Positions 1-64,000 of a DNA stretch of 64,000 bases are shown one piece after another. A model generated the notes under the pieces. The model was not told the origin of the DNA, made no database searches, and worked only from the letters and a program-made list of their open reading frames with translations. A program made the position numbers and the translations under genes. The stretch's first letter is position 1. Each line of letters opens with the position of its first letter. The stretch comes from Pseudomonas muyukensis (GTDB taxonomy: Bacteria > Pseudomonadota > Gammaproteobacteria > Pseudomonadales > Pseudomonadaceae), in contig NZ_CP077073.1 in NCBI RefSeq assembly GCF_019139535.1, forward strand, positions 1,624,001 through 1,688,000. The letters are read 5' to 3'.

Positions 1-84
1 TCGGTGATCGCCGATATCGACACCGGCAGCGAAGGCGGCCAGGACGCCCGGGCCAAGCCCCACCAGGAGGTCAGCGCCCGATGA
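1..84 (+). CDS. C-terminal end of a probable HlyD/EmrA-type efflux adaptor (partial)
   Basis: An open frame runs from base 1 to a TGA at 82-84 and encodes 27 residues (SVIADIDTGSEGGQDARAK...). The stop overlaps the ATG of the next gene (ATGA), so the two are probably translationally coupled. The segment SVIADIDT resembles the last beta-strand of HlyD/EmrA membrane-fusion proteins, and the next gene is an outer-membrane channel, so a periplasmic adaptor of a tripartite pump is the best reading. Too little is visible to exclude another pump component. Confidence 0.5.
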   Translation, partial: SVIADIDTGSEGGQDARAKPHQEVSAR

Positions 85-1547
85 AGCTTGCACGTACCGG
101 CACGCCCTTGCTGTTGGGCGCCACCCTGGCCTTGAGCGCCTGCACCCTCGGCCCGGACTTTCACAAGCCTGCCTCGAGCGCCCCGGCGGCCTGGCCGGCG
201 TTGCAGGAGAAGGCCGCGCCCAGCCAGCCGCAGAGCACGCCGCTGGAAGCCCGCTGGTGGGAGACTTTCCATGATGCGCAACTCACGGCGCTGATCCAGC
301 GCGCGGTAGAGCGCAACCTGGACCTGCAGATCGCCACCTCGCGCCTGCTGCAAAGCCGTGCGCTGCGCATGAGCATCGCCTCCGAGCAGTACCCGTCGGT
401 GGACCTGGACGCCGGCTACAGCCGTGCGCGCAACAGCGCCGAAGGCCTCGCCGACCCGTCTGGCAAAAATGGCAAGTCGGCGTTCAACCTGTGGCAGGGC
501 GACTTCGTCGCGGCCTGGGAGCTCGACCTGTGGGGCCGCGTGCGCCGCGAAGTGGAAGCGGCCGACGCCAGTGTCGAGGTCGCCGAAAACGATCGCCAGG
601 GCGTGCTGTTGTCGCTGCTGGCAGAAACCGCCAGCACCTATATTCAGTTGCGCTCGGTGCAGAGCACCTTGGGCGTGGTACGCGAGAACCTTGACGTCTC
701 CCGCCACTCGCTGCGCCTGTCGCAGATGCGCCTGAGCGATGGCGTGGCGACCAACCTCGATGTCGCCCAGGCTGCCGCCCAAGTGGCCGCGGTCGAGGCG
801 CGCCTGCCGACCCTCGAAGAGCGCCAGGCGCAGTTGATCAACGCCCTGAGCCTGCTGCTGGCCGAGCCGCCGCGCAGCTTGCAGCAAGAGCTGCTGACCC
901 CAGGCGAACTGCCGCGCACCGCCCAGCGCTTCGCCATGGGCCTGCCGTCGGAGCTGGCCGAGCGCCGTCCCGACATCCGCCAGGCCGAGGCGCGGCTGCA
1001 TGCGGCCACCGCCAGCATCGGCGTGGCCAAGGCCAACTTCTACCCCAGTATTCGCCTGTCCGGCAGCGCCGGCTTCCAGTCGATGCAGCTGTCCGACTTC
1101 GGCAACTGGGACGCGCGGCGCTTCGCCATCGGGCCACAGTTGAACCTGCCGATTTTCGAAGGCGGGCGCCTCAAGGGCGTGCTCGAACTGCGCGAGGCGC
1201 AGCAGCAGGAAGCGGCGCTGCAGTATCAGCAGACGGTGCTGCGTGCCTGGCACGAAGTGGACGATGTGTTGCGCCAGTACAACGCCAGCCAGTTGCGCCG
1301 CGACCTGCTCGAGGAAGCGGTGCGCCAGAGCCGGGTGGCCCTGGACAACGCCAAGCGCCAGTACGTGGAAGGCGCGGTGGACTTCCTCAACGTGTTGACG
1401 GTGCAGAGCGCGTTGCTGGCCAACCAGGAACAGTGGGTGGAAAGCAGCGCTGCCACGTCGTTGTCCATGGTCGGGCTGTACAAGTCCCTGGGCGGTGGCT
1501 GGCAATCGTTTGCGCCAGTATTGCAAGCCAAGGTTGAACGCGATTGA
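81..1547 (+). CDS. NodT-family outer-membrane efflux lipoprotein
   Basis: Outer-membrane channel of a tripartite drug or solute efflux pump, 488 aa, the usual length for NodT/OprM proteins. The N-terminus is a lipoprotein signal with lipobox L18-S-A-C21 followed by TLGPDF, typical of this family. Two outer-membrane efflux protein repeats follow, with the family motif WELDLWGRVRREVEA near residue 150 and a second repeat containing ERRPDIRQAEARL near 300. The start codon overlaps the stop of the upstream adaptor-like gene, implying one operon. A strong hairpin terminator follows at 1573-1616. The pump's substrate cannot be read from the sequence. Confidence 0.92.
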   Translation: MKLARTGTPLLLGATLALSACTLGPDFHKPASSAPAAWPALQEKAAPSQPQSTPLEARWWETFHDAQLTALIQRAVERNLDLQIATSRLLQSRALRMSIASEQYPSVDLDAGYSRARNSAEGLADPSGKNGKSAFNLWQGDFVAAWELDLWGRVRREVEAADASVEVAENDRQGVLLSLLAETASTYIQLRSVQSTLGVVRENLDVSRHSLRLSQMRLSDGVATNLDVAQAAAQVAAVEARLPTLEERQAQLINALSLLLAEPPRSLQQELLTPGELPRTAQRFAMGLPSELAERRPDIRQAEARLHAATASIGVAKANFYPSIRLSGSAGFQSMQLSDFGNWDARRFAIGPQLNLPIFEGGRLKGVLELREAQQQEAALQYQQTVLRAWHEVDDVLRQYNASQLRRDLLEEAVRQSRVALDNAKRQYVEGAVDFLNVLTVQSALLANQEQWVESSAATSLSMVGLYKSLGGGWQSFAPVLQAKVERD

Positions 1548-1572
1548 AAGTCGCGGTCAAAGAGCCATGAGG

Positions 1573-1616
1573 CACGCCGCCAACAATGCTTGCGTTGTTG
1601 GCGGCGTGTCGTTTTT
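1573..1616 (+). terminator. Intrinsic terminator after the NodT gene
   Basis: A perfect 14-bp inverted repeat (cacgccgccaacaa, 1573-1586, with its complement at 1595-1608) with an 8-nt loop is followed by tcgttttt. It separates the efflux operon from the SDR gene. Confidence 0.85.
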
Positions 1617-1650
1617 GGGAACAGATATCATCCAGAAAAAGGACGCAGGT

Positions 1651-2445
1651 ATGAATATTTCCTTGCACGGCAAAAGTGCAATCGTCAGCGGTTCCACGGC
1701 CGGCATAGGGTTCGCCGTCGCTTTCGGCTTGGCCGAGGCGGGTGCGAATGTGGTGATCAACGGTCGCGATGAAGGCCGGGTGAAACGCGCCATCAAGAAA
1801 ATCACCGACAAGCTGCCAGGCGCCAGGGTGTCCGGCGTGGTCGCCGACCTGGGCACGCTCGAGGGCGTGAAGAAGCTGATCGCCAAGGAGCCGGAAACCG
1901 ACATCCTGGTGAACAACCTGGGCATCTTCGAGCCCAAGGGCTTCTTCGAGATCAGCGACGAAGACTGGCAGCACTTCTTCGAGGTCAACGTGATGAGTGC
2001 GGTGCGCCTGTCGCGTCACTACGCCCAGGGCATGAAAGTGCGCAATTGGGGGCGGGTGCTGTTCATGTCCAGCGAGTCGGCGCTGCAGATCCCGACCGAG
2101 ATGATCCACTACGGCACCACCAAGACCGCGTTGCTGGCGGTTTCCCGCGGGTTGGCCGAGACCCTGGCCGGTACTGGGGTGACGGTCAACGCCGTGCTGC
2201 CGGGGCCAACCCGTTCCGAGGGAGTGGGCGGTTACTTCGAGAAGATGGCTGACGAGGCCGGCAAGCCGGTGGAGGAGCTGGAGGCCAGCTTCATCGCCGA
2301 GCACCGTTCCAGCTCGATCATCAAGCGCCTGGCCACGGTGGAAGAGGTGGCCAACCTGGTGGTCTACCTGGCTTCGCGCCAGGCCAGTGCCACCACCGGC
2401 GCGGCCATGCGCGTGGATGGCGGGGTGGTGCGTTCGATCGCCTGA
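1651..2445 (+). CDS. Short-chain dehydrogenase/reductase
   Basis: A 264-aa NAD(P)-dependent oxidoreductase of the classical SDR family. The cofactor motif GSTAGIG lies at residues 14-20, NNLG (variant of NNAG) near 88, serine at 140-141 and the catalytic Y154-x3-K158 in HYGTTK. The C-terminal GAAMRVDGGVVRS is also typical. The start at 1651 is chosen for the Shine-Dalgarno-like ggacgcagg just upstream and because the SDR fold begins there; longer in-frame starts run into the upstream terminator. It is flanked by terminators on both sides, so it is probably monocistronic. The substrate is unknown. Confidence 0.88.
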   Translation: MNISLHGKSAIVSGSTAGIGFAVAFGLAEAGANVVINGRDEGRVKRAIKKITDKLPGARVSGVVADLGTLEGVKKLIAKEPETDILVNNLGIFEPKGFFEISDEDWQHFFEVNVMSAVRLSRHYAQGMKVRNWGRVLFMSSESALQIPTEMIHYGTTKTALLAVSRGLAETLAGTGVTVNAVLPGPTRSEGVGGYFEKMADEAGKPVEELEASFIAEHRSSSIIKRLATVEEVANLVVYLASRQASATTGAAMRVDGGVVRSIA

Positions 2446-2452
2446 TGCAAAA

Positions 2453-2483
2453 AAAGCCCGGGCGGCCATGCCGTCCGGGCTTT
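2453..2483. terminator. Bidirectional terminator between SDR and the decarboxylase gene
   Basis: A 13-bp stem (aaagcccgggcgg/ccgtccgggcttt, with one G-T pair) and a 5-nt loop has A-rich and T-rich flanks, so it can serve the rightward SDR and the leftward decarboxylase operon. Confidence 0.8.
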
Positions 2484-2522
2484 GCTGTGGTCGCGATCGC
2501 TGGCGAACACGGTGTTGCCTGG

Positions 2523-2585
2523 TTCGCCAGCAAGGCTGGCTCCTACTGGTTGGAATCTGTGTAGGAGCCGGCTTTGCCGGCGAAC
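2523..2585. repeat. REP pair (ccggct/gccggc type)
   Basis: Two inverted copies of the Pseudomonas REP core (ggctggctcctac and gtaggagccggctttgcc) lie between the convergent SDR and decarboxylase genes. The left copy is diverged (ttcgccagcaaggctgg). Confidence 0.8.
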
Positions 2586-2616
2586 ACCGGCGCAGACGGT
2601 GCCATGCACCGCAGGG

Positions 2617-4308
2617 TCAATGCGCCAAGGTCGGCTGGCTCAGCGCCGGCAGCCCGTAGTCGAATTCGGCGAACAGCCGGGCAAAGCGCTTGAGCGACTC
2701 CGGCGCATCCATGCGCTCCATCACCACCTCGATGAACACCAGCGCGTCGCAGGCTTCGGCCTCGATCAGCGCCACCTCCAGCTGGTCCTCGGTGTGCACC
2801 GTGAAGTGCCGGGCGCGGTCGCGGGTGTCGAGCACCTTGGGCAGTTGCGCATAACGCCACGGGTTGATGTCGTTGTAGCTGGAGTTCTCGCCGAGGATCA
2901 GCCGCTCGATGGTGTAGCCATCGTTGTTGATCAGGAAGATGATCGGCTTGAGGTCATGGGCCAGCAGGGTCGACAGCTCCTGCACGGTCATCTGCAACGA
3001 ACCGTCGCCGATGAACAGCATTTGCCGGCGCTGCGGCTGGGCCAGCAGGGTGCCGAGCAGGGCCGGCAGGGTGTAGCCGATCGAGCCCCAGATCGGCTGG
3101 GTCAGGTAGGTCACCCCCCGCGGCATGCGCAGGCCGTTGAGCCCGGCCGAGGAGGTGCCGCTCTCGGCGATGATCAACTCGTCGCCGCGGATCAGGTGGG
3201 CGATGCGCTGCCAGAAGCGCAGTTGGCTCAGCGGGTGCTCGGGCAGCGCACGGAACGCCGCCGGGCCGCTGAACGGCGGGACCTGGCGCGCCATGGCCTG
3301 CATCACCGGCGGTTGCTGGACCAGGGTTTCCAGCACCTGGCGCATGCTCACCGCGTTGTAGTGCACCTTGGCCATCGACGCGGCGTAGGGCTGCAGCTGG
3401 ATCAGTGCGCCGTCCTGGAATTTTTGCGAGAACAGCGCGGTGCTGACGTCGGTGAAGCGCGCGCCGATGCTCAGCACGCAGTCGGCCTGCTCGATTGCCT
3501 CGCGCACCGCCGGGGCGCTGCCGGCCCCGGCGTAGGTGCCGAGGAACAGGTGGTGGGTCTCCGGCAGCATGGCCTTGGCCGGCGGCAGGTTGGCGAACGG
3601 CAGGTCGAGGCGCTCGATCAGCTCCAGCACCTGCTCGGTCAGGCCGAAGCGTTCGACGTCGATGTCCACCAGCACCACCGGCCGGCTGGCCTTGGCCAGG
3701 CGTTCGCGCAACTGGGTCACCACGTGCTGCAGCTGGCCTGGCTCGCTGCGACTTTCGCAGCGTTGCAGCGGGGTGTCGGGCACCTCGATGTGCAGGTAGG
3801 CGAGGTCCGAGGGCAGTTGCAGGTAGACCGGGCGGCGTTCGCGCAGGCAGGTCTGCAGCACCCGGTCGATCTCCTGCGCGGCGTTTTCCACGGTGATGCG
3901 CGCCTGGGCCACGGTGAACTGGCGCACGGCAACCATGACGTTGTCGTAGTTGCCGTCAGCCAGGGTGTGGTGCATCAGCGCCCGGTCGATGATCGCGTGC
4001 AGCGGCGGCATGCCGGAGATCATGACCACCGGCACCCGCTCGGCATAGGCCCCGGCAATGCCGTTCAGGGCACTGAGGTCGCCCACGCCGTAGGTGGTCA
4101 GCACCGCGCCGAAGCCTTGGGCGCGGGCGTAGCCGTCGGCGGCGTAGGCAGCGTTGAGCTCGTTGCAGTTGCCGATGAACTGCAGGTCCGGCATGACCTC
4201 GACCTGTTCGAGCAAGGTCAGGTTGTAGTCGCCGGGCACGCCGAACAGATGGCGGATACCGAATTCCTGCAGGCGACGCAGGAGAAAGTCGCCGATGGTC
4301 ATGTCCAT
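2617..4308 (-). CDS. Indolepyruvate/phenylpyruvate decarboxylase-type TPP enzyme
   Basis: A 563-aa thiamine-diphosphate-dependent 2-oxo acid decarboxylase, expected to turn an aryl- or alkyl-pyruvate into the aldehyde and CO2. Residues of the PDC/IPDC subfamily are in place: D27 (GVPGDYN), E50 in NCNELNAAYAADGYAR, the H113-H114 pair (MHHTLADG), the TPP/Mg motif GDGSLQMTVQEL, and NNDGYTIER with its active-site Glu. These separate it from acetolactate synthase and benzoylformate decarboxylase. It is the last gene of a leftward set, 45 bp after the PaaK-like gene. The context suggests an aromatic 2-oxo acid (phenylpyruvate or indolepyruvate), but specificity is an inference. Confidence 0.85.
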   Translation of the reverse strand: MDMTIGDFLLRRLQEFGIRHLFGVPGDYNLTLLEQVEVMPDLQFIGNCNELNAAYAADGYARAQGFGAVLTTYGVGDLSALNGIAGAYAERVPVVMISGMPPLHAIIDRALMHHTLADGNYDNVMVAVRQFTVAQARITVENAAQEIDRVLQTCLRERRPVYLQLPSDLAYLHIEVPDTPLQRCESRSEPGQLQHVVTQLRERLAKASRPVVLVDIDVERFGLTEQVLELIERLDLPFANLPPAKAMLPETHHLFLGTYAGAGSAPAVREAIEQADCVLSIGARFTDVSTALFSQKFQDGALIQLQPYAASMAKVHYNAVSMRQVLETLVQQPPVMQAMARQVPPFSGPAAFRALPEHPLSQLRFWQRIAHLIRGDELIIAESGTSSAGLNGLRMPRGVTYLTQPIWGSIGYTLPALLGTLLAQPQRRQMLFIGDGSLQMTVQELSTLLAHDLKPIIFLINNDGYTIERLILGENSSYNDINPWRYAQLPKVLDTRDRARHFTVHTEDQLEVALIEAEACDALVFIEVVMERMDAPESLKRFARLFAEFDYGLPALSQPTLAH

Positions 4309-4353
4309 GTTGGAGTCAACCTCGTGAGTCCGTTGAGGAGGGATAGCGCGCCG

Positions 4354-5700
4354 TCAGCGTGTGCCGCGCAGGTCGATGACCTTGCCGGCCTTGCCTTCGG
4401 AGCGTTTCAGGGAGTGGCAGGGGTTGAGCACGATGCGGGTGCTGATGCCGACATGCACCTTGATCCGGTGGCTGAGCTGCTGGCAGGCCGCCTGTTGTTC
4501 CTCGTTGCTCAGCCGGCTGTGCTCCGGGCGCAACTCGACCTGGACGCTGAGGGCGTCGAGGTTGCCTTCGCGGCTGACGTGCAGTTCGTGCACGGGGCTG
4601 AAGATGAACAGGTTCAGCAGCTGTTCCTCGATCTGGCTGGGGAACACATTGACCCCGCGGATGATCAGCATGTCGTCGCTGCGCCCGGTGATCTTGTCCA
4701 GGCGGCGCATGGCGCGGCCGTTGCCCGGCAGCAGGCGGGTCAGGTCGCGGGTGCGGTAGCGCACCATCGGCAGCGCTTCCTTGCTCAGGGTGGTCAGCAC
4801 CAGTTCGCCGAACTCGCCCTCGGGCAGCACTTGGCCGGTCACCGGGTCGATGATCTCCGGGTAGAAGTGGTCTTCCCAGAGGGTCGGGCCGTCCTTGGTG
4901 TCCAGGTGCTCCATGGCAACGCCCGGGCCCATGACTTCCGACAGGCCGTAGATGTCCAGGGCCTGGATGCCCAGGCGCTGTTCCAGCTCGGCGCGCATCT
5001 GCTGGCCCCACGGCTCGGCGCCGAAGATCCCGACCCGCAGCGACAGCGCGCGCGGGTCCAGGCCCTGGCGCTCGATCTCTTCGGCGATGTTGAGCATGTA
5101 CGACGGCGTGACCATGATGATGTCGGGCTGGAAGTCGCGGATCAGCTGGACCTGTTTCTCGGTCTGGCCGCCGGACATCGGGATCACCGTGCAGCCAAGC
5201 TTTTCGGCGCCGTAGTGCGCGCCCAGGCCGCCGGTGAACAGGCCGTAGCCGTAGGCGATGTGGATCCGGTCGCCGCGCTGGCCGCCGGCGGCGCGGATCG
5301 AACGGGCCACCAGCGACGACCAGACATCGATGTCATGCCGGGTGTAGCCGACCACGGTGGGCTTGCCGGTGGTGCCGCTGGAGGCGTGCAGGCGCACCAC
5401 CTGGTCCATGGGCACGGCGAACAGGCCGAACGGGTAGTGCTCGCGCAGTTCGGCCTTGCTGGTCAGGGGGAAACGGGCCAGGTCCTCCAGCTGGGTCATG
5501 TCCTGTGGGTGGACCCCCAGGGCCTGGAACTGCTCGCGGTACCAGGGCACGTTGGCGTAGGCATGTTCCAGGGTGACGCGCAGGCGCTGCAGCTGGTGGG
5601 CGCGCAGGGCGTCGACGCTGGCTTGTTCGAAACGATCGTCGACCGGGTCGGCGAAGGCGGTGGACGTTGTGCTGTGCAAGGGCATCGATGGGATGGGCAT
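4354..5700 (-). CDS. Phenylacetate-CoA ligase family protein (PaaK-like)
   Basis: A 448-aa ATP-dependent aryl-acid CoA ligase. The adenylate-forming P-loop SSGTTGKP lies at residues 107-114, YGLSEVMGPG near the middle, YRTRDLTRL after it, and the C-terminal catalytic-lysine region is GKAGKVIDLRGTR. Its length and motifs match PaaK rather than long 4CL-type ligases. The start at 5700 is chosen for the upstream agagagcag Shine-Dalgarno; the frame extends 17 codons upstream without an RBS. It shares the strand with thioesterase, acyl-CoA dehydrogenase-like and decarboxylase genes, so it probably activates an arylacetic or related acid. No paaABCDE ring-epoxidase genes are nearby, so this is not the standard paa catabolic operon. 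Confidence 0.88.
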   Translation of the reverse strand: MPIPSMPLHSTTSTAFADPVDDRFEQASVDALRAHQLQRLRVTLEHAYANVPWYREQFQALGVHPQDMTQLEDLARFPLTSKAELREHYPFGLFAVPMDQVVRLHASSGTTGKPTVVGYTRHDIDVWSSLVARSIRAAGGQRGDRIHIAYGYGLFTGGLGAHYGAEKLGCTVIPMSGGQTEKQVQLIRDFQPDIIMVTPSYMLNIAEEIERQGLDPRALSLRVGIFGAEPWGQQMRAELEQRLGIQALDIYGLSEVMGPGVAMEHLDTKDGPTLWEDHFYPEIIDPVTGQVLPEGEFGELVLTTLSKEALPMVRYRTRDLTRLLPGNGRAMRRLDKITGRSDDMLIIRGVNVFPSQIEEQLLNLFIFSPVHELHVSREGNLDALSVQVELRPEHSRLSNEEQQAACQQLSHRIKVHVGISTRIVLNPCHSLKRSEGKAGKVIDLRGTR

Positions 5701-5751
5701 CGGATCTGCTCTCTTTGTGTAGGGCGCATTGGAAGGCAGGCAAAGCCCCAC

Positions 5752-5801
5752 TGCCGGCTCACCCCAGGCCGACCCCGAAGGGTTGGCCTGGCGTGCCGGC
5801 A
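5752..5801 (-). other. Long intercistronic hairpin upstream of the PaaK-like gene
   Basis: In the 138-bp gap between the flavoprotein and ligase genes there is a 12-bp stem (ccaggccgaccc/gggttggcctgg, one G-T pair, loop cgaa) inside a 7-bp outer stem (tgccggc/gccggca). No T-run follows on the transcribed strand, so an RNA processing or stability element is more likely than a terminator. Confidence 0.5.
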
Positions 5802-5838
5802 GGGCATGGCAGGGCTTGCGAGCTGCGGGCTCGACCGT

Positions 5839-6981
5839 TCAGACGGCCTGTGTCAGGCGCAGCAGCTGGTTGAAGATGTTCTTCTGGTGCATCTCTTCGG
5901 TGCCGCCGACGCTGGCGAAGCCCAGGGCATCCTTGACCAGGTTGGCGACGTCGCCTTCGTGGTAGCCCAGGCTGCCGTACAGCTTGAGCAGGCTGATGGC
6001 GCTGTTGATGAAGTCCTGCGCGGCGCCGAGCTTGGCGATCGAGCAGTTCATCAGGGCCTGGGGCTGGTCGTTGAGCAACTGGTCGAGGGCGGCATAGGCC
6101 ATCCAGCGGTTGCGTTCGATGCCCATGGCCAGGTCCACCAGGCGCTTCTGCACGTACTGGTGGTTGTCGATGGTGCTGTTGAAGCTTTCGCGCTTGGCCG
6201 CGTACTGCATGGCTTCGGCGAGGAACGGGGTAGGCAGGTTGGCCGCCACCAGGCCGTAGTACAGGCGGCCCAGGGAAATGATCTTGATCAGCTGCTGCAG
6301 GCCGCGGCCTGGCTCGCCGAGCACCTGGGCAGTCGGTACGTGCAGGTTGTCGAAGTGCAGCGGGCCGGTCGGCAGGTGCTTGTTGCCGAGCTTGTCGTCA
6401 GGTTGGCCGCGGGTCAGGCCCGGGGTGTCCTTGTCGATCATCACCAGGGCGATATTGGCCTTGGCGTCGGTGTCCAGCTTGGTGACGATCAGCATGAAGT
6501 CGGCCACGGGGGCGTGGGCGATGTTGAACTTGCTGCCGTTGAGGCGGTAGCCGCCATCGACCGGGGTCAGCAGGCTGTGGATGCTGCGTACGTCGGTGCC
6601 GGTACCGGGTTCGGCGATGCCGGTGGCGCTCAGCGCGCCGTTGAGGATCGCGGTGAGGTAGCGGTCTTTCTGTTCGTCGTTGCCGTACAGCATCAGGGCA
6701 CGGACCATGCCGGCCTGGGCGATCACCGAGAGCAGCAGCTCAGGGGTGCGGATCGACGAGGCCAGGCCTTCGAGGGCGGCGGTGAAGCCCCACCAGTCCT
6801 CGCCCAGGCCACCGTGGCTGACGGGGATGACCAATTGCCAGAGGCCGGCATCGCACAGGCGTTGCCAGCCGTAATGGTCGAAACCCGGTTCGGCGCTGCG
6901 GCGGGCGTGTGCCAGCTCGGCGCCGATGGCCCGGTATTTCACCAGCAGTTCATGCTGCTGGGGCGTCCAGGAAAAATTCAT
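5839..6981 (-). CDS. Acyl-CoA dehydrogenase-like flavoprotein lacking the usual catalytic Glu
   Basis: A 380-aa protein with the full acyl-CoA dehydrogenase fold. The N-terminal helical part contains PVSHGGLGEDW, the FAD/substrate motif is AEPGTGTDVRSI, the middle beta domain NGSKFNIAHAPVADFML, and the C-terminal region LYGSLGYHEGD. By eye, the position of the MCAD/SCAD base (YEGTS) reads V-G-G-T, and the alternative isovaleryl-CoA dehydrogenase position (LER) reads LGR, so neither holds Glu. This suggests either a different base or a flavin oxygenase-type reaction on a CoA ester. It sits 72 bp downstream of the thioesterase and upstream of the PaaK-like ligase, probably in one operon. Confidence 0.85.
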   Translation of the reverse strand: MNFSWTPQQHELLVKYRAIGAELAHARRSAEPGFDHYGWQRLCDAGLWQLVIPVSHGGLGEDWWGFTAALEGLASSIRTPELLLSVIAQAGMVRALMLYGNDEQKDRYLTAILNGALSATGIAEPGTGTDVRSIHSLLTPVDGGYRLNGSKFNIAHAPVADFMLIVTKLDTDAKANIALVMIDKDTPGLTRGQPDDKLGNKHLPTGPLHFDNLHVPTAQVLGEPGRGLQQLIKIISLGRLYYGLVAANLPTPFLAEAMQYAAKRESFNSTIDNHQYVQKRLVDLAMGIERNRWMAYAALDQLLNDQPQALMNCSIAKLGAAQDFINSAISLLKLYGSLGYHEGDVANLVKDALGFASVGGTEEMHQKNIFNQLLRLTQAV

Positions 6982-7053
6982 CGCGAGAGTTCCTTTGCAG
7001 TCTGCTCGCCGGCCGCCAGGCGCCCGGCGAAACCATCATCCCTGAGCCCGGGC

Positions 7054-7467
7054 TCAGCCTTCCTGGAATGCCAGGACCTGGTCCTTGAACGCTTGCGGGA
7101 CCGGCACGGTGGCTTGTTTGTCGTAGTCGAACATCACGTGGTACGACTTGGCCTTGGCGACGATTTCCTTGCTGTCGTCCGAGCGGCGCATGATGTGCTC
7201 GATCTCGAAGCTCTTGGTGCCGAACTTGACCACCGAGCTGGTGACTACCAGGGTTTCGCCGTACATGGCCTGGGCCACGTAGTCGCACTCGCTGCGCACC
7301 ATGATGTGCGGCAGTTTTTCGCGCTTGGGCAGGTCCAGCAGGTCGTGCATGTAGCAGAGGTAGGCGTGCTGCATGTAGTCGTAGTAAATCGGGCTGCTGA
7401 CATGGCCCATGGAGTCGGTGTCGCGGTATTTGATTTCAATGACGGTGTCGAAACCCTTGGTGCTCAT
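7054..7467 (-). CDS. Hotdog-fold acyl-CoA thioesterase (4-hydroxybenzoyl-CoA thioesterase-like)
   Basis: A 137-aa single-domain hotdog protein. The active-site region YRDTDSMGHVSSPIYYDYMQ corresponds to the DxxGHVNN...Y pattern of YbgC/4HBT thioesterases. The start at 7467 is chosen because aaaggacgttc lies just upstream; the frame extends 22 codons further into the AT-rich promoter region. It is the first gene of the leftward set thioesterase - flavoprotein - CoA ligase - decarboxylase and likely releases the free acid from a CoA-bound product of the pathway, or proofreads stalled intermediates. The substrate is unknown. Confidence 0.85.
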   Translation of the reverse strand: MSTKGFDTVIEIKYRDTDSMGHVSSPIYYDYMQHAYLCYMHDLLDLPKREKLPHIMVRSECDYVAQAMYGETLVVTSSVVKFGTKSFEIEHIMRRSDDSKEIVAKAKSYHVMFDYDKQATVPVPQAFKDQVLAFQEG

Positions 7468-7971
7468 TATGAACGTCCTTTTATATGAGGGTGGAGAGAG
7501 GAATGTCATTATCTTGAAACTTTTTTGTCTCATGTCAGTGCGCTTGAAGTGCGACTGAAATATAAAGTTTCAAAGTGGTTTTAATCCTAAGCAGCTTGTC
7601 CGACGATAGCTACTCGCATTCTTATAACTGACTGTTGCACTCTGTTATATACAAGCTGTGGGCCACGAAATACGCGGTCTTGCTAGGTTTTTTCGACGCG
7701 CTTGGGGGCGTTGGGAGGCGCGGGGACGATCGGTCGCAGGGAAATTAAAATAGCACTGGGAAAAGCTCGCGTTTTGCCGGCAACGACGAACGTCATGACT
7801 GTTTATTTAGCCGGGGTCGAGAATGCGAGTTTATTTTCGGTGGCGCTGGTCTTGCGCCCCGTTATTACGCTTTGCTGAATGCGAGTAGTTGAGTTGTATA
7901 CATTCTTTTAGCATGTCGAAGAGCGTGCCCTGCGCTGAATGGGCACTGTTGTCGCAAGGAGTACTTTCGAT
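7468..7971. promoter_or_regulatory. AT-rich divergent promoter region with repeated gaatgcgagt motifs
   Basis: This 504-bp gap separates the leftward thioesterase operon from the rightward SDR/lyase operon and is visibly more AT-rich than its surroundings. It holds no credible gene. Visible elements are: ctactcgcattc at 7610-7621; gaatgcgagt at 7821-7830; gaatgcgagtag at 7877-7888, the exact inverse of the first; and a separate 10-bp inverted pair ttgaaacttt (7514-7523) and aaagtttcaa (7564-7573). Possible -10 elements such as tatata (about 7645) and tataca (about 7897) are present. The repeated motif is a candidate operator for the nearby TetR protein. Confidence 0.55.
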
Positions 7972-8712
7972 ATGTTGGAACGAACCAAGGTGGCGGTGGT
8001 GACCGGTGCCGCCAGCGGCATTGGCGCGGCGACAGCCCGCCTGCTGGCCGCTGAAGGCTACCGGGTCGCCTGCCTGGACCTGGACGGCCACGGCCTGGCC
8101 GCGACCCTCGACGCCATCGGCACGAAGCATCGGCCGTATTGCCTGGACCTGTGCGACGAGCAGGCGGTGGCGCAGGTGTTCAGCGAGATCGAAGGCGCGT
8201 TCGGCCAGGTCGATGCGCTGGCCACCTGCGCCGGCGTGGTCGACACCAGCGCTTTCGATGCCTTGAGCGTGGCGCGCCTGCGCCAGTTGCTGGACATCAA
8301 CCTGATCGGCACCTTCAGCGTGGTCCAGCAAGCTGTGCGGCTGATGCCCCACGGCGGGCGCATCTGCACCGTGGCCAGTGTCGCCGGCATTCGCGGTGGC
8401 GGCCTGGCCGGCACCTTGGGCTATGCCACCAGCAAGGGCGCGGTGATCACCCTGAGCAAGGGCCTGGCCCGAGAGCTGGGCCCGCGCGGCATCAATGTCA
8501 ACTGCGTGGCCCCGGCGGTGATCCGCACGCCGATGCTCGACGACACCACCCGGGTCGCCGGCAAGCTCGAGCAACTGCATGGCATGACCGCCCTGCGCCG
8601 CGAAGGCAGTGCCGAGGAGGCCGCCGAGGTGATCGCCTGGCTGTTGTCGGGCAAGTCGTCGTTCGTCAGTGGCACCACCATTGCCGTCGACGGCGGCTTG
8701 GCGATGCTCTAG
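7972..8712 (+). CDS. Short-chain dehydrogenase/reductase (FabG-like)
   Basis: A 246-aa classical SDR. The Rossmann motif TGAASGIG lies at residues 11-18, serine at about 136 (VASVAGI), and Y151-x3-K155 in LGYATSKGA; it ends with TTIAVDGGLAML. The usual NNAG is TCAG. The start at 7972 has an aaggag Shine-Dalgarno 9 bp upstream; an in-frame start at 7939 lacks one. It is the first gene of a rightward pair with the HpcH/CitE-like lyase, divergent from the CoA-ligase operon. It is probably a hydroxyacyl/ketoacyl or alcohol oxidoreductase of the same pathway. Confidence 0.87.
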   Translation: MLERTKVAVVTGAASGIGAATARLLAAEGYRVACLDLDGHGLAATLDAIGTKHRPYCLDLCDEQAVAQVFSEIEGAFGQVDALATCAGVVDTSAFDALSVARLRQLLDINLIGTFSVVQQAVRLMPHGGRICTVASVAGIRGGGLAGTLGYATSKGAVITLSKGLARELGPRGINVNCVAPAVIRTPMLDDTTRVAGKLEQLHGMTALRREGSAEEAAEVIAWLLSGKSSFVSGTTIAVDGGLAML

Positions 8713-8758
8713 CGCCCTGGCGCGCTTTCTTTTTTCCCCTTCACTACAGGACGTCTAC

Positions 8759-9673
8759 ATGGCTGTTTCCAAGGACAATCCCCTGGCGCTTTGCCGCACC
8801 TTCCTTTTCATTCCCGGCGCCGACGAGGCGGCATTGCTCGACGCGCTGAACGGCGACGGCGACGTGCTGGTCCAGGAGCTGGAAGATTTCACCCCGCCCG
8901 AGCGGCGGGCCGAAGCGCGGCAGCTGGCCGCGCGGGTCATGCAGCACTGGCGCGAATGCGGGCGCATCAGCTCGGTGCGCATCAACCCGTTCGAGACCTG
9001 CGGCCTGGAGGACCTCGAGGCGGTGATGGCGGCGCGCCCGCAAGTGGTGATGATGTCCAAGGTCGAGTCGCGCGAGCAGATGGCCCTGCTGGACTGGCAC
9101 ATCACCCGCCTGGAAGGCCAGTACGGCATCGCCGCAGGTTCCACGCTGATCGTGCCGAACATCGAGACCGCGCTGGGCGTGGTCCGGGCTATCGACATCG
9201 CCCATTCGACGCCGCGCATCAAGGCGATGCTGGTGGCCACCGAGGACATGGTCGCCGACCTGGGCGCCGGTCGCAGCCGCGCCGGAACCGAGCTGTTCTA
9301 CCCGCGTTCGCGCTTTCTGCTCGAATGCGCGGCGGCGGGCGTGCTGGCGATCGACTCGCCGTATACCTTCGCCGACGACGAAGGCGCCGAGGCGGACATG
9401 CAGTTCGCCCGCTCCATCGGCTACCAGGCCAAGGGCGTGGTCAACCCGGCGCATGTCGCCGTGGCCAACCGCTACCTGACCCCGACCGCGGCCGAGGCCG
9501 AGCTGGCGCAGCGCCAGATCGACGCCTTCGAACACGCTACCCGTTCGGGCAGCGTGCGCGCCGAGGTCGATGGCCTGGTGGTCGAGGTGCCTAGCTACCT
9601 GCAGTCGCGCCGCTTGCTCGAGCGCTACCAGCAACTGCTGCAGGTTCAGGCATCACGCGGCGCCCAGGTGTGA
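8759..9673 (+). CDS. HpcH/HpaI aldolase / CitE-like CoA-ester lyase
   Basis: A 304-aa (beta/alpha)8 protein of the citrate-lyase beta/malyl-CoA lyase family. Visible family signatures are CRTFLFIPGAD at the N-terminus, QELEDFTPPERR (Mg/CoA region), RINPF, MSKVES, the metal-ligand Glu in PNIETALGV, and ATEDMVADLGAG. The family makes or breaks C-C bonds next to a carboxylate or CoA ester. The start follows acaggacg, 46 bp after the SDR stop. The 3' end overlaps the convergent TetR gene by 21 bp. The substrate is unknown; family membership is clear. Confidence 0.87.
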   Translation: MAVSKDNPLALCRTFLFIPGADEAALLDALNGDGDVLVQELEDFTPPERRAEARQLAARVMQHWRECGRISSVRINPFETCGLEDLEAVMAARPQVVMMSKVESREQMALLDWHITRLEGQYGIAAGSTLIVPNIETALGVVRAIDIAHSTPRIKAMLVATEDMVADLGAGRSRAGTELFYPRSRFLLECAAAGVLAIDSPYTFADDEGAEADMQFARSIGYQAKGVVNPAHVAVANRYLTPTAAEAELAQRQIDAFEHATRSGSVRAEVDGLVVEVPSYLQSRRLLERYQQLLQVQASRGAQV

Positions 9674-10330
9674 GTGGCTGACGATGCCGCTGGCCAGGTA
9701 ACCGGCCTGGCTGAAGCTGCTGTGCGGACTGGCGCACAGCAGCCCGGTCACCGAGCAGCAGATCGCCTCCTCGATACCGGCCTGGCTGATCTGCGGTGCT
9801 TCCAGGGTGTAGGCCTTGACCATCGAGGTGATCATCTGCGCGGTCAGCCACGCGGCTGATTGCAGGTTGCCGTGGGCCAGCCGGTGGCGCCAGCGTTGCA
9901 GCAGGCATTCCATCGAATGGGTGATGCGCGCCTGGTGCTCGCCGCTGCCGTTGCTGAGGAAGGCGAAGTCCTTGTCCAGCATGCGGTGCAGCTCGGGCTC
10001 CTGCAGGTGCAGTTGCAGCAGGCCGCGTACCAGCAAGGTGATGTGGCTTGGCAGGTCGGCTACGTCCTGGCGGCCGGCGACGTCGAGGATGATCTGGTTC
10101 ACCGCCTGGGCGTGGCGCTCGTACAGGGCGGCGATCAGGGCATCCTTGTTGGGGAAATACTGGTAGACCGAACCGACACTGACGCCGGCGCGTTCGGCCA
10201 CCAGGTTGGTGTTGGTTCCCGCATAGCCATGCTTGACCACCACCGTGGCGGTGGTCTTCAGGATGGTCTCGACCATCATCCTGGAGCGGGCTTGCGTGGG
10301 GACTTTGCGAGGAAGTTGAGCGTGTTTCAC
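9653..10330 (-). CDS. TetR-family transcriptional regulator
   Basis: A 225-aa repressor-type protein. The N-terminal TetR HTH spans roughly residues 12-70 and includes QARSRMMVETILKTTATVV, the recognition region AGVSVGSVYQYF, and the closing FPNKDALIAALYERH. The C-terminal ligand domain is unique. It is convergent with the lyase gene, overlapping it by 21 bp, and adjacent to the CoA-ester cluster, so it is the best candidate regulator of that cluster, perhaps acting through the gaatgcgagt motifs at 7610-7888. The ligand may be an acyl-CoA or aromatic acid; that is inference. Confidence 0.9.
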   Translation of the reverse strand: MKHAQLPRKVPTQARSRMMVETILKTTATVVVKHGYAGTNTNLVAERAGVSVGSVYQYFPNKDALIAALYERHAQAVNQIILDVAGRQDVADLPSHITLLVRGLLQLHLQEPELHRMLDKDFAFLSNGSGEHQARITHSMECLLQRWRHRLAHGNLQSAAWLTAQMITSMVKAYTLEAPQISQAGIEEAICCSVTGLLCASPHSSFSQAGYLASGIVSHSHLGAA

Positions 10331-10626
10331 GAATGACTCCAGAGTTTACCTGTATGCATTTGTGAGAAAGACTGCCAGCCAGACCATGGGGCTCCGATCC
10401 TGGAGGTTTCTCCCTGATTGCCTTTGAGCCGGCAGTGTCTCTCCCCCGCAAAATGGGCCCCGCAGGGCAAATTTCAGCGGGAGAGGACACTAATGTCTGG
10501 TGTGACCGTTCAAATGCGATAGGGATTCTTGGCCCTGGCGCAACATTGGAAAATGCTCTGGTGTGCACTTTATAGTTAGCGATAGGGTCAGCTATCGATC
10601 GCTCAAATCCCGTAAAACCGGGAAGA
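10331..10626. other. Intergenic region between the TetR gene and a downstream SDR gene
   Basis: There is no credible gene in these 296 bp. They contain the promoter region of the TetR gene, including a partial copy of the operator-like motif (caaatgcgatag, 10511-10522). An imperfect palindrome around 10575-10603 (tagcgatag...ctatcgatcgct) lies close to the 3' end of the leftward SDR. Confidence 0.4.
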
Positions 10627-11439
10627 TCAAAGCGTTACGTCGAGGCCGAAACGCTTCATCAAGACTTTTTCCAGCATACCGCCGGGCAGCCAGCGGGCCA
10701 GCCAAGGCAACGCGCGGCTGCCATTGCCCAGGCGTATCAGCTGCGGCACGCGATTGCGTTGCAGTGCCTTGAGCACTTGGCGGGCAAAATCCTCGGCCGG
10801 GGTCGGCCGATCCTGCGAGGCCCGGGCCCGGGCGCGGATGCCTTCGCGCAGTGGCCACCAGGGCGAACCCTCGGTAATCAACAGCTCGGCCTCGCGCCCG
10901 GCGTTGCTGGCGAACTGCGAGGCGATGGCCCCCGGCTGCACTTCCATGACCCGGATCCCGAACGGGGCCAGCTCCAGGCGCAGCGCCTGGCTCAGGGCGT
11001 GTACCGCGGCCTTGGAGGCGCAGTAGGCGCCGGCGAAGGGGGTGACCAGCACGCCGGAGACGCTGCCGATGTTCACCACCACACCGCGGTTGCGGCGCAG
11101 TAAGGGGAACAATGCGCGGGTGACAGCCACCGGGGCGAAGACGTTGGTCTCGAACTGTCGGCGCAGGGCCTCGCTGCCGCCGTCGAGCAAGGGCCCCATG
11201 GCCCCGTAGCCGGCGTTGTTGATCAGGATGTCCAGTTGCTGCAGTTCGCTGGCCAGGCGGGCGATGGCCTCGGCATCGTTGACGTCCAGTTGCCGGGCAT
11301 GGAAGCCGGCGGCGGCCAGGCACTCGACATCCTCGGGCTTGCGGGCGGTCGCCCAGACGTCATGGCCGGCCGCGTGCAAGGCGTCGGCCAGGGCGCGGCC
11401 GATGCCGCTGGAACAACCGGTGATCAGGGCGGTGGGCAT
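10627..11439 (-). CDS. Short-chain dehydrogenase (SDR)
   Basis: A 270-aa SDR with GCSSGIG at residues 8-14, NNAG at about 74-77, GSVSGV and the catalytic YCASKAAVHALSQALRLEL. The C-terminal extension and basic, hydrophobic tail (RALPWLARWLPGGMLEKVLMKRFG) match the sub-family annotated as retinol-dehydrogenase-like or oxidoreductase SDRs in pseudomonads. It stands alone on the minus strand between the TetR gene and a REP pair. The substrate is unknown. Confidence 0.87.
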   Translation of the reverse strand: MPTALITGCSSGIGRALADALHAAGHDVWATARKPEDVECLAAAGFHARQLDVNDAEAIARLASELQQLDILINNAGYGAMGPLLDGGSEALRRQFETNVFAPVAVTRALFPLLRRNRGVVVNIGSVSGVLVTPFAGAYCASKAAVHALSQALRLELAPFGIRVMEVQPGAIASQFASNAGREAELLITEGSPWWPLREGIRARARASQDRPTPAEDFARQVLKALQRNRVPQLIRLGNGSRALPWLARWLPGGMLEKVLMKRFGLDVTL

Positions 11440-11474
11440 GCAGGGGACCTGTCAGCAGAAAAGTGGGGTGGCTT

Positions 11475-11546
11475 ACCGGCCCTTTCGCCGGCAAGCCGGC
11501 TCCTACAGCGTAATGTAGGAGCCGGCTTGCCGGCGAAGAGGCCGGT
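11475..11546. repeat. REP pair
   Basis: Two inverted REP units (cgccggcaagccggctcctac and its inverse) are separated by about 9 bp, between the SDR gene and the small membrane-protein gene downstream of algA. Confidence 0.85.
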
Positions 11547-11558
11547 ACAGACAATCGA

Positions 11559-12023
11559 TCAATTGGCGAATGTACCTTGCAGGTGCTCGGCGCGAAACTC
11601 CAGGTTCTGCGGTCGATAGCCTGAACGCAGCGGTGGCAGCGGCAGGCAGTCGCGCCACTCGCCGCCCGGCTGCAGGTCGCCTGGGCCGCGGTAACGCGGG
11701 GCGCTGTAGGCGTTCTCGGCGAGGTTCACGGTATCGCCCGGCGCGTAGGCGCCGACACGCCAGCGCAGTTCGGTGAGCGGGGCCTGGTTGCCGTTCTTCA
11801 TGTGCACCTGCAGGGCGCGGTCGGCGGGGCATTGGTCGGGAGCGTAGCTGAGGCGGATGTCCAGGCGCGCGAGTTGCGAGGCTTCGCGGGTGTCCTGCCA
11901 GGCCACCCCGAGGGCCACCAGGCCCAGGCCGCATACGGCCGCTAGCGAGATGGGCAGGGCCTTGGCCGGGTAGCGTAGCAGCAGGACCAGCCAGGTGAGG
12001 ACGAGCAGGGCGCCGATGATCAT
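11559..12023 (-). CDS. Small membrane protein of unknown function
   Basis: A 154-aa protein with two closely spaced N-terminal hydrophobic segments (residues about 3-17 and 23-40) and a hydrophilic, probably periplasmic, C-terminal domain with conserved-looking Cys and Trp (YAPDQCPADRALQ, ELRWRVGAYAPGD, EWRDCLPLPPL). The start at 12023 is chosen because the hydrophobic segment follows directly; upstream in-frame codons come from the palindrome beyond algA. Its Shine-Dalgarno is weak. Homologues are sometimes labelled multidrug transporter, which the sequence does not support. It lies downstream of algA beyond a large terminator-like palindrome. Confidence 0.7.
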   Translation of the reverse strand: MIIGALLVLTWLVLLLRYPAKALPISLAAVCGLGLVALGVAWQDTREASQLARLDIRLSYAPDQCPADRALQVHMKNGNQAPLTELRWRVGAYAPGDTVNLAENAYSAPRYRGPGDLQPGGEWRDCLPLPPLRSGYRPQNLEFRAEHLQGTFAN

Positions 12024-12068
12024 GGTGGAGCAGGCCTTGGTGGCGGGGGTTTGATCATCTTGGAGCGC

Positions 12069-12168
12069 CAGGCTGCAAGCTGCAAGCCACAAGAAAAAGC
12101 GGGGGCGCGACGAATCGAGCATTTCGATTCACCGCCCCCCCGCTTTTTCTTGCAGCTTGCAGCTGTTA
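12069..12168 (-). terminator. Large nested palindrome and terminator at the end of the alginate operon
   Basis: Outer arms (gctgcaagctgcaag / cttgcagcttgcagc) enclose second arms (aagaaaaagcgggggcg / cgcccccccgctttttctt). An inner hairpin (gaatcga...tcgattc) lies in the loop. The structure directly follows the algA stop codon and on the leftward transcript has a T-rich arm, so it can end the operon transcript and block 3' exonucleases. Confidence 0.75.
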
Positions 12169-13620
12169 CTGCGCGATGGTCTTCACCGACACCCCACGCT
12201 CGAGCGGCGTCGAGCTACGGCCATAGACATCCTCGAAGCGCTCGATGTCATCCTCGCCCAGGTAGCTGCCGGACTGCACCTCGATGATCTCCAGCGGGAT
12301 CTTGCCGGGGTTGCGCAGGCGGTGCACCGAGGCGATGGGGATGTAGGTGGACTGGTTCTCGGTGAGCAGGAACACGTTCTCGTCGCAGGTCACCTCGGCG
12401 GTGCCGGACACCACGATCCAGTGCTCGGCGCGGTGGTGGTGCATCTGCAGCGACAGGCTCGCGCCCGGCTTGACGGTGATGTGCTTGACCTGGAAGCGCC
12501 CGCCCATGTCCACCGAATCGTACGAGCCCCACGGGCGGTACACCTCCAGGTGGTTCTGGGTTTCGCTACGGCCCTGGGCATCGAGGGTGTTGACCAGTTG
12601 CTTGACGCCCTGAACCTTGTCCTTGTGGGCGATCATCATGGCGTCCTTGGTCTCGACCACCACGATGTTCTCCAGGCCAATCACCGATACCAGCTTGCCG
12701 TTGCCGTGGATCATGCAGTTGTGGCTGTCCTGCACCACCACGTCGCCCTTGGTGACGTTGCCGTTGTCGTCCTTGGCGTGCACGTCCCACAGCGACGACC
12801 AGCAGCCCACGTCGCTCCAGCCGGCCGATAGCGGCACCACGCAGGCGCGCTGGGTCTTCTCCATCACCGCGTAGTCGAGGGAGTTGTCCGGGCAGCAGGC
12901 GAAGGTGGCTTCGTCGATGCTCAGCACATCGCCGTCCTCGGCGCTGCGCTCCAGGGCCAGCAGGCAGGTGTCGTAGATGTCCGGGTCGTGCTTTTTCAGC
13001 TCTTCGAGCAAGCGGCTGGCGCGGAACAGGAACATGCCGCTGTTCCAGAAATAGCCGCCGGCGCGGACGAACTCATTGGCGCGTTTCTCGTCGGGTTTCT
13101 CGACGAACTGCGCGACCCGCGCTACGCCCTCGGGCAGCAGCGCGTCCTGGCTGGAGCGGATGTAGCCGTAGCCGGTTTCAGGCTTGGTCGCCGGCACGCC
13201 GAACAGCACCATCTCGCCGCGCTCGGCGGCCACGGTGGCCAGGGCCAGGGCGCGCTGCAGGGCCTTCTGGTCCTCGATCACGTGGTCGGCGGGCAATACC
13301 AGCATCAGCTCGTCACGGCCTTCGTTGAGCAGTTTCATCGCGGTGATCGCCACCGCCGGCGCGGTGTTGCGACCGAACGGCTCCATCAGGATCGCCTGGG
13401 TATCGAGGCCCAGCGCGCCGAGCTGCTCCTGGACGATGAACTTGTGGTCCTTGTTGCAGACCACGATGGGGCTGTCCATGCCTTCGAACACCAGGCGCTC
13501 GAGGGTCTGCTGGAACAGGGTGTGCTCGCCGGTCAGCGCCAGGAACTGCTTGGGGAACTGCTTGCGCGACAGAGGCCACAGACGCGAACCGCTACCACCA
13601 GAAAGAATTACCGGGATCAT
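12166..13620 (-). CDS. algA: AlgA: mannose-6-phosphate isomerase / GDP-mannose pyrophosphorylase
   Basis: Bifunctional cytoplasmic enzyme of 484 aa (P. aeruginosa form about 481). It converts fructose-6-P to mannose-6-P and mannose-1-P plus GTP to GDP-mannose, the precursor that AlgD oxidises. The N-terminal nucleotidyltransferase signature GGSGSRLWPLSRKQFPKQF lies at residues 8-26. The C-terminal type II PMI cupin has QMHHHRAEHWIVV near residue 400 and ENQSTYIPI after it. It is the last gene of the alginate operon, 36 bp after algF, and is followed by a large palindromic terminator. Confidence 0.97.
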   Translation of the reverse strand: MIPVILSGGSGSRLWPLSRKQFPKQFLALTGEHTLFQQTLERLVFEGMDSPIVVCNKDHKFIVQEQLGALGLDTQAILMEPFGRNTAPAVAITAMKLLNEGRDELMLVLPADHVIEDQKALQRALALATVAAERGEMVLFGVPATKPETGYGYIRSSQDALLPEGVARVAQFVEKPDEKRANEFVRAGGYFWNSGMFLFRASRLLEELKKHDPDIYDTCLLALERSAEDGDVLSIDEATFACCPDNSLDYAVMEKTQRACVVPLSAGWSDVGCWSSLWDVHAKDDNGNVTKGDVVVQDSHNCMIHGNGKLVSVIGLENIVVVETKDAMMIAHKDKVQGVKQLVNTLDAQGRSETQNHLEVYRPWGSYDSVDMGGRFQVKHITVKPGASLSLQMHHHRAEHWIVVSGTAEVTCDENVFLLTENQSTYIPIASVHRLRNPGKIPLEIIEVQSGSYLGEDDIERFEDVYGRSSTPLERGVSVKTIAQ

Positions 13621-13656
13621 GTCGTTTCTCCAATAAAGGTCGTATAGGGGCTGGAA

Positions 13657-14304
13657 TCAGTTAGTGGCTACGGGACGGGTGACCCACACCGGCGCCAGGC
13701 TGTTGCCGGAACCGGTGACGTACAGCACGGCGGCTTCGCCGCGCTCGAGGGCGACGGGCTTGACGTCGCCGACCTTCTTGTCGCCTGCATACAGGGCAAG
13801 GTTGACCTTGACCGGATTGATTTCACGCTCGCCACGGCCCTTGGCGGCCACTGGCTTGACCACTTCGGTCTTGCCGTCGGCGGTCTTCAGGGTCAGCGCC
13901 TGGTCGCTCAGGTTCTGCACCCGCACCAGGGCCTTCTGCTTGTTCTTGAACGGCGGCTCCTCGATCAGCTGCGGGTTGCCGCCGCTGTTGTTGACCAGGG
14001 TGTAGTACTTGTCGGCGGCAAGCTTCACCGGGACGCTCTTGCCGCCGACTTGGGCGGTGTAGTCGCCACCGGGCAGGAAGCTGAAGTCGCTGCTGGCCTG
14101 GGCACCGACCTGCTTGATCTGGGTGTTGCCGACCGAGGCGGCGGTAGGCGCGCTGGCGGCGTTGTACAGGCGCACGAAGGTCGAGCCCTTCGGCGCGCTG
14201 GGGCCATACAGGGCGGCGTCGGCGCCGGCGAAGGCCTGCATCGAGGCGAGGCTCAGGCCGGCGGCGAGGGTGAGGGCTTTGGCAATGCGAGTCTTGGTGG
14301 TCAT
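13657..14304 (-). CDS. algF: AlgF: alginate O-acetylation periplasmic protein
   Basis: A 215-aa periplasmic protein needed for O-acetylation of mannuronate residues. A Sec signal peptide ends at about residue 26 (LASMQAFAGADAALYG); the mature part has the AlgF pattern YGPSAPKGSTFVRLYNA and ends VWVTRPVATN. The start at 14304 follows agagaggaac. It lies between algJ (20 bp upstream) and algA. AlgF has no known catalytic motif and acts with AlgI/AlgJ as an adaptor; this is known of the family, not seen here. Confidence 0.95.
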   Translation of the reverse strand: MTTKTRIAKALTLAAGLSLASMQAFAGADAALYGPSAPKGSTFVRLYNAASAPTAASVGNTQIKQVGAQASSDFSFLPGGDYTAQVGGKSVPVKLAADKYYTLVNNSGGNPQLIEEPPFKNKQKALVRVQNLSDQALTLKTADGKTEVVKPVAAKGRGEREINPVKVNLALYAGDKKVGDVKPVALERGEAAVLYVTGSGNSLAPVWVTRPVATN

Positions 14305-14324
14305 GTGCGTGTTCCTCTCTATCT

Positions 14325-15482
14325 TCAGTGGTCCGTCCGGTTGGACGACAGGGCCAGGTTTGCTTCGGATTGACGGGGTTGCTTCAACTGCGCGATCCAC
14401 TGCGGGTCGAAGCTGCCGAGGTCGTTGTTCATTGGCAGATAACGTTCGGGGAATTCCCACACCACGACCTGTGGCGGGGCGTTCTTGAAGGCATCGCTTT
14501 GCAGGTACTTGAGCATCGGCACGAGCGGGCCGTGGCCATCCTCGGCGTAGTTGGCGACGTCGCTGCGCAGCGCCTGCTGCAGGGCGCCGAGGAAGTTCCA
14601 GTGGGGGTTGGCGCTGTAGCTGGTGCCCACCAGCGCCACCGGGATCTGGCTGTCGGCGAACAGCGCGTCGCCACCTTCGCCGTCGGCCTGCACCGGCAGG
14701 GTCTTGCGCTGCTGCAGGGTGTCCGGGCTCGGCAACAGGTTGCTGAACAGTGGGTCGAGCGGCAGGAAGTTGGTCAGGTCGCCCTTGTACGGCGCGCTGG
14801 CGCCGGCCTCGGTGATGTACTGCTGTGGCGCGCCGCTGAGCAGGCTCTGGCGGTTGACCGCCTCGGCCAGGGCCTGGGCGACCACCTCGGCGCCCAGCGG
14901 CGTCCAGTGGGTGTCGGTGCGCAGGAACACCTGGCCGCGGGCCTTGGCCTGCTCCAGCGGGGCCAGCAGGTCGGGGGCGAACACCCCAGCCTGACGCACC
15001 TGGGCATGGAAGCGGTTGAACAGCTCGTCGTGCAGGCTGGCCGGGGTTTGCTTGCCGATGTACTCCGAATACAACCGCGCCTTGGCCGGGACGATCGCCA
15101 GCACCAGCTGGCTGCCGTGGCGTTGCAGGGTGTCGCGGATGCCGCGCACCAGCGCCAGGTTGTCCTGCATCAGTTGTTCGGCGCCGGCGGTGGGCTTGAA
15201 CTCCTCGTCGCTGAACAGCCACTGCTCGCGGCCCAGCACCACGCCGGGGCGGCCTTCGTTGAACAGCTTGAAGTCCAGCGCGGCCCATAGGTTGGTGCCC
15301 AGGCGCTTGATCGGGAACTGCTCGTCGTAGTGGGTCTCGGCGGCCTTGGCCAGCTTGCCGTCGAGCAGGGTCATCTGGCCACTGCGATTGAAGCTTTCCA
15401 GCCCGCCGAGGGAGGCTGCGCCCAGGCCCACCAGCAGGCCCATGAACGACAGCGAATAGGTGATGCGAAGTGTCCGGTTCAT
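14325..15482 (-). CDS. algJ: AlgJ: alginate O-acetyltransferase
   Basis: A 385-aa inner-membrane-anchored periplasmic acetyltransferase of the AlgX/AlgJ SGNH-like family. A single N-terminal hydrophobic anchor lies at residues about 9-27. The catalytic D-x-H is in FLRTDTHWTPLGAE (near 190), and the Ser motif is VGTSYSANPHWNF (near 295). It lies 10 bp after algI, in the order I-J-F that makes up the acetylation module. It passes acetyl groups delivered through AlgI to the periplasmic side. Confidence 0.95.
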   Translation of the reverse strand: MNRTLRITYSLSFMGLLVGLGAASLGGLESFNRSGQMTLLDGKLAKAAETHYDEQFPIKRLGTNLWAALDFKLFNEGRPGVVLGREQWLFSDEEFKPTAGAEQLMQDNLALVRGIRDTLQRHGSQLVLAIVPAKARLYSEYIGKQTPASLHDELFNRFHAQVRQAGVFAPDLLAPLEQAKARGQVFLRTDTHWTPLGAEVVAQALAEAVNRQSLLSGAPQQYITEAGASAPYKGDLTNFLPLDPLFSNLLPSPDTLQQRKTLPVQADGEGGDALFADSQIPVALVGTSYSANPHWNFLGALQQALRSDVANYAEDGHGPLVPMLKYLQSDAFKNAPPQVVVWEFPERYLPMNNDLGSFDPQWIAQLKQPRQSEANLALSSNRTDH

Positions 15483-15492
15483 GATTCAGGCC

Positions 15493-16950
15493 TCAGAACT
15501 GGAAGTACAGGAACGGTGAGTAGCTCTGCGCCGAGAGCTTGAGCACCGAGGCGGCGAACAGCAGCAGGACCAGGGCGCGGGTCATGACCCGGGCCCAGTC
15601 CAGGCCCAGCGAGCCGTCGGCGTTGACGTGCACCGGCGTGGCCCGGGGCGTTGGCTTGGCGTTGCGGTAGAAGTCGCGCAGGCCGAAGAACGCCAGGGTC
15701 AGGTAGGCGACGATCAGCGTGGCCACTTGCAGGCCGGTGAGCTGGGCTCGGTTGAGTTCCGACAGCTGCCAGTCGCCGAAGCTGAACATGGCGCCGTACA
15801 TGCGCGCGGCCACATGCAGGTTCTCGGCGCGGAAGATCACCCAGCCGACCACCACCAGCAGGAAGGTGAAGGCCCATTTCACCGGATTGAAACGCTGCGG
15901 GTTGGTGTCCAGCCCCAGCGCCCGCTCGATGGCCAGCCACAGGCCGTGCCAGGCGCCCCAGATGATGTAGGTGAAGTTGGCGCCGTGCCACAGGCCACCC
16001 AGCAGCATGGTCAGGAACAGGTTGCGGTAGGTGTTGAACGTGCCTTTGCGGTTGCCGCCCAAGGTGATGTACAGGTAGTCGCGCAGCCAGGTCGACAGGC
16101 TGATGTGCCAGCGCCGCCAGAACTCGGTGATCGACTGGCTGATGTAGGGCTGCTTGAAGTTCTCCATGAAGCGAAAACCCATCATCAGGCCCAGGCCGAT
16201 GGCCATGTCGCTGTAGCCGGAGAAGTCGAAGTACAGCTGTGCGGTGTAGGCCAGGGCGCCCAGCCAGGCATCACCGGTGGTCGGGTTCTGCAGGGCGAAG
16301 CAGTGGTCGGCGACCACCGCCAGGGTGTCGGCGATGAACACCTTCTTGATGAAGCCTTGCATGAAGCGGGTGCAGCCTTCGGAGAACTTGTCCAGGGTGT
16401 GGGTGCGGTTGTTGAACTGCTCGACCAGGTCCTTGAAGCGCAGCACGGGGCCGGCGATCAGGTGCGGGAAGATCGCCACGAACGCGGCGAAGTCGATCAG
16501 GTTGCGCGTGGCGGGGGTGTCGCCGCGGTACACGTCGATGATGTAGCTGATCGACTCGAAGATGTAGAACGAGATGCCGATCGGCAGCAGCACGTGGGTG
16601 AGGATGAACGGCTCCAGGCCCATCGAGGTCATGATCGCGTTGAGGCTGTCGACGCCGAAGTTGGCGTACTTGAAGTAGCCGAGGATGCCCAGGTCGACCC
16701 CCACGCCCAGCAGCAGCCAGCGTTGCGCGGGCTTGGTGCGCACGCCGGCGGCGCCGACTTTCAGGCCGATCCAGTAGTTCCACAGGGTGACCCCGGCGAA
16801 CAGGGCGAGGAAGTCCACCCGCCACCAGGCGTAGAAGATGTAGCTGGCAACCAGCAGCAGCAGGTTGCGGTAGCGGTTCCCGCTTATGTAGTACAAGCCG
16901 AGGAAAACCGGCAGGAACAGGAACAGGAACACATTGGACGAGAAGACCAT
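15493..16950 (-). CDS. algI: AlgI: membrane-bound O-acyltransferase for alginate acetylation
   Basis: A 485-aa polytopic MBOAT protein thought to carry acetyl groups across the inner membrane to AlgJ/AlgX. About ten hydrophobic segments are visible, beginning MVFSSNVFLFLFLPVFLGLYY. MBOAT landmarks are FDFSGYSDMAIGLG, EFWRRWHISLSTWLRDYLYI and the catalytic-His region GGLWHGANFTYIIWGAWHG. The start at 16950 has aggaga just upstream; longer frames lack the hydrophobic start. It is separated from algL by 205 bp holding a REP pair, the largest gap inside the operon. Confidence 0.96.
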   Translation of the reverse strand: MVFSSNVFLFLFLPVFLGLYYISGNRYRNLLLLVASYIFYAWWRVDFLALFAGVTLWNYWIGLKVGAAGVRTKPAQRWLLLGVGVDLGILGYFKYANFGVDSLNAIMTSMGLEPFILTHVLLPIGISFYIFESISYIIDVYRGDTPATRNLIDFAAFVAIFPHLIAGPVLRFKDLVEQFNNRTHTLDKFSEGCTRFMQGFIKKVFIADTLAVVADHCFALQNPTTGDAWLGALAYTAQLYFDFSGYSDMAIGLGLMMGFRFMENFKQPYISQSITEFWRRWHISLSTWLRDYLYITLGGNRKGTFNTYRNLFLTMLLGGLWHGANFTYIIWGAWHGLWLAIERALGLDTNPQRFNPVKWAFTFLLVVVGWVIFRAENLHVAARMYGAMFSFGDWQLSELNRAQLTGLQVATLIVAYLTLAFFGLRDFYRNAKPTPRATPVHVNADGSLGLDWARVMTRALVLLLFAASVLKLSAQSYSPFLYFQF

Positions 16951-17044
16951 CCCGGTTCTCCTAGTTATGCACAGCATTCGGGGCACAGCGCCCCCCAAAC
17001 CCCCCACGCAAACGCAGGGGAAACCTTTGTTGCCTCAACCGTTG

Positions 17045-17154
17045 CTGGCGAGGGCTTCGCCCTCGTTTCGCGACACCAGGCCGCTCCTACAGGATTAGCG
17101 CCGTCCCTGTAGGAGCGGCCTGGTGTCGCGATGGGCCGCAAAGCGGCCCCTGGC
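17045..17154. repeat. REP pair inside the alginate operon (algL-algI gap)
   Basis: Two inverted REP units (tttcgcgacaccaggccgctcctac and gtaggagcggcctggtgtcgcga) with flanking gggcttcgccc and gggccgcaaagcggcccc stems lie between the algL stop and the algI start, within a co-transcribed operon. Confidence 0.85.
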
Positions 17155-17155
17155 C

Positions 17156-18256
17156 TTACTTCTTTTCCGCGCCCGGGTCATAGACCCGGGTCATATCGCC
17201 ACCCAGCCGGAAGTTGTTGAACGGCTGCATGTCGTGCTTGCGCTCGAGGGTGTCGCCGACGCACTGGTACAGCGCGCACCACGGCTCGAGCCAGGCGTAC
17301 TTGCTGTCGACCTTCAGGTCCTTGAGGTCCTGCTTCACGCCGGCGCGGGTGTTGAAATGAACAGGGTCGCGGGCCCCGGCGAGCACGCCTTCGCCAAGCC
17401 GTTGCAAGGCGAAGTTGTTCTCCTTGCGCAGGTCCACGCCGTTGGCCTGGGCGAAGCTGGCGATCATCGCCAGCGGCGGCAGGGCGTAGTTGTGGTAGGC
17501 CAGGGCGCGTTGCTTGCGCTTGACCTCGTTGGGCAAAAAGCCCTGTTCGTCCACCTGGTTGACGCCGACCTTGTATTCCTTCACCGCCCAGTCGAACAGG
17601 TCGCGGCGGTCGGTGGCCACGGCGGTGGCCATCACCGACCAGGCCGCCCAGTAGCTGTGGTTGTTGATCTTCTCCAGGGGCAGGTCGCTCCAGTCGCGCA
17701 CGGTCTGTTCGGCCAGGCGCGCCAGCCACTTCTCGATCTGCGCGGCCTGGGCCTGGTGCGCGGCCAGCGGCTGGGAATTGGAGAACTTCAGCCGCAGCCA
17801 CGAGCCGCTCATGCTGCCTAGCGCCCATTTGCGCATCGACTTGCCGGTGTGGTTGAAGTCGGTGGATTCCAGGGCGTCGGCCTGGGCCCAGGTCTCGAGC
17901 CAGCCCAGCGCGCAGTCGAGCTGGGTCGGGCGGCCGTCGCGCAGGTACTGGCCGACCATCTTGCTGATGCCTCGCTCGAGGCGGGTGATGTCCTCGGTGG
18001 CTTTGTGGAAGGCTTTTTCCGAGGCGACATTGAGCGTCGCCCGGGCCTTGTCGGAGCCTTCGTACTTGCTGCGAAACTGCAGCGCCCCGGTGAACGGCTT
18101 GGGCGCCGCTTCGCAGCGGAAGTTGCCGTCGCCGGTCTTGAGTTTCTCGATACCCTCGTAGTAGCCCTGGGGCGGCACCAACGCGGCCTGCGCCGCGCCG
18201 CCGAACAGGGCGAGAACGAGCAGGGCCGGTGCGGTCTTGCGATGGATGGCTGTCAT
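17156..18256 (-). CDS. algL: AlgL: alginate lyase
   Basis: A 366-aa periplasmic poly-mannuronate lyase (PL5) that degrades misdirected alginate in the periplasm. A Sec signal ends about residue 24 ([19 protein letters not shown]). The family active-site motif NNHSYWAAW is present in the middle, along with [19 protein letters not shown]. The start at 18256 is chosen for the signal peptide and gaggcga Shine-Dalgarno; the frame is open much further upstream inside algX. It lies 7 bp after algX. Confidence 0.96.
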
Positions 18257-18263
18257 GGTCGCC

Positions 18264-19706
18264 TCACTGGCCAGCTTGCGCGGTGTGCTGCGCGGGGCTG
18301 GCGAAGTTGTTGCGTTTGCAGAGTTTGGCTTCGACCTTCTGCGTACCGCTTTCTGGCCCTTGGACCTCCAGGGCAAGCAGGTTCTGGCCTGCCCAGTCTT
18401 CGTCCTCGCGCATCTGGAAGACGAAGCGCCCATCGGTGTCGGAGGTTTCGGGCTTCTCGATCTTGATGTCCTCGTGGCGGCCGTTGAGGTACCACAGGGT
18501 GGCCTGCAGCACCTTCACCGAGCTGTCCTCGAACTTGATGTCGAGCTGGTGGTTGCGGTTGACCAGGTCCTTGATCACGCCGTTCTTGCCGTTGACCATC
18601 AGCTCGTTCTTGCCGGGCTTGAGGGTGGCGCTGGCGCTCATCTGCGCCGGGCGGGCGTCGCAGCCGTCGTCGAGCAGGGCGAGGATCTGTCGCCAGATGG
18701 TTTCCTGGTCGAGGCGGTACAGCGGCGAGAACTCCCACACCAGGATCTTCGGTGGGTGGTTCTGGAACTCCTCGCTGCCCAGGTACTGGATCATCGAGCC
18801 TTCCAGGCCGCCGCCGGGGAAGGCGACGTTGAGCACGTCGGCGCCAATGTATTGCTCGAGGAAGCCTGAGAAGTTGTAGTTCTTGCCGCTGTGGCTGGTG
18901 CCGACCAGGGTGATCTGCGCGTTGCCCGAGTCGCCGAACAGGTCGTCACCGCCGGCGGCGCCCTTGGGTTCGGTGGCGAACTGATCCATGTACTGCACCG
19001 CATAGCTGGTGCCACACAATTGCCCGGCGACGTTGTGCAGGGTGCCGGTCTTGCCCATGCGCCCGGACTTCCTGGTCTCGAATTCCTTGCGCGGGATACC
19101 TTCGAAGGCCGGCATCCGGTGCACGGTGTCGGCGACGATCTTCGCCGCGCGCTCGGCACCGTAGGGGGTCCAGTGCTGGTCGCCGCGGAAGTAGAAGTCC
19201 TTGCCCTGGTCGGCGGCGGCCAGTTGCTCGTTGGTCAGCGGCGACAGGTCGGGCACGTTGTAGCCCATCTTGGAAAAGCGCTGGAGCATGGCCTGGTAGT
19301 TGCGCAGGGCCTTCTGGTAGTCGAACGCGGCCTTTTCTTCAGGCTTGAGCATGTTGCGGTTCACCAGGCCGCGGGTCGGCTGGTACACCACCACCAGTTC
19401 CACGCCGCGCTTCTTGAAGGCGTCGTGCACCTGCTGCAGGCGCTTGTAGCCGCCTGGGGTGGTGTCGAACTCGGTGCGCAGGTCCTCGCGGGTACGGAAC
19501 AGCCAGTCGCCCTGGGCTTGCACCAGGGTGGTGAAGTTCTGCTGGTAGCGGGTGGTGTAGCGGCTGGCGTCGTGGGCCTCGGGGCACAGCTGGCAGCACG
19601 GTTCGGCGCTGAAGGTCGGTGCCTTGATGTCTTCGGCGCGCACGCCCTGGCTGATGGCCAGGAGGGCGGCGGACAGGCCCAGCAGTTTCATCAGGTGTGG
19701 AGTCAT
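18264..19706 (-). CDS. algX: AlgX: alginate O-acetyltransferase with carbohydrate-binding module
   Basis: A 480-aa periplasmic enzyme that O-acetylates polymannuronate and is part of the AlgK-AlgX-AlgE complex. The signal peptide ends near residue 24 ([11 protein letters not shown]). The SGNH-like domain has [13 protein letters not shown] (catalytic D-x-H near 174) and Ser in [12 protein letters not shown] (near 270). A C-terminal carbohydrate-binding region follows. The start at 19706 has aaggaag 8 nt upstream; an in-frame ATG at 19691 is an alternative. It lies 13 bp after algG. Confidence 0.96.
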
Positions 19707-19719
19707 GGTCTGGGCTTCC

Positions 19720-21279
19720 TTAGTCGATCATTTCGGTCTGGCGTTCGACCGGGTCGATCAGCACGGCCTTCTGCTGGCGCACCAGCAGGTCGAGGATTTC
19801 GTCCTGGCGCTCGCCGAGCACGCCGTTGAAGCTAATGCCATTGGCCTTGCGCGGCATCAGCATCGACACCTTGTACAGCTCCACCGACAGCGGCGAGTCG
19901 ATCGACAAGGGGCCCGAGCCATTGGCCGCCAGCTCGCCGCCGACCACGATCAGCGACACCTTGGTGTCGAACGGGTCGAGGGCGATGTCGCGGTCGGTGT
20001 CGGACAGGTCCTTGATGTGCCCGTACACGCCCACCAGGCCGTTGGCCATGGCGACGTTCTCGTACAGGCGGATGTTCACGCTGTTGCGCACGCGGATGCC
20101 GTGGCGGCGGTTGTTGATCAGCTTGTTGCCCCAGATCAGGTTGTCGCCGCTTTCGTACAGGGTGATGCCGTCGGTGTGGTTGCGGTAGATCTCGTTGTAG
20201 GCGATCAGGTTGTTGACGCTGTTACGGTCGATCACCACGCCCGAGAGCTTGTTGTCGTAGCTCTTGTTGTTGATGATCCAGCTGTCGTTGACCTCGCGCG
20301 AGACGATGATCCCGTGCTTTTTCTTGGTGCCGTGCACGGTGTTGCCGGCGATGATCAGGCGGTGCGAGCGGTCGTGGGGGTCGATGCCGTAGACGATGTT
20401 GTCGCGGTAGGTCGAGTCCTTGATCACGAAGTCCTGGGTTTCGTAGCAGTAGAAGCCGTACCACATGTCGCTGAACTCGGAGCCGATGATCCAGCCGGTG
20501 GGTTCCGGGCGGCCCATCTGCTTGGCCATGTTCGGCGTGTACTGCGAGATGCTCACGCCGTAGGACTTGGACTTGGCGTAGCCGAAGCTGGCCATCTTGC
20601 TGTTGACGATGTAGGTCTCGGTGCCGCCCCAGCTGAGCAGGAACGGGCGGAATTCATCGGGCTTGCGAAAGGTCGCCGGGCCGTTGGCCTGTTCGCGCCA
20701 GCCGGTCACCTGGGTATCGCTGACGAACAGCTTGCCGTCGTTGACGATGAACGAGCCGCCTTCCTCGGACAGGCGCAGCTCCTTGACCTTGCCGTCGATC
20801 TCCAGCACGCCCTTGCGCCCGACCACGATCGGCAGGCGCGCCAGGTACACGCCGGGGGCGGTCTCGCGCAGGTACTGGCTGGGGACTTTCCGGCTCAGCT
20901 CGACCAGGTCGACATGGCCGTCGTCGACGAAGATCGCCTGGGGAATGCCGTGCTGGCGGCGGACCCACTCGGCGCCTTTGTTGTCGCCGCCGATGAACTC
21001 CTTGAGGGTGTCCTCTTGGAGCATGCGGCGCACGCTGACCTTGCCCTTGTGCTGGCGGTCGATCTTCTTTTGCACCGCCGCGGCGGTGTAGCCGGACAGG
21101 TCGGGCAGCTTGGGCGGGTCCATCTGCAGCGGCGCGATCGGCGCGCTGGAGACGGTGTAGGTCTTGGCCTGCTGCAGCTCCTTGGCGATCACTGCCGGTT
21201 CTGCGGCGGCGACCAGGCCGCTGGCCAGCAGCAAGGCGCTGGCGAGGAGGCTGTGGCGAAGGTTGGGGTGCAGGTTCAT
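19720..21279 (-). CDS. algG: AlgG: poly(beta-D-mannuronate) C5-epimerase
   Basis: A 519-aa periplasmic epimerase turning D-mannuronate into L-guluronate in the polymer. A signal peptide is present (ASALLLASGLVAAAEP). A right-handed beta-helix region (CASH/PbH1 repeats) fills the second half: YGIDPHDRSHRLIIAGNTV carries the DPHD active-site motif, followed by NKSYDNKLSGVVIDRNSVNN and YNEIYRNHTDGITLYESGDN. Length is that of other Pseudomonas AlgG proteins. It lies 18 bp after algE. Confidence 0.96.
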   Translation of the reverse strand: MNLHPNLRHSLLASALLLASGLVAAAEPAVIAKELQQAKTYTVSSAPIAPLQMDPPKLPDLSGYTAAAVQKKIDRQHKGKVSVRRMLQEDTLKEFIGGDNKGAEWVRRQHGIPQAIFVDDGHVDLVELSRKVPSQYLRETAPGVYLARLPIVVGRKGVLEIDGKVKELRLSEEGGSFIVNDGKLFVSDTQVTGWREQANGPATFRKPDEFRPFLLSWGGTETYIVNSKMASFGYAKSKSYGVSISQYTPNMAKQMGRPEPTGWIIGSEFSDMWYGFYCYETQDFVIKDSTYRDNIVYGIDPHDRSHRLIIAGNTVHGTKKKHGIIVSREVNDSWIINNKSYDNKLSGVVIDRNSVNNLIAYNEIYRNHTDGITLYESGDNLIWGNKLINNRRHGIRVRNSVNIRLYENVAMANGLVGVYGHIKDLSDTDRDIALDPFDTKVSLIVVGGELAANGSGPLSIDSPLSVELYKVSMLMPRKANGISFNGVLGERQDEILDLLVRQQKAVLIDPVERQTEMID

Positions 21280-21297
21280 GGCTTTCCTCTCCCGGCC

Positions 21298-22776
21298 TCA
21301 GAAGCGCCAGATCACGTCGACGAAGGCACGGTGCATGTACGAGTCCGCTTCCTTGCCATAGGCGTCGCCCGGCTTGAACACACCGGCGCGCAGGCGCACC
21401 AGGGCCGAGGGCTCGTCGATCGACTGGCTGATGGAGGCTGGCAGCAGGCCCTGCTTGAAGTACTTGGTGACGACCACGTCCATTTCCTGGCCCAGGTCCT
21501 TCTCGCCGTTGACCAGCGGACGGCTCACCCCGCCGTCGTCGACCACCGCGTTGATGCCGCTGGCGCCGATGTTCTGCTGGTCATCGACGCGCCAGAACTT
21601 GTGGTAGATGAAGCTGGCGTCGTAGTCGTCGCGCAGCTGCCAGGAGGCGAACAGGGTTGCGGCCTGCAGGTTGCCCAGCTGGCCGCGGAAGGCCTCGCCG
21701 AAGCGGTGCACGCGCGAGCGGGTGCCGGTGAAGTTGGAGCGGTTGCTTTCCAGGCCGGTCTGTTCGAAGTTGCTCGAGCCGTCGTCGCCACCGCCGCCGC
21801 TGCCACGGGCATAGGCCGCGCCGACCTGCCACTGCGGGTCGAGGCGCAGGCGGATGCCAAGGTCGGTGGCCCAGGCGTTGACGTCGCCACTCTGCTTGCC
21901 GGTGGCGACCTGGTCGTTGCCCAGGGTGCTGGTGGTCAGCTTGTCGCGGTCGCCGGTCAGCCAGGTGACGCTGCCCCAGTAGTTGACGGTATGCTCGTTG
22001 CGCCAGTTGTAGGCGTCGCTGTTGGCTTCCAGGCCCAGCCAGGTGAGGTCGCCGGTGCGGGTCTTGTCGAGGGCATCGACGGTCTCGCCGGGGTTCTTCA
22101 GGCTGCCGCCGTCATGGGTGTGGTGGGCGCGCACGCCGACCCAGTGGCCGGGGGTCCACTGTGTGGCGATGTTGCCGTAGAGGTGGGTGCGGTCCTTGTC
22201 CTCGGGAGCCAGCTCGGTCAGGTCGGTGCGGTACTCGCTGAAACGCTGGGCCACGCCCAGGTCGGCCTTGAGCAAGGTGGTGTCGAAGGTCCAGTTCAGC
22301 GCCTCGATGTTGGTGTCGCGCCACATGCCGTCGTCGCTGCGCAGGCGCTGGCGGCCGAAGCGCAGTTGCTCGCCAGGGTAGGCGGTCAGGCCACTGTAGC
22401 CGACCCAGAATTCGCGCATGGCCAGGTAGCTCTTGTCCTGCTTGCGCTCGTCGGCGGCGGTGTCGGTGGCGCTGCCGTCGTCGTTCTGGCGCAGGGTGTC
22501 GGTCTCGATGGTGTCGGTGGCGGTCACCGCCTGGCCCATGGCGAAGGCGCTCCAGTTGCCGCGCTCGCCATACACCCAGGGGCGCAGGTCCAGGCCCAGG
22601 CCGTTGACGTCGCCGCCGGAGCGGGTGCCGAGGTCGCGGTCGTCTTCGGACTGGCCGGTGATCTTCACGTCCAGGCCGAAGTTCTTCTGCGCGGTTTGCG
22701 CCGCCAGGGTCGGCATCGACCACAGCAGGGCGAAGCTCAGGCCAATGCCGGCTTTCACGAAGGGGTTGAGCGTCAT
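21298..22776 (-). CDS. algE: AlgE: outer-membrane alginate export porin
   Basis: A 492-aa outer-membrane beta-barrel for alginate secretion. The signal peptide ends [13 protein letters not shown], the barrel has alternating aromatic strands, and the C-terminus is VDVIWRF with the terminal Phe used by the Bam machinery. Family motifs such as [19 protein letters not shown] and [20 protein letters not shown] are clear. Its ATG overlaps the last bases of algK by 4 bp, so translation is coupled to the lipoprotein that docks to it. Confidence 0.96.
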
Positions 22777-24305
22777 AGCGAATCCTCGGCGTCTACTTCA
22801 TCGTGCTCGTCTTGCAGCGCTTCGATGGCCAAGGTGCTGTGGGCGCCTTGGTTCATGCTGCCGCGAGCCTGCTTCTCCTGCGCCAGCAGGTTTTGCGCCT
22901 GGCTGCGCTGGTCGGGCGTGAGTTGCTGGTCGAGCTGTTGCAGCAGTTCGGCCGATTGCGGCGTCGGGTTGACCTGCGACAGCTGGGCGAATACCCAGGC
23001 GTTGGTCGGCTCACTGCGGATGCCGTGGCCTTCGCTGAACAGCTGGGCGAGGGCGTAGTCGGCGCTGTTCTGGCCACCACGGGCGGCGGCCAGCAGGTGG
23101 TCGACGGCCTTCTGCGGCTCGACGTTGCCCAGGTAGCCGCGGCGGTACAGCTGGCCGAGGTAGTAATGGGCACTGACTTCGCCTGCGTCGGCGGCGGCCT
23201 GCAGGTGCTGCTCGGCCTTCGCCGCGTCGGCCGGCACGGTCTTGCCTTCGTAGTACAGGCGGCCCAGCAGCAGCTCGGCGCGGGGTTGCTCGGCAGCGCG
23301 GCCCTTGTCGATGTAGGCCATGAGCTGGTCGGTATCGCCCAGCTCGGGGAAGTCGTAGAGCAATTGCGCCAGGCTCACCCAGGAGGCAGGGTTGGCGGGG
23401 GCGACTTGCTCGAGCAAGTCCTTGGCGGTTTTCTCGTCGGTCTGGCCCAGGCTGCGGTCGGCCAGCACCCGGGCCACGCTGTCGACCCGGGTGGCCGGCA
23501 CGGCGCCGCGGGCGTAGGCGGCCTTGAGCTGCTCCAGCAGGGCGGCCTGCTGCTCGGGCTGGGCGCGCTTCTGGTAGACGCTGGCCAGTTCGACGTAGCA
23601 GATGTCGGTGCTGGCCAGGGCCGCCTTGCAGATCTTTTCCACCTCGCCCAGGTGTTGGTCGTAGCTGCCCTGGGTGCGGTACAGCAGCACCTGGGCCAGG
23701 CCCGCCTCGGGGTTGCCGGCGGCGCGCCACTGGTCGATCTGCTGCTGGGCGTTGATGTTGGGGAAGCTCTGCGGGTACTGCAGGTAGAGCATCGCCAGGG
23801 GGATCAGGGTGTTGCCTTCGCCTTGCCTGGCCGCGAGCTTGAGCAGCGATTCGGCCTCTTCGCGCTCGGCCTGGGTGCTGTCGGGCTTGGCCACCAGCAG
23901 GCGGCCGAGGCGGGCCTGGGCGCGGGGCGAGGTGGCGGCGGCGGCGCGGTAGGTGGCTTCGGCCTGTTTGAGCTGGGCCGGGTCGCGGGTGGCGACCTGG
24001 ATATCGGCCAGGCCGACTTGCGCCTCGCTGTAACCCAGATCGGCCAAGGCCTTGTAGTTGCGCTCGGCGGTGGCGGTGTCGCCGCGCTTGAGCGCTTCGT
24101 TGGCCAGGCGCTGGTCGGGCAGGCCGGCGCAGCCGGCCAGGGTGATGGCCAGGGCCAGCGCGCACAGGCCCTGGCCAAAACCGTCCCTGTAGGAGCCGGC
24201 TTGCCGGCGAATGGCTCGCGCAGGTGTTGCATCCCATGGGCGAGTGCTGCGCACTCGATCGCCGGCAAGCCGGCTCCTACAGGTATCGGGGTATCTGCTG
24301 GTCAT
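22773..24305 (-). CDS. algK: AlgK: alginate export TPR lipoprotein, with a REP-encoded N-terminal insert
   Basis: A 510-aa outer-membrane lipoprotein with Sel1/TPR repeats that localises AlgE and binds AlgX. The mature part begins at the lipobox L56-A-G-C59, followed by [25 protein letters not shown], and Sel1-like repeats run to the C-terminus. The start at 24305 has agaggg at a good distance and lies 13 bp after alg44. Residues about 8-40 are encoded by an intact REP pair (24187-24282), giving a 58-residue signal region in place of the usual 20-28. Removing those 32 codons would give a normal lipoprotein signal. No alternative ATG near the hydrophobic core is in frame (a GTG at residue 18 is). 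Whether export still works is unknown. Confidence 0.92.
24187..24282. repeat. REP pair inside the algK coding sequence
   Basis: Two inverted REP units (ctgtaggagccggcttgccgg at the left and the exact inverse at the right) flank a short palindrome (cgagtgctgcgcactcg). The element spans 96 bp, an exact multiple of three, and carries no stop in the algK frame. Confidence 0.9.
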
Positions 24306-24317
24306 GGGTTATCCCTC

Positions 24318-25484
24318 TTAAAGCCCGCGGGCCACGGCCTTGTCGATCAGCCAGTTCAGCGACGGGCCACGGTCGCTGTTGACCGCGGCCGGGCGCCCGG
24401 CGAGTTCGGCCGGCAGGCCTTCGTCGGGCTGGATCTGCACGCGGATGTCGGCGGCCAGGTTGTCGGTGTCCAGGCTCGAACTGCCGACGATCTTGCCGCT
24501 GCGCACGTCGTCCTCGCCGGCGACCTGGAAGTTGACCCGGGTGCCGGGCTTCACTTCATCGAACTGGCGGTAGCTGAAGCGCGCCTCGACGGTCGGGGTG
24601 GTGGTCCGCGGGATCAGCGCGAACACCGGCTGGCCCTTGCTGGCGTACTGGCCGTCGTCCACCAGCTGGCGCGAGACCACGCAATCGCAGGGGCTGGTGA
24701 GGGTGCCGGAGAGCTGCTTGCCGAACAGCTCCTCGACCTTGGCCGGTTCCAGCTGCGAATCGTCCAGGTGCCCCTTGAGCAGGTCGAGCATGCTGGTGTT
24801 GAAGGTCGCCAGCGGCGCGCCCTTGGCCACCGTGGCGCCGCTGTGCACCAGGCTTTGCAGGCTGCCGTCGCGGGGCATGGTGACGTTGGTGGTGGGCACC
24901 GCCACCACGCCGGCTTCGGCATGGCTGACGAAGTACAGGCCGTACAGCGACTTGGCGACGAAGCCGAAGGCCAGCAGGCCGACGGCGAACACCCCGGCGG
25001 TGACGGTGACCGCGCGCAGGCGGCCGAACGCCGACAGGCCGGAGCCGCCGTCCTTCTGCTTGCGCGCCTTGGTGAAGTTGTCGCGCTGCAGGGTGCTGAG
25101 CACGTCGCCGACGCTGATCAGTTCGCCGGACAGGTGGCTGGTGATGATGTGGCGCAGGGTGGCGATGTCGCGCGGCTCGAGGTTCTGGAACTCGGTGCCG
25201 ATGCGCCCGCTCTGGGCATCGCTGGTGCGCACCAGCAGCTCGACGTCCATCGACAGGCCAAGGTTGTCGACCACGAACTGCAGGCGGCCACGCAGCACCT
25301 CGCCCTCGGCCAGGGGTTTTCTGGCATGGAAGGACAGGCCCCCGGCGGAAAGATCGTCCACCTTCACATCGTGCGGCTCGCGGTTGCCGTCCAGGTAGCG
25401 CAGCTTGGCAGGGATGCGCACCCGGGCGTGCTGGCGCTGCGCCTCGGATTCATGCACGACGTTGACGTTCACGGCGGTATTCAT
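24318..25484 (-). CDS. alg44: Alg44: c-di-GMP-binding alginate co-polymerase
   Basis: A 388-aa inner-membrane protein needed for alginate polymerisation. The N-terminal PilZ domain holds the c-di-GMP motifs RQHAR (residues 17-21) and DLSAGG (44-49). One membrane segment lies near residues 158-178, and the rest is a periplasmic HlyD-like barrel-sandwich domain. Alginate synthesis here should therefore respond to c-di-GMP after translation. It lies 34 bp after alg8 and 13 bp before algK. Confidence 0.96.
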   Translation of the reverse strand: MNTAVNVNVVHESEAQRQHARVRIPAKLRYLDGNREPHDVKVDDLSAGGLSFHARKPLAEGEVLRGRLQFVVDNLGLSMDVELLVRTSDAQSGRIGTEFQNLEPRDIATLRHIITSHLSGELISVGDVLSTLQRDNFTKARKQKDGGSGLSAFGRLRAVTVTAGVFAVGLLAFGFVAKSLYGLYFVSHAEAGVVAVPTTNVTMPRDGSLQSLVHSGATVAKGAPLATFNTSMLDLLKGHLDDSQLEPAKVEELFGKQLSGTLTSPCDCVVSRQLVDDGQYASKGQPVFALIPRTTTPTVEARFSYRQFDEVKPGTRVNFQVAGEDDVRSGKIVGSSSLDTDNLAADIRVQIQPDEGLPAELAGRPAAVNSDRGPSLNWLIDKAVARGL

Positions 25485-25518
25485 GGCGATTTCGTTCCTG
25501 TTATCCGATCCGGGGGGC

Positions 25519-27000
25519 TCACACGACCATGAACAGCACGGCGACGAAGATGCTCGCGGCCGAGAAGGTCATGGTCCGCGAGGACCAGGTGTTGAACCAT
25601 TGTTGAAAGCTTGCGAGGTCGCGCTTGAGGGCAGTGGGCTGGCGGGTCCAGGACTGCTTGTCGAGACGGAAGAACACGTAGATCTTCATCAGCGCGCCGA
25701 CGATCTGGTTGTAATAGAGAATCAGCGGGTAGGCGGGGCCGACGTTGTGCCCCGAGCACAGCAGCATGATGGTGAGGATCAGGCGGGTGATGCCGATCCA
25801 CAGCAGGTACACCAGCAGGAACTGCAGGCCGAACTTGAAGCTGGCGATCACCGCCACGGTCAGGCCCAGCAGGCTGGTCCACATCGACACGCGCTGGTCG
25901 AGCAGCACGATGCTGGTGAACAGCCCCAGGCGCTTGAGGCCCAGGCCCAGGGCGCGGGAGTTCTGCCGCAGGTTGTTGCCGTACCAGCGGTACATCAGCT
26001 TGCGGCTGGCCTTGACGAAGCTCTTCTCCGGCGGGTGCTCGACGGTGTTGATCGCCGCGTCCGGCACGTAGAAGGTGTCGTAGCCCAGGCGCATCAGGCT
26101 GAACCAGCTGGACTTGTCGTCGCCGGTGAGGAACTTGAAGCGGCCCAGGCGCCAGTGCATCAGCGAGTCGCTTTCCACATCGGCGATGAATTCGGGGTCG
26201 GTCACCACGCTTGCGCGGAACATCGACATGCGCCCGGTCATGGTCAGCACGCGCTTGCTCAGGGCCATCGAGCACATGTTGATGTGGCGCTGGGCGAAGC
26301 GCAGTTTGTGCCACTCGCTCATGATGTAGCCGCCGCGCACTTCGCAAAATTCGTTGGTGGTCAGGCCGCCGACGTTGGGATAGAGCTTGAACCACGGCAC
26401 GGTCTTGCGCACCACGCCCTCGGCCAGCACGGTATCGCCATCGATCACCGCCACCACGGCATGGTCGTCGGGCAGCATCCGCGAGATGGCGCGGAAACCG
26501 TAGGCCAGGCCGTCGCGCTTGCCGGTGCCGGCGATGCGCACGATGTCCAGGGTGACATGCTCGGGTGGGTTGTACTTGGCCCACAGGCTCTTGACCAACA
26601 GCTCGTCGGACTTTTCCACCAGCGAGCAGACCACGGTGGTGGGGAAACCGCAGTCGATGGCTTCGCGGATCACCGAGCTGTACACCTGGGCGGTGGTCAG
26701 GGCGTCGATGCGAAAGCTGGTGACCATCAGGTACACGTGCGACGGGTCGGCGGCGCTGCCCAGCTTGCGCACCTTGCGGCGCAGGTAGGGGTAGACCAGG
26801 TACAGGAAGATCATGCCACGGATGAAATGGGTGGCGCCCATGGAGTAGCGCCAGATGCCGACCGCGCCGACCAGGAAGATGAAGTGCTTGGACTGCGCGT
26901 CGAAGATATCGCTGGGCAGGGCCAGGGCGATCAGCATGAGCAGGCTCATGTAGAGCAGCCAGCCGGCGCACTGCAACAGCACTGTCTGGAACCTTTGCAT
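25519..27000 (-). CDS. alg8: Alg8: alginate polymerase, GT2 glycosyltransferase
   Basis: A 493-aa inner-membrane glycosyltransferase family 2 enzyme that polymerises GDP-mannuronate. It has N-terminal membrane helices ([15 protein letters not shown]), the catalytic DGD in [11 protein letters not shown], the second acidic motif TGDDKSSWF, and C-terminal membrane helices. Two in-frame ATGs exist (27009 and 27000). Neither has a strong Shine-Dalgarno; I chose 27000 (MQRFQ), but 27009 (MPNMQRFQ) is equally possible. It lies about 70 bp after algD. Confidence 0.95.
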
Positions 27001-27071
27001 GTTCGGCATCCGTCGAGAATTCGGGAAAGGACGGGCGGCGCGCTGGGGAGGGACGCGCCGCCCGGCCGGGG

Positions 27072-28388
27072 TTACCAGCAGATACCTTCGGTGCGGCTGG
27101 TGGCGTTGGTCGGCTTGTTCATGAAACCGACCAGGTCGATCACCTGCTTGCCTGCCGGCGCCTGTTGGGCCAAGGCGCGGAACTGCTCGTCGCGGTTGCC
27201 CAGGACGATGATGTCGGCGTTGTCCACCACCTGGTCGAAGTTGGCGTTGAGCAACGAGGACACATGGGGGATCTTCGACTCGATGTAGTCCTTGTTGGCG
27301 CCGTGGACGCGGGCGTACTCGACGTTCTGGTCATAGATGTCCAGCTGGTAGCCCTTGCCGATCAGGCGTTCGGCCAGCTCTACCAGCGGGCTTTCGCGCA
27401 GGTCGTCGGTGCCGGCCTTGAACGAAAGACCCAGCAGGGCGACCTTGCGCTTGTCGTGGCTTTCGATGATGTCGAAGGCGTTCTGCACCTGGGACTCGTT
27501 GCTGCGCATCAGCGAGTCGAGCAGGGGGGCGCGCACATCCAGGCTGGCGGCGCGGTAGGTGAGGGCGCGCACGTCCTTGGGCAGGCACGAGCCGCCGAAG
27601 GCGAAGCCTGGGCGCATGTAGTACTGCGACAGGTTCAGCGCCTTGTCCTGGCAGACCACCTCCATCACATCGCGGCCATCGACGCCGACCGCCTTGGCGA
27701 TGTTGCCGATCTCGTTGGCGAAGGTGACCTTGGTGGCATGCCAGACGTTGCAGGTGTACTTGATCATCTCGGCCACTTCGACCGGCTTGCGGATGATCGG
27801 CGCGTCGAGCTCCTCGTACAGCGCCTGGAGCACGTCGCCGCTGGCGCTGTCCAGTTCGCCGATGACGGTCATCGGTGGCTGGTCGTAGTCCTTGATCGCG
27901 GTGCTTTCGCGCAGGAACTCAGGGTTGACCGCGACGCCGAAATCGACGCCGGCCTTCTTGCCCGAGCAGTCCTCGAGGATCGGGATGACCACGTTGTTCA
28001 CGGTGCCCGGCAGCACGGTGCTGCGTACCACGACGGTGTGGCGGCTGGCCTTGTCGCGCAGCACATAGCCGATTTCGCGGCACACCGACTCGATGTACTC
28101 CAGGCCCAGGTCGCCGTTTTTCTTGCTTGGGGTGCCCACGCAGATCATCGACACGTCGCTGGCGCGGATGGCTTCGGCGAAGTCGGTGGTGCCGCGCAGA
28201 CGGCCGGTGGCGATGCCCTGTTGCAGCAGTGCTTCCAGGCCTGGCTCGACGATGGGCGACTTGCCCTTGTTGATCAGGTCGATCTTGCTGCTGGAAACGT
28301 CCACACCAATCACTTCGTGGCCTCGTGCCGACAGGCAACCTGCACAGACTGCACCCACATAACCCAAACCAAAGATGCTGATACGCAT
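27072..28388 (-). CDS. algD: AlgD: GDP-mannose 6-dehydrogenase
   Basis: The committed step of alginate synthesis, oxidising GDP-mannose to GDP-mannuronic acid with 2 NAD. A 438-aa protein with Rossmann motif [20 protein letters not shown] at residues 7-26, the catalytic Cys in [17 protein letters not shown] (near 268) and C-terminal EGICW, as in P. aeruginosa. The start at 28388 (MRISIFG) fits the family and follows aggtga; an ATG three codons earlier is less likely. It is the first gene of the 12-gene operon, with a leader of over 400 nt and an AlgU-type promoter upstream. Confidence 0.97.
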
Positions 28389-28826
28389 CGCATTCACCTC
28401 ATGTGTTTATCACGCCAGCCCTTCAACGAAGAGCCGACTGGGTTGATTGACCAGCAGTTTTCGGGCGCACGGATCCATGGCGAATTAACACTTCACCGAA
28501 CGCAGGCATGAATAAATCCGGAACGCAAAAACCGCTGCGCTCAAAGTTGGCAAATAAAGGCCAGTATTTAAAAGGCGTGCCCTGAAATGCAGCCGTCTTT
28601 ATTGCAATTCAAACTTGGTGAATTGCTGTGCTTGTTCTTTCAATTGGAAAAACCTTTTGAAATCAACCACTAGGACGATTCGTAAGGGGCGCGACTCTCC
28701 TTCTGGGCAGGGCTTTAGGCGGTCACCGTTGCGCTGCCTGACTTGTTGGGGCTGAGGGTGGATACCGTTCAGCTGTCATCTGTAAGTCATTTCTCACGAC
28801 CCGCGCTTGAAACTCGTTACGGGTGC

Positions 28827-28854
28827 TATGAGCCGTGGGCCGTCGTAGAAGTTC
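28827..28854 (-). promoter_or_regulatory. Candidate AlgU (sigma-22/RpoE-type) promoter of algD
   Basis: On the minus strand GAACTT (28854-28849, within GGAACTTC) is followed by a 17-nt spacer and TCATA (28831-28827). The known AlgU consensus is GAACTT-N16/17-TCtgA. A start near 28820 would give a leader of about 430 nt; the P. aeruginosa algD leader is also several hundred nt long. Confidence 0.65.
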
Positions 28855-29021
28855 CGGGGTGGGTTCGGCGTCGATGAAAGATTTCTAAATATTTTTTCAG
28901 TGGAAAATACTTTCATATTGATAGCACCCCACAGTGTCCCCCCCGTATATAAAGGGCGAAAACGAGGCGGGATGGTTATATGCCAGCATGGAAAAATATT
29001 TTTCAAAATTCGTCAAAAAAC

Positions 29022-29031
29022 TACGAACGGT
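29022..29031 (-). promoter_or_regulatory. AlgR-like binding site
   Basis: On the minus strand the sequence reads ACCGTTCGTA, nine of ten positions of the ACCGTTCGTC AlgR box. It lies about 170-180 bp upstream of the -35 element, as expected for a far-upstream activator site. Confidence 0.5.
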
Positions 29032-29147
29032 CTTATGGCGTTTTGCGATAAGGAAATGCGTGCTGGTTTTTTGGCGTCTGTAAACTGGCGTCTTCAGGGT
29101 GAAAACGCGCCCCGTTGCAGGGCTAGGTGGGATGGGCTGCGCGGTCC

Positions 29148-29194
29148 CTGGCGACGCGGCCTTGTGTGGCGAAAGGGGCGCAAGGCGCCCCCTC
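29148..29194. repeat. Single degenerate REP unit
   Basis: The sequence gcggccttgtgtggcgaaaggggcgcaaggcgcccc resembles half of the B-type REP pairs of this window, with a changed central core. It lies just downstream of the yaaA stop. Confidence 0.5.
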
Positions 29195-29201
29195 AGGGCC
29201 C

Positions 29202-29981
29202 TCAGCCCTCAGCGTGATCGCGCAGGAACACCAGGTGGTCCGGCTTCGACTGCTCGGCGCTGTAGTAGTAGCCCTGCACGTCGAAGCGCTTGAGCTGCTC
29301 GGGGTCGTTGATGCGCTCCTGGATCACGAAACGGCTCATCATCCCGCGGGCCTTCTTGGCGTAGAAGCTGATGATCTTGTACTGGCCGTTCTTCAGGTCC
29401 TTGAAGTCGACATCGATCACCCGGGCCTTCAGCGCGCTCTTTTTCACCGCGCTGAAGTACTCGTTGCTGGCCAGGTTGAGCAGCACGTCGTCGCCCTGGT
29501 CGGCCAGGGCCTGGTTCAGCCATTGGCTGATGCGCGTGCCCCAGAAGGCATACAGGTCCTTGCCGCGGGCGTTGGCCAGCTTGGTGCCCATTTCCAGGCG
29601 ATAGGGTTGCATCAGGTCCAGCGGGCGCAGCAGGCCGTACAGGCCGGAGAGCATGCGCAGGTGCTCCTGGGCGTAGCTGAAGTCGTCTTCGCCGAGGGTC
29701 TCGGCGTTCAACCCGGTATATACGTCGCCCTTGAACGCCAGCAGCGCCTGTTTGGCGTTGGCCGGGGTGAAGTCTGGGGTCCAGCTGCCGAAGCGCGCGG
29801 CGTTGAGCCCGGCGAGCTTGTCGGACAGGTGCATCAGCTCGGCGATCTGCGCAGGTGTCAGTTCACGCAGTTGCACGATCAGTTCCTGGGAGTCGTCCAG
29901 GTACTGCGGCAGGGTGTGGCGTTGGGTGACTGGCGGGGTCTCGTAGTCGAGGGTCTTGGCGGGGGAAATCACCGTCAGCAT
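29202..29981 (-). CDS. yaaA: YaaA: peroxide-stress DUF328 protein
   Basis: A 259-aa cytoplasmic protein of the UPF0246/YaaA family. In E. coli it limits intracellular iron and oxidative DNA damage under peroxide stress. Family signatures are [16 protein letters not shown] at the start, [30 protein letters not shown] in the middle, and [25 protein letters not shown] near the end. The start at 29981 is fixed by the conserved N-terminus. Monocistronic, divergent from the polysaccharide deacetylase gene. Confidence 0.92.
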
Positions 29982-30117
29982 CGGGTCGGCTCCTGGAATC
30001 GATGGGGGGATTCTACGGGGCTGGCCGGGCAAGTCCAAACTATGGCGACGATAGTCACGGAACATCGCCTGGGCTCGCGCTATAGTGCGCGCCATGCTTT
30101 CAAGGAGAATGCCCACC

Positions 30118-31236
30118 GTGCGTATCGCGTTTGCCCTGTTCGCCGGATTGTTGAGCCTGGGCGCGCAGGCGGCCCCGGCGGACTTCGTCAGTTTCGACCG
30201 CAGCCTGTGGCCGGAACAGCTGGACAGCCCGACGCTGTTCGATGTGGCGTCGCGGGCCGAAATCCTGTCGTTTGCCCGGGTGCTGCATGAAAGCGAAATG
30301 CTCGACGAGCAGGCGCTGACCACGCGCCTGGGGCTACGCCAGGTCAACCTGCCGGTGGTCCGCGCCGTGCGCGCGCGGATGTGGCAGCGCTTGTGGACCA
30401 GCTACCAGCAGGCGCAACAGAGCTGCGAAGAGGATGCGTCGTTCTGCTATCCAGTGGCGTCGATGGCCGACTTGCGTACCCAGGCCGCCACGTTCGCCAC
30501 TGATGTCGGCACGTTCTATGCCGATTGGGTCGAGCCGAGCCACCAGTTCCATAGTCGCTACCTGGACGAGCAGCTACGCAAGGCCGCGCTGTTTCCACAC
30601 ACCACCAGCGAGGTGGAAAAGCTCTCCGGGCGCGAGCGCAATGGCGAGGAACTCAACGACCGGATGTACCTGCTGACCTTCGTTGGCGGCCCAGGGCCCG
30701 AGGGTGGCAGCACCGACCAGATGACCGATTACCTGCGCCGGCAGAAGCTCGACGCAATCTTCTTCGTGCTGGGCAACCGCCTGCAGCAGCGGCGGGACAC
30801 CGGGCCGGTGGCACCGCTGTATGCCGGGCAATGCGTGGGGATCCAGGGCTGGGAGTACCGTTCCCATGCCCAGTGGCAGGGCTGGCAGGATTCGTTGCGG
30901 CGCAGCCAGGCACGGGTCCAGGCGGATTTGCCGGAGCAGTATGTGCCGTTGTTCCGGCCGCCTTATGGGCAGCGCCGGGCCGATGGCGAGGGGTTCATGG
31001 CCCGCCAGCAGTTGCAGGTTTCGTTGTGGGATATCGATGCCCAGGACGACGGCCCGCTGACGGCAGAGGCCTCGGCGCAGCGGGTGCTGACCTTGATGCT
31101 GCTGTGGCGCAAGGGGGTGATCCAGTTTCGCGACAACCAGCCCAAGGCGCAGCCGGCGCTGGAGTGGCTGTTGCAACACACGGCGCAGAGCGGGATTGGC
31201 TGGGAGGATTGCCGGGGGTATGGGCCAGGGGAGTAG
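30118..31236 (+). CDS. Polysaccharide deacetylase-family protein (secreted)
   Basis: A 372-aa protein with a Sec signal peptide ([22 protein letters not shown]) and a C-terminal NodB-like region: [33 protein letters not shown] and [15 protein letters not shown] at 30118 is the likely start because aaggag ends 10 nt upstream; the ATG at 30109 is 1 nt from it and another in-frame ATG at 30094 lies before it. The long N-terminal half has no recognised domain. It sits next to the alginate locus and may act on an envelope polysaccharide; the substrate is unknown. Confidence 0.8.
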
Positions 31237-31534
31237 CTTGGTGACCCCATCACAGCCACCTGATCCCTGAGCGTAGTCCCCTGCGCCCCCAGCGCCAAGC
31301 CCTGTTCGTCATTCCGAAAAATAAACTTCACCCAAGCGTAAAAAGTCTTTTTTCGGTCATGGTTTTTGCGGTATCAAGGAACCAGACAGCCGAATCCTGC
31401 AGCACAGGTGGCGTCATCCACGCCCCTTCGCCAGGTGAGCTTCCCGCCCGTAACAACGCGGATACGGGGAGAACGGCAGTCACTCTGCGGCGCAGCCGTA
31501 TGCGCCGTGCGGCTTTCACATAAGGTGACCGAGT
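31237..31534. other. Intergenic region upstream of phoH
   Basis: Nearly 300 bp with no credible gene. It contains the 3' flank of the deacetylase gene, an AT-richer patch around 31315-31375 that may hold the phoH promoter, and a taaggtga Shine-Dalgarno just before the phoH start. Confidence 0.4.
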
Positions 31535-32929
31535 ATGGATGACCAAGGACGCACCCCTTCCTCCAACCAGCCAATCCTGTATGTGCTCGATACAAACGTC
31601 CTGATTCACGACCCCAACGCCCTGCTCAACTTCGAGGAGCACCACGTCGCCATTCCGATGACGGTGCTGGAGGAACTCGACAAGCTCAAGACCGGCAAGC
31701 ACACCATCGCCGCCGAATGCCGCCAGGCCATCCGCCTGATCGACCAGACCCTCGGTGATGCCTCGCCCAGCGATGTCGAGCAGGGCGTGCCGATCCAGCG
31801 TGGCAAGAGCGGGCCCAAGGGCTTCCTGTCCATCCTCATGAGCACGCGCAACGAACCCAACCGCCTGCTCCCCGAGAACCTCGCCGACAACATCATCATC
31901 AACCAGTTGCTGGACCTGCGCGGCAAGCGCCCGGACCTGGACGTGGTGCTGGTCACCAAAGACATCAACATGCGCCTGAAGGCGCGCGCCTGTGGGATCG
32001 CCGCCGAGGACTACAGCACCGACCAACTGGTCGATGATGTTTCCTTGCTGTCCAAGGGCTACCACTCGGTAACCGGTTCGTTCTGGGACCGGGTCAGCAA
32101 GGTCGACACCCGCCAGGAACGCGGTCGCACCTGGCATCGGGTGCAGATGATCGACAACCTGCCGGCGGTGCACATCAACGAGTTCATCATCGACGAACAG
32201 GGCTTCGTCGGCTGGATCAAGGGTATTCGCGACAACGAACTGCTGCTGCTCGATCTGCACCAGGAACCGCTGCTGCACCAGGAGGCCTGGGGCCTGAAGC
32301 CGCGTGACATCCACCAGAGCCTGGCGCTGTTCGCCTTGCTCGACCCGGATATCCACCTGGTCAACCTGACCGGCGCCGCCGGTTCCGGCAAGACCATCCT
32401 GGCGCTGGCCGCGGCCATCGAGCAGACCATGGTCAGCAAGCGCTACCGGCGCATCATCGCCACCCGCAGCGTGCAGGGGCTGGACCAGGAGATCGGCTTC
32501 CTGCCAGGCACCGAGGCGGAGAAGATGGAGCCGTGGCTGGGTGCGATCACCGACAACCTCGAAGCCTTGCACATGGATGACGAGAGCACCCACGGCAGCG
32601 TCGAGTACATCCTCGAAAGGGTGCCGTTGCAGTTCAAGTCGCTGAACTACATCCGCGGGCGCAGCTTCCAGCAGAGCCTGATCCTGATCGACGAGTGCCA
32701 GAACCTCACGCCGCACCAGATGAAAACCATCATCACCCGTGCCGGGGCCGGCTCGAAGGTGGTTTGCCTGGGCAACCTGGCGCAGATCGACACCCCGTAC
32801 CTGTCGGCCACCAGTTCCGGGTTGACCTACCTCACCGAACGCTTCAAGGACTTCCCCCACGGCGTTCATATCACCTTGCAGGGCGTGCCACGCTCGGTAC
32901 TGGCCGAGTACGCCGAGTCGCATCTGTAA
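31535..32929 (+). CDS. PhoH-family PIN-ATPase
   Basis: A 464-aa protein joining an N-terminal PIN ribonuclease domain (LYVLDTNVLIHDPNAL, with later acidic residues in VTKDINMRLKARACG) to a PhoH ATPase domain with Walker A GAAGSGKTILALAAA and Walker B LILIDECQNL. PhoH2-type proteins of this layout are RNA helicases/RNases. The ATG at 31535 has aaggtga at the right distance. It appears monocistronic; the REP pair behind it separates it from moaC. Confidence 0.93.
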   Translation: MDDQGRTPSSNQPILYVLDTNVLIHDPNALLNFEEHHVAIPMTVLEELDKLKTGKHTIAAECRQAIRLIDQTLGDASPSDVEQGVPIQRGKSGPKGFLSILMSTRNEPNRLLPENLADNIIINQLLDLRGKRPDLDVVLVTKDINMRLKARACGIAAEDYSTDQLVDDVSLLSKGYHSVTGSFWDRVSKVDTRQERGRTWHRVQMIDNLPAVHINEFIIDEQGFVGWIKGIRDNELLLLDLHQEPLLHQEAWGLKPRDIHQSLALFALLDPDIHLVNLTGAAGSGKTILALAAAIEQTMVSKRYRRIIATRSVQGLDQEIGFLPGTEAEKMEPWLGAITDNLEALHMDDESTHGSVEYILERVPLQFKSLNYIRGRSFQQSLILIDECQNLTPHQMKTIITRAGAGSKVVCLGNLAQIDTPYLSATSSGLTYLTERFKDFPHGVHITLQGVPRSVLAEYAESHL

Positions 32930-32943
32930 CACTGAGCCGCTTG

Positions 32944-33006
32944 TTCGCCGGCAAGGCCGGCTCCTACAGAACCGCGTAGGAGCCGGCCTTGCCGGCGAAT
33001 GGGCCG
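32944..33006. repeat. REP pair
   Basis: Inverted REP units (ttcgccggcaaggccggctcctac and the inverse) with an 11-bp centre lie between phoH and moaC. Confidence 0.85.
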
Positions 33007-33081
33007 GTGCGTCGAATTACCCCTCTGCTCAAACCTGACCCACAGGTTTACACTCTGCTTTCCCTTCACAGGAGCAGAGCT

Positions 33082-33552
33082 GTGCTGACTCATCTTGATT
33101 CCCAGGGGCGCGCCAACATGGTCGACGTCACTGAAAAAGCCGTGACCGCCCGCGAGGCGCTGGCCGAGGCGCGGGTGCGCATGCTGCCTGCCACGCTGCG
33201 CATGATCGTCGACGGCGAGCACCCCAAGGGCGATGTGTTCGCCGTGGCGCGCATCGCCGGTATCCAGGCGGCGAAGAAGACCAGCGAGCTGATCCCGCTG
33301 TGCCACCCGCTGATGCTCACCAGCGTCAAGGTCGAACTCGCCGCCGAAGGCGAGGACGTGGTGCATATCGTCGCCCGTTGCAAGCTGGCCGGGCAGACTG
33401 GCGTCGAGATGGAGGCCCTGACCGCCGCCAGTGTTGCCGCGCTGACCCTCTACGACATGTGCAAGGCGGTGGACAAGGGCATGGTCATCGAGCAGGTGCG
33501 CCTGCTGGAGAAGACCGGCGGCAAGAGCGGCCACTACAAGGTGCAGCGGTGA
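33082..33552 (+). CDS. moaC: MoaC: cyclic pyranopterin monophosphate synthase
   Basis: A 156-aa enzyme that makes cPMP in molybdenum-cofactor synthesis. Motifs: [62 protein letters not shown] (active-site Lys and Asp/Lys set). The start is a GTG at 33082, chosen because aggag lies 7 nt upstream and the family N-terminus ([15 protein letters not shown]) begins there. Its stop overlaps the start of moaD by one base, so moaCDE is one operon. Confidence 0.96.
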
Positions 33553-33797
33553 TGAAGGTCAAGGTCATGTATTTCGCCCGCTACCGTGAATGCCTGGGCG
33601 TCGACGGCGAGCCCCTGGAGGGCGATTTCAAGGTGCTGGCCGATGTGCGCCAGGCCTTGCTGGGCAAGGGCGGGCAGTACGCGGTGCTGGCCGAGCAGAA
33701 CCTGATGTGCGCGCGCAACGAAGAGCTGTGCCGGCTCGACGAAGCGCTGGAGGAGGGCGACGAAGTCGCGTTCTTCCCGCCGGTCACTGGAGGTTGA
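33552..33797 (+). CDS. moaD: MoaD: molybdopterin synthase small (sulfur-carrier) subunit
   Basis: An 81-aa ubiquitin-fold sulfur carrier ending in the diagnostic Gly-Gly (FFPPVTGG) that is thiocarboxylated. [16 protein letters not shown] is the family N-terminus. It overlaps moaC by one base and is followed 2 bp later by moaE, its partner in molybdopterin synthase. Confidence 0.96.
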   Translation: MKVKVMYFARYRECLGVDGEPLEGDFKVLADVRQALLGKGGQYAVLAEQNLMCARNEELCRLDEALEEGDEVAFFPPVTGG

Positions 33798-33799
33798 GC

Positions 33800-34252
33800 A
33801 TGAGCGTACGGGTACAGGAAGCGGCGTTCGACCCAGGTCTTGAGGTCAACGCCATGCATGCTGCCAATGTCGGCGTGGGCGCGGTGGCCAGCTTCGTCGG
33901 TTATGTGCGCGACTTCAACGATGGCTTGGAGGTGGCGGGGATGTTCCTCGAGCACTACCCGGGCATGACCGAGAAGGCCTTGCACAAGATCGTGGTCGAG
34001 GCCCAGGCGCGCTGGCCACTGCTCAAGGTCGAAGTGCTGCACCGTGTGGGGGCGCTGGAGCCAGGCGAGCCGATCGTCTTCGTCGGCGTGGCCAGCGCGC
34101 ACCGGCAGGCGGCGTTCGACGCCTGCAACTTCATCATGGATTACCTGAAGACCCGGGCGCCGTTCTGGAAGAAGGAGAATACCCAGGAAGGGCAGCGCTG
34201 GGTGGAAGGCAAGCAGAGCGACCAGGATGCCGCAGGGCGCTGGGAGTCCTAG
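33800..34252 (+). CDS. moaE: MoaE: molybdopterin synthase catalytic subunit
   Basis: A 150-aa subunit that inserts sulfur from MoaD into cPMP. Motifs: GAVASFVGYVRDFNDG, LEHYPGMTEKAL, HRVGALEPGEPIVFVGVASAHRQAAFDAC and the catalytic Lys region DYLKTRAPFWKKE. It starts at 33800, just after moaD, in a moaCDE operon that ends before a REP pair. Confidence 0.96.
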   Translation: MSVRVQEAAFDPGLEVNAMHAANVGVGAVASFVGYVRDFNDGLEVAGMFLEHYPGMTEKALHKIVVEAQARWPLLKVEVLHRVGALEPGEPIVFVGVASAHRQAAFDACNFIMDYLKTRAPFWKKENTQEGQRWVEGKQSDQDAAGRWES

Positions 34253-34267
34253 GCTAAGGCCGCTCTC

Positions 34268-34385
34268 TGTAGGAGCGGCCTTGTGTCGCGATAGGGCCGC
34301 CTCGCGGCCCCGGATCCGAGCATTGATGCAGATATTGCAGGGGCCGCTTTGCGGCCCTTTCGCGACACGAGGCCGCTCCTACAGG
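34268..34385. repeat. REP pair (rRNA-free, gtgtcgcga type)
   Basis: Two long inverted units, each of ctgtaggagcggccttgtgtcgcga plus a gggccgc...gcggccc side stem, are separated by about 25 bp between convergent moaE and rhlB. Confidence 0.85.
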
Positions 34386-34405
34386 GCGGTGGGCGGCCTT
34401 GAAGA

Positions 34406-35881
34406 TCAGTGATGCTTGCGCGGCACCGGCTTCAACAGCTCGTCCGGCGGCATCTCGCACTTGATCTTGCGTCCCAGCAGCTCCTCGATTGCCGGCAACT
34501 GGTAGGAGTCGTCCTCACCGGCAAAGCTGATCGACACGCCGCTGGTGCCCGCACGGCCGGTACGGCCGATACGGTGCACGTAGTCGTCCGGGTCTTCCGG
34601 CAGGGTGAAGTTGATCACGTGGCTGATGCCGTCGATGTGGATGCCACGGCCGGCCACGTCGGTGGCCACCAGCACGGTGATGCGCCCCTCGCGGAAGCTC
34701 TCCAGGGTGCGGATACGCTTGTGCTGCGGCACGTCGCCCGACAGTTGCGCGGCGTTGATGCCGTCGCGCACCAGTTTTTCCTCGATGCGCCGTACCTCGT
34801 CCTTGCGGTTGGCGAACACCATCACCCGTTCCCACTTGTTCTGCGTGACCAGGTTGTACAGCAACTTGTACTTGTCGCTGCCGGCCACGGCGTAGACGTG
34901 CTGCTCGACGGTCTCGCTGGCGACGTTCTCCGGCTCGATCTCGACGATGGCCGGGTTGGTGGTCCACTGCTTGGCCAGGTTCATCACATCGTCGGTGAAG
35001 GTGGCGGAGAACAGCAGGGTCTGGCGTTCGCTCTTGGGCGGGGTCTGGCGGATGATCTGCCGGACCTGGGGGATGAAGCCCATGTCGAGCATGCGGTCAG
35101 CCTCGTCCAGCACCATCACCTCGACCATGTCCAGGTGCACCTCGCCGCGCTGGTTGAAGTCCAGCAGGCGGCCCGGGGTGGCCACCAGGATGTCGCAGTG
35201 GCGTGCCTCTAGCGCCTTGAGCTGCTTGTCGAAGTCCATGCCGCCGACGAAGCTCATCACGTTCAGGCCGGTGTACTTGGTCAGGGCCTGGGCATCCTTG
35301 GCGATCTGCACCACCAGCTCGCGGGTCGGGGCGATGATCAGCGCCCGCGGCTCGCCCATGTAGCGTTCCTTGGGCGGTGGCGTCTGCTGCAGCTGGGAAA
35401 TGATCGAGATCAGGAACGCGGCGGTCTTGCCGGTGCCGGTCTGGGCCCGGCCGATGGCGTCCTGGCCGCGCAGGGTGTACCCCAGGACCTGGGCCTGGAT
35501 CGGCGTGCAGTAGGGGAAGCCCAGGTCATGGATGGCATGCATCAGCTCGTTGGAGAGCTTGAAGTCGTGGAAGCGGGTCTTGCCTTCCTGCGGCTCGACC
35601 ACGAAGTCCTCGGGCTTCCACAGGCTGGCCTGGGGCTTGGGCTTGCGCTCGCGGCGTGGTTTTTCCTTGGCAGGCTGCTCGGCGCGCGGCTGTTCGGCGA
35701 CCGGGGCGGCGACGGCCTGGGGCTTGGCCTTGGCCTTGGGCGCAGGTTTTGACCTGGGTTTGCCGGCAGGGCGCTCCGGCGCCTGGGCGGCGGCCGGCTG
35801 TGGGGCCGGCGCGGGCTGGGGCGCGGCGATGGACGGCGCGGCGTCAGCTTTGGCGAATATTTTCTTGAGTGCCTTGAGCAC
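34406..35881 (-). CDS. rhlB: RhlB: DEAD-box ATP-dependent RNA helicase
   Basis: A 491-aa helicase. An 85-residue Ala/Pro/Lys-rich low-complexity N-terminal extension precedes the core motifs: AQTGTGKT (Walker A), [18 protein letters not shown] in [13 protein letters not shown] in LLFSATF, and [10 protein letters not shown]. The order and the [11 protein letters not shown]-motif fit RhlB. The start is a GTG at 35881 ([10 protein letters not shown] follows), with only a weak Shine-Dalgarno. The basic, disordered N-terminus probably mediates RNA or RNase E contacts. Confidence 0.9.
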
Positions 35882-35973
35882 GATCGTCTCGTCAACTGGT
35901 TAAGGAATGTACGCCGGGCAGTGTAATGCAAGAAGCGGGCGCGGCGTAGTGGAATGCGCGCTGGGCTACAGGC

Positions 35974-36964
<991 letters not shown>

Positions 36965-37993
36965 ATGAAGATGTTGAAAACCACGCTGGCAGTCCTGACC
37001 GCCGCCGCCGCGCTGGGCGCTACCAGTTTCGCCCAGGCCGGCGCCACCCTCGATGCGGTGAAGAAGAAGGGCTTCGTCCAGTGTGGCGTGAGCGACGGCC
37101 TCCCAGGCTTCTCGGTGCCTGACGCCCAGGGCAAGATCGTCGGCATCGACGCCGATGTCTGCCGCGCCGTGGCCGCCGCGGTGTTCGGCGACGCCACCAA
37201 GGTCAAGTTCAGCCAGCTCAACGCCAAGGAACGCTTCACCGCGCTGCAGTCCGGCGAAGTCGACGTGCTGTCGCGCAACACCACCTGGACCAGCTCGCGC
37301 GACGCTGGCATGGGCCTGGTGTTCGCCGGTGTCACCTACTACGACGGCGTCGGTTTCCTGGTCAACAAGAAGCTCGGCGTCTCCAGCGCCAAGGAGCTCG
37401 ATGGCGCGACCATCTGCATCCAGGCCGGTACCACCACCGAGCTGAACGTCTCGGACTTCTTCCGCGCCAACAACCTCAAGTACACCCCGATCACCTTCGA
37501 CACCTCCGACGAGAGCGCCAAGTCGCTGGAGTCCGGCCGCTGCGACGTGCTCACCTCGGACAAGTCGCAGCTGTTCGCCCAGCGCTCCAAGCTGGCCGCG
37601 CCGACCGAGTACGTGGTACTGCCGGAAACCATCTCCAAGGAGCCACTGGGCCCGGTGGTGCGCAAGGGCGACGAGGAGTGGTTCAGCATCGTCAAGTGGA
37701 CCTTGTTCGCCATGCTCAACGCCGAGGAGGCCGGCATCACCTCGAAGAACGTCGAGGCCGAGGCCAAGGCCACCAAGAACCCGGACAACGCCCGTCTGCT
37801 GGGTGCCGACGGCGAGTACGGCAAGGACCTCAAGCTGCCCAAGGACTGGGTGGTGCAGATCGTCAAGCAAGTCGGCAACTATGGCGAAGTGTTCGAGAAG
37901 AACCTGGGCCAGAGCACCGACCTGAAGATCGACCGTGGCATGAACGCCCTGTGGAACAACGGCGGCATCCAGTACGCGCCACCGGTGCGCTGA
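36965..37993 (+). CDS. aapJ: AapJ: general L-amino-acid ABC transporter substrate-binding protein
   Basis: A 342-aa periplasmic binding protein of the polar amino-acid family 3. The signal peptide ends TSFAQAGATLDAV; the family motif GFSVPDAQGKIVGIDADVCRAVAAAVFG and ERFTALQSGEVDVLSRN follow. The start at 36965 lies 6 nt after ggagg. It is the first gene of aapJQMP, and a stable hairpin just after its stop probably boosts its share of the operon's product. Confidence 0.95.
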   Translation: MKMLKTTLAVLTAAAALGATSFAQAGATLDAVKKKGFVQCGVSDGLPGFSVPDAQGKIVGIDADVCRAVAAAVFGDATKVKFSQLNAKERFTALQSGEVDVLSRNTTWTSSRDAGMGLVFAGVTYYDGVGFLVNKKLGVSSAKELDGATICIQAGTTTELNVSDFFRANNLKYTPITFDTSDESAKSLESGRCDVLTSDKSQLFAQRSKLAAPTEYVVLPETISKEPLGPVVRKGDEEWFSIVKWTLFAMLNAEEAGITSKNVEAEAKATKNPDNARLLGADGEYGKDLKLPKDWVVQIVKQVGNYGEVFEKNLGQSTDLKIDRGMNALWNNGGIQYAPPVR

Positions 37994-38002
37994 TGGCTGC
38001 AC

Positions 38003-38029
38003 CCCGCGGCGGCATCCTGCCGCCGCGGG
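38003..38029 (+). other. Intercistronic stabilising hairpin aapJ-aapQ
   Basis: A perfect 11-bp GC stem (cccgcggcggc/gccgccgcggg, loop atcct) lies in the 67-bp gap after aapJ, with no T-run. Such hairpins commonly protect the 3' end of binding-protein mRNAs and partly reduce downstream permease transcripts. Confidence 0.65.
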
Positions 38030-38060
38030 TCGTTCGAATCCCTTCTTTTCGGGGCACTTC

Positions 38061-39239
38061 ATGCAAAATCAAATCGGCGCACGGAAAGGGTTTTCCCTGA
38101 GCGATCCACGTGTGCGCGCGTGGCTGTTCCAGATCGTCACGGTGGTGTTCGTGGCGGGCCTTGGCTGGTACCTGTTCCACAACACCCAGACCAACCTGCA
38201 GCACCGGGGCATCACCTCGGGCTTCGACTTCCTCGAGCGCAGTGCCGGCTTCGGCATCGCCCAGCACCTGATCCCCTACGTGGAATCGGACAGCTACGCC
38301 CGGGTGTTCGTCATCGGCCTGCTCAACACCCTGCTGGTGACCTTCATCGGCATCATCCTGGCTACCTTGCTGGGCTTCGTCATCGGCGTGGCGCGGCTGT
38401 CGCCGAACTGGATGATCAACAAGCTGGCGACGGTGTACGTGGAAACCTTCCGCAACATCCCGCCGCTGCTGCAGATCCTGTTCTGGTACTTCGCGGTGTT
38501 CCTGACCCTGCCGGGGCCGCGGGGCAGCATCAATATCGAAGACACCTTCTTCATCAGCAACCGCGGCCTGAACATGCCCGGCGCCTCGATGGCCGAGGGC
38601 TTCTGGCCGTTCGTGCTGGCGCTGGGGCTGGCGATCGTCGCCATCGTGTCGATGGTGCGCATGGCCAACAAGCGCTTCGACGAAACCGGCCAGCCGTTCC
38701 ACAAGTTCTGGGTCGGCCTGTTGCTGCTGGTCGGCATCCCCGGCATCTGTGCGTTGCTGTTCGGCAGCCCGGTGCTCTGGGAAGTGCCGCAGCTCAAGGG
38801 CTTCAACTTCGTCGGTGGCTGGGTGCTGATCCCCGAGCTGCTGGCCCTGACCCTGGCGCTGACCATCTACACCGCGGCGTTCATCGCCGAGATCGTGCGC
38901 TCGGGCATCCGCTCGGTCAGCCACGGCCAGACCGAGGCGGCCCGTTCGCTGGGCCTGCGCGAGGGCCCGACCCTGCGCAAGGTGATCATCCCCCAGGCGC
39001 TGCGGGTGATCATTCCGCCGCTGACCAGCCAGTACCTGAACCTGGCGAAGAACTCGTCGCTGGCAGCCGGTATCGGCTACCCGGAGATGGTCTCGCTGTT
39101 CGCCGGTACCGTGCTCAACCAGACCGGCCAGGCCATCGAGGTGATCGCCATCACCATGAGCGTCTATCTCGCCATCAGCATCAGCATTTCGCTGCTGATG
39201 AACTGGTACAACAAGCGCATCGCGCTGATCGAACGGTGA
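38061..39239 (+). CDS. aapQ: AapQ: amino-acid ABC transporter permease
   Basis: A 392-aa inner-membrane permease with about eight hydrophobic segments. HisM-type features are FIGLLNTLLVTFIGIILATLLGF and the EAA-like loop SHGQTEAARSLGLREGPTLRKVIIPQALRVIIPP, which contacts the ATPase. The long middle insertion (residues about 150-250) is typical of AapQ over HisQ. It lies in aapJQMP, followed 10 bp later by aapM. Confidence 0.94.
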   Translation: MQNQIGARKGFSLSDPRVRAWLFQIVTVVFVAGLGWYLFHNTQTNLQHRGITSGFDFLERSAGFGIAQHLIPYVESDSYARVFVIGLLNTLLVTFIGIILATLLGFVIGVARLSPNWMINKLATVYVETFRNIPPLLQILFWYFAVFLTLPGPRGSINIEDTFFISNRGLNMPGASMAEGFWPFVLALGLAIVAIVSMVRMANKRFDETGQPFHKFWVGLLLLVGIPGICALLFGSPVLWEVPQLKGFNFVGGWVLIPELLALTLALTIYTAAFIAEIVRSGIRSVSHGQTEAARSLGLREGPTLRKVIIPQALRVIIPPLTSQYLNLAKNSSLAAGIGYPEMVSLFAGTVLNQTGQAIEVIAITMSVYLAISISISLLMNWYNKRIALIER

Positions 39240-39249
39240 GGGTCCAACC

Positions 39250-40347
39250 GTGACAGCCCATGTTTTCAAACCTGACATGCCGCCACCGGTGAAGACCGTC
39301 GGCGTGCTCGCCTGGATGCGGGCCAACCTGTTTTCCAGCTGGCTCAACACCCTGCTGACCCTGTTCGCCCTGTACCTGGTATGGCTGATCGTGCCGCCGC
39401 TGGTGCAGTGGGCGTTCATCGATGCCAACTGGGTCGGCACCACCCGCGCCGACTGCACCAAGGACGGCGCCTGCTGGGTGTTCATCCAGCAGCGCTTCGG
39501 CCAGTTCATGTACGGCTACTACCCGACGCAGCTGCGCTGGCGGGTCGACCTGACCGTGTGGCTGGCCGTGCTCGGCGCCGCGCCGCTGTTCATCAAGCGC
39601 TTCCCGCGCAAGGCGGTGTACGGCCTGGGCTTCCTGGTGCTGTACCCGATCATCGCCTACACCTTGCTGCACGGCGGCGTGCTGGGCCTGGAGACGGTGC
39701 CCACCAGCCAGTGGGGCGGCCTGATGCTGACCCTGGTGATCGCCACCGTCGGTATCGTCGGTGCCTTGCCCCTGGGCATCCTGCTGGCGTTGGGGCGGCG
39801 CTCGAACATGCCGGCGGTGAAGGTGGTCTGCGTGACCTTCATCGAGTTCTGGCGTGGCGTGCCGCTGATCACCGTGCTGTTCATGTCCTCGGTGATGCTG
39901 CCGCTGTTCCTGCCCGAGGGCATGAGCTTCGACAAGCTGCTGCGGGCGATGATCGGCGTGATCCTGTTCCAGTCGGCCTATATCGCCGAAGTGGTGCGCG
40001 GCGGCCTGCAGGCCATACCCAAGGGCCAGTACGAAGCCGCCGCGGCCATGGGCCTGGGCTACTGGCGGGCGATGGGCCTGGTGATCCTGCCCCAGGCGCT
40101 CAAGCTGGTGATACCCGGCATCGTCAACACCTTCATTGCCCTGTTCAAGGACACAAGCCTGGTGATCATCATCGGCCTGTTCGACCTGCTCAACAGCGTC
40201 AAGCAGGCCGCGGCCGACCCGACCTGGCTGGGCATGGCAACCGAGGGCTATGTGTTCGCCGCCCTGGTGTTCTGGATTTTCTGTTTCGGTATGTCCCGCT
40301 ACTCCATGCACCTGGAGCGCAAGCTGGACACTGGCCACAAGCGTTAG
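39250..40347 (+). CDS. aapM: AapM: amino-acid ABC transporter permease
   Basis: A 365-aa partner permease. The EAA loop is [34 protein letters not shown], and the C-terminal membrane helices end in a basic tail. The start is a GTG at 39250, chosen for the gtgaggg Shine-Dalgarno upstream and because the protein is then collinear with AapM ([13 protein letters not shown]). It is 10 bp after aapQ and 10 bp before aapP. Confidence 0.93.
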
Positions 40348-40357
40348 GAGTTTCGAA

Positions 40358-41122
40358 ATGAGTGAAGCGATCAAGCAGCCTGCCGGCCCCGAAGGCATCA
40401 TCCAGATGCAGGGCGTGAACAAGTGGTACGGCCAGTTCCATGTGCTCAAGGACATCAACCTGAACGTGCGCCAGGGCGAGCGCATCGTCTTGTGCGGGCC
40501 GTCCGGCTCGGGCAAGTCGACCACCATCCGTTGCCTCAACCGCCTGGAGGAACACCAGCAGGGACGTATCGTCGTCGATGGCGTCGAGCTGACCAACGAC
40601 CTCAAGCAGATCGAGGCGATCCGCCGCGAGGTGGGCATGGTGTTCCAGCACTTCAACCTGTTCCCGCACCTGAGCATCCTCGAGAACTGCACCCTGGCAC
40701 CGATGTGGGTGCGCAAGATGCCCCGGCGCAAGGCCGAGGAAATCGCCATGCACTTCCTTGAGCGCGTGCGCATTCCCGAGCAGGCGCACAAGTACCCGGG
40801 GCAGTTGTCCGGCGGTCAGCAGCAGCGCGTGGCGATTGCCCGGGCGTTGTGCATGAAGCCGAAGATCATGCTGTTCGACGAGCCGACCTCGGCGCTCGAC
40901 CCGGAAATGGTCAAGGAGGTGCTCGACACCATGGTCAGCCTGGCCGAAGACGGCATGACCATGCTCTGCGTGACCCACGAGATGGGCTTTGCCCGCACCG
41001 TGGCGAACCGGGTGATCTTCATGGACAAGGGCGAGATCGTCGAGCAGGCGGCCCCGGACGACTTCTTCGACCGGCCGCGCAGTGACCGGACCAAGCTGTT
41101 CCTGAGCCAGATCCTGCATTGA
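40358..41122 (+). CDS. aapP: AapP: amino-acid ABC transporter ATPase
   Basis: A 254-aa ABC ATPase: Walker [11 protein letters not shown]-loop [13 protein letters not shown], signature [15 protein letters not shown], Walker [15 protein letters not shown] and switch His in VTHEMGFA. The start at 40358 follows taggag. It is the last gene of aapJQMP; a REP pair follows. Confidence 0.96.
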
Positions 41123-41162
41123 TGCAATCGGGGCCGCCCCACCGGGGCGGCTGACGCGGTCC

Positions 41163-41280
41163 CTGTAGGAGCGGCCTTGTGTCGCGATGGGCCGCTACGC
41201 GGCCCCGGGGATAGGTGCTGCGAAGCTGAAAACCTGGGGCCGCTTACGCGCCCCATCGCGACACAAGGCCGCTCCTACAG
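41163..41280. repeat. REP pair
   Basis: Inverted ctgtaggagcggccttgtgtcgcga units with gggccgc side stems lie between convergent aapP and algW. Confidence 0.85.
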
Positions 41281-41307
41281 GGTTGCGAAGCAGCCCTGAT
41301 CCAAGCC

Positions 41308-42468
<1,161 letters not shown>

Positions 42469-42568
42469 GAATGAATCCTGGGAGTAGGGCGGGGGCCATG
42501 TCAGTTCGGCCCGGGGCGAGCGCGCGCGATCATACACGTGAAAAAATCGGCTGGCGACGGTTGCTGTA

Positions 42569-42630
42569 TCGCCGGGCAAGCCGGCTGCCACGCCGTTTGT
42601 GTACGGTGTGGCAGCGGCCTTGCCCGGCGA
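42569..42630. repeat. Inverted repeat of a second REP class between algW and the NIF3-like gene
   Basis: Near-complementary arms (tcgccgggcaagccggctgc and gcagcggccttgcccggcga) surround a short loop. The core ctgccac/gtggcag replaces the ctcctac/gtaggag of the other REPs. It lies in the divergent promoter region. Confidence 0.7.
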
Positions 42631-42736
42631 AGGGGAGTACCTGACAGCGGTTCCCCCGACACCGGCGACGGCCCATAATGGCGGCCATTATAGGGCCTGG
42701 GGCCCTGCCGCAACGCCGAATTCGAGGAGATTTTTC

Positions 42737-43495
42737 ATGGCCGTCGCCCTCAATACCCTGGTCGAGGAAGCCGAGCGCTACCTGGGCAGCGCCAGGATCC
42801 CGGACTATTGCCCCAACGGCCTGCAGGTCGAGGGCCGCCCGCAGGTCAGCCGCATCGTCAGCGGCGTGACCGCCAGCCAGGCACTGCTGGACGCCGCGGT
42901 CGAAGCCGAGGCCGACCTGGTGCTGGTCCACCATGGTTATTTCTGGAAAGGCGAGAATCCGTGCATCACCGGCATCAAGCAGCGCCGCCTGAAAACCCTG
43001 CTCAAGCACGACATCAGCCTGCTGACCTTCCACCTGCCGCTGGATGTGCACCCGGAGGTGGGCAATAACGTGCAGCTGGCGCGCCAGCTGGACATCACCG
43101 TCGAAGGCCCGCTGGACCCGAACAACCCCAAGGTGGTCGGCCTGGTCGGCTCGCTGGCCGAGCCGCTGTCGGTACGTGACTTCGCCCGGCGTGTGCAGGA
43201 GGCCCTGGGCCGCGAGCCGCTGGTGGTCGAGGGCGAGCAGATGATTCGCCGGGTCGGCTGGTGCACCGGCGGTGGGCAGGGCTACATCGACAATGCCATT
43301 GCCGCCGGGGTCGACCTGTTCATCAGTGGCGAGGCTTCCGAGCAGACCTTCCACAGTGCCCGGGAAAACGGCATCAGCTTCATCGCCGCCGGGCACCACG
43401 CCACCGAGCGCTACGGCGTGCAGGCGCTGGGCGATTACCTGGCGCGTCGCTTTGCCCTGGAGCACCTGTTCATCGATTGCCCGAATCCGATCTGA
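42737..43495 (+). CDS. NIF3/DUF34-family metal-binding protein (YbgI/YqfO-like)
   Basis: A 252-aa protein of the Nif3-like dinuclear-metal family. Metal ligands are visible in LVLVHHGYFWKGE (HH) and GHHATERYGVQAL (HxxxE), with LTFHLPLDVHPEVGNN between. It is annotated by similarity as GTP cyclohydrolase 1 type 2, a function not firmly established. The start at 42737 follows gaggag. It is divergent from algW. Confidence 0.9.
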   Translation: MAVALNTLVEEAERYLGSARIPDYCPNGLQVEGRPQVSRIVSGVTASQALLDAAVEAEADLVLVHHGYFWKGENPCITGIKQRRLKTLLKHDISLLTFHLPLDVHPEVGNNVQLARQLDITVEGPLDPNNPKVVGLVGSLAEPLSVRDFARRVQEALGREPLVVEGEQMIRRVGWCTGGGQGYIDNAIAAGVDLFISGEASEQTFHSARENGISFIAAGHHATERYGVQALGDYLARRFALEHLFIDCPNPI

Positions 43496-43512
43496 TGATG
43501 CAGGTGTCGTTC

Positions 43513-43631
43513 CTGTAGGAGCGGCCTTGGGTCGCGAAAGGGCCGCAAAGCGGCCCCAGGCTTTCAGCGTTTACGCATCAATTGCCGGGGCTGCTTTGCA
43601 GCCCTTTCGCGACCCAAGGCCGCTCCTACAG
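43513..43631. repeat. REP pair
   Basis: Inverted ctgtaggagcggccttgggtcgcga units with ggccgcaaagcggcc-type side stems lie between the NIF3-like gene and cysD. Confidence 0.85.
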
Positions 43632-43777
43632 GGGCCTCGCAGGTCCCAAACCCCCAGTCATATCGTTAGATTGTTTCGATCTAGGCAGCCTCCTAAATAG
43701 AACAGGGCGCTGTGATAAAGTGGCTCGCTCGAACACGGCCCGCAGGCCGTCCATAAGATCGTTTTTCGTGAGTAGCC

Positions 43778-44695
43778 ATGGTCGACAATCTGACGCACTT
43801 GAAACAGCTGGAGGCGGAGAGCATCCACATCATCCGCGAGGTGGCCGCCGAGTTCGACAACCCGGTGATGCTGTACTCGATCGGCAAGGATTCCGCGGTC
43901 ATGCTGCACCTGGCGCGCAAGGCGTTCTTCCCGGGCAAGCTGCCGTTCCCGGTGATGCACGTCGACACCCAGTGGAAGTTCCAGGAGATGTACCGCTTCC
44001 GCGACAAGATGGTCGAAGAGATGGGCCTGGAGCTGATCACCCACGTCAACCCCGAGGGTGTGGCGCAGGGCATCAACCCGTTCACCCATGGCAGCTCCAA
44101 GCACACCGACATCATGAAGACCCAGGGCCTGAAGCAGGCGCTGGACAAGCATGGCTTCGACGCCGCCTTCGGTGGCGCGCGCCGCGACGAAGAGAAGTCG
44201 CGGGCCAAGGAGCGCGTCTACTCGTTCCGCGACAGCAAGCACCGCTGGGATCCGAAGAACCAGCGCCCGGAGCTGTGGAACATCTACAACGGCAAGGTCA
44301 ACAAGGGCGAGTCGATCCGCGTGTTCCCCTTGTCGAACTGGACCGAGCTGGACATCTGGCAGTACATCTACCTCGAAGGCATCCCGATCGTGCCGCTGTA
44401 CTTCGCCGCCGAGCGCGAAGTGATCGAGAAGAACGGCACCCTGATCATGATCGACGACGCGCGCATCCTCGAGCACCTCACCGAGGAAGAGAAAGCGCGG
44501 ATCGTCAAGAAGAAGGTGCGTTTCCGTACCCTGGGCTGCTACCCGCTGACGGGTGCGGTCGAGTCTGAAGCCGAGACCCTGACGGACATCATCCAGGAAA
44601 TGCTCCTGACCCGAACGTCCGAGCGCCAGGGCCGCGTCATCGACCACGATGGCGCCGGTTCCATGGAAGACAAAAAACGCCAAGGCTACTTCTAA
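43778..44695 (+). CDS. cysD: CysD: sulfate adenylyltransferase subunit 2
   Basis: A 305-aa ATP sulfurylase small subunit of the PAPS reductase/PP-loop family. Motifs: PP-loop [29 protein letters not shown], and [15 protein letters not shown]. It forms adenylylsulfate with the GTPase CysN. The stop is 15 bp before cysNC; together they form the sulfate-activation operon. The mid-gap sequence attgtttcgatct near 43670 is upstream, but I see no reliable CysB box. Confidence 0.97.
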
Positions 44696-44710
44696 TTTCA
44701 GGGCTTCCTC

Positions 44711-46612
44711 ATGTCGCACCAATCCGATCTGATCAGCGAGGACATCCTCGCCTACCTGGCCCAGCACGAGCGTAAAGAGCTGCTGCGCTTTCTCACCTGC
44801 GGCAACGTGGACGACGGCAAGAGCACCCTGATCGGGCGCCTGCTGCACGACTCGAAGATGATCTACGAGGACCACCTCGAGGCCATCACCCGCGATTCGA
44901 AGAAGTCCGGCACCACGGGTGAGGAAGTCGACCTGGCGTTGCTGGTCGACGGCCTGCAGGCCGAACGCGAGCAGGGCATCACCATCGATGTGGCCTATCG
45001 CTACTTCTCCACCGCCAAGCGCAAGTTCATCATCGCCGACACCCCGGGCCACGAGCAGTACACCCGCAACATGGCCACCGGCGCGTCCACCTGCGACCTG
45101 GCGATCATCCTGGTCGATGCCCGCTACGGCGTGCAGACCCAGACCCGTCGGCACAGCTACATCGCCTCCCTGCTGGGCATCAAGCACATCGTCGTCGCGG
45201 TCAACAAGATGGACCTCAAGGGCTTCGACGAGCAGGTGTTCGAGTCGATCAAGGCCGACTACCTGAAGTTCGCCGCGGGCATCGACCTCAAGCCATCGAG
45301 CCTGCACTTCGTGCCGATGTCGGCGCTCAAGGGCGACAACGTGGTCAACCGCAGCGAGCGCTCGCCGTGGTACACGGGCCCGGCCCTGATGGAAATCCTC
45401 GAAACCGTCGAGATCGCCGGCGACCGCAATGTCACCGACCTGCGTTTCCCGGTGCAGTACGTCAACCGCCCGAACCTGAACTTCCGCGGCTTTGCCGGCA
45501 CCATCGCCGGTGGCGTGGTGCACAAGGGCGACGAGATCGTCGTGCTGCCGTCGGGCAAGAGCAGCCGGGTCAAGTCCATCGTCACCTTCGAAGGTGAGCT
45601 GGAAAACGCCGGCCCAGGCCAGGCGGTGACCCTGACCATGGAAGACGAGATCGACATCTCCCGCGGCGACCTGCTGGTGCATGCCGACAACGTGCCGCAG
45701 GTGGCCGACCAGTTCGACGCCATGCTGGTATGGATGGCCGAGGAGCCGATGCTCCCGGGCAAGAAGTACGACATCAAGCGCGCCACCAGCTATGTGCCGG
45801 GCTCGATCGCCAGCATCAGCCACAAGGTCGATGTGAACACCCTCGAGCAGGGCGCTGCCAGTGCCCTGCAATTGAACGAGATCGGCCGGGTGAAAGTGGC
45901 GCTGGACAGCGCCATCGCCCTGGACGGCTACGACAGCAACCGCACCACGGGTGCGTTCATCGTCATCGACCGCCTGACCAATGGCACTGTCGGCGCCGGC
46001 ATGATCATCGCCCCGCCGGTACTGCCCCATGGCAGTGCCGGGCAGCACGGCAAGCTGGCCCATGTGTCCACCGAGGAGCGTGCCCTGCGCTTCGGCCAGC
46101 AGCCAGCCACCGTGCTGTTCAGCGGCCTGTCCGGCGCGGGCAAGAGCACCCTGGCCTATGCCGTGGAGCGCAAGCTGTTCGACATGGGCCGTGCGGTCTA
46201 TGTGCTCGATGGCCAGAACCTGCGCCACGACCTGAACAAGGGCTTGGCGCAGGACCGTGCCGGGCGCACCGAGAACTGGCGCCGCGCCGCCCATGTGGCG
46301 CGCCAGTTCAACGAAGCCGGTATGCTGACCCTGGCCGCGTTCGTCGCCCCGGATGCCGAAGGCCGCGAACAGGCCAAGGCGCTGATCGGCAAGGAGCGTC
46401 TGGTGACCGTCTATGTGCAGGCCTCGCCGCTGGTCTGCCGCGAGCGTGATCCGCAGGGCCTGTATGCCGCTGGCGGCGACAACATCCCGGGCGAGAGCTT
46501 CCCGTTCGATGTGCCGCTGGATGCCGACCTGGTGATCGACACCCAGTCGGTCAGCGTCGATGAAGGCGTGAAGCAGGTGCTGGATGTGTTGCGCCAGCGC
46601 GGCGCGATCTGA
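44711..46612 (+). CDS. cysNC: CysNC: sulfate adenylyltransferase GTPase fused to APS kinase
   Basis: A 633-aa fusion. Residues about 1-450 form the CysN GTPase, with [15 protein letters not shown], switch [13 protein letters not shown] and NKMD. Residues about 460-633 form CysC APS kinase, with P-loop [15 protein letters not shown] and [13 protein letters not shown]. It drives ATP sulfurylase by GTP hydrolysis and phosphorylates APS to PAPS. CysN-CysC fusions are usual in pseudomonads. A UUCG-loop terminator follows. Confidence 0.97.
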
Positions 46613-46630
46613 TCTTCACCCTGCATGAAC

Positions 46631-46657
46631 AACCCCGCTTCGGCGGGGTTTTTTATT
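46631..46657 (+). terminator. Intrinsic terminator of cysD-cysNC
   Basis: An 8-bp stem aaccccgc/gcggggtt with a ttcg tetraloop is followed by ttttatt. Confidence 0.9.
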
Positions 46658-46691
46658 GGTTCGGGGCCGGCAAATGCGGTGCTTGCGAGAG

Positions 46692-46815
46692 CCTGGGGCT
46701 GCTTCGCAGCCCTTTCGCGACACAAGGCCGCTCCTACAGGGGAACGCGAGCGCCTGTAGGAGCGGCCTTGCCGAGGCGTCGGACCGGTCGGAAAGGGGCG
46801 CAAAGCGCCCCCGGC
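46692..46815. repeat. REP pair
   Basis: Inverted ggccgctcctac / gtaggagcggcc units with gggctgcttcgcagccc and ggggcgcaaagcgcccc side stems lie between convergent cysNC and mdeR. The right unit is diverged (ccttgccgaggcgtcgg). Confidence 0.8.
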
Positions 46816-46819
46816 ATTG

Positions 46820-47299
46820 CTAGATATGTTTCTCGGTAACGGGAATCACCCGCCGCTCCTTCACCGCTTTGTACGAAAAACTCGAATAGATCTCCTTCAC
46901 CCCCGGCAAGCGCTGCAGCACCTCGCGGGTGAACTCGCCAAACGACTCAAGGTCGCGGGCGAGAATCTCCAGCAGGAAGTCATAGCGCCCGGAAATATTG
47001 TGGCAGGCGACGATTTCGGGGATTTCCATCAGCCGCTGCTCGAATGCCAGGGCCATGTCCTTGGTGTGCGAGTCCATCATGATGCTGACGAAGGCGGTCA
47101 CGCCAAAACCCAGCGACTTGGGCGAGAGGATGGCCTGGTAGCCGGTGATGTAGCCGTTGTCCTCGAGCAGCTTGACCCGTCGCCAGCAAGGCGAGGTGGT
47201 CAGGGCGACCTGGTCGGCGAGTTCGGAAACGGTCAGGCGCGCGTTGTCCTGCAGGGCGGCGAGCAGGGCGCGGTCGGTGCGGTCCAGCGACGAAGGCAT
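46820..47299 (-). CDS. mdeR: MdeR: Lrp/AsnC-family regulator of the methionine gamma-lyase genes
   Basis: A 159-aa Lrp/AsnC protein. The N-terminal HTH reads LDRTDRALLAALQDNARLTVSELADQV, with recognition helix TTSPCWRRVKLLE, followed by the RAM ligand domain (VACHNISGRYDFLLEILARD). The ATG at 47299 is preferred since ggaggg precedes it; an ATG 15 bp upstream has none. It is divergent from mdeA, the arrangement described for mdeR-mdeA-mdeB of P. putida, where MdeR activates the lyase operon. Confidence 0.88.
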   Translation of the reverse strand: MPSSLDRTDRALLAALQDNARLTVSELADQVALTTSPCWRRVKLLEDNGYITGYQAILSPKSLGFGVTAFVSIMMDSHTKDMALAFEQRLMEIPEIVACHNISGRYDFLLEILARDLESFGEFTREVLQRLPGVKEIYSSFSYKAVKERRVIPVTEKHI

Positions 47300-47392
47300 A
47301 TCTTGCCCTCCCATGTTTATTTTTGTTGTTTTTATTTCAGCAATGGCCGGTAACCGTGGGCAACTTTGGAAAAAACGTCGCAGGCCGGTGGC

Positions 47393-47402
47393 ATAAGCTT
47401 AT
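47393..47402. promoter_or_regulatory. Palindrome in the mdeR-mdeA divergent promoter region
   Basis: A perfect 10-bp palindrome, ataagcttat, lies 25 bp before the mdeA start in the 127-bp divergent gap. It is a candidate part of an MdeR/Lrp site or -10 region. The left half of the gap is T-rich (tttatttttgttgttttt). Confidence 0.3.
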
Positions 47403-47426
47403 AGCAAACCACAAGAGGCTGTTGCC

Positions 47427-48623
47427 ATGCGCGACTCCAATAACAACACCGGTTTTTCCACGCGGGCCATCCACCACGGCTATGACCCGCTGTCCCACGG
47501 CGGCGCGCTGGTGCCGCCGGTCTACCAGACCGCCACCTACGCCTTCCCCACGGTCGAGTACGGCGCCGCCTGCTTTGCCGGCGAGCAGCCCGGGCATTTC
47601 TACAGCCGCATTTCCAACCCGACCCTGGCGTTGCTGGAGCAGCGCATGGCCTCGCTCGAAGGCGGCGAGGCCGGGCTGGCGCTGGCCTCGGGCATGGGCG
47701 CCATTACCGCCACGCTATGGACCCTGCTACGCCCGGGGGACGAGCTGATCGTTGGCAGCACCCTGTACGGCTGCACCTTCGCCTACCTGCACCATGGCAT
47801 CGGCGAATTCGGGGTGAAGATCCGCCATGTCGATCTTAACGACAGCGCCGCGCTCAAGGCCGCGCTCAGCGCCAGGACGCGCATGATCTACTTCGAGACC
47901 CCGGCCAACCCCAACATGCAACTGGTGGACATCGCCGCGGTGGCCGAGACGGCCCGCGGCCATGACTTGAGCATCGTGGTCGACAACACCTACTGCACGC
48001 CATACCTGCAGCGGCCGCTGGAGCTGGGTGCCGACCTGGTGGTGCACTCGGCCACCAAGTACCTCTCTGGCCATGGCGACATCACCGCCGGCCTGGTGGT
48101 CGGGCGCCAGGCGCTGGTCGAGCGGATTCGCCTGGAAGGGCTCAAGGACATGACCGGCGCGGTGCTCTCGCCGCATGACGCCGCCTTGCTGATGCGCGGC
48201 ATCAAGACCCTGGCCTTGCGCATGGACCGGCACTGCGCCAACGCGCGCCAGGTGGCCGAGTACCTGGCGCGCCAGCCCCAGGTGGAACTGATCCATTACC
48301 CAGGCCTGCCGTCGTTCGCCCAGTACGCCCTGGCGCAGCGGCAGATGCGCCTGCCAGGCGGGATGATCGCCTTCGAACTCAAGGGCGGCATCGAGGCCGG
48401 GCGCCGCTTCATGAACGCCCTGCAACTGTTCAGCCGCGCGGTCAGCCTGGGCGACGCCGAATCGCTGGCCCAGCACCCGGCGAGCATGACCCATTCCAGC
48501 TATACCCAGGCAGAGCGCGCCGCGCATGGCATCTCGGAAGGCTTGGTACGGCTTTCGGTAGGCCTGGAGGACATCGACGACTTGCTGGCCGACATTGCCC
48601 AGGCCCTGAAGGCTTGCGCCTGA
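47427..48623 (+). CDS. mdeA: MdeA: L-methionine gamma-lyase
   Basis: A 398-aa PLP enzyme, exactly the length of the studied P. putida enzyme, that splits L-methionine into methanethiol, ammonia and 2-oxobutanoate. The active-site Cys C116 (STLYGCTFAY) separates it from cystathionine gamma-synthase/lyase. The PLP lysine lies in VVHSATKYLSGHGD (about K211), and SRISNPT and SYTQAERAAHGI are also typical. The gene is followed by mdeB 24 bp later and faces mdeR. Confidence 0.95.
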   Translation: MRDSNNNTGFSTRAIHHGYDPLSHGGALVPPVYQTATYAFPTVEYGAACFAGEQPGHFYSRISNPTLALLEQRMASLEGGEAGLALASGMGAITATLWTLLRPGDELIVGSTLYGCTFAYLHHGIGEFGVKIRHVDLNDSAALKAALSARTRMIYFETPANPNMQLVDIAAVAETARGHDLSIVVDNTYCTPYLQRPLELGADLVVHSATKYLSGHGDITAGLVVGRQALVERIRLEGLKDMTGAVLSPHDAALLMRGIKTLALRMDRHCANARQVAEYLARQPQVELIHYPGLPSFAQYALAQRQMRLPGGMIAFELKGGIEAGRRFMNALQLFSRAVSLGDAESLAQHPASMTHSSYTQAERAAHGISEGLVRLSVGLEDIDDLLADIAQALKACA

Positions 48624-48647
48624 ACCGCCACGCACGAGGCTTGAGCG

Positions 48648-51338
48648 ATGGTAGCGATGATGAATCCGAACGAGCCGCTGACGGCCCTGGACCAGGCCCT
48701 GGACAGTGACCCCGGGGAAACGGCGGAATGGTGCCAGGCGTTGGAATCGACCCTGGTCCACTGCGGGCCGACGCGCGCGCGGTATCTGTTGCAGCGTTTG
48801 CAGGCCCACGCCCTGGAGTTGGGCCTGGCGCGCGAGGCCCAGGCCTTCTCGGCCTATCGCAACACCCTGGCGGTGGAGCAGCAGGGCGCCTACCCCGGTG
48901 ACCTGGAGCTGGACCAGCGCATTACCAGCATCCTGCGCTGGAACGCCCTGGCCATGGTGGTGCGCGCCAACCACGCCTATGGCGAGCTGGGCGGACACAT
49001 TGCCAGCTACGCCTCGGCGGCGGAGCTCTTCGAGGTCGGCTTCCAGCATTTCTTTCGCGGCGAAGGCGACGGGCCGGGGCGCAGCGCCGACCTGGTGTTC
49101 TTCCAGCCGCATTCGGCACCGGGCATTTATGCCCGGGCGTTTCTCGAGGGGCGCCTGGACGAGGCGCAACTGGCCAACTACCGCCAGGAAGTCGCCGGCA
49201 ACGGCCTGTGCTCTTATCCACACCCTTGGCTGATGCCCGGCTTCTGGCAGTTCCCCACCGGCTCCATGGGCATCGGCCCGCTCAACGCGATCTACCAGGC
49301 GCGCTTCATGCGCTACCTGCAGCACCGTGGCCTGCTCGACACCTCGCGGCGGCATGTGTGGGGCGTGTTCGGCGACGGCGAGATGGACGAGCCGGAATCC
49401 ATCGCCGGCCTGACCCTGGCTGCGCGCGAAGGGCTGGACAACCTGACGTTCATCGTCAACTGCAACCTGCAACGGCTGGACGGCCCGGTGCGCGGCAATG
49501 GCCAGATCATCCAGGAGCTGGAAGCGCTGTTCAGTGGCGCCGGCTGGAATGTGATCAAGGTGCTGTGGGGCTCGGAATGGGACCCGCTGTTCGCCCGCGA
49601 CCACGAGCATGCGCTGCTGCGTCAGCTGGCGGCGACCCCGGACGGCCAGTTCCAGACCCTTGGCGCCAAGGACGGCAGCTACAACCTCGAGCATTTCTTC
49701 AAGCAGCACCCGGCCTTGCAGCGCCTGGTGGCGCACATGAGCACCGACGAAATCAACGCGCTCAAGCGCGGCGGCCATGATTTTCGCAAGCTGCACGCCG
49801 CCTATGCCGCCGCCAAGGCGTGCAAGGGCCGGCCGACGGTGATCCTGGCCAAGACCAAGAAGGGCTACGGCATGAGCAGTGCCGGTGAATCGCGGATGAC
49901 CGCGCATCAGGCCAAGAAGCTCGACGTGCAGGCGTTGCTGGCGTTCCGCGATCGTTTTCGCCTGCCGCTGTCGGACCAGGCGGTGGAGCAGTTGCAGTTC
50001 TATCGCCCGGCCGAGGACAGCCCGGAAATGCGCTACCTGCGCCAGCGCCGCGCAGCCCTGGGGGGGCCATTGCCAAAGCGGCGCACCGATTGCGAGACAC
50101 TGCCCTTGCCGGACCTGCAGGCCTTCGCCGGCTTTGCCTTGCACGCCGACGGCAAGCAGATGTCCACCACCATGGCTGCCGTGCGCCTGCTAGGCAACTG
50201 GCTGAAGGCGCCGGGCCTGGGGCCGCGGGTGGTGCCGATCGTCGCCGACGAGGCGCGCACCTTCGGCATGGCCAGCCTGTTCCGCCAGATCGGCATCTAT
50301 GCCCCCCAGGGGCAGCGCTACGAACCCGAGGACGCCGGCTCGTTGCTGGTCTACAAGGAGGCGCGCGACGGCCAGCTGCTGGAGGAGGGCATCACCGAGG
50401 CCGGGGCGCTGTCTTCCTGGATCGCGGCGGCCACCGCCTACGCGGTGCATGGCGAACCGATGTTGCCGGTGTACATCTATTACTCGATGTTCGGTTTCCA
50501 GCGGGTCGGCGACCTGATCTGGGCCGCCGCCGACCAGCGTGCCCGCGGGTTGTTGCTGGGCGCCACCGCCGGACGCACCACCCTGGGTGGGGAAGGGCTG
50601 CAGCACCAGGACGGCTCCAGCCTGGTGATGGCTTCGATGGTGCCCAACTGCCGGGCCTGGGACCCTTGTTTCGCCGGCGAGCTGGCGGTGATCCTCGACC
50701 ATGCCGCGCGGCGCATGCTGGTGGAGCAGTGCGACGAATTCCACTATGTGGCGGTGATGAACGAAAACTATGCACAGCCATCGTTGCCCGATGGCGCGCG
50801 GGAGGCCGTGTTGCGTGGCATGTATCTGTACACCCGGCAGCAGGCGCAGCGCCCGCTCGGCCAGGTGCGTTTGTTGGGCTCGGGCACGATCCTGCGCGAG
50901 GTGATCGCGGCGGGCGAGTTGCTGGCGAACGACTGGCAGGTCGATTGCGAGGTGTTCAGCGTCACCAGCTTCAGCGAACTGGCGCGCGACGCCCGGGATG
51001 CGCGACGGGTTGCGCTGGCGGGCGGCGAGGAAGATTGCCATCTGCGTGGCTGCCTGCCCGGCGATGCACCGGTGATCGCGGCGAGCGACTATGTGCGCGC
51101 CTGGCCGCAATTGATTGCCGAGTATGTCGGCGCCCCCTACATCACCCTGGGCACCGATGGCTTCGGGCGCAGCGATACGCGGCAGCAGTTGCGGCGGTTC
51201 TTCGAGGTGGACCGTTACGCGGTGGTGATGGCGGCGTTGTACAGCCTGGTTCGCCAGGGGCAGTTGCCCGAGCAGGTGGTGGCACACGCCAGGGCGCGCT
51301 ATTCGATCACGGATGATGCTGCACCTTGGTATCGCTGA
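48648..51338 (+). CDS. mdeB: MdeB: homodimeric E1 2-oxo acid dehydrogenase (2-oxobutanoate)
   Basis: An 896-aa protein of the AceE-type single-chain E1 family. The TPP motif is GVFGDGEMDEPESIAGLTLAAREGLDN...NCNLQRLDGPVRGN; YNLEHFFKQHP and TTLGGEGLQHQDGSS are shared with AceE. Its place right after mdeA identifies it as MdeB, thought to oxidatively decarboxylate the 2-oxobutanoate made by MdeA. No E2/E3 genes are adjacent, so it must borrow those of another complex. Start 48648 has gagg upstream; ATGs at 48657 and 48660 are alternatives. Confidence 0.92.
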   Translation: MVAMMNPNEPLTALDQALDSDPGETAEWCQALESTLVHCGPTRARYLLQRLQAHALELGLAREAQAFSAYRNTLAVEQQGAYPGDLELDQRITSILRWNALAMVVRANHAYGELGGHIASYASAAELFEVGFQHFFRGEGDGPGRSADLVFFQPHSAPGIYARAFLEGRLDEAQLANYRQEVAGNGLCSYPHPWLMPGFWQFPTGSMGIGPLNAIYQARFMRYLQHRGLLDTSRRHVWGVFGDGEMDEPESIAGLTLAAREGLDNLTFIVNCNLQRLDGPVRGNGQIIQELEALFSGAGWNVIKVLWGSEWDPLFARDHEHALLRQLAATPDGQFQTLGAKDGSYNLEHFFKQHPALQRLVAHMSTDEINALKRGGHDFRKLHAAYAAAKACKGRPTVILAKTKKGYGMSSAGESRMTAHQAKKLDVQALLAFRDRFRLPLSDQAVEQLQFYRPAEDSPEMRYLRQRRAALGGPLPKRRTDCETLPLPDLQAFAGFALHADGKQMSTTMAAVRLLGNWLKAPGLGPRVVPIVADEARTFGMASLFRQIGIYAPQGQRYEPEDAGSLLVYKEARDGQLLEEGITEAGALSSWIAAATAYAVHGEPMLPVYIYYSMFGFQRVGDLIWAAADQRARGLLLGATAGRTTLGGEGLQHQDGSSLVMASMVPNCRAWDPCFAGELAVILDHAARRMLVEQCDEFHYVAVMNENYAQPSLPDGAREAVLRGMYLYTRQQAQRPLGQVRLLGSGTILREVIAAGELLANDWQVDCEVFSVTSFSELARDARDARRVALAGGEEDCHLRGCLPGDAPVIAASDYVRAWPQLIAEYVGAPYITLGTDGFGRSDTRQQLRRFFEVDRYAVVMAALYSLVRQGQLPEQVVAHARARYSITDDAAPWYR

Positions 51339-51350
51339 CTACGCAACACC

Positions 51351-51440
51351 TGCAGGAGCCGGCTTGCCGGCGAACGCAAGGCGCAGCCTTGCTTGTCGGT
51401 ACCGCGATGCCTGCTTCGCCAGCAAGGCTGGCTCCTACGG
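51351..51440. repeat. REP pair
   Basis: Inverted units tgcaggagccggcttgccggcg and cgccagcaaggctggctcctac lie between convergent mdeB and yhcB. Confidence 0.75.
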
Positions 51441-51458
51441 TCTGGACTGCGGTACAAA

Positions 51459-51486
51459 AAAAGGCCTCTTGCGAGGCCTTTTGTTT
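51459..51486. terminator. Bidirectional terminator mdeB / yhcB
   Basis: A 10-bp stem aaaaggcctc/gaggcctttt with loop ttgc has an A-run on the left and a T-run on the right, serving both convergent genes. Confidence 0.88.
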
Positions 51487-51922
51487 AACGCTTGAGCCCG
51501 TAGCTCTCGTCGAGCATGCCCGGCGAGTTCGGCGCTTTGGGCGCATAGTCGCGTGGCACTTCGGCGGTGTCCTTGGGCGGCGTCAGGCGGTCGCGCGGAC
51601 CTTGCGCGGCGTCCGAATGCAGCGCGGCCAGCAGGCGCTGGCGGGTCAGCTCGTCCAGGGCCAGGCGGTTGGCGCCATCGGCCAGGTGATCCTGGACGTC
51701 CTGGTAGCTCTGGGTCAGCTTCTTGACCAGCGAAGCGGTGCTGTTGAAGTGGGTCACCACTTCGTTCTGGTAATTGTCGAAACGCTGCTGGATGTCATCC
51801 AGCTGGCGTTGGGTGTTGCTCGGTGCCGCATTGGGCAGCAGGCGGGCCAGCGCGAAACCGACGACCACGCCGACAACCAGGGCCAGGGTCGGCAGCAACC
51901 AAACAAGGAGCGAGTGTTCCAC
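51485..51922 (-). CDS. zapG: YhcB/ZapG (DUF1043) envelope-division protein
   Basis: A 145-aa protein with a single N-terminal membrane segment (SLLVWLLPTLALVVGVVVGFALARLL) and a cytoplasmic coiled coil (NTQRQLDDIQQRFDNYQNEV, then HFNSTASLVKKLTQSYQDVQDHL), the hallmark of YhcB. E. coli YhcB/ZapG helps coordinate cell division and envelope growth. It is monocistronic and divergent from the hydrolase gene. Confidence 0.88.
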   Translation of the reverse strand: MEHSLLVWLLPTLALVVGVVVGFALARLLPNAAPSNTQRQLDDIQQRFDNYQNEVVTHFNSTASLVKKLTQSYQDVQDHLADGANRLALDELTRQRLLAALHSDAAQGPRDRLTPPKDTAEVPRDYAPKAPNSPGMLDESYGLKR

Positions 51923-52057
51923 GAGTCCTTCCTCTATAAACGGCTTTGCTTTACGTTAACGGCTCAGACCTGCGCTGTATACCGCGAGCGATCGCAAATC
52001 AGAACAGAATTCCTCAGCTAGACGAGTCGACCCTTCCCGAGGTCACGGAGTAGTGCC

Positions 52058-52693
52058 TTGCTTATCCGCGAAACACCCTTGTTCATCGATGGCCCGTGCG
52101 GTCAGCTGGAAGCCTTGTACCTGGACGTGGCCGACGCCCGCGGCGCGGTGCTGATCTGCCACCCCAACCCGGTCCAGGGCGGCACCATGCTCAACAAGGT
52201 GGTCTCGACCCTGCAACGCACCGCTCGCGATGCCGGCTACGTCACCTTGCGCTTCAACTACCGGGGCGTCGGCCAGAGCGCTGGCAGCCATGACATGGGC
52301 GCCGGCGAGGTAGACGACGCCGAGGCGGTAGCGGCCTGGCTGCGTGAACAGCACCCCGAGCTGCCCCTGGTGCTGATGGGGTTCTCCTTCGGCGGTTTCG
52401 TCGCCACCAGCCTGGCCGGACGCCTGGAGGGCGAGGGCGTCGAATTGCAACAACTGTTCATGATCGCCCCGGCGGTGATGCGCCTGACCGAGCAGTTCCC
52501 TCTGCCCGAGCGCGCCACGCTCACTATCATCCAGCCGGACAGCGACGAAGTGGTCGCCCCGCAGCTGGTCTACGACTGGTCCGAGGCCCTGTCGCGTCCC
52601 CATGAGCTGCTGAAAGTGGCAGAATGCGGACACTTCTTCCATGGCAAGCTGACCGATCTGAAGGATCTGCTGCTGCCGCGCCTTTCGAACTGA
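52058..52693 (+). CDS. Alpha/beta hydrolase (serine esterase-like)
   Basis: A 211-aa cytoplasmic alpha/beta hydrolase. The nucleophile elbow is GFSFGGFVA, the N-terminal [15 protein letters not shown] is characteristic of this proteobacterial family, Asp lies in QPDSDEVV and His in [10 protein letters not shown]. The start is a TTG at 52058 with ggag 8 nt upstream; no ATG precedes the fold in frame. It lies 25 bp upstream of trpS and is probably co-transcribed. The substrate is unknown. Confidence 0.85.
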
Positions 52694-52718
52694 GCCAAGC
52701 CTGAATAAGCGAACACCC

Positions 52719-54068
52719 ATGACCACGCGCATTCTCACCGGTATCACCACCACCGGCACCCCGCACCTGGGCAACTACGCCGGCGCCATCCGCCCGGCCA
52801 TCCTCGCCAGCCAGCAGCCCGGTGCCGACTCGTTCTACTTCCTGGCCGACTACCACGCCCTGATCAAGTGCGACGACCCGCTGCGCATCCAGCGTTCGCG
52901 CCTGGAAATCGCCGCCACCTGGCTGGCCGGTGGCCTGGACCCGGACAAGGTGACCTTCTACCGGCAGTCCGACATCCCCGAGATTCCCGAACTGACCTGG
53001 CTGCTGACCTGTGTCGCGGCCAAGGGCCTGCTCAACCGCGCCCACGCCTACAAGGCCTCGGTGGACAAGAACGTCGAGGCCGGCGAAGACCCGGACGCCG
53101 GCGTGAGCATGGGCCTGTTCAGCTACCCGGTACTGATGGCCGCCGACATCCTGATGTTCAACGCGCACAAGGTGCCGGTCGGACGCGACCAGATCCAGCA
53201 CGTGGAAATGGCCCGCGACATCGGCCAGCGCTTCAACCACCTGTTCGGCCAGGGCAAGGACTTCTTCGCCCTGCCCGAGGCGGTCATCGAGGAAACCGTG
53301 GCGACCCTGCCGGGCCTGGACGGTCGCAAGATGTCCAAGAGCTATGACAACACCATTCCGTTGTTCACCAGCGCCAAGGACATGAAGGATGCGATCTCGC
53401 GCATCGTCACCGACTCCCGCGCCCCGGGCGAGGCGAAGGACCCGGACAATTCGCACCTGTTCACCTTGTTCCAGGCGTTCTCGACGCCAGCGCAGTCCGC
53501 CGCGTTCCGCGACGAGCTGCTGCAGGGGCTGGGTTGGGGCGAGGCCAAGCAGCGCCTGTTCCAGTTGCTCGACGGCCAGCTGGCCGAAAAGCGCGAGCAC
53601 TACCATCAGTTGATCGCACGCCCCTCTGACCTGGAAGACATCCTCCTGGCCGGCGCTGCCAAGGCGCGCAAGATCGCCACGCCGTTCCTCGAGCAATTGC
53701 GCGAGGCGGTGGGCCTGCGTTCGTTCCGCACGGCCGTGCAGGCCAGCGCTGAAGTGAAGAAGAAGGCCGCCAAGAGCGCCCGTTTCGTCAGCTTCCGCGA
53801 CGAGGACGGCAGTTTCCGCTTCCGCCTGCTGGCTGCCGATGGCGAGCAACTGCTGCTGTCGCGCAGCTTCGCCGATGGCAAGAGCGCCGGTGCCGTGAGC
53901 AAACAACTGCAGCAAGCTGGCGAGGCCGATGTACGGGTCGAGGGCTTGAGCTTCAGCCTGTGGCTGGAAGGCGAGCAGGTCGCCGAAGGGCCGCAGTTCG
54001 AGAGCGCCGAAGCCCGTGACGCGGCCATCGCGAGCTTGCGCGAGGCCCTGGCGCCGCAGCAGGACTGA
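52719..54068 (+). CDS. trpS: Tryptophanyl-tRNA synthetase with C-terminal extension
   Basis: A 449-aa class Ic tRNA synthetase. The HIGH-type motif is TGTPHLGN (residues 12-19) and KMSKS lies in [22 protein letters not shown] binds substrate. The catalytic/anticodon part ends near residue 340. The last 100 residues carry an additional domain ([21 protein letters not shown]...) resembling a YegP/DUF1508-type module not found in the 334-aa E. coli enzyme. Confidence 0.95.
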
Positions 54069-54077
54069 GCGCCTGCC

Positions 54078-54196
54078 CTGTAGGAGCGGCCTTGTGTCGC
54101 GAAAGGGGCGCGTAGCGGCCCCGGGATTTTTTGTTTCATGCGCAACTGTCGGGGCCGCTTTGCGGCCCTTTCGCGACACAAGGCCGCTCCTACAGG
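54078..54196. repeat. REP pair
   Basis: Inverted ctgtaggagcggccttgtgtcgcgaaa units with ggggcgcgtagcggcccc and ggggccgctttgcggccc side stems lie downstream of trpS. Confidence 0.88.
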
Positions 54197-54260
54197 CGAC
54201 GTGGAGTGCTTGCCTTCTCAGGTAATGAGGCAAGTGGTCGCATGTATCATTGCCATCAGG

Positions 54261-54293
54261 CGGGCCTGTCGCTACAGTGACGGCCCGTTTTTT
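54261..54293 (+). terminator. Intrinsic terminator between trpS and zapE
   Basis: The stem cgggcc-gtc/gac-ggcccg (one bulged T, 8-nt loop) is followed by six T residues. Confidence 0.8.
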
Positions 54294-54313
54294 GTTGCCT
54301 CGCTAACGAAATC

Positions 54314-55408
54314 ATGACTCCTCTAGAACGCTATCAAGCAGATCTGAAACGTCCCGACTTCTTCCATGACGCGGCGCAGGAAACTGCGGTGCGCCACCTG
54401 CAGCGCCTGTACGACGACCTGGTGCGCGCGCAGAACAACAAGCCGGGCGTGTTCGGCAAGCTGTTCGGCAAGAAGGAACAGACGCCGGTCAAGGGCCTGT
54501 ACTTCTGGGGCGGGGTAGGGCGAGGCAAGACCTACCTGGTCGATACCTTCTACGAAGCGCTGCCGTTCAAGCAGAAGATGCGCACGCACTTCCACCGCTT
54601 CATGAAGCGTGTCCACGAGGAAATGAAGACCCTCAAGGGCGAGAAGAACCCGCTGACCATCATCGCCAAGCGCTTCAGCGACGAAGCCAAGGTGATCTGC
54701 TTCGACGAGTTCTTCGTCTCCGACATCACCGACGCCATGATCCTCGGCACCCTGATGGAAGAGCTGTTCAAGAACGGCGTGTCGCTGGTGGCGACTTCCA
54801 ACATCGTGCCGGACGGCCTGTACAAGGACGGCCTGCAGCGCGCGCGCTTCCTGCCAGCCATCGCCATGATCAAGCAGTACACCGACGTGGTGAACGTCGA
54901 CAGCGGCGTGGACTACCGCCTGCGCCACCTGGAGCAGGCCGAGCTGTTCCACTTCCCGCTCAACGAGGCGGCGCACCAAAGCATGCGCGCCAGCTTCAAG
55001 GCACTGACCCCCGAGTGCACCCAGGCCGTCGACAACGACGTGCTGATGATCGAGAACCGTCCGATCCACGCCCTGCGCACCTGTGACGACGTCGCCTGGT
55101 TCGACTTCCGCGCCCTGTGCGACGGGCCGCGCAGCCAGAACGATTACATCGAGCTGGGCAAGATCTTCCACGCCGTGCTGCTGAGCAACGTCGAGCAGAT
55201 GGGCGTGACCACCGACGACATCGCCCGGCGCTTCATCAACATGGTCGACGAGTTCTACGACCGTAACGTGAAGCTGATCATCTCGGCCGAGGTGGAGCTC
55301 AAGGACCTGTATACCGGTGGTCGCCTGAGCTTCGAGTTCCAGCGCACGCTCAGCCGGTTGCTGGAGATGCAGTCCCACGAGTTCCTGTCGCGGGCGCACA
55401 AGCCTTAA
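54314..55408 (+). CDS. zapE: ZapE: AFG1-like cell-division ATPase
   Basis: A 364-aa AFG1-type ATPase. Walker A is GGVGRGKTYLVD, Walker B is VICFDEFFVSDITDAM, and sensor-type ATSNIVPDGLYKDGLQR follows. E. coli ZapE associates with the Z-ring under low-oxygen or stress conditions. The gene begins 20 bp after a terminator and stands alone. Confidence 0.93.
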   Translation: MTPLERYQADLKRPDFFHDAAQETAVRHLQRLYDDLVRAQNNKPGVFGKLFGKKEQTPVKGLYFWGGVGRGKTYLVDTFYEALPFKQKMRTHFHRFMKRVHEEMKTLKGEKNPLTIIAKRFSDEAKVICFDEFFVSDITDAMILGTLMEELFKNGVSLVATSNIVPDGLYKDGLQRARFLPAIAMIKQYTDVVNVDSGVDYRLRHLEQAELFHFPLNEAAHQSMRASFKALTPECTQAVDNDVLMIENRPIHALRTCDDVAWFDFRALCDGPRSQNDYIELGKIFHAVLLSNVEQMGVTTDDIARRFINMVDEFYDRNVKLIISAEVELKDLYTGGRLSFEFQRTLSRLLEMQSHEFLSRAHKP

Positions 55409-55413
55409 GAATC

Positions 55414-55519
55414 TGGGGCCGCTTTGCGGCCCTTTCGCGACACAAGGCCGCTCCTACAGGGATCGCGTGACTTCTGTAGGCGCGGCCTTGTGTCGCGAAA
55501 GGGCTGCAAAGCAGCCCCA
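55414..55519. repeat. REP pair
   Basis: Inverted ggccgctcctacag and ctgtaggcgcggcc units with flanking ggggccgctttgcggccc and gggctgcaaagcagcccc side stems lie between convergent zapE and the AraC-type gene. Confidence 0.85.
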
Positions 55520-55524
55520 ATGCC

Positions 55525-56529
55525 TCAAGCTTCCTGCATGAACTGCTGCCGATACTGGTTCGGCGACAACTCCGTGTGCTGGCGGAACAAGCGGGCGAAG
55601 AAGCTCGCGTCGTCGTAGCCGACCTCGTAGCTGATGGTCTTGATGCTCTTGCGGGTGCTCGACAGCAGGCCCTTGGCGGTCTCGATGCGCAGGCGCTGCA
55701 AATAGTGCAGCGGCTTGTCGCCGGTGGCGCTCTGGAACCTGCGCATGAAGTTGCGGATGCTCATGCCGTGGTTGCGCGCCACGTCCTCGAAGCGGAACTT
55801 GTCGGCGAAGTGCTCCTCGAGCCAGTGCTGGATCTGCAGGATGATCAGGTCCTGGTGCAGCTTCTGGCCGCCGAAACCCATGCGCCCGGGCGTGTAGCTG
55901 CGCTGTACCTCGTAGAGGATGTCGCGGGCCACCGCCCGGGCGACGTTCGCCCCGCAGAAGCGCTCGATCAGGTAGATGTACAGGTCGCAGGCCGAGGTGG
56001 TGCCGCCGGCGCAGTACAGGTTGTCGGCGTCGGTCAGGTGCTTGTCCTGGTTGAGGCGGATCTTCGGGTAGCGCTCGGCGAAACTGGCGAAGAAGCGCCA
56101 GTAGGTGGTCGCCTCCTTGCCGTCGAGCAGGCCCGACTCGGCCAGCCAGAACACCCCGCTGGCCTCGGCGCACAGCACCGCGCCACGGGCATGCTGCTCG
56201 CGCAGCCAGGGCAGTACCTGCGGGTAGCGTTGCAGGAGGTTGTCGAAGTCGTCCCAGAACGCCGGGAGAATGATCACGTCGGCATCGTCCAGGCCGCCGT
56301 CGACCGGTAGTTGTACGTTGCTGAAACTGTCCACGGGCAGGCCGTCCGGGCTCACCAGGCCGATCTCGAACATCGGCTGCAGGCCCAGGCCCAGCTGCTT
56401 GCTGTAGCGCAGGCTGGCCAGGTGGAAGAAATCCTTGGCCTGCATCAGTGTCGAGGCGAACACTTTATCAATGGCCAGGATGCTGACGCGCCGCAAGGAC
56501 GCGGAGGGTTGGGTAAACATCATTGTCAT
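55525..56529 (-). CDS. GlxA-type transcriptional regulator (DJ-1/PfpI-like + AraC HTH)
   Basis: A 334-aa regulator. The N-terminal amidotransferase-like domain (about residues 12-190: VSILAIDKVFASTLM, ADVIILPAFWDDF, VLCAEASGVFWLAESGLL) precedes a C-terminal AraC HTH pair (DVARNHGMSIRNFMRRFQSATG, ISYEVGYDDASFFARLFRQHTELSPNQYR). This architecture is shared by regulators of quaternary-amine and amino-acid catabolism. Start 56529 has only a weak Shine-Dalgarno; ATGs at 56523 and 56520 are alternatives. The target genes are unknown. Confidence 0.88.
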   Translation of the reverse strand: MTMMFTQPSASLRRVSILAIDKVFASTLMQAKDFFHLASLRYSKQLGLGLQPMFEIGLVSPDGLPVDSFSNVQLPVDGGLDDADVIILPAFWDDFDNLLQRYPQVLPWLREQHARGAVLCAEASGVFWLAESGLLDGKEATTYWRFFASFAERYPKIRLNQDKHLTDADNLYCAGGTTSACDLYIYLIERFCGANVARAVARDILYEVQRSYTPGRMGFGGQKLHQDLIILQIQHWLEEHFADKFRFEDVARNHGMSIRNFMRRFQSATGDKPLHYLQRLRIETAKGLLSSTRKSIKTISYEVGYDDASFFARLFRQHTELSPNQYRQQFMQEA

Positions 56530-56608
56530 TGTTCTTATAGGGTAGAGTGGTCAATCACCGGCTGGATCGTCTTATTTTTTGGCGATTGTGTCTACCCCGT
56601 ATTCCCCA

Positions 56609-56650
56609 TCGCCGGGCAAGCCCGCTGCCACGCCCGTGCAGGAGCGGGCC
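56609..56650. repeat. Single copy of the second REP class
   Basis: The sequence tcgccgggcaagcccgctgc is closely related to the left arm of the repeat at 42569-42630, next to the 3' end of the aldo-keto reductase gene. Confidence 0.5.
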
Positions 56651-56655
56651 TCGGC

Positions 56656-57696
56656 TCAGGGCGCCGGGTTCGGCTGCTCCTGATGCAGCGCCTCGATTGC
56701 CGCCAGCAGCTCGTCGCCCAGGTTCAGTGCCTGGCTGTCGATATTGCTCTGCAACTGCTCGATGCTGGTCGCGCCGATGATGTTGCTGGTGACGAATGGC
56801 TGGCGGGTGACGAACGCCAGGGCCATCTGCGCCGGGTCCAGCCCGTGCTCGCGGGCCAGTTGCACATAGCGGCTGCAGGCCGCCACGGTCTGCGGGTTGG
56901 AATAGCGGGCGAAGCGGCTGAACAGGGTCAGGCGGCCTTGCGCCGGGCGGGCGCCGTTCTCGTACTTGCCCGACAGCATGCCGAAGGCCAGCGGCGAGTA
57001 GGCCAGCAGCCCGCACTGTTCACGAATCGCCACCTCGGCCAGGCCCACTTCGAAGCTGCGGTTGAGCAGGTTGTAGGGGTTCTGGATCGACACCGCGCGT
57101 GGCCAGCCGCGGGTTTCGGCCAGGTGCAGGAACTTCATCGTGCCCCACGGGGTTTCGTTGGACAGGCCGATATGGCGGATCTTGCCGGCGCGCACCTGTT
57201 CGTCGAGCACCTCCAGGGTTTCTTCCAGCGGCGTGAACAGGTCGTGGGGCAGGTGCTGGTAGCCGAGCTTGCCGAAGAAATTGGTGCTGCGCTCGGGCCA
57301 GTGCAGCTGGTACAGGTCGATGCGGTCGGTCTGCAGGCGCTTCAGGCTTTGCTCCAGCGCCGCGACGATGTGCTGGCGATTGTGCTTGAGCTGGCCGTCG
57401 CGGATATGGCTGATGCCGTTGCCAGGGCCGGCGACCTTGCTGGCCAGGAACCAGTCGTCGCGGTCGCCGTTGGCGGCGAACCAGTTGCCGATGATGCGCT
57501 CGGTGGCGGCGTAGGTTTCCGGGCGTGGCGGCACCGGGTACATCTCGGCGGTGTCGATGAAGTTGATGCCGCAGGCCTTGGCCAGGGCGATCTGGGCGAA
57601 GGCCTGTTCCTGGGTGTTCTGTTCGCCCCAGGTCATGGTGCCCAGGCACAGGGCGCTGACGTTGAGGTCGGTGCGGCCGAGCTTGCGGTATTCCAT
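56656..57696 (-). CDS. Tas-like aldo-keto reductase
   Basis: A 346-aa NADPH-dependent aldo-keto reductase, the length of E. coli Tas. Motifs: MEYRKLGRTDLNVSALCLGTMTWGEQN, catalytic Asp/Tyr region INFIDTAEMYPVPPRPETY, LYQLHWPERSTNFFG, and cofactor region NIIGATSIEQLQSNI. Start 57696 has ggagcg 8 nt upstream; the much longer frame reaching toward rplM is rejected. The substrate is unknown. Confidence 0.9.
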   Translation of the reverse strand: MEYRKLGRTDLNVSALCLGTMTWGEQNTQEQAFAQIALAKACGINFIDTAEMYPVPPRPETYAATERIIGNWFAANGDRDDWFLASKVAGPGNGISHIRDGQLKHNRQHIVAALEQSLKRLQTDRIDLYQLHWPERSTNFFGKLGYQHLPHDLFTPLEETLEVLDEQVRAGKIRHIGLSNETPWGTMKFLHLAETRGWPRAVSIQNPYNLLNRSFEVGLAEVAIREQCGLLAYSPLAFGMLSGKYENGARPAQGRLTLFSRFARYSNPQTVAACSRYVQLAREHGLDPAQMALAFVTRQPFVTSNIIGATSIEQLQSNIDSQALNLGDELLAAIEALHQEQPNPAP

Positions 57697-57881
57697 CAAA
57701 AAAGCGCTCCAGGCAAAGAAGCCCATAAAAGCAGGTTGAAATTTCTTGTGCAATCTGGATAATTCTGCAGCTCTTCGCGTGGCGGAAGTGATGCACCACC
57801 ATGACTGAAGAACCTTTGTCGAACATTGGCGTGCCCGACCCGAGCCCCCAAAAGCGTCAGCGTTCGGCTGCGCGTTTGCCC

Positions 57882-57910
57882 TTGGCAAGCTGTGCACTAT
57901 CCAGTAAGAT
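57882..57910 (+). promoter_or_regulatory. Sigma-70 promoter of rplM-rpsI
   Basis: TTGGCA (57882-57887), a 17-bp spacer and TAAGAT (57905-57910) lie 43 bp before the rplM start, a good match to the -35/-10 consensus. Confidence 0.65.
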
Positions 57911-57953
57911 TCGCCGTCTATTTTTCGCTGGGCGGCCTCTGAGGCTTTAGAGA

Positions 57954-58382
57954 ATGAAAACTTTTACTGCTAAACCGGAAACAGTAAAGCGCGAGTGGTT
58001 CGTAGTCGACGCCGCTGGTCAGACCCTGGGTCGTCTGGCTACCGAAATCGCTAGCCGCCTGCGTGGCAAGCACAAGCCAGAATACACCCCTCACGTTGAC
58101 ACCGGCGACTACATCGTCGTCATCAACGCCGAGCAAATCCGTGTGACTGGTGCCAAGTCTTCCGACAAGATGTACTACTCCCACTCCGGCTTCCCGGGCG
58201 GTATCAAGGAAATCAACTTCGAGAAGTTGATCGCCAAGGCCCCTGAGCGTGTCATCGAAACCGCGGTCAAAGGCATGCTGCCGAAGAACCCGCTGGGTCG
58301 CGACATGTACCGCAAGCTGAAAGTGTACGCGGGTGCTGCTCACCCACACACTGCTCAGCAGCCTCAAGAACTGAAGATCTAA
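57954..58382 (+). CDS. rplM: Ribosomal protein L13
   Basis: 142-aa L13 of the 50S subunit. [51 protein letters not shown] and [13 protein letters not shown] are highly conserved. It is followed 14 bp later by rpsI, the standard bacterial pair. Codon use is visibly less GC-biased at third positions than in its neighbours (many ct/gt endings), as usual for highly expressed genes. Confidence 0.99.
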
Positions 58383-58396
58383 CGGGATAGTTCATT

Positions 58397-58789
58397 ATGT
58401 CGGCGACTCAAAACTACGGCACTGGCCGTCGCAAGACCGCAACCGCTCGCGTTTTCCTGCGTCCTGGTACCGGTAACATCTCCATCAACAACCGTTCCCT
58501 GGACGTGTTCTTCGGCCGCGAAACCGCTCGCATGGTTGTTCGCCAGCCGCTGGAACTGACCGAGACCGTTGAGAAGTTCGACATCTACGTCACCGTTTCC
58601 GGTGGTGGTGTCAGCGGTCAGGCCGGTGCGATCCGCCACGGTATCACCCGCGCCCTGATGGAATACGACGAAACCCTGCGTGGCGCCCTGCGTCGTGCTG
58701 GCTACGTCACCCGCGACGCTCGTGAAGTCGAGCGTAAGAAAGTGGGTCTGCGTAAAGCGCGTAAGCGTCCTCAGTACTCCAAGCGTTAA
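58397..58789 (+). CDS. rpsI: Ribosomal protein S9
   Basis: 130-aa S9 of the 30S subunit, with [18 protein letters not shown] at the N-terminus and the diagnostic basic tail [12 protein letters not shown], which reaches the P-site tRNA. It is the second gene of rplM-rpsI and ends at a strong terminator. Confidence 0.99.
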
Positions 58790-58806
58790 TACCGCTTCGG
58801 CAGTCG

Positions 58807-58844
58807 AAAAAAGCCCGGTTCCAGTTTGGAACCGGGCTTTTTTT
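58807..58844 (+). terminator. Intrinsic terminator of rplM-rpsI
   Basis: A perfect 16-bp stem (left arm aaaaaagcccggttcc, 58807-58822; right arm 58828-58843) with a 5-nt loop ends in a T-run. Confidence 0.92.
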
Positions 58845-58942
58845 ATGTCTTGAACTACCCTCTCTGCTAGTCCGTGGCCGTTTGTCGCATAGACGCAGAT
58901 CAAGCAAAGCGAGGGTTGTGGCCCGACGAGCGGGTAATCACC

Positions 58943-58972
58943 TTGTCAGCGTGTGGATTTGTTCCTTACCAT
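58943..58972 (+). promoter_or_regulatory. Candidate promoter of petABC
   Basis: TTGTCA and TACCAT are 18 bp apart, about 84 bp upstream of petA, in an otherwise unassigned 200-bp gap. A moderate match only. Confidence 0.35.
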
Positions 58973-59055
58973 TGCGGCCAATTTTTAGTGCCACAGACGT
59001 ACCTAAGTAGATGCCTGTTCAAAACAGGCCAAGCAAGCTGATGGGAGAGGACTGA

Positions 59056-59649
59056 ATGAGCAATGACGGCGTCAACGCAGGCCGGCGCCGCTTCCTCGTA
59101 GCCGCGACATCCGTGGTCGGGGCAGCGGGGGCAGTGGGGGCAGCGGTACCGTTCGTGGGGTCATGGTTTCCCAGTGCCAAGGCGAAAGCCGCAGGGGCAC
59201 CGGTGAAGGTCAATATCGCCAAGGTCGAGCCCGGTCAGCAGATGGTAGCTGAATGGCGCGGGCAACCTGTATTCATCGTGCGGCGAACGGAGGAGATCCT
59301 CGGCAATCTGAAAAAGATCGCCGGCGAGCTGTCCGACCCGGAATCCAAGGCGTCGGTGCAACCGACCTACGTTGACCCGCAAGTCCGCTCGATCAAGCCG
59401 GAGATCCTCATCCTGGTCGGCCTGTGCACCCACCTGGGCTGCTCGCCGACGTTCCGTCCGGAAGTCGCGCCTGCCGACCTGGGGCCGAAATGGGTGGGCG
59501 GCTACTTCTGCCCTTGCCACGGCTCGCACTACGACCTCGCCGGCCGCGTCTACAAGTCCCAGCCGGCGCCTCTCAACCTGCCAGTGCCACCGCACTCGTA
59601 CGAGTCGGACGACATCATCGTCATCGGCGTCGATCAGGAGAACGCATGA
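59056..59649 (+). CDS. petA: PetA: ubiquinol-cytochrome c reductase Rieske iron-sulfur subunit
   Basis: A 197-aa Rieske protein of the cytochrome bc1 complex. The twin-arginine N-terminus GRRRFLVAATSVVG includes the membrane anchor (residues 9-35). 2Fe-2S ligands are C and H in CTHLGC and CPCHGS (residues about 125-160). Exported by Tat and kept as a signal anchor. Its stop overlaps the start region of petB. Confidence 0.98.
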   Translation: MSNDGVNAGRRRFLVAATSVVGAAGAVGAAVPFVGSWFPSAKAKAAGAPVKVNIAKVEPGQQMVAEWRGQPVFIVRRTEEILGNLKKIAGELSDPESKASVQPTYVDPQVRSIKPEILILVGLCTHLGCSPTFRPEVAPADLGPKWVGGYFCPCHGSHYDLAGRVYKSQPAPLNLPVPPHSYESDDIIVIGVDQENA

Positions 59650-60860
59650 TGAGCAAGTTCATGGAGTGGATCGATGCGCGCTTCCCCGCGACCAAGATGT
59701 GGGAAGACCATCTGAGCAAGTATTACGCGCCCAAGAACTTCAACTTCCTGTACTTCTTCGGCTCCCTGGCACTGCTGGTGCTGGTCAACCAGATCGTCAC
59801 CGGCGTGTGGCTGACCATGAGTTTCACCCCCTCGGCGGAAGAGGCCTTCGCCTCGGTCGAGTACATCATGCGCGACGTCGAATACGGCTGGATCCTGCGC
59901 TACCTGCACTCCACCGGCGCCTCGGCGTTCTTCATCGTGGTCTACCTGCACATGTTCCGCGGCCTGCTCTACGGCTCCTACCAGAAGCCACGCGAGCTGG
60001 TCTGGCTGTTCGGCATGCTGATCTACCTGGCGCTGATGGCCGAGGCCTTCATGGGCTACCTGCTGCCATGGGGCCAGATGTCGTACTGGGGCGCCCAGGT
60101 GATCATCTCGCTGTTCGGCGCCATCCCGGTGATCGGCGACGACCTGACCCAGTGGATCCGTGGTGACTACCTGATTTCGGGCATCACCCTGAACCGCTTC
60201 TTCGCCCTGCACGTAGTGGCCCTGCCGATCGTGATCCTCGGCCTGGTGGTGCTGCACATCCTGGCCCTGCACGAAGTGGGGTCGAACAACCCCGATGGCG
60301 TGGACATCAAGAAGAAAAAGGACGAGAACGGCATTCCGCTGGATGGCATTCCGTTCCACCCGTACTACACCGTGAAGGATATCGCCGGGGTGGTGGTGTT
60401 CCTCTTCGTGTTCTGCGCCGTGGTGTTCTTCTTCCCGGAAATGGGTGGGTATTTCCTGGAAAAACCGAACTTCGAACAGGCCAACGCCTTCAAGACGCCT
60501 GAGCACATCGCCCCGGTGTGGTACTTCACGCCGTTCTACGCGATCCTGCGGGCGGTGCCCGACAAGTTGTTCGGGGTCATCGCCATGGGCGCCGCCATCG
60601 CCGTGCTGTTCGTATTGCCCTGGCTCGACCGCAGTCCCGTGCGCTCCATGCGCTACAAGGGTTGGCTGAGCAAGATCTGGTTGCTGGTGTTCTGCGTGTC
60701 CTTCGTCATCCTTGGCGTGCTGGGCGTACTGGCGCCAACCCCGGGGCGTACCTTGCTGTCGCAGGTGTGCACGGTGTTGTACTTCGCCTACTTCCTGCTG
60801 ATGCCGTTCTACACAAGGCTTGAGAAGACCAAACCGGTTCCGGAAAGGGTGACTGGCTGA
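59649..60860 (+). CDS. petB: PetB: cytochrome b subunit of the bc1 complex
   Basis: A 403-aa cytochrome b with eight to nine membrane helices. Heme ligands are the His pairs in YLHSTGASAFFIVVYLHMFR and FALHVVALPIVILGLVVLHI; the Qo-site landmarks are GYLLPWGQMSYWGA and the PEF-type loop. Start 59649 is 8 nt from aggag; ATG 59646 also fits and cannot be excluded. Its last base overlaps petC. Confidence 0.98.
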   Translation: MSKFMEWIDARFPATKMWEDHLSKYYAPKNFNFLYFFGSLALLVLVNQIVTGVWLTMSFTPSAEEAFASVEYIMRDVEYGWILRYLHSTGASAFFIVVYLHMFRGLLYGSYQKPRELVWLFGMLIYLALMAEAFMGYLLPWGQMSYWGAQVIISLFGAIPVIGDDLTQWIRGDYLISGITLNRFFALHVVALPIVILGLVVLHILALHEVGSNNPDGVDIKKKKDENGIPLDGIPFHPYYTVKDIAGVVVFLFVFCAVVFFFPEMGGYFLEKPNFEQANAFKTPEHIAPVWYFTPFYAILRAVPDKLFGVIAMGAAIAVLFVLPWLDRSPVRSMRYKGWLSKIWLLVFCVSFVILGVLGVLAPTPGRTLLSQVCTVLYFAYFLLMPFYTRLEKTKPVPERVTG

Positions 60861-61639
60861 TGAAAAAGTTGATTGCAGTATGCTTGCTGACACTGATGCC
60901 TAGCCTGTCGTTCGCCGCCGAACATGGCCTGGAGCTGGACAAGGTCGACATCGACCTGACCGACAAGGCCGCGATGCAGGATGGCGCGCGCACCTTCGCC
61001 AACTATTGCATGGGTTGCCACAGTGCCAAGTTCCAACGCTACGAGCGGGTGGCCGACGACCTGGGCATTCCCCACGAGTTGATGCTCGACAACCTGGTGT
61101 TCACCGGCGCCAAGATTGGCGACCACATGAAGATCGGCATGCAGCCCAACGATGCCAAGACCTGGTTCGGGGCGGCACCGCCCGACCTGACCCTGGTCGC
61201 CCGGGTGCGCGGCAACGACTGGCTGTACACCTACCTGCGCAGCTTCTATGAAGACAAGGCGCGGCCGTATGGGGTGAACAACAAGGTCTTCCCCAACGTC
61301 GGCATGCCGAACGTGCTGGTGGGCCTGCAGGGCAACCAGGTGATCGGTTGCAAGCAGGTGCAGAGCGTGGTCGATGGCAAGAAGCAGTTCGACCCGCTCA
61401 CCGGTAGCCCGCTGACCCATGAGGCGTGCGACCAGCTGACCGTGGAAGAGAAATCCGGTACCCTGACCGCCGAGCAGTTCGACGAGAAGGTCAAGAACCT
61501 GGTGACCTTCCTGGCCTATTCGGCCAACCCGGTCAAACTGGAAAGCCAGCGCATTGGTACCTATGTATTGCTGTACCTGGCTTTCTTCTTCGTGTTCGCC
61601 TACTTGCTCAAGCGCGAATACTGGAAGGACGTGCACTGA
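60860..61639 (+). CDS. petC: PetC: cytochrome c1 subunit of the bc1 complex
   Basis: 259 aa, with a signal peptide (LIAVCLLTLMPSLSFAAEHG), the heme c motif CMGCH (YCMGCHSAKFQRYERV), the axial-Met region with MPNVLVGLQGN, and a C-terminal membrane anchor (YVLLYLAFFFVFAYLLKREYW). It is the last gene of petABC, directly followed by a very strong terminator. Confidence 0.98.
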   Translation: MKKLIAVCLLTLMPSLSFAAEHGLELDKVDIDLTDKAAMQDGARTFANYCMGCHSAKFQRYERVADDLGIPHELMLDNLVFTGAKIGDHMKIGMQPNDAKTWFGAAPPDLTLVARVRGNDWLYTYLRSFYEDKARPYGVNNKVFPNVGMPNVLVGLQGNQVIGCKQVQSVVDGKKQFDPLTGSPLTHEACDQLTVEEKSGTLTAEQFDEKVKNLVTFLAYSANPVKLESQRIGTYVLLYLAFFFVFAYLLKREYWKDVH

Positions 61640-61663
61640 TCACGCAGTAGTTTCTGGTAGTTG

Positions 61664-61720
61664 AACGCGCCCGGGGCGGCCCAGCATGAGTGCTGGGCCG
61701 CCCCGGGCGCGTTTTCATTT
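61664..61720 (+). terminator. Very long perfect terminator hairpin after petC
   Basis: A perfect 23-bp GC-rich stem (left arm 61664-61686 beginning aacgcgcccgg, right arm 61691-61713) with loop tgag, closed by ttcattt. Confidence 0.9.
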
Positions 61721-61756
61721 ATAGTTTTACAAGCATCCCGTGCGAGGAGGCGCTAC

Positions 61757-62380
61757 ATGGGCGCAACCAACAGGTTAGCCTGCTATTCCGACCCCGCTGA
61801 TCATTACTCCCATCGGGTTCGCCTGGTGCTCGCCGAAAAGGGCGTCGCCGTGCAGATCATCGATGTCGCCGCCGATCGCCTGCCGCCCAAGCTGGTCGAG
61901 GTCAACCCTTATGGCAGCCTGCCGACCCTGGTCGACCGCGACCTGGCGCTGTACGAGTCGACCGTGGTCATGGAGTACCTCGAGGAGCGTTACCCGCACC
62001 CCGCGTTGATGCCGGTCTACCCGGTGGCGCGTGGCAACAGCCGCCTGCTGATGCACCGCATCCAGCGCGACTGGTGCAGCCTGGCCGATACCGTGCTCGA
62101 TACGCGCAACAGCGATGCGGCCCGGGCCCAGGCACGCAAGGAGCTGCGTGAAAGCCTGACCGGCGTGGCACCGTTGTTCGGCGAGATGCCGTGCTTCATG
62201 AGCGAGGAGCAAAGCCTGGTCGATTGTTGTCTACTGCCCATCCTCTGGCGATTGCCGGTGATGGGGATCGAATTGCCGCGGCAGGCCAAGCCGCTGCTGG
62301 AATACATGGAGCGACAGTTCGCCCGCGAGCCTTTCCAGGCGAGCCTGTCCGCTGCCGAACGTGAAATGCGCAAGGTTTAA
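61757..62380 (+). CDS. sspA: SspA: stringent starvation protein A
   Basis: A 207-aa GST-fold, RNA-polymerase-associated protein. An N-terminal thioredoxin-like domain ([43 protein letters not shown]) precedes the C-terminal helical domain. It lacks the GST catalytic residue context, like E. coli SspA. gaggag precedes the ATG. It is followed 12 bp later by sspB. Confidence 0.95.
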
Positions 62381-62392
62381 GAGGAGCCGTTG

Positions 62393-62827
62393 ATGAACTC
62401 CAGTCGCCCCTATCTGGTTCGCGCGCTGTACGAGTGGATCGTCGACAACGATTGCACGCCCCATATGCTGGTCAATGCCGAATACCCGGCGGTCCAGGTG
62501 CCACAAGGTTTCGCCAGTGATGGCCAGATCGTCCTGAACATCTCGCCCAGTGCCGTGCGCAACCTGCACATGGACAACGAGGCGGTGAGCTTCGAAGGGC
62601 GCTTCGGTGGTGTCGCCCACTCGCTCTATGTGCCCGCCAGCGCGATCCTGGGCATCTATGCCCGGGAGAACGGCCAGGGCATGGTCTTCGAGCTGGAGCC
62701 GCCGCTGGACGATGATGAGGACGACCTCGTCGACGACAGCGTCGAGCCGGATGACCAGGGGCCGCCGCCAGGTGGTGGCCAGCCGCCGCGTCCGAGCGGT
62801 CGACCCAGTTTGAAGGTGGTCAAGTAA
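62393..62827 (+). CDS. sspB: SspB: ClpXP specificity adaptor
   Basis: A 144-aa adaptor that delivers ssrA-tagged proteins to ClpXP. The N-terminal domain is SRPYLVRALYEWIVDNDCTPHMLVNAEYP. The tail is acidic and Gly/Pro-rich, and the ClpX-binding C-terminus is RPSLKVVK, as in E. coli (LRVVK). It is the second gene of sspAB and ends at a terminator. Confidence 0.96.
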   Translation: MNSSRPYLVRALYEWIVDNDCTPHMLVNAEYPAVQVPQGFASDGQIVLNISPSAVRNLHMDNEAVSFEGRFGGVAHSLYVPASAILGIYARENGQGMVFELEPPLDDDEDDLVDDSVEPDDQGPPPGGGQPPRPSGRPSLKVVK

Positions 62828-62828
62828 C

Positions 62829-62862
62829 AAAAAAGGCGATCCGGATGGATCGCCTTTTTTTT
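62829..62862. terminator. Terminator of sspAB (bidirectional)
   Basis: A 14-bp stem aaaaaaggcgatcc/ggatcgcctttttt with loop ggat. It serves the rightward sspB and probably the leftward lipoprotein gene. Confidence 0.92.
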
Positions 62863-62875
62863 GCCGCGGTGCCGA

Positions 62876-63094
62876 TTACAGGTCCTTGATGGTCTGAACC
62901 TGGTCCTTGTTGATGCGGGTCGGCTTGCCGTCGAGTTGCTTGAACTCGTAGAAGCCGGAGTTGCGGTCGTAGTGCGGGGTGTCGGTGGTCTGCAGTTCGC
63001 GGCCGTCGTTGAGGACGATGACGCTCGGGGTGGAGCAGCCGGCCAGGGTGGCGAAGGCGCCGATCAGCAGGGTGGGCAGCAACAACTTCTTCAT
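62876..63094 (-). CDS. YgdI/YgdR-type small lipoprotein (DUF903)
   Basis: A 72-aa lipoprotein with lipobox L17-A-G-C20 followed by STPSVIVLNDGRELQTTDTPHYDRNSGFYEF..., the DUF903 SH3-like pattern. Start 63094 follows aggaaa and gives a normal signal peptide; upstream codons are not needed. The function of this family is unknown. Confidence 0.9.
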   Translation of the reverse strand: MKKLLLPTLLIGAFATLAGCSTPSVIVLNDGRELQTTDTPHYDRNSGFYEFKQLDGKPTRINKDQVQTIKDL

Positions 63095-63115
63095 GGGTGT
63101 TTCCTGGTGAGGTAG

Positions 63116-63138
63116 GTTCGCCGGCAAGCCGGCGAGAG
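63116..63138. repeat. Short REP half-unit
   Basis: gttcgccggcaagccggcg, the palindromic head of the A-type REP without the ctcctac core, lies in the 46-bp gap between the two lipoprotein genes. Confidence 0.4.
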
Positions 63139-63140
63139 GG

Positions 63141-64000
<860 letters not shown>

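Follow-up and report, generated by a model that had tools for sequence, protein, structure and literature searches.

The window analysed here is a stretch of 64,000 nucleotides from the Pseudomonas muyukensis genome (contig NZ_CP077073.1, positions 1,624,001 to 1,688,000), and the locus under study is the 5′ end of algK on its minus strand. The gene was assigned through the NCBIfam family NF038194, which matched residues 47-488 of the product with 793.9 bits against a cut-off of 700. We take the preceding gene to be alg44 on the basis of operon position, its NCBIfam matches being sub-threshold only. The AlgK precursor consists of MTSRYPD, a REP pair, GFGQG, a hydrophobic stretch, and a lipobox ending at Cys59, and this hydrophobic core followed by a lipobox Cys is the arrangement of a lipoprotein signal peptide. 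Cleavage at this point by signal peptidase II would presumably leave Cys59 at the N-terminus of mature AlgK. The features of the locus are as follows.

22773..24305, minus strand: algK, the host gene of the REPIN, 510 codons, AlgK according to NCBIfam NF038194
24303..24305, minus strand: ATG start of algK, with a GAGGG motif ending 7 nt upstream
24318..25484, minus strand: alg44, upstream of algK, with its stop 12 nt before the algK start
24129..24131, minus strand: codon of the lipobox Cys59, read from the algK translation
24186..24283, minus strand: REPIN in the algK frame, two REPs whose perfect arms of 25 nt enclose a spacer of 48 nt
24259..24283, minus strand: first arm reached by the ribosome, read as (T)CRSRLAGD
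24186..24210, minus strand: second arm, read as RRQAGSYR

An open frame of 909 codons runs antisense across algK and alg44 (22803-25532, plus strand) and is probably a shadow of the GC-rich coding sequence.

The two arms were 100% complementary, and the inverted pair lay wholly within the ORF at 22773-24305 (minus strand), between codon 7 of algK and the hydrophobic core that ends at Cys59. The pair carries the GTAG tips of Pseudomonas REPs and has both the GT(A/G)G tip and the palindromic core by which REPs are recognized; as two opposite REPs able to form a hairpin, it is a REPIN. The RNA of the algK leader folded with z = -6.9, and 0 of 200 shuffles folded as well, so the inverted pair exceeds chance. 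The stem of 25 bp begins 22 nt into algK. The element lies inside a gene and in frame, and not in the extragenic placement that is usual, although not defining, for REPs; as a REP within the ORF of a known protein, it is an intragenic REP on sequence grounds. The intact inverted REP pair reported in the preliminary description was thus confirmed, and the length given for it, 96 bp, was two short of the perfect symmetry of 98 bp. The Arg-rich character ascribed to the leader holds for this strain, with a net charge of +7 over 40 residues, but not in general, the median of long leaders being +3.

Only two start codons precede Cys59 in the algK frame, namely the ATG 58 codons upstream and a GTG 41 codons upstream. 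Both precede REP sequence, and any ATG, GTG, or TTG start giving this lipoprotein signal would therefore translate REP. The suggestion that the true start could be the GTG at codon 18, avoiding the element, was rejected because this codon falls in the REPIN spacer and a start there still reads the right arm. A sequencing or assembly error, which the preliminary description had named as something that would refute it, is unlikely in view of the single-contig genome and of inserts of like class in separately sequenced relatives.

The algK REP is repetitive in its own genome, with 166 BLAST matches when both strands of each place are counted. The genome contains 26 REP pairs of the algK arm type, the algK pair included. 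The other 25 have one common 77-bp core and spacer, and the algK copy differs from them in its 86-bp core and its spacer. Judging from this difference in core and spacer, the algK REPIN appears to be an old or mosaic copy. Two genes for Y1 transposases (RAYT-like, PF01797) with adjoining REPs were found in this genome.

G000:C1:286987-287301 and 1320913-1321230: Y1 transposase genes L307 and L308, respectively, with two REP types beside them, unlike the algK arms

A cognate RAYT for the algK arm type was not found, both Y1 genes of this genome adjoining other REP types.

To see how the algK pair compares with other REPs, we surveyed 864 kb of the same genome (800 kb plus the window) with strict arms, because a two-mismatch search was flooded by coding look-alikes. 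Among 194 strict REP arms, six were inside called genes. One of the six lay in algK, and the calls that contained the other five were 54-75 nt long and scored no more than 34. The other algK arm was placed upstream by the gene caller, because the caller preferred the GTG at codon 18. In these 864 kb, algK had the only REP pair within a confidently called gene. Twenty-one further arms were located solely in upstream extensions of longest ORFs, and 11 of them preceded eight better-scored genes. Well-scored genes with arms in such extensions include those at 289948-291897, 312842-314473, 325684-326919, 567858-569087, 3801427-3802074, 3859988-3862213, and 4152054-4153244; some of these could be further N-terminal REPs. 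Across about 750 kb of sequence around algK from 80 named loci, 69 REP arms were in the leader and 25 REP-like matches were elsewhere. The latter were weak, 24 having three mismatches and one having two, and from their sequence and repeated position we judged them to be coding look-alikes. Protein searches with the REP-coded residues, which need shared 5-residue words and say little about other proteins, gave 2 of 91 candidates, both named AlgK, and, in a second search, 17 of 23 candidates, of which 13 were named AlgK and four were unnamed with the same Pfam domain, PF27483.

The distribution of REPs was analyzed in the algK leader, defined as the interval between the upstream gene's stop codon and the lipobox Cys of AlgK, at 222 loci: 142 genus-wide and 80 named. 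The 142 loci were the better AlgK matches among 199 genomes drawn from across Pseudomonas; the other 57 genomes, some of them without a worthwhile AlgK-like match, are outside the leader count. The search for the 80 named loci used patterns taken from this AlgK, and the set is biased towards its relatives. Duplicate removal left 200 rows. Long leaders (at least 115 nt) accounted for 96 of the 142 genus-wide and 58 of the 80 named leaders. An exact REP tip was present in 90 of the 142 leaders, one of them short (L006), and 68 of these 90 had tips in both directions. The distance from start to Cys was 34-71 codons in long leaders (139 rows) and 17-30 codons in short leaders (59 rows). Leaders that lack the pair are short, and the earlier claim of a REP pair in coding sequence without a break in frame is borne out.

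When one mismatch was allowed, the leaders formed seven two-tip classes by tip order and codon phase, 15 of the 200 rows having no class. The class >2<1 comprised 74 of 200 rows, a count that includes decayed forms and the doubtful row L089, with tips matched at one mismatch. In four nested rows (L163, L174, L178, and L202), one REPIN seemingly lies inside another and is still in the algK frame. The insertion had been regarded as an event of one strain, and this view did not hold: close relatives (L002-L005, L057, L060, L061, and L080) have the same class as this strain, and in other species other classes occupy that position. Two short leaders kept REP scars, L066 being 90 nt shorter than L002 and L121 being 96 nt shorter than L031. 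The preliminary description had allowed that a long N-terminus in all close relatives would speak against an insertion. This proved half true, since short leaders, deletion scars, and differing element types indicate repeated gain and loss and not an ancestral long signal. Pseudomonas-like AlgK proteins (79-87% identity) with REP leaders were also found under the titles Pantoea sp. Cy-639 (L096), Pantoea sp. Ap-967 (L102), and a Paucimonas MAG (L114); these titles are probably wrong.

The reading frame was kept throughout. The distance from start to Cys was divisible by three in all 198 rows analyzed. The start was the earliest start codon following a Shine-Dalgarno-like motif or, in 26 rows, the first ATG of the leader. 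The motif-based procedure gave no start in 26 of the 200 rows and a wrong TTG in L074 and L078; the first ATG was used for these, and the omission of L040 and L042 reduced the 200 rows to 198. Of 95 leaders that had an exact tip in each direction, none contained a stop in the algK frame from tip to tip, against an expectation of 31.4 from shuffled spacers; in the two other frames, 41 and 60 of the leaders contained one. The length from tip to tip modulo three is no frame test, because the insertion phase varies. One phase would turn a GTAG tip into a TAG stop, and in this phase 73 of 73 forward tips were GTGG, and in other phases, 18 of 53 forward tips were GTAG. This is partial support only, as GTGG predominates anyway in the genomes with that phase (35 to 8 at 40 control loci).

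Substitution rates were obtained from 32 non-overlapping nearest pairs with equal leader length and tip position. The substitutions per site at codon positions 1, 2, and 3 were 0.125, 0.107, and 0.123 in the REPIN, 0.037, 0.025, and 0.225 in the first 300 nt of the mature gene, and 0.154, 0.075, and 0.306 in the last 45 nt of the signal, respectively. Selection on the REP-coded peptide was not seen, there being no codon-position bias over the 32 nearest pairs. Within the REPIN, the spacer changed at about 0.19 per site, near the third-position rate of the mature gene, and the arms at about 0.05. The REP-coded stretch appears to be translated, with its frame kept and its residues under no visible selection.

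An intergenic junction of the same operon served as the control, the presence of a REP pair at this junction in the present genome being the reason for its choice.

17068..17131, no strand assigned: REP pair in the algL-algI intergenic spacer, the control junction

The junction was read at 67 of 70 loci; L264, L273, and L279 were dropped because the end of the flanking gene was not found. The control gap runs to the projected first residue of a 504-aa AlgI ORF, 57 nt before the likely start MVFSSN, which does not affect its length modulo three. With a pattern allowing two mismatches, REPs of many different types were detected in 50 of the 67 loci, and the REP-bearing gaps were distributed as 12/19/19 over the three remainders modulo three (50 loci). 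The control REPs were also slow-armed, with 0.045 in the arms versus 0.30 in the spacer, although from 8 pairs only. REPs are thus similarly frequent in the algK n-region and in the algL-algI spacer, but those of the n-region occur only in frame.

We consider it probable that REPINs have a permissive landing site inside a gene, namely in the n-region of the AlgK signal. REPINs, presumably moved by a RAYT transposase, would arrive at the alg44-algK junction in the same way as at permissive spacers, and REP presence is indeed similar at the algL-algI spacer. Insertions causing a frameshift or introducing a stop would destroy AlgK and be lost, and those with an open frame would be translated and lengthen the n-region, as the frame and stop counts indicate. 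Lipoprotein signal peptides are removed by signal peptidase II, which cleaves just ahead of the lipobox Cys. Because the extra residues precede both the hydrophobic core and the lipobox, they should be lost together with that peptide, so that mature AlgK would be unchanged. The peptide would then drift without visible selection on its residues, with the frame kept and the arms remaining REP-like. We propose that only open-frame arrivals survive because the n-region, expected to be cut off, needs little beyond frame. Two findings count against such a landing site: no cognate RAYT was found for this arm type, and, although this n-region should not be the only tolerant stretch, no other confidently called gene with a REP inside was found in 864 kb, which leaves the choice of algK unexplained.

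How many insertions occurred bears on this reading. The protein tree with support below 95 collapsed required at fewest about 20 short/long changes and 30 class changes, and the DNA tree collapsed below 95 or 99 required 28 or 21 short/long changes and 43 or 31 class changes, respectively. Uncollapsed protein and DNA trees gave 38 and 36 short/long changes and 56 and 55 class changes, respectively; all are quick one-gene trees with many weak branches. Changes in leader length, 94-122 on these trees, are inflated because the rows differ in the start taken, which is either ATG or a GTG two codons further downstream. Instead of many separate insertions, a few ancient ones could have been followed by arm swapping or spacer exchange with other REPINs, or by leader recombination, an account that we regard as rather unlikely. 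The weakness of the trees leaves room for it, and it would fit the class >2<1, whose 74 of 200 rows have related spacers and different arm types, as well as like arms that enclose different spacers, as in L149 and L034. However, arm swapping cannot interconvert opposite orientations or reading phases, and even the DNA tree collapsed below 99 still needs those approximately 21 short/long and 31 class changes. By our inference, 21 frame-keeping changes in a row at a one-third chance each would occur about once in ten billion. Leader recombination or tree errors would lower the true number of insertions, but would not explain the frame.

Two further explanations concern what the element does once it is present. 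AlgK could start downstream of an untranslated REP, the long ORF being open by chance, and a downstream start has been proposed in print for P. putida, where most N-terminal REPs of ORFs were judged non-coding and put down to wrong starts (PMC3733652, in the passages covered). The gene caller preferred the GTG at codon 18, and 107 of 127 long leaders with an exact tip have an ATG, GTG, or TTG between the last tip and Cys, so that the coding case in these 107 rests on frame and stops. This explanation is nevertheless highly improbable: 20 of the 127, the leader of this strain and 19 more, lack any start codon beyond the last tip, and untranslated DNA would not keep zero stops and zero frame changes, the control junction not being frame-keeping. 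Alternatively, the hairpin may be kept for a function, slowing translation or altering alg mRNA stability at alg44-algK and thereby tuning the AlgK level. The very stable fold (z = -6.9), arms that change more slowly than the spacer (about 0.05 versus 0.19 per site), and repeated refilling of the site with different REPINs would suit such a role, which we nonetheless find unlikely. Arms are slow at the intergenic control too (0.045 versus 0.30, 8 pairs), and slow arms are thus a property of REPINs; moreover, REP presence at algK is not above that at the control, and in many leaders the element has decayed or been deleted. The hairpin may affect AlgK synthesis, but the data do not require such an effect. 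A version with weak selection, in which the n-region is a standing docking site for REPINs and the translated hairpin tunes AlgK synthesis in the alg operon, seems to us equally doubtful. If it were true, the gain, exchange, and loss of REPINs among lineages would amount to an evolvable control of expression inside a protein, and removal of the signal peptide would keep the cost to the mature protein nil.

The preferred reading, a permissive landing site in the AlgK n-region, can be set against known systems. Passages of four reports describe REPs as primarily or almost exclusively extragenic (PMC3116915, PMC3390384, PMC12306157, and PMC3686654), and in strain SBW25, just 14 of 1,067 top 16-mers overlap genes, as stated in a part of PMC3116915. 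The statement of the preliminary description that REPs are normally extragenic thus agrees with the literature as a general rule, but is not absolute, since intragenic REPs are known. The algK pair resembles the Pseudomonas GTAG-1 REPs and REPINs in its GTAG tip, inverted pairing, hairpin, and many genomic copies; GTAG-1 REPs are described as extragenic in the sections of PMC3116915 covered, whereas the algK pair is coding. Di Nocera and colleagues (2013, PMC3733652) reported, in the portions covered, intragenic GTAG and CGTC REPs in ORFs of several species, often as dimers and some of them N-terminal, and Table 1 of that paper lists intragenic REP units. Most of these are in different genes and sites, with one shared site in recB of two Xanthomonas, according to the same portions. 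In contrast, the algK elements occupy one site in one gene of many species, and their frame-keeping indicates coding.

Small mobile repeats within enterobacterial genes have also been reported (PMC2759123, in part). The palindromic elements of Rickettsia, as outlined in PMC3733652, are similar in being palindromic repeats translated in frame within proteins. The algK arms differ from them in belonging to the Pseudomonas GTAG REPs, another family in another host, and the algK insert is part of a signal peptide whose removal is expected, with an intergenic control available for comparison. Extended signal peptides of autotransporters, as presented in the covered text of PMC2805444, are likewise unusually long N-terminal extensions before an ordinary signal; the AlgK extension differs in being REP DNA, variable among lineages, with residues under no visible selection. 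The titles and abstract openings of the matches listed on AlgK or on REP signal peptides and in-frame insertion, with supplements outside the scope, contained no earlier report of a REP in the AlgK signal. Intragenic REPs were already known, and the new part is their recurrence at one signal peptide.

REPs serve as markers of non-coding DNA, and algK provides comparative evidence of repeated coding REPs at one place. The REPINs gained, swapped, and lost at this single site form a natural series in which, given the intergenic control in the same operon, REPIN turnover can be measured. The n-region of this lipoprotein signal is little constrained, accommodating up to 71 codons before the Cys and several unrelated translations.
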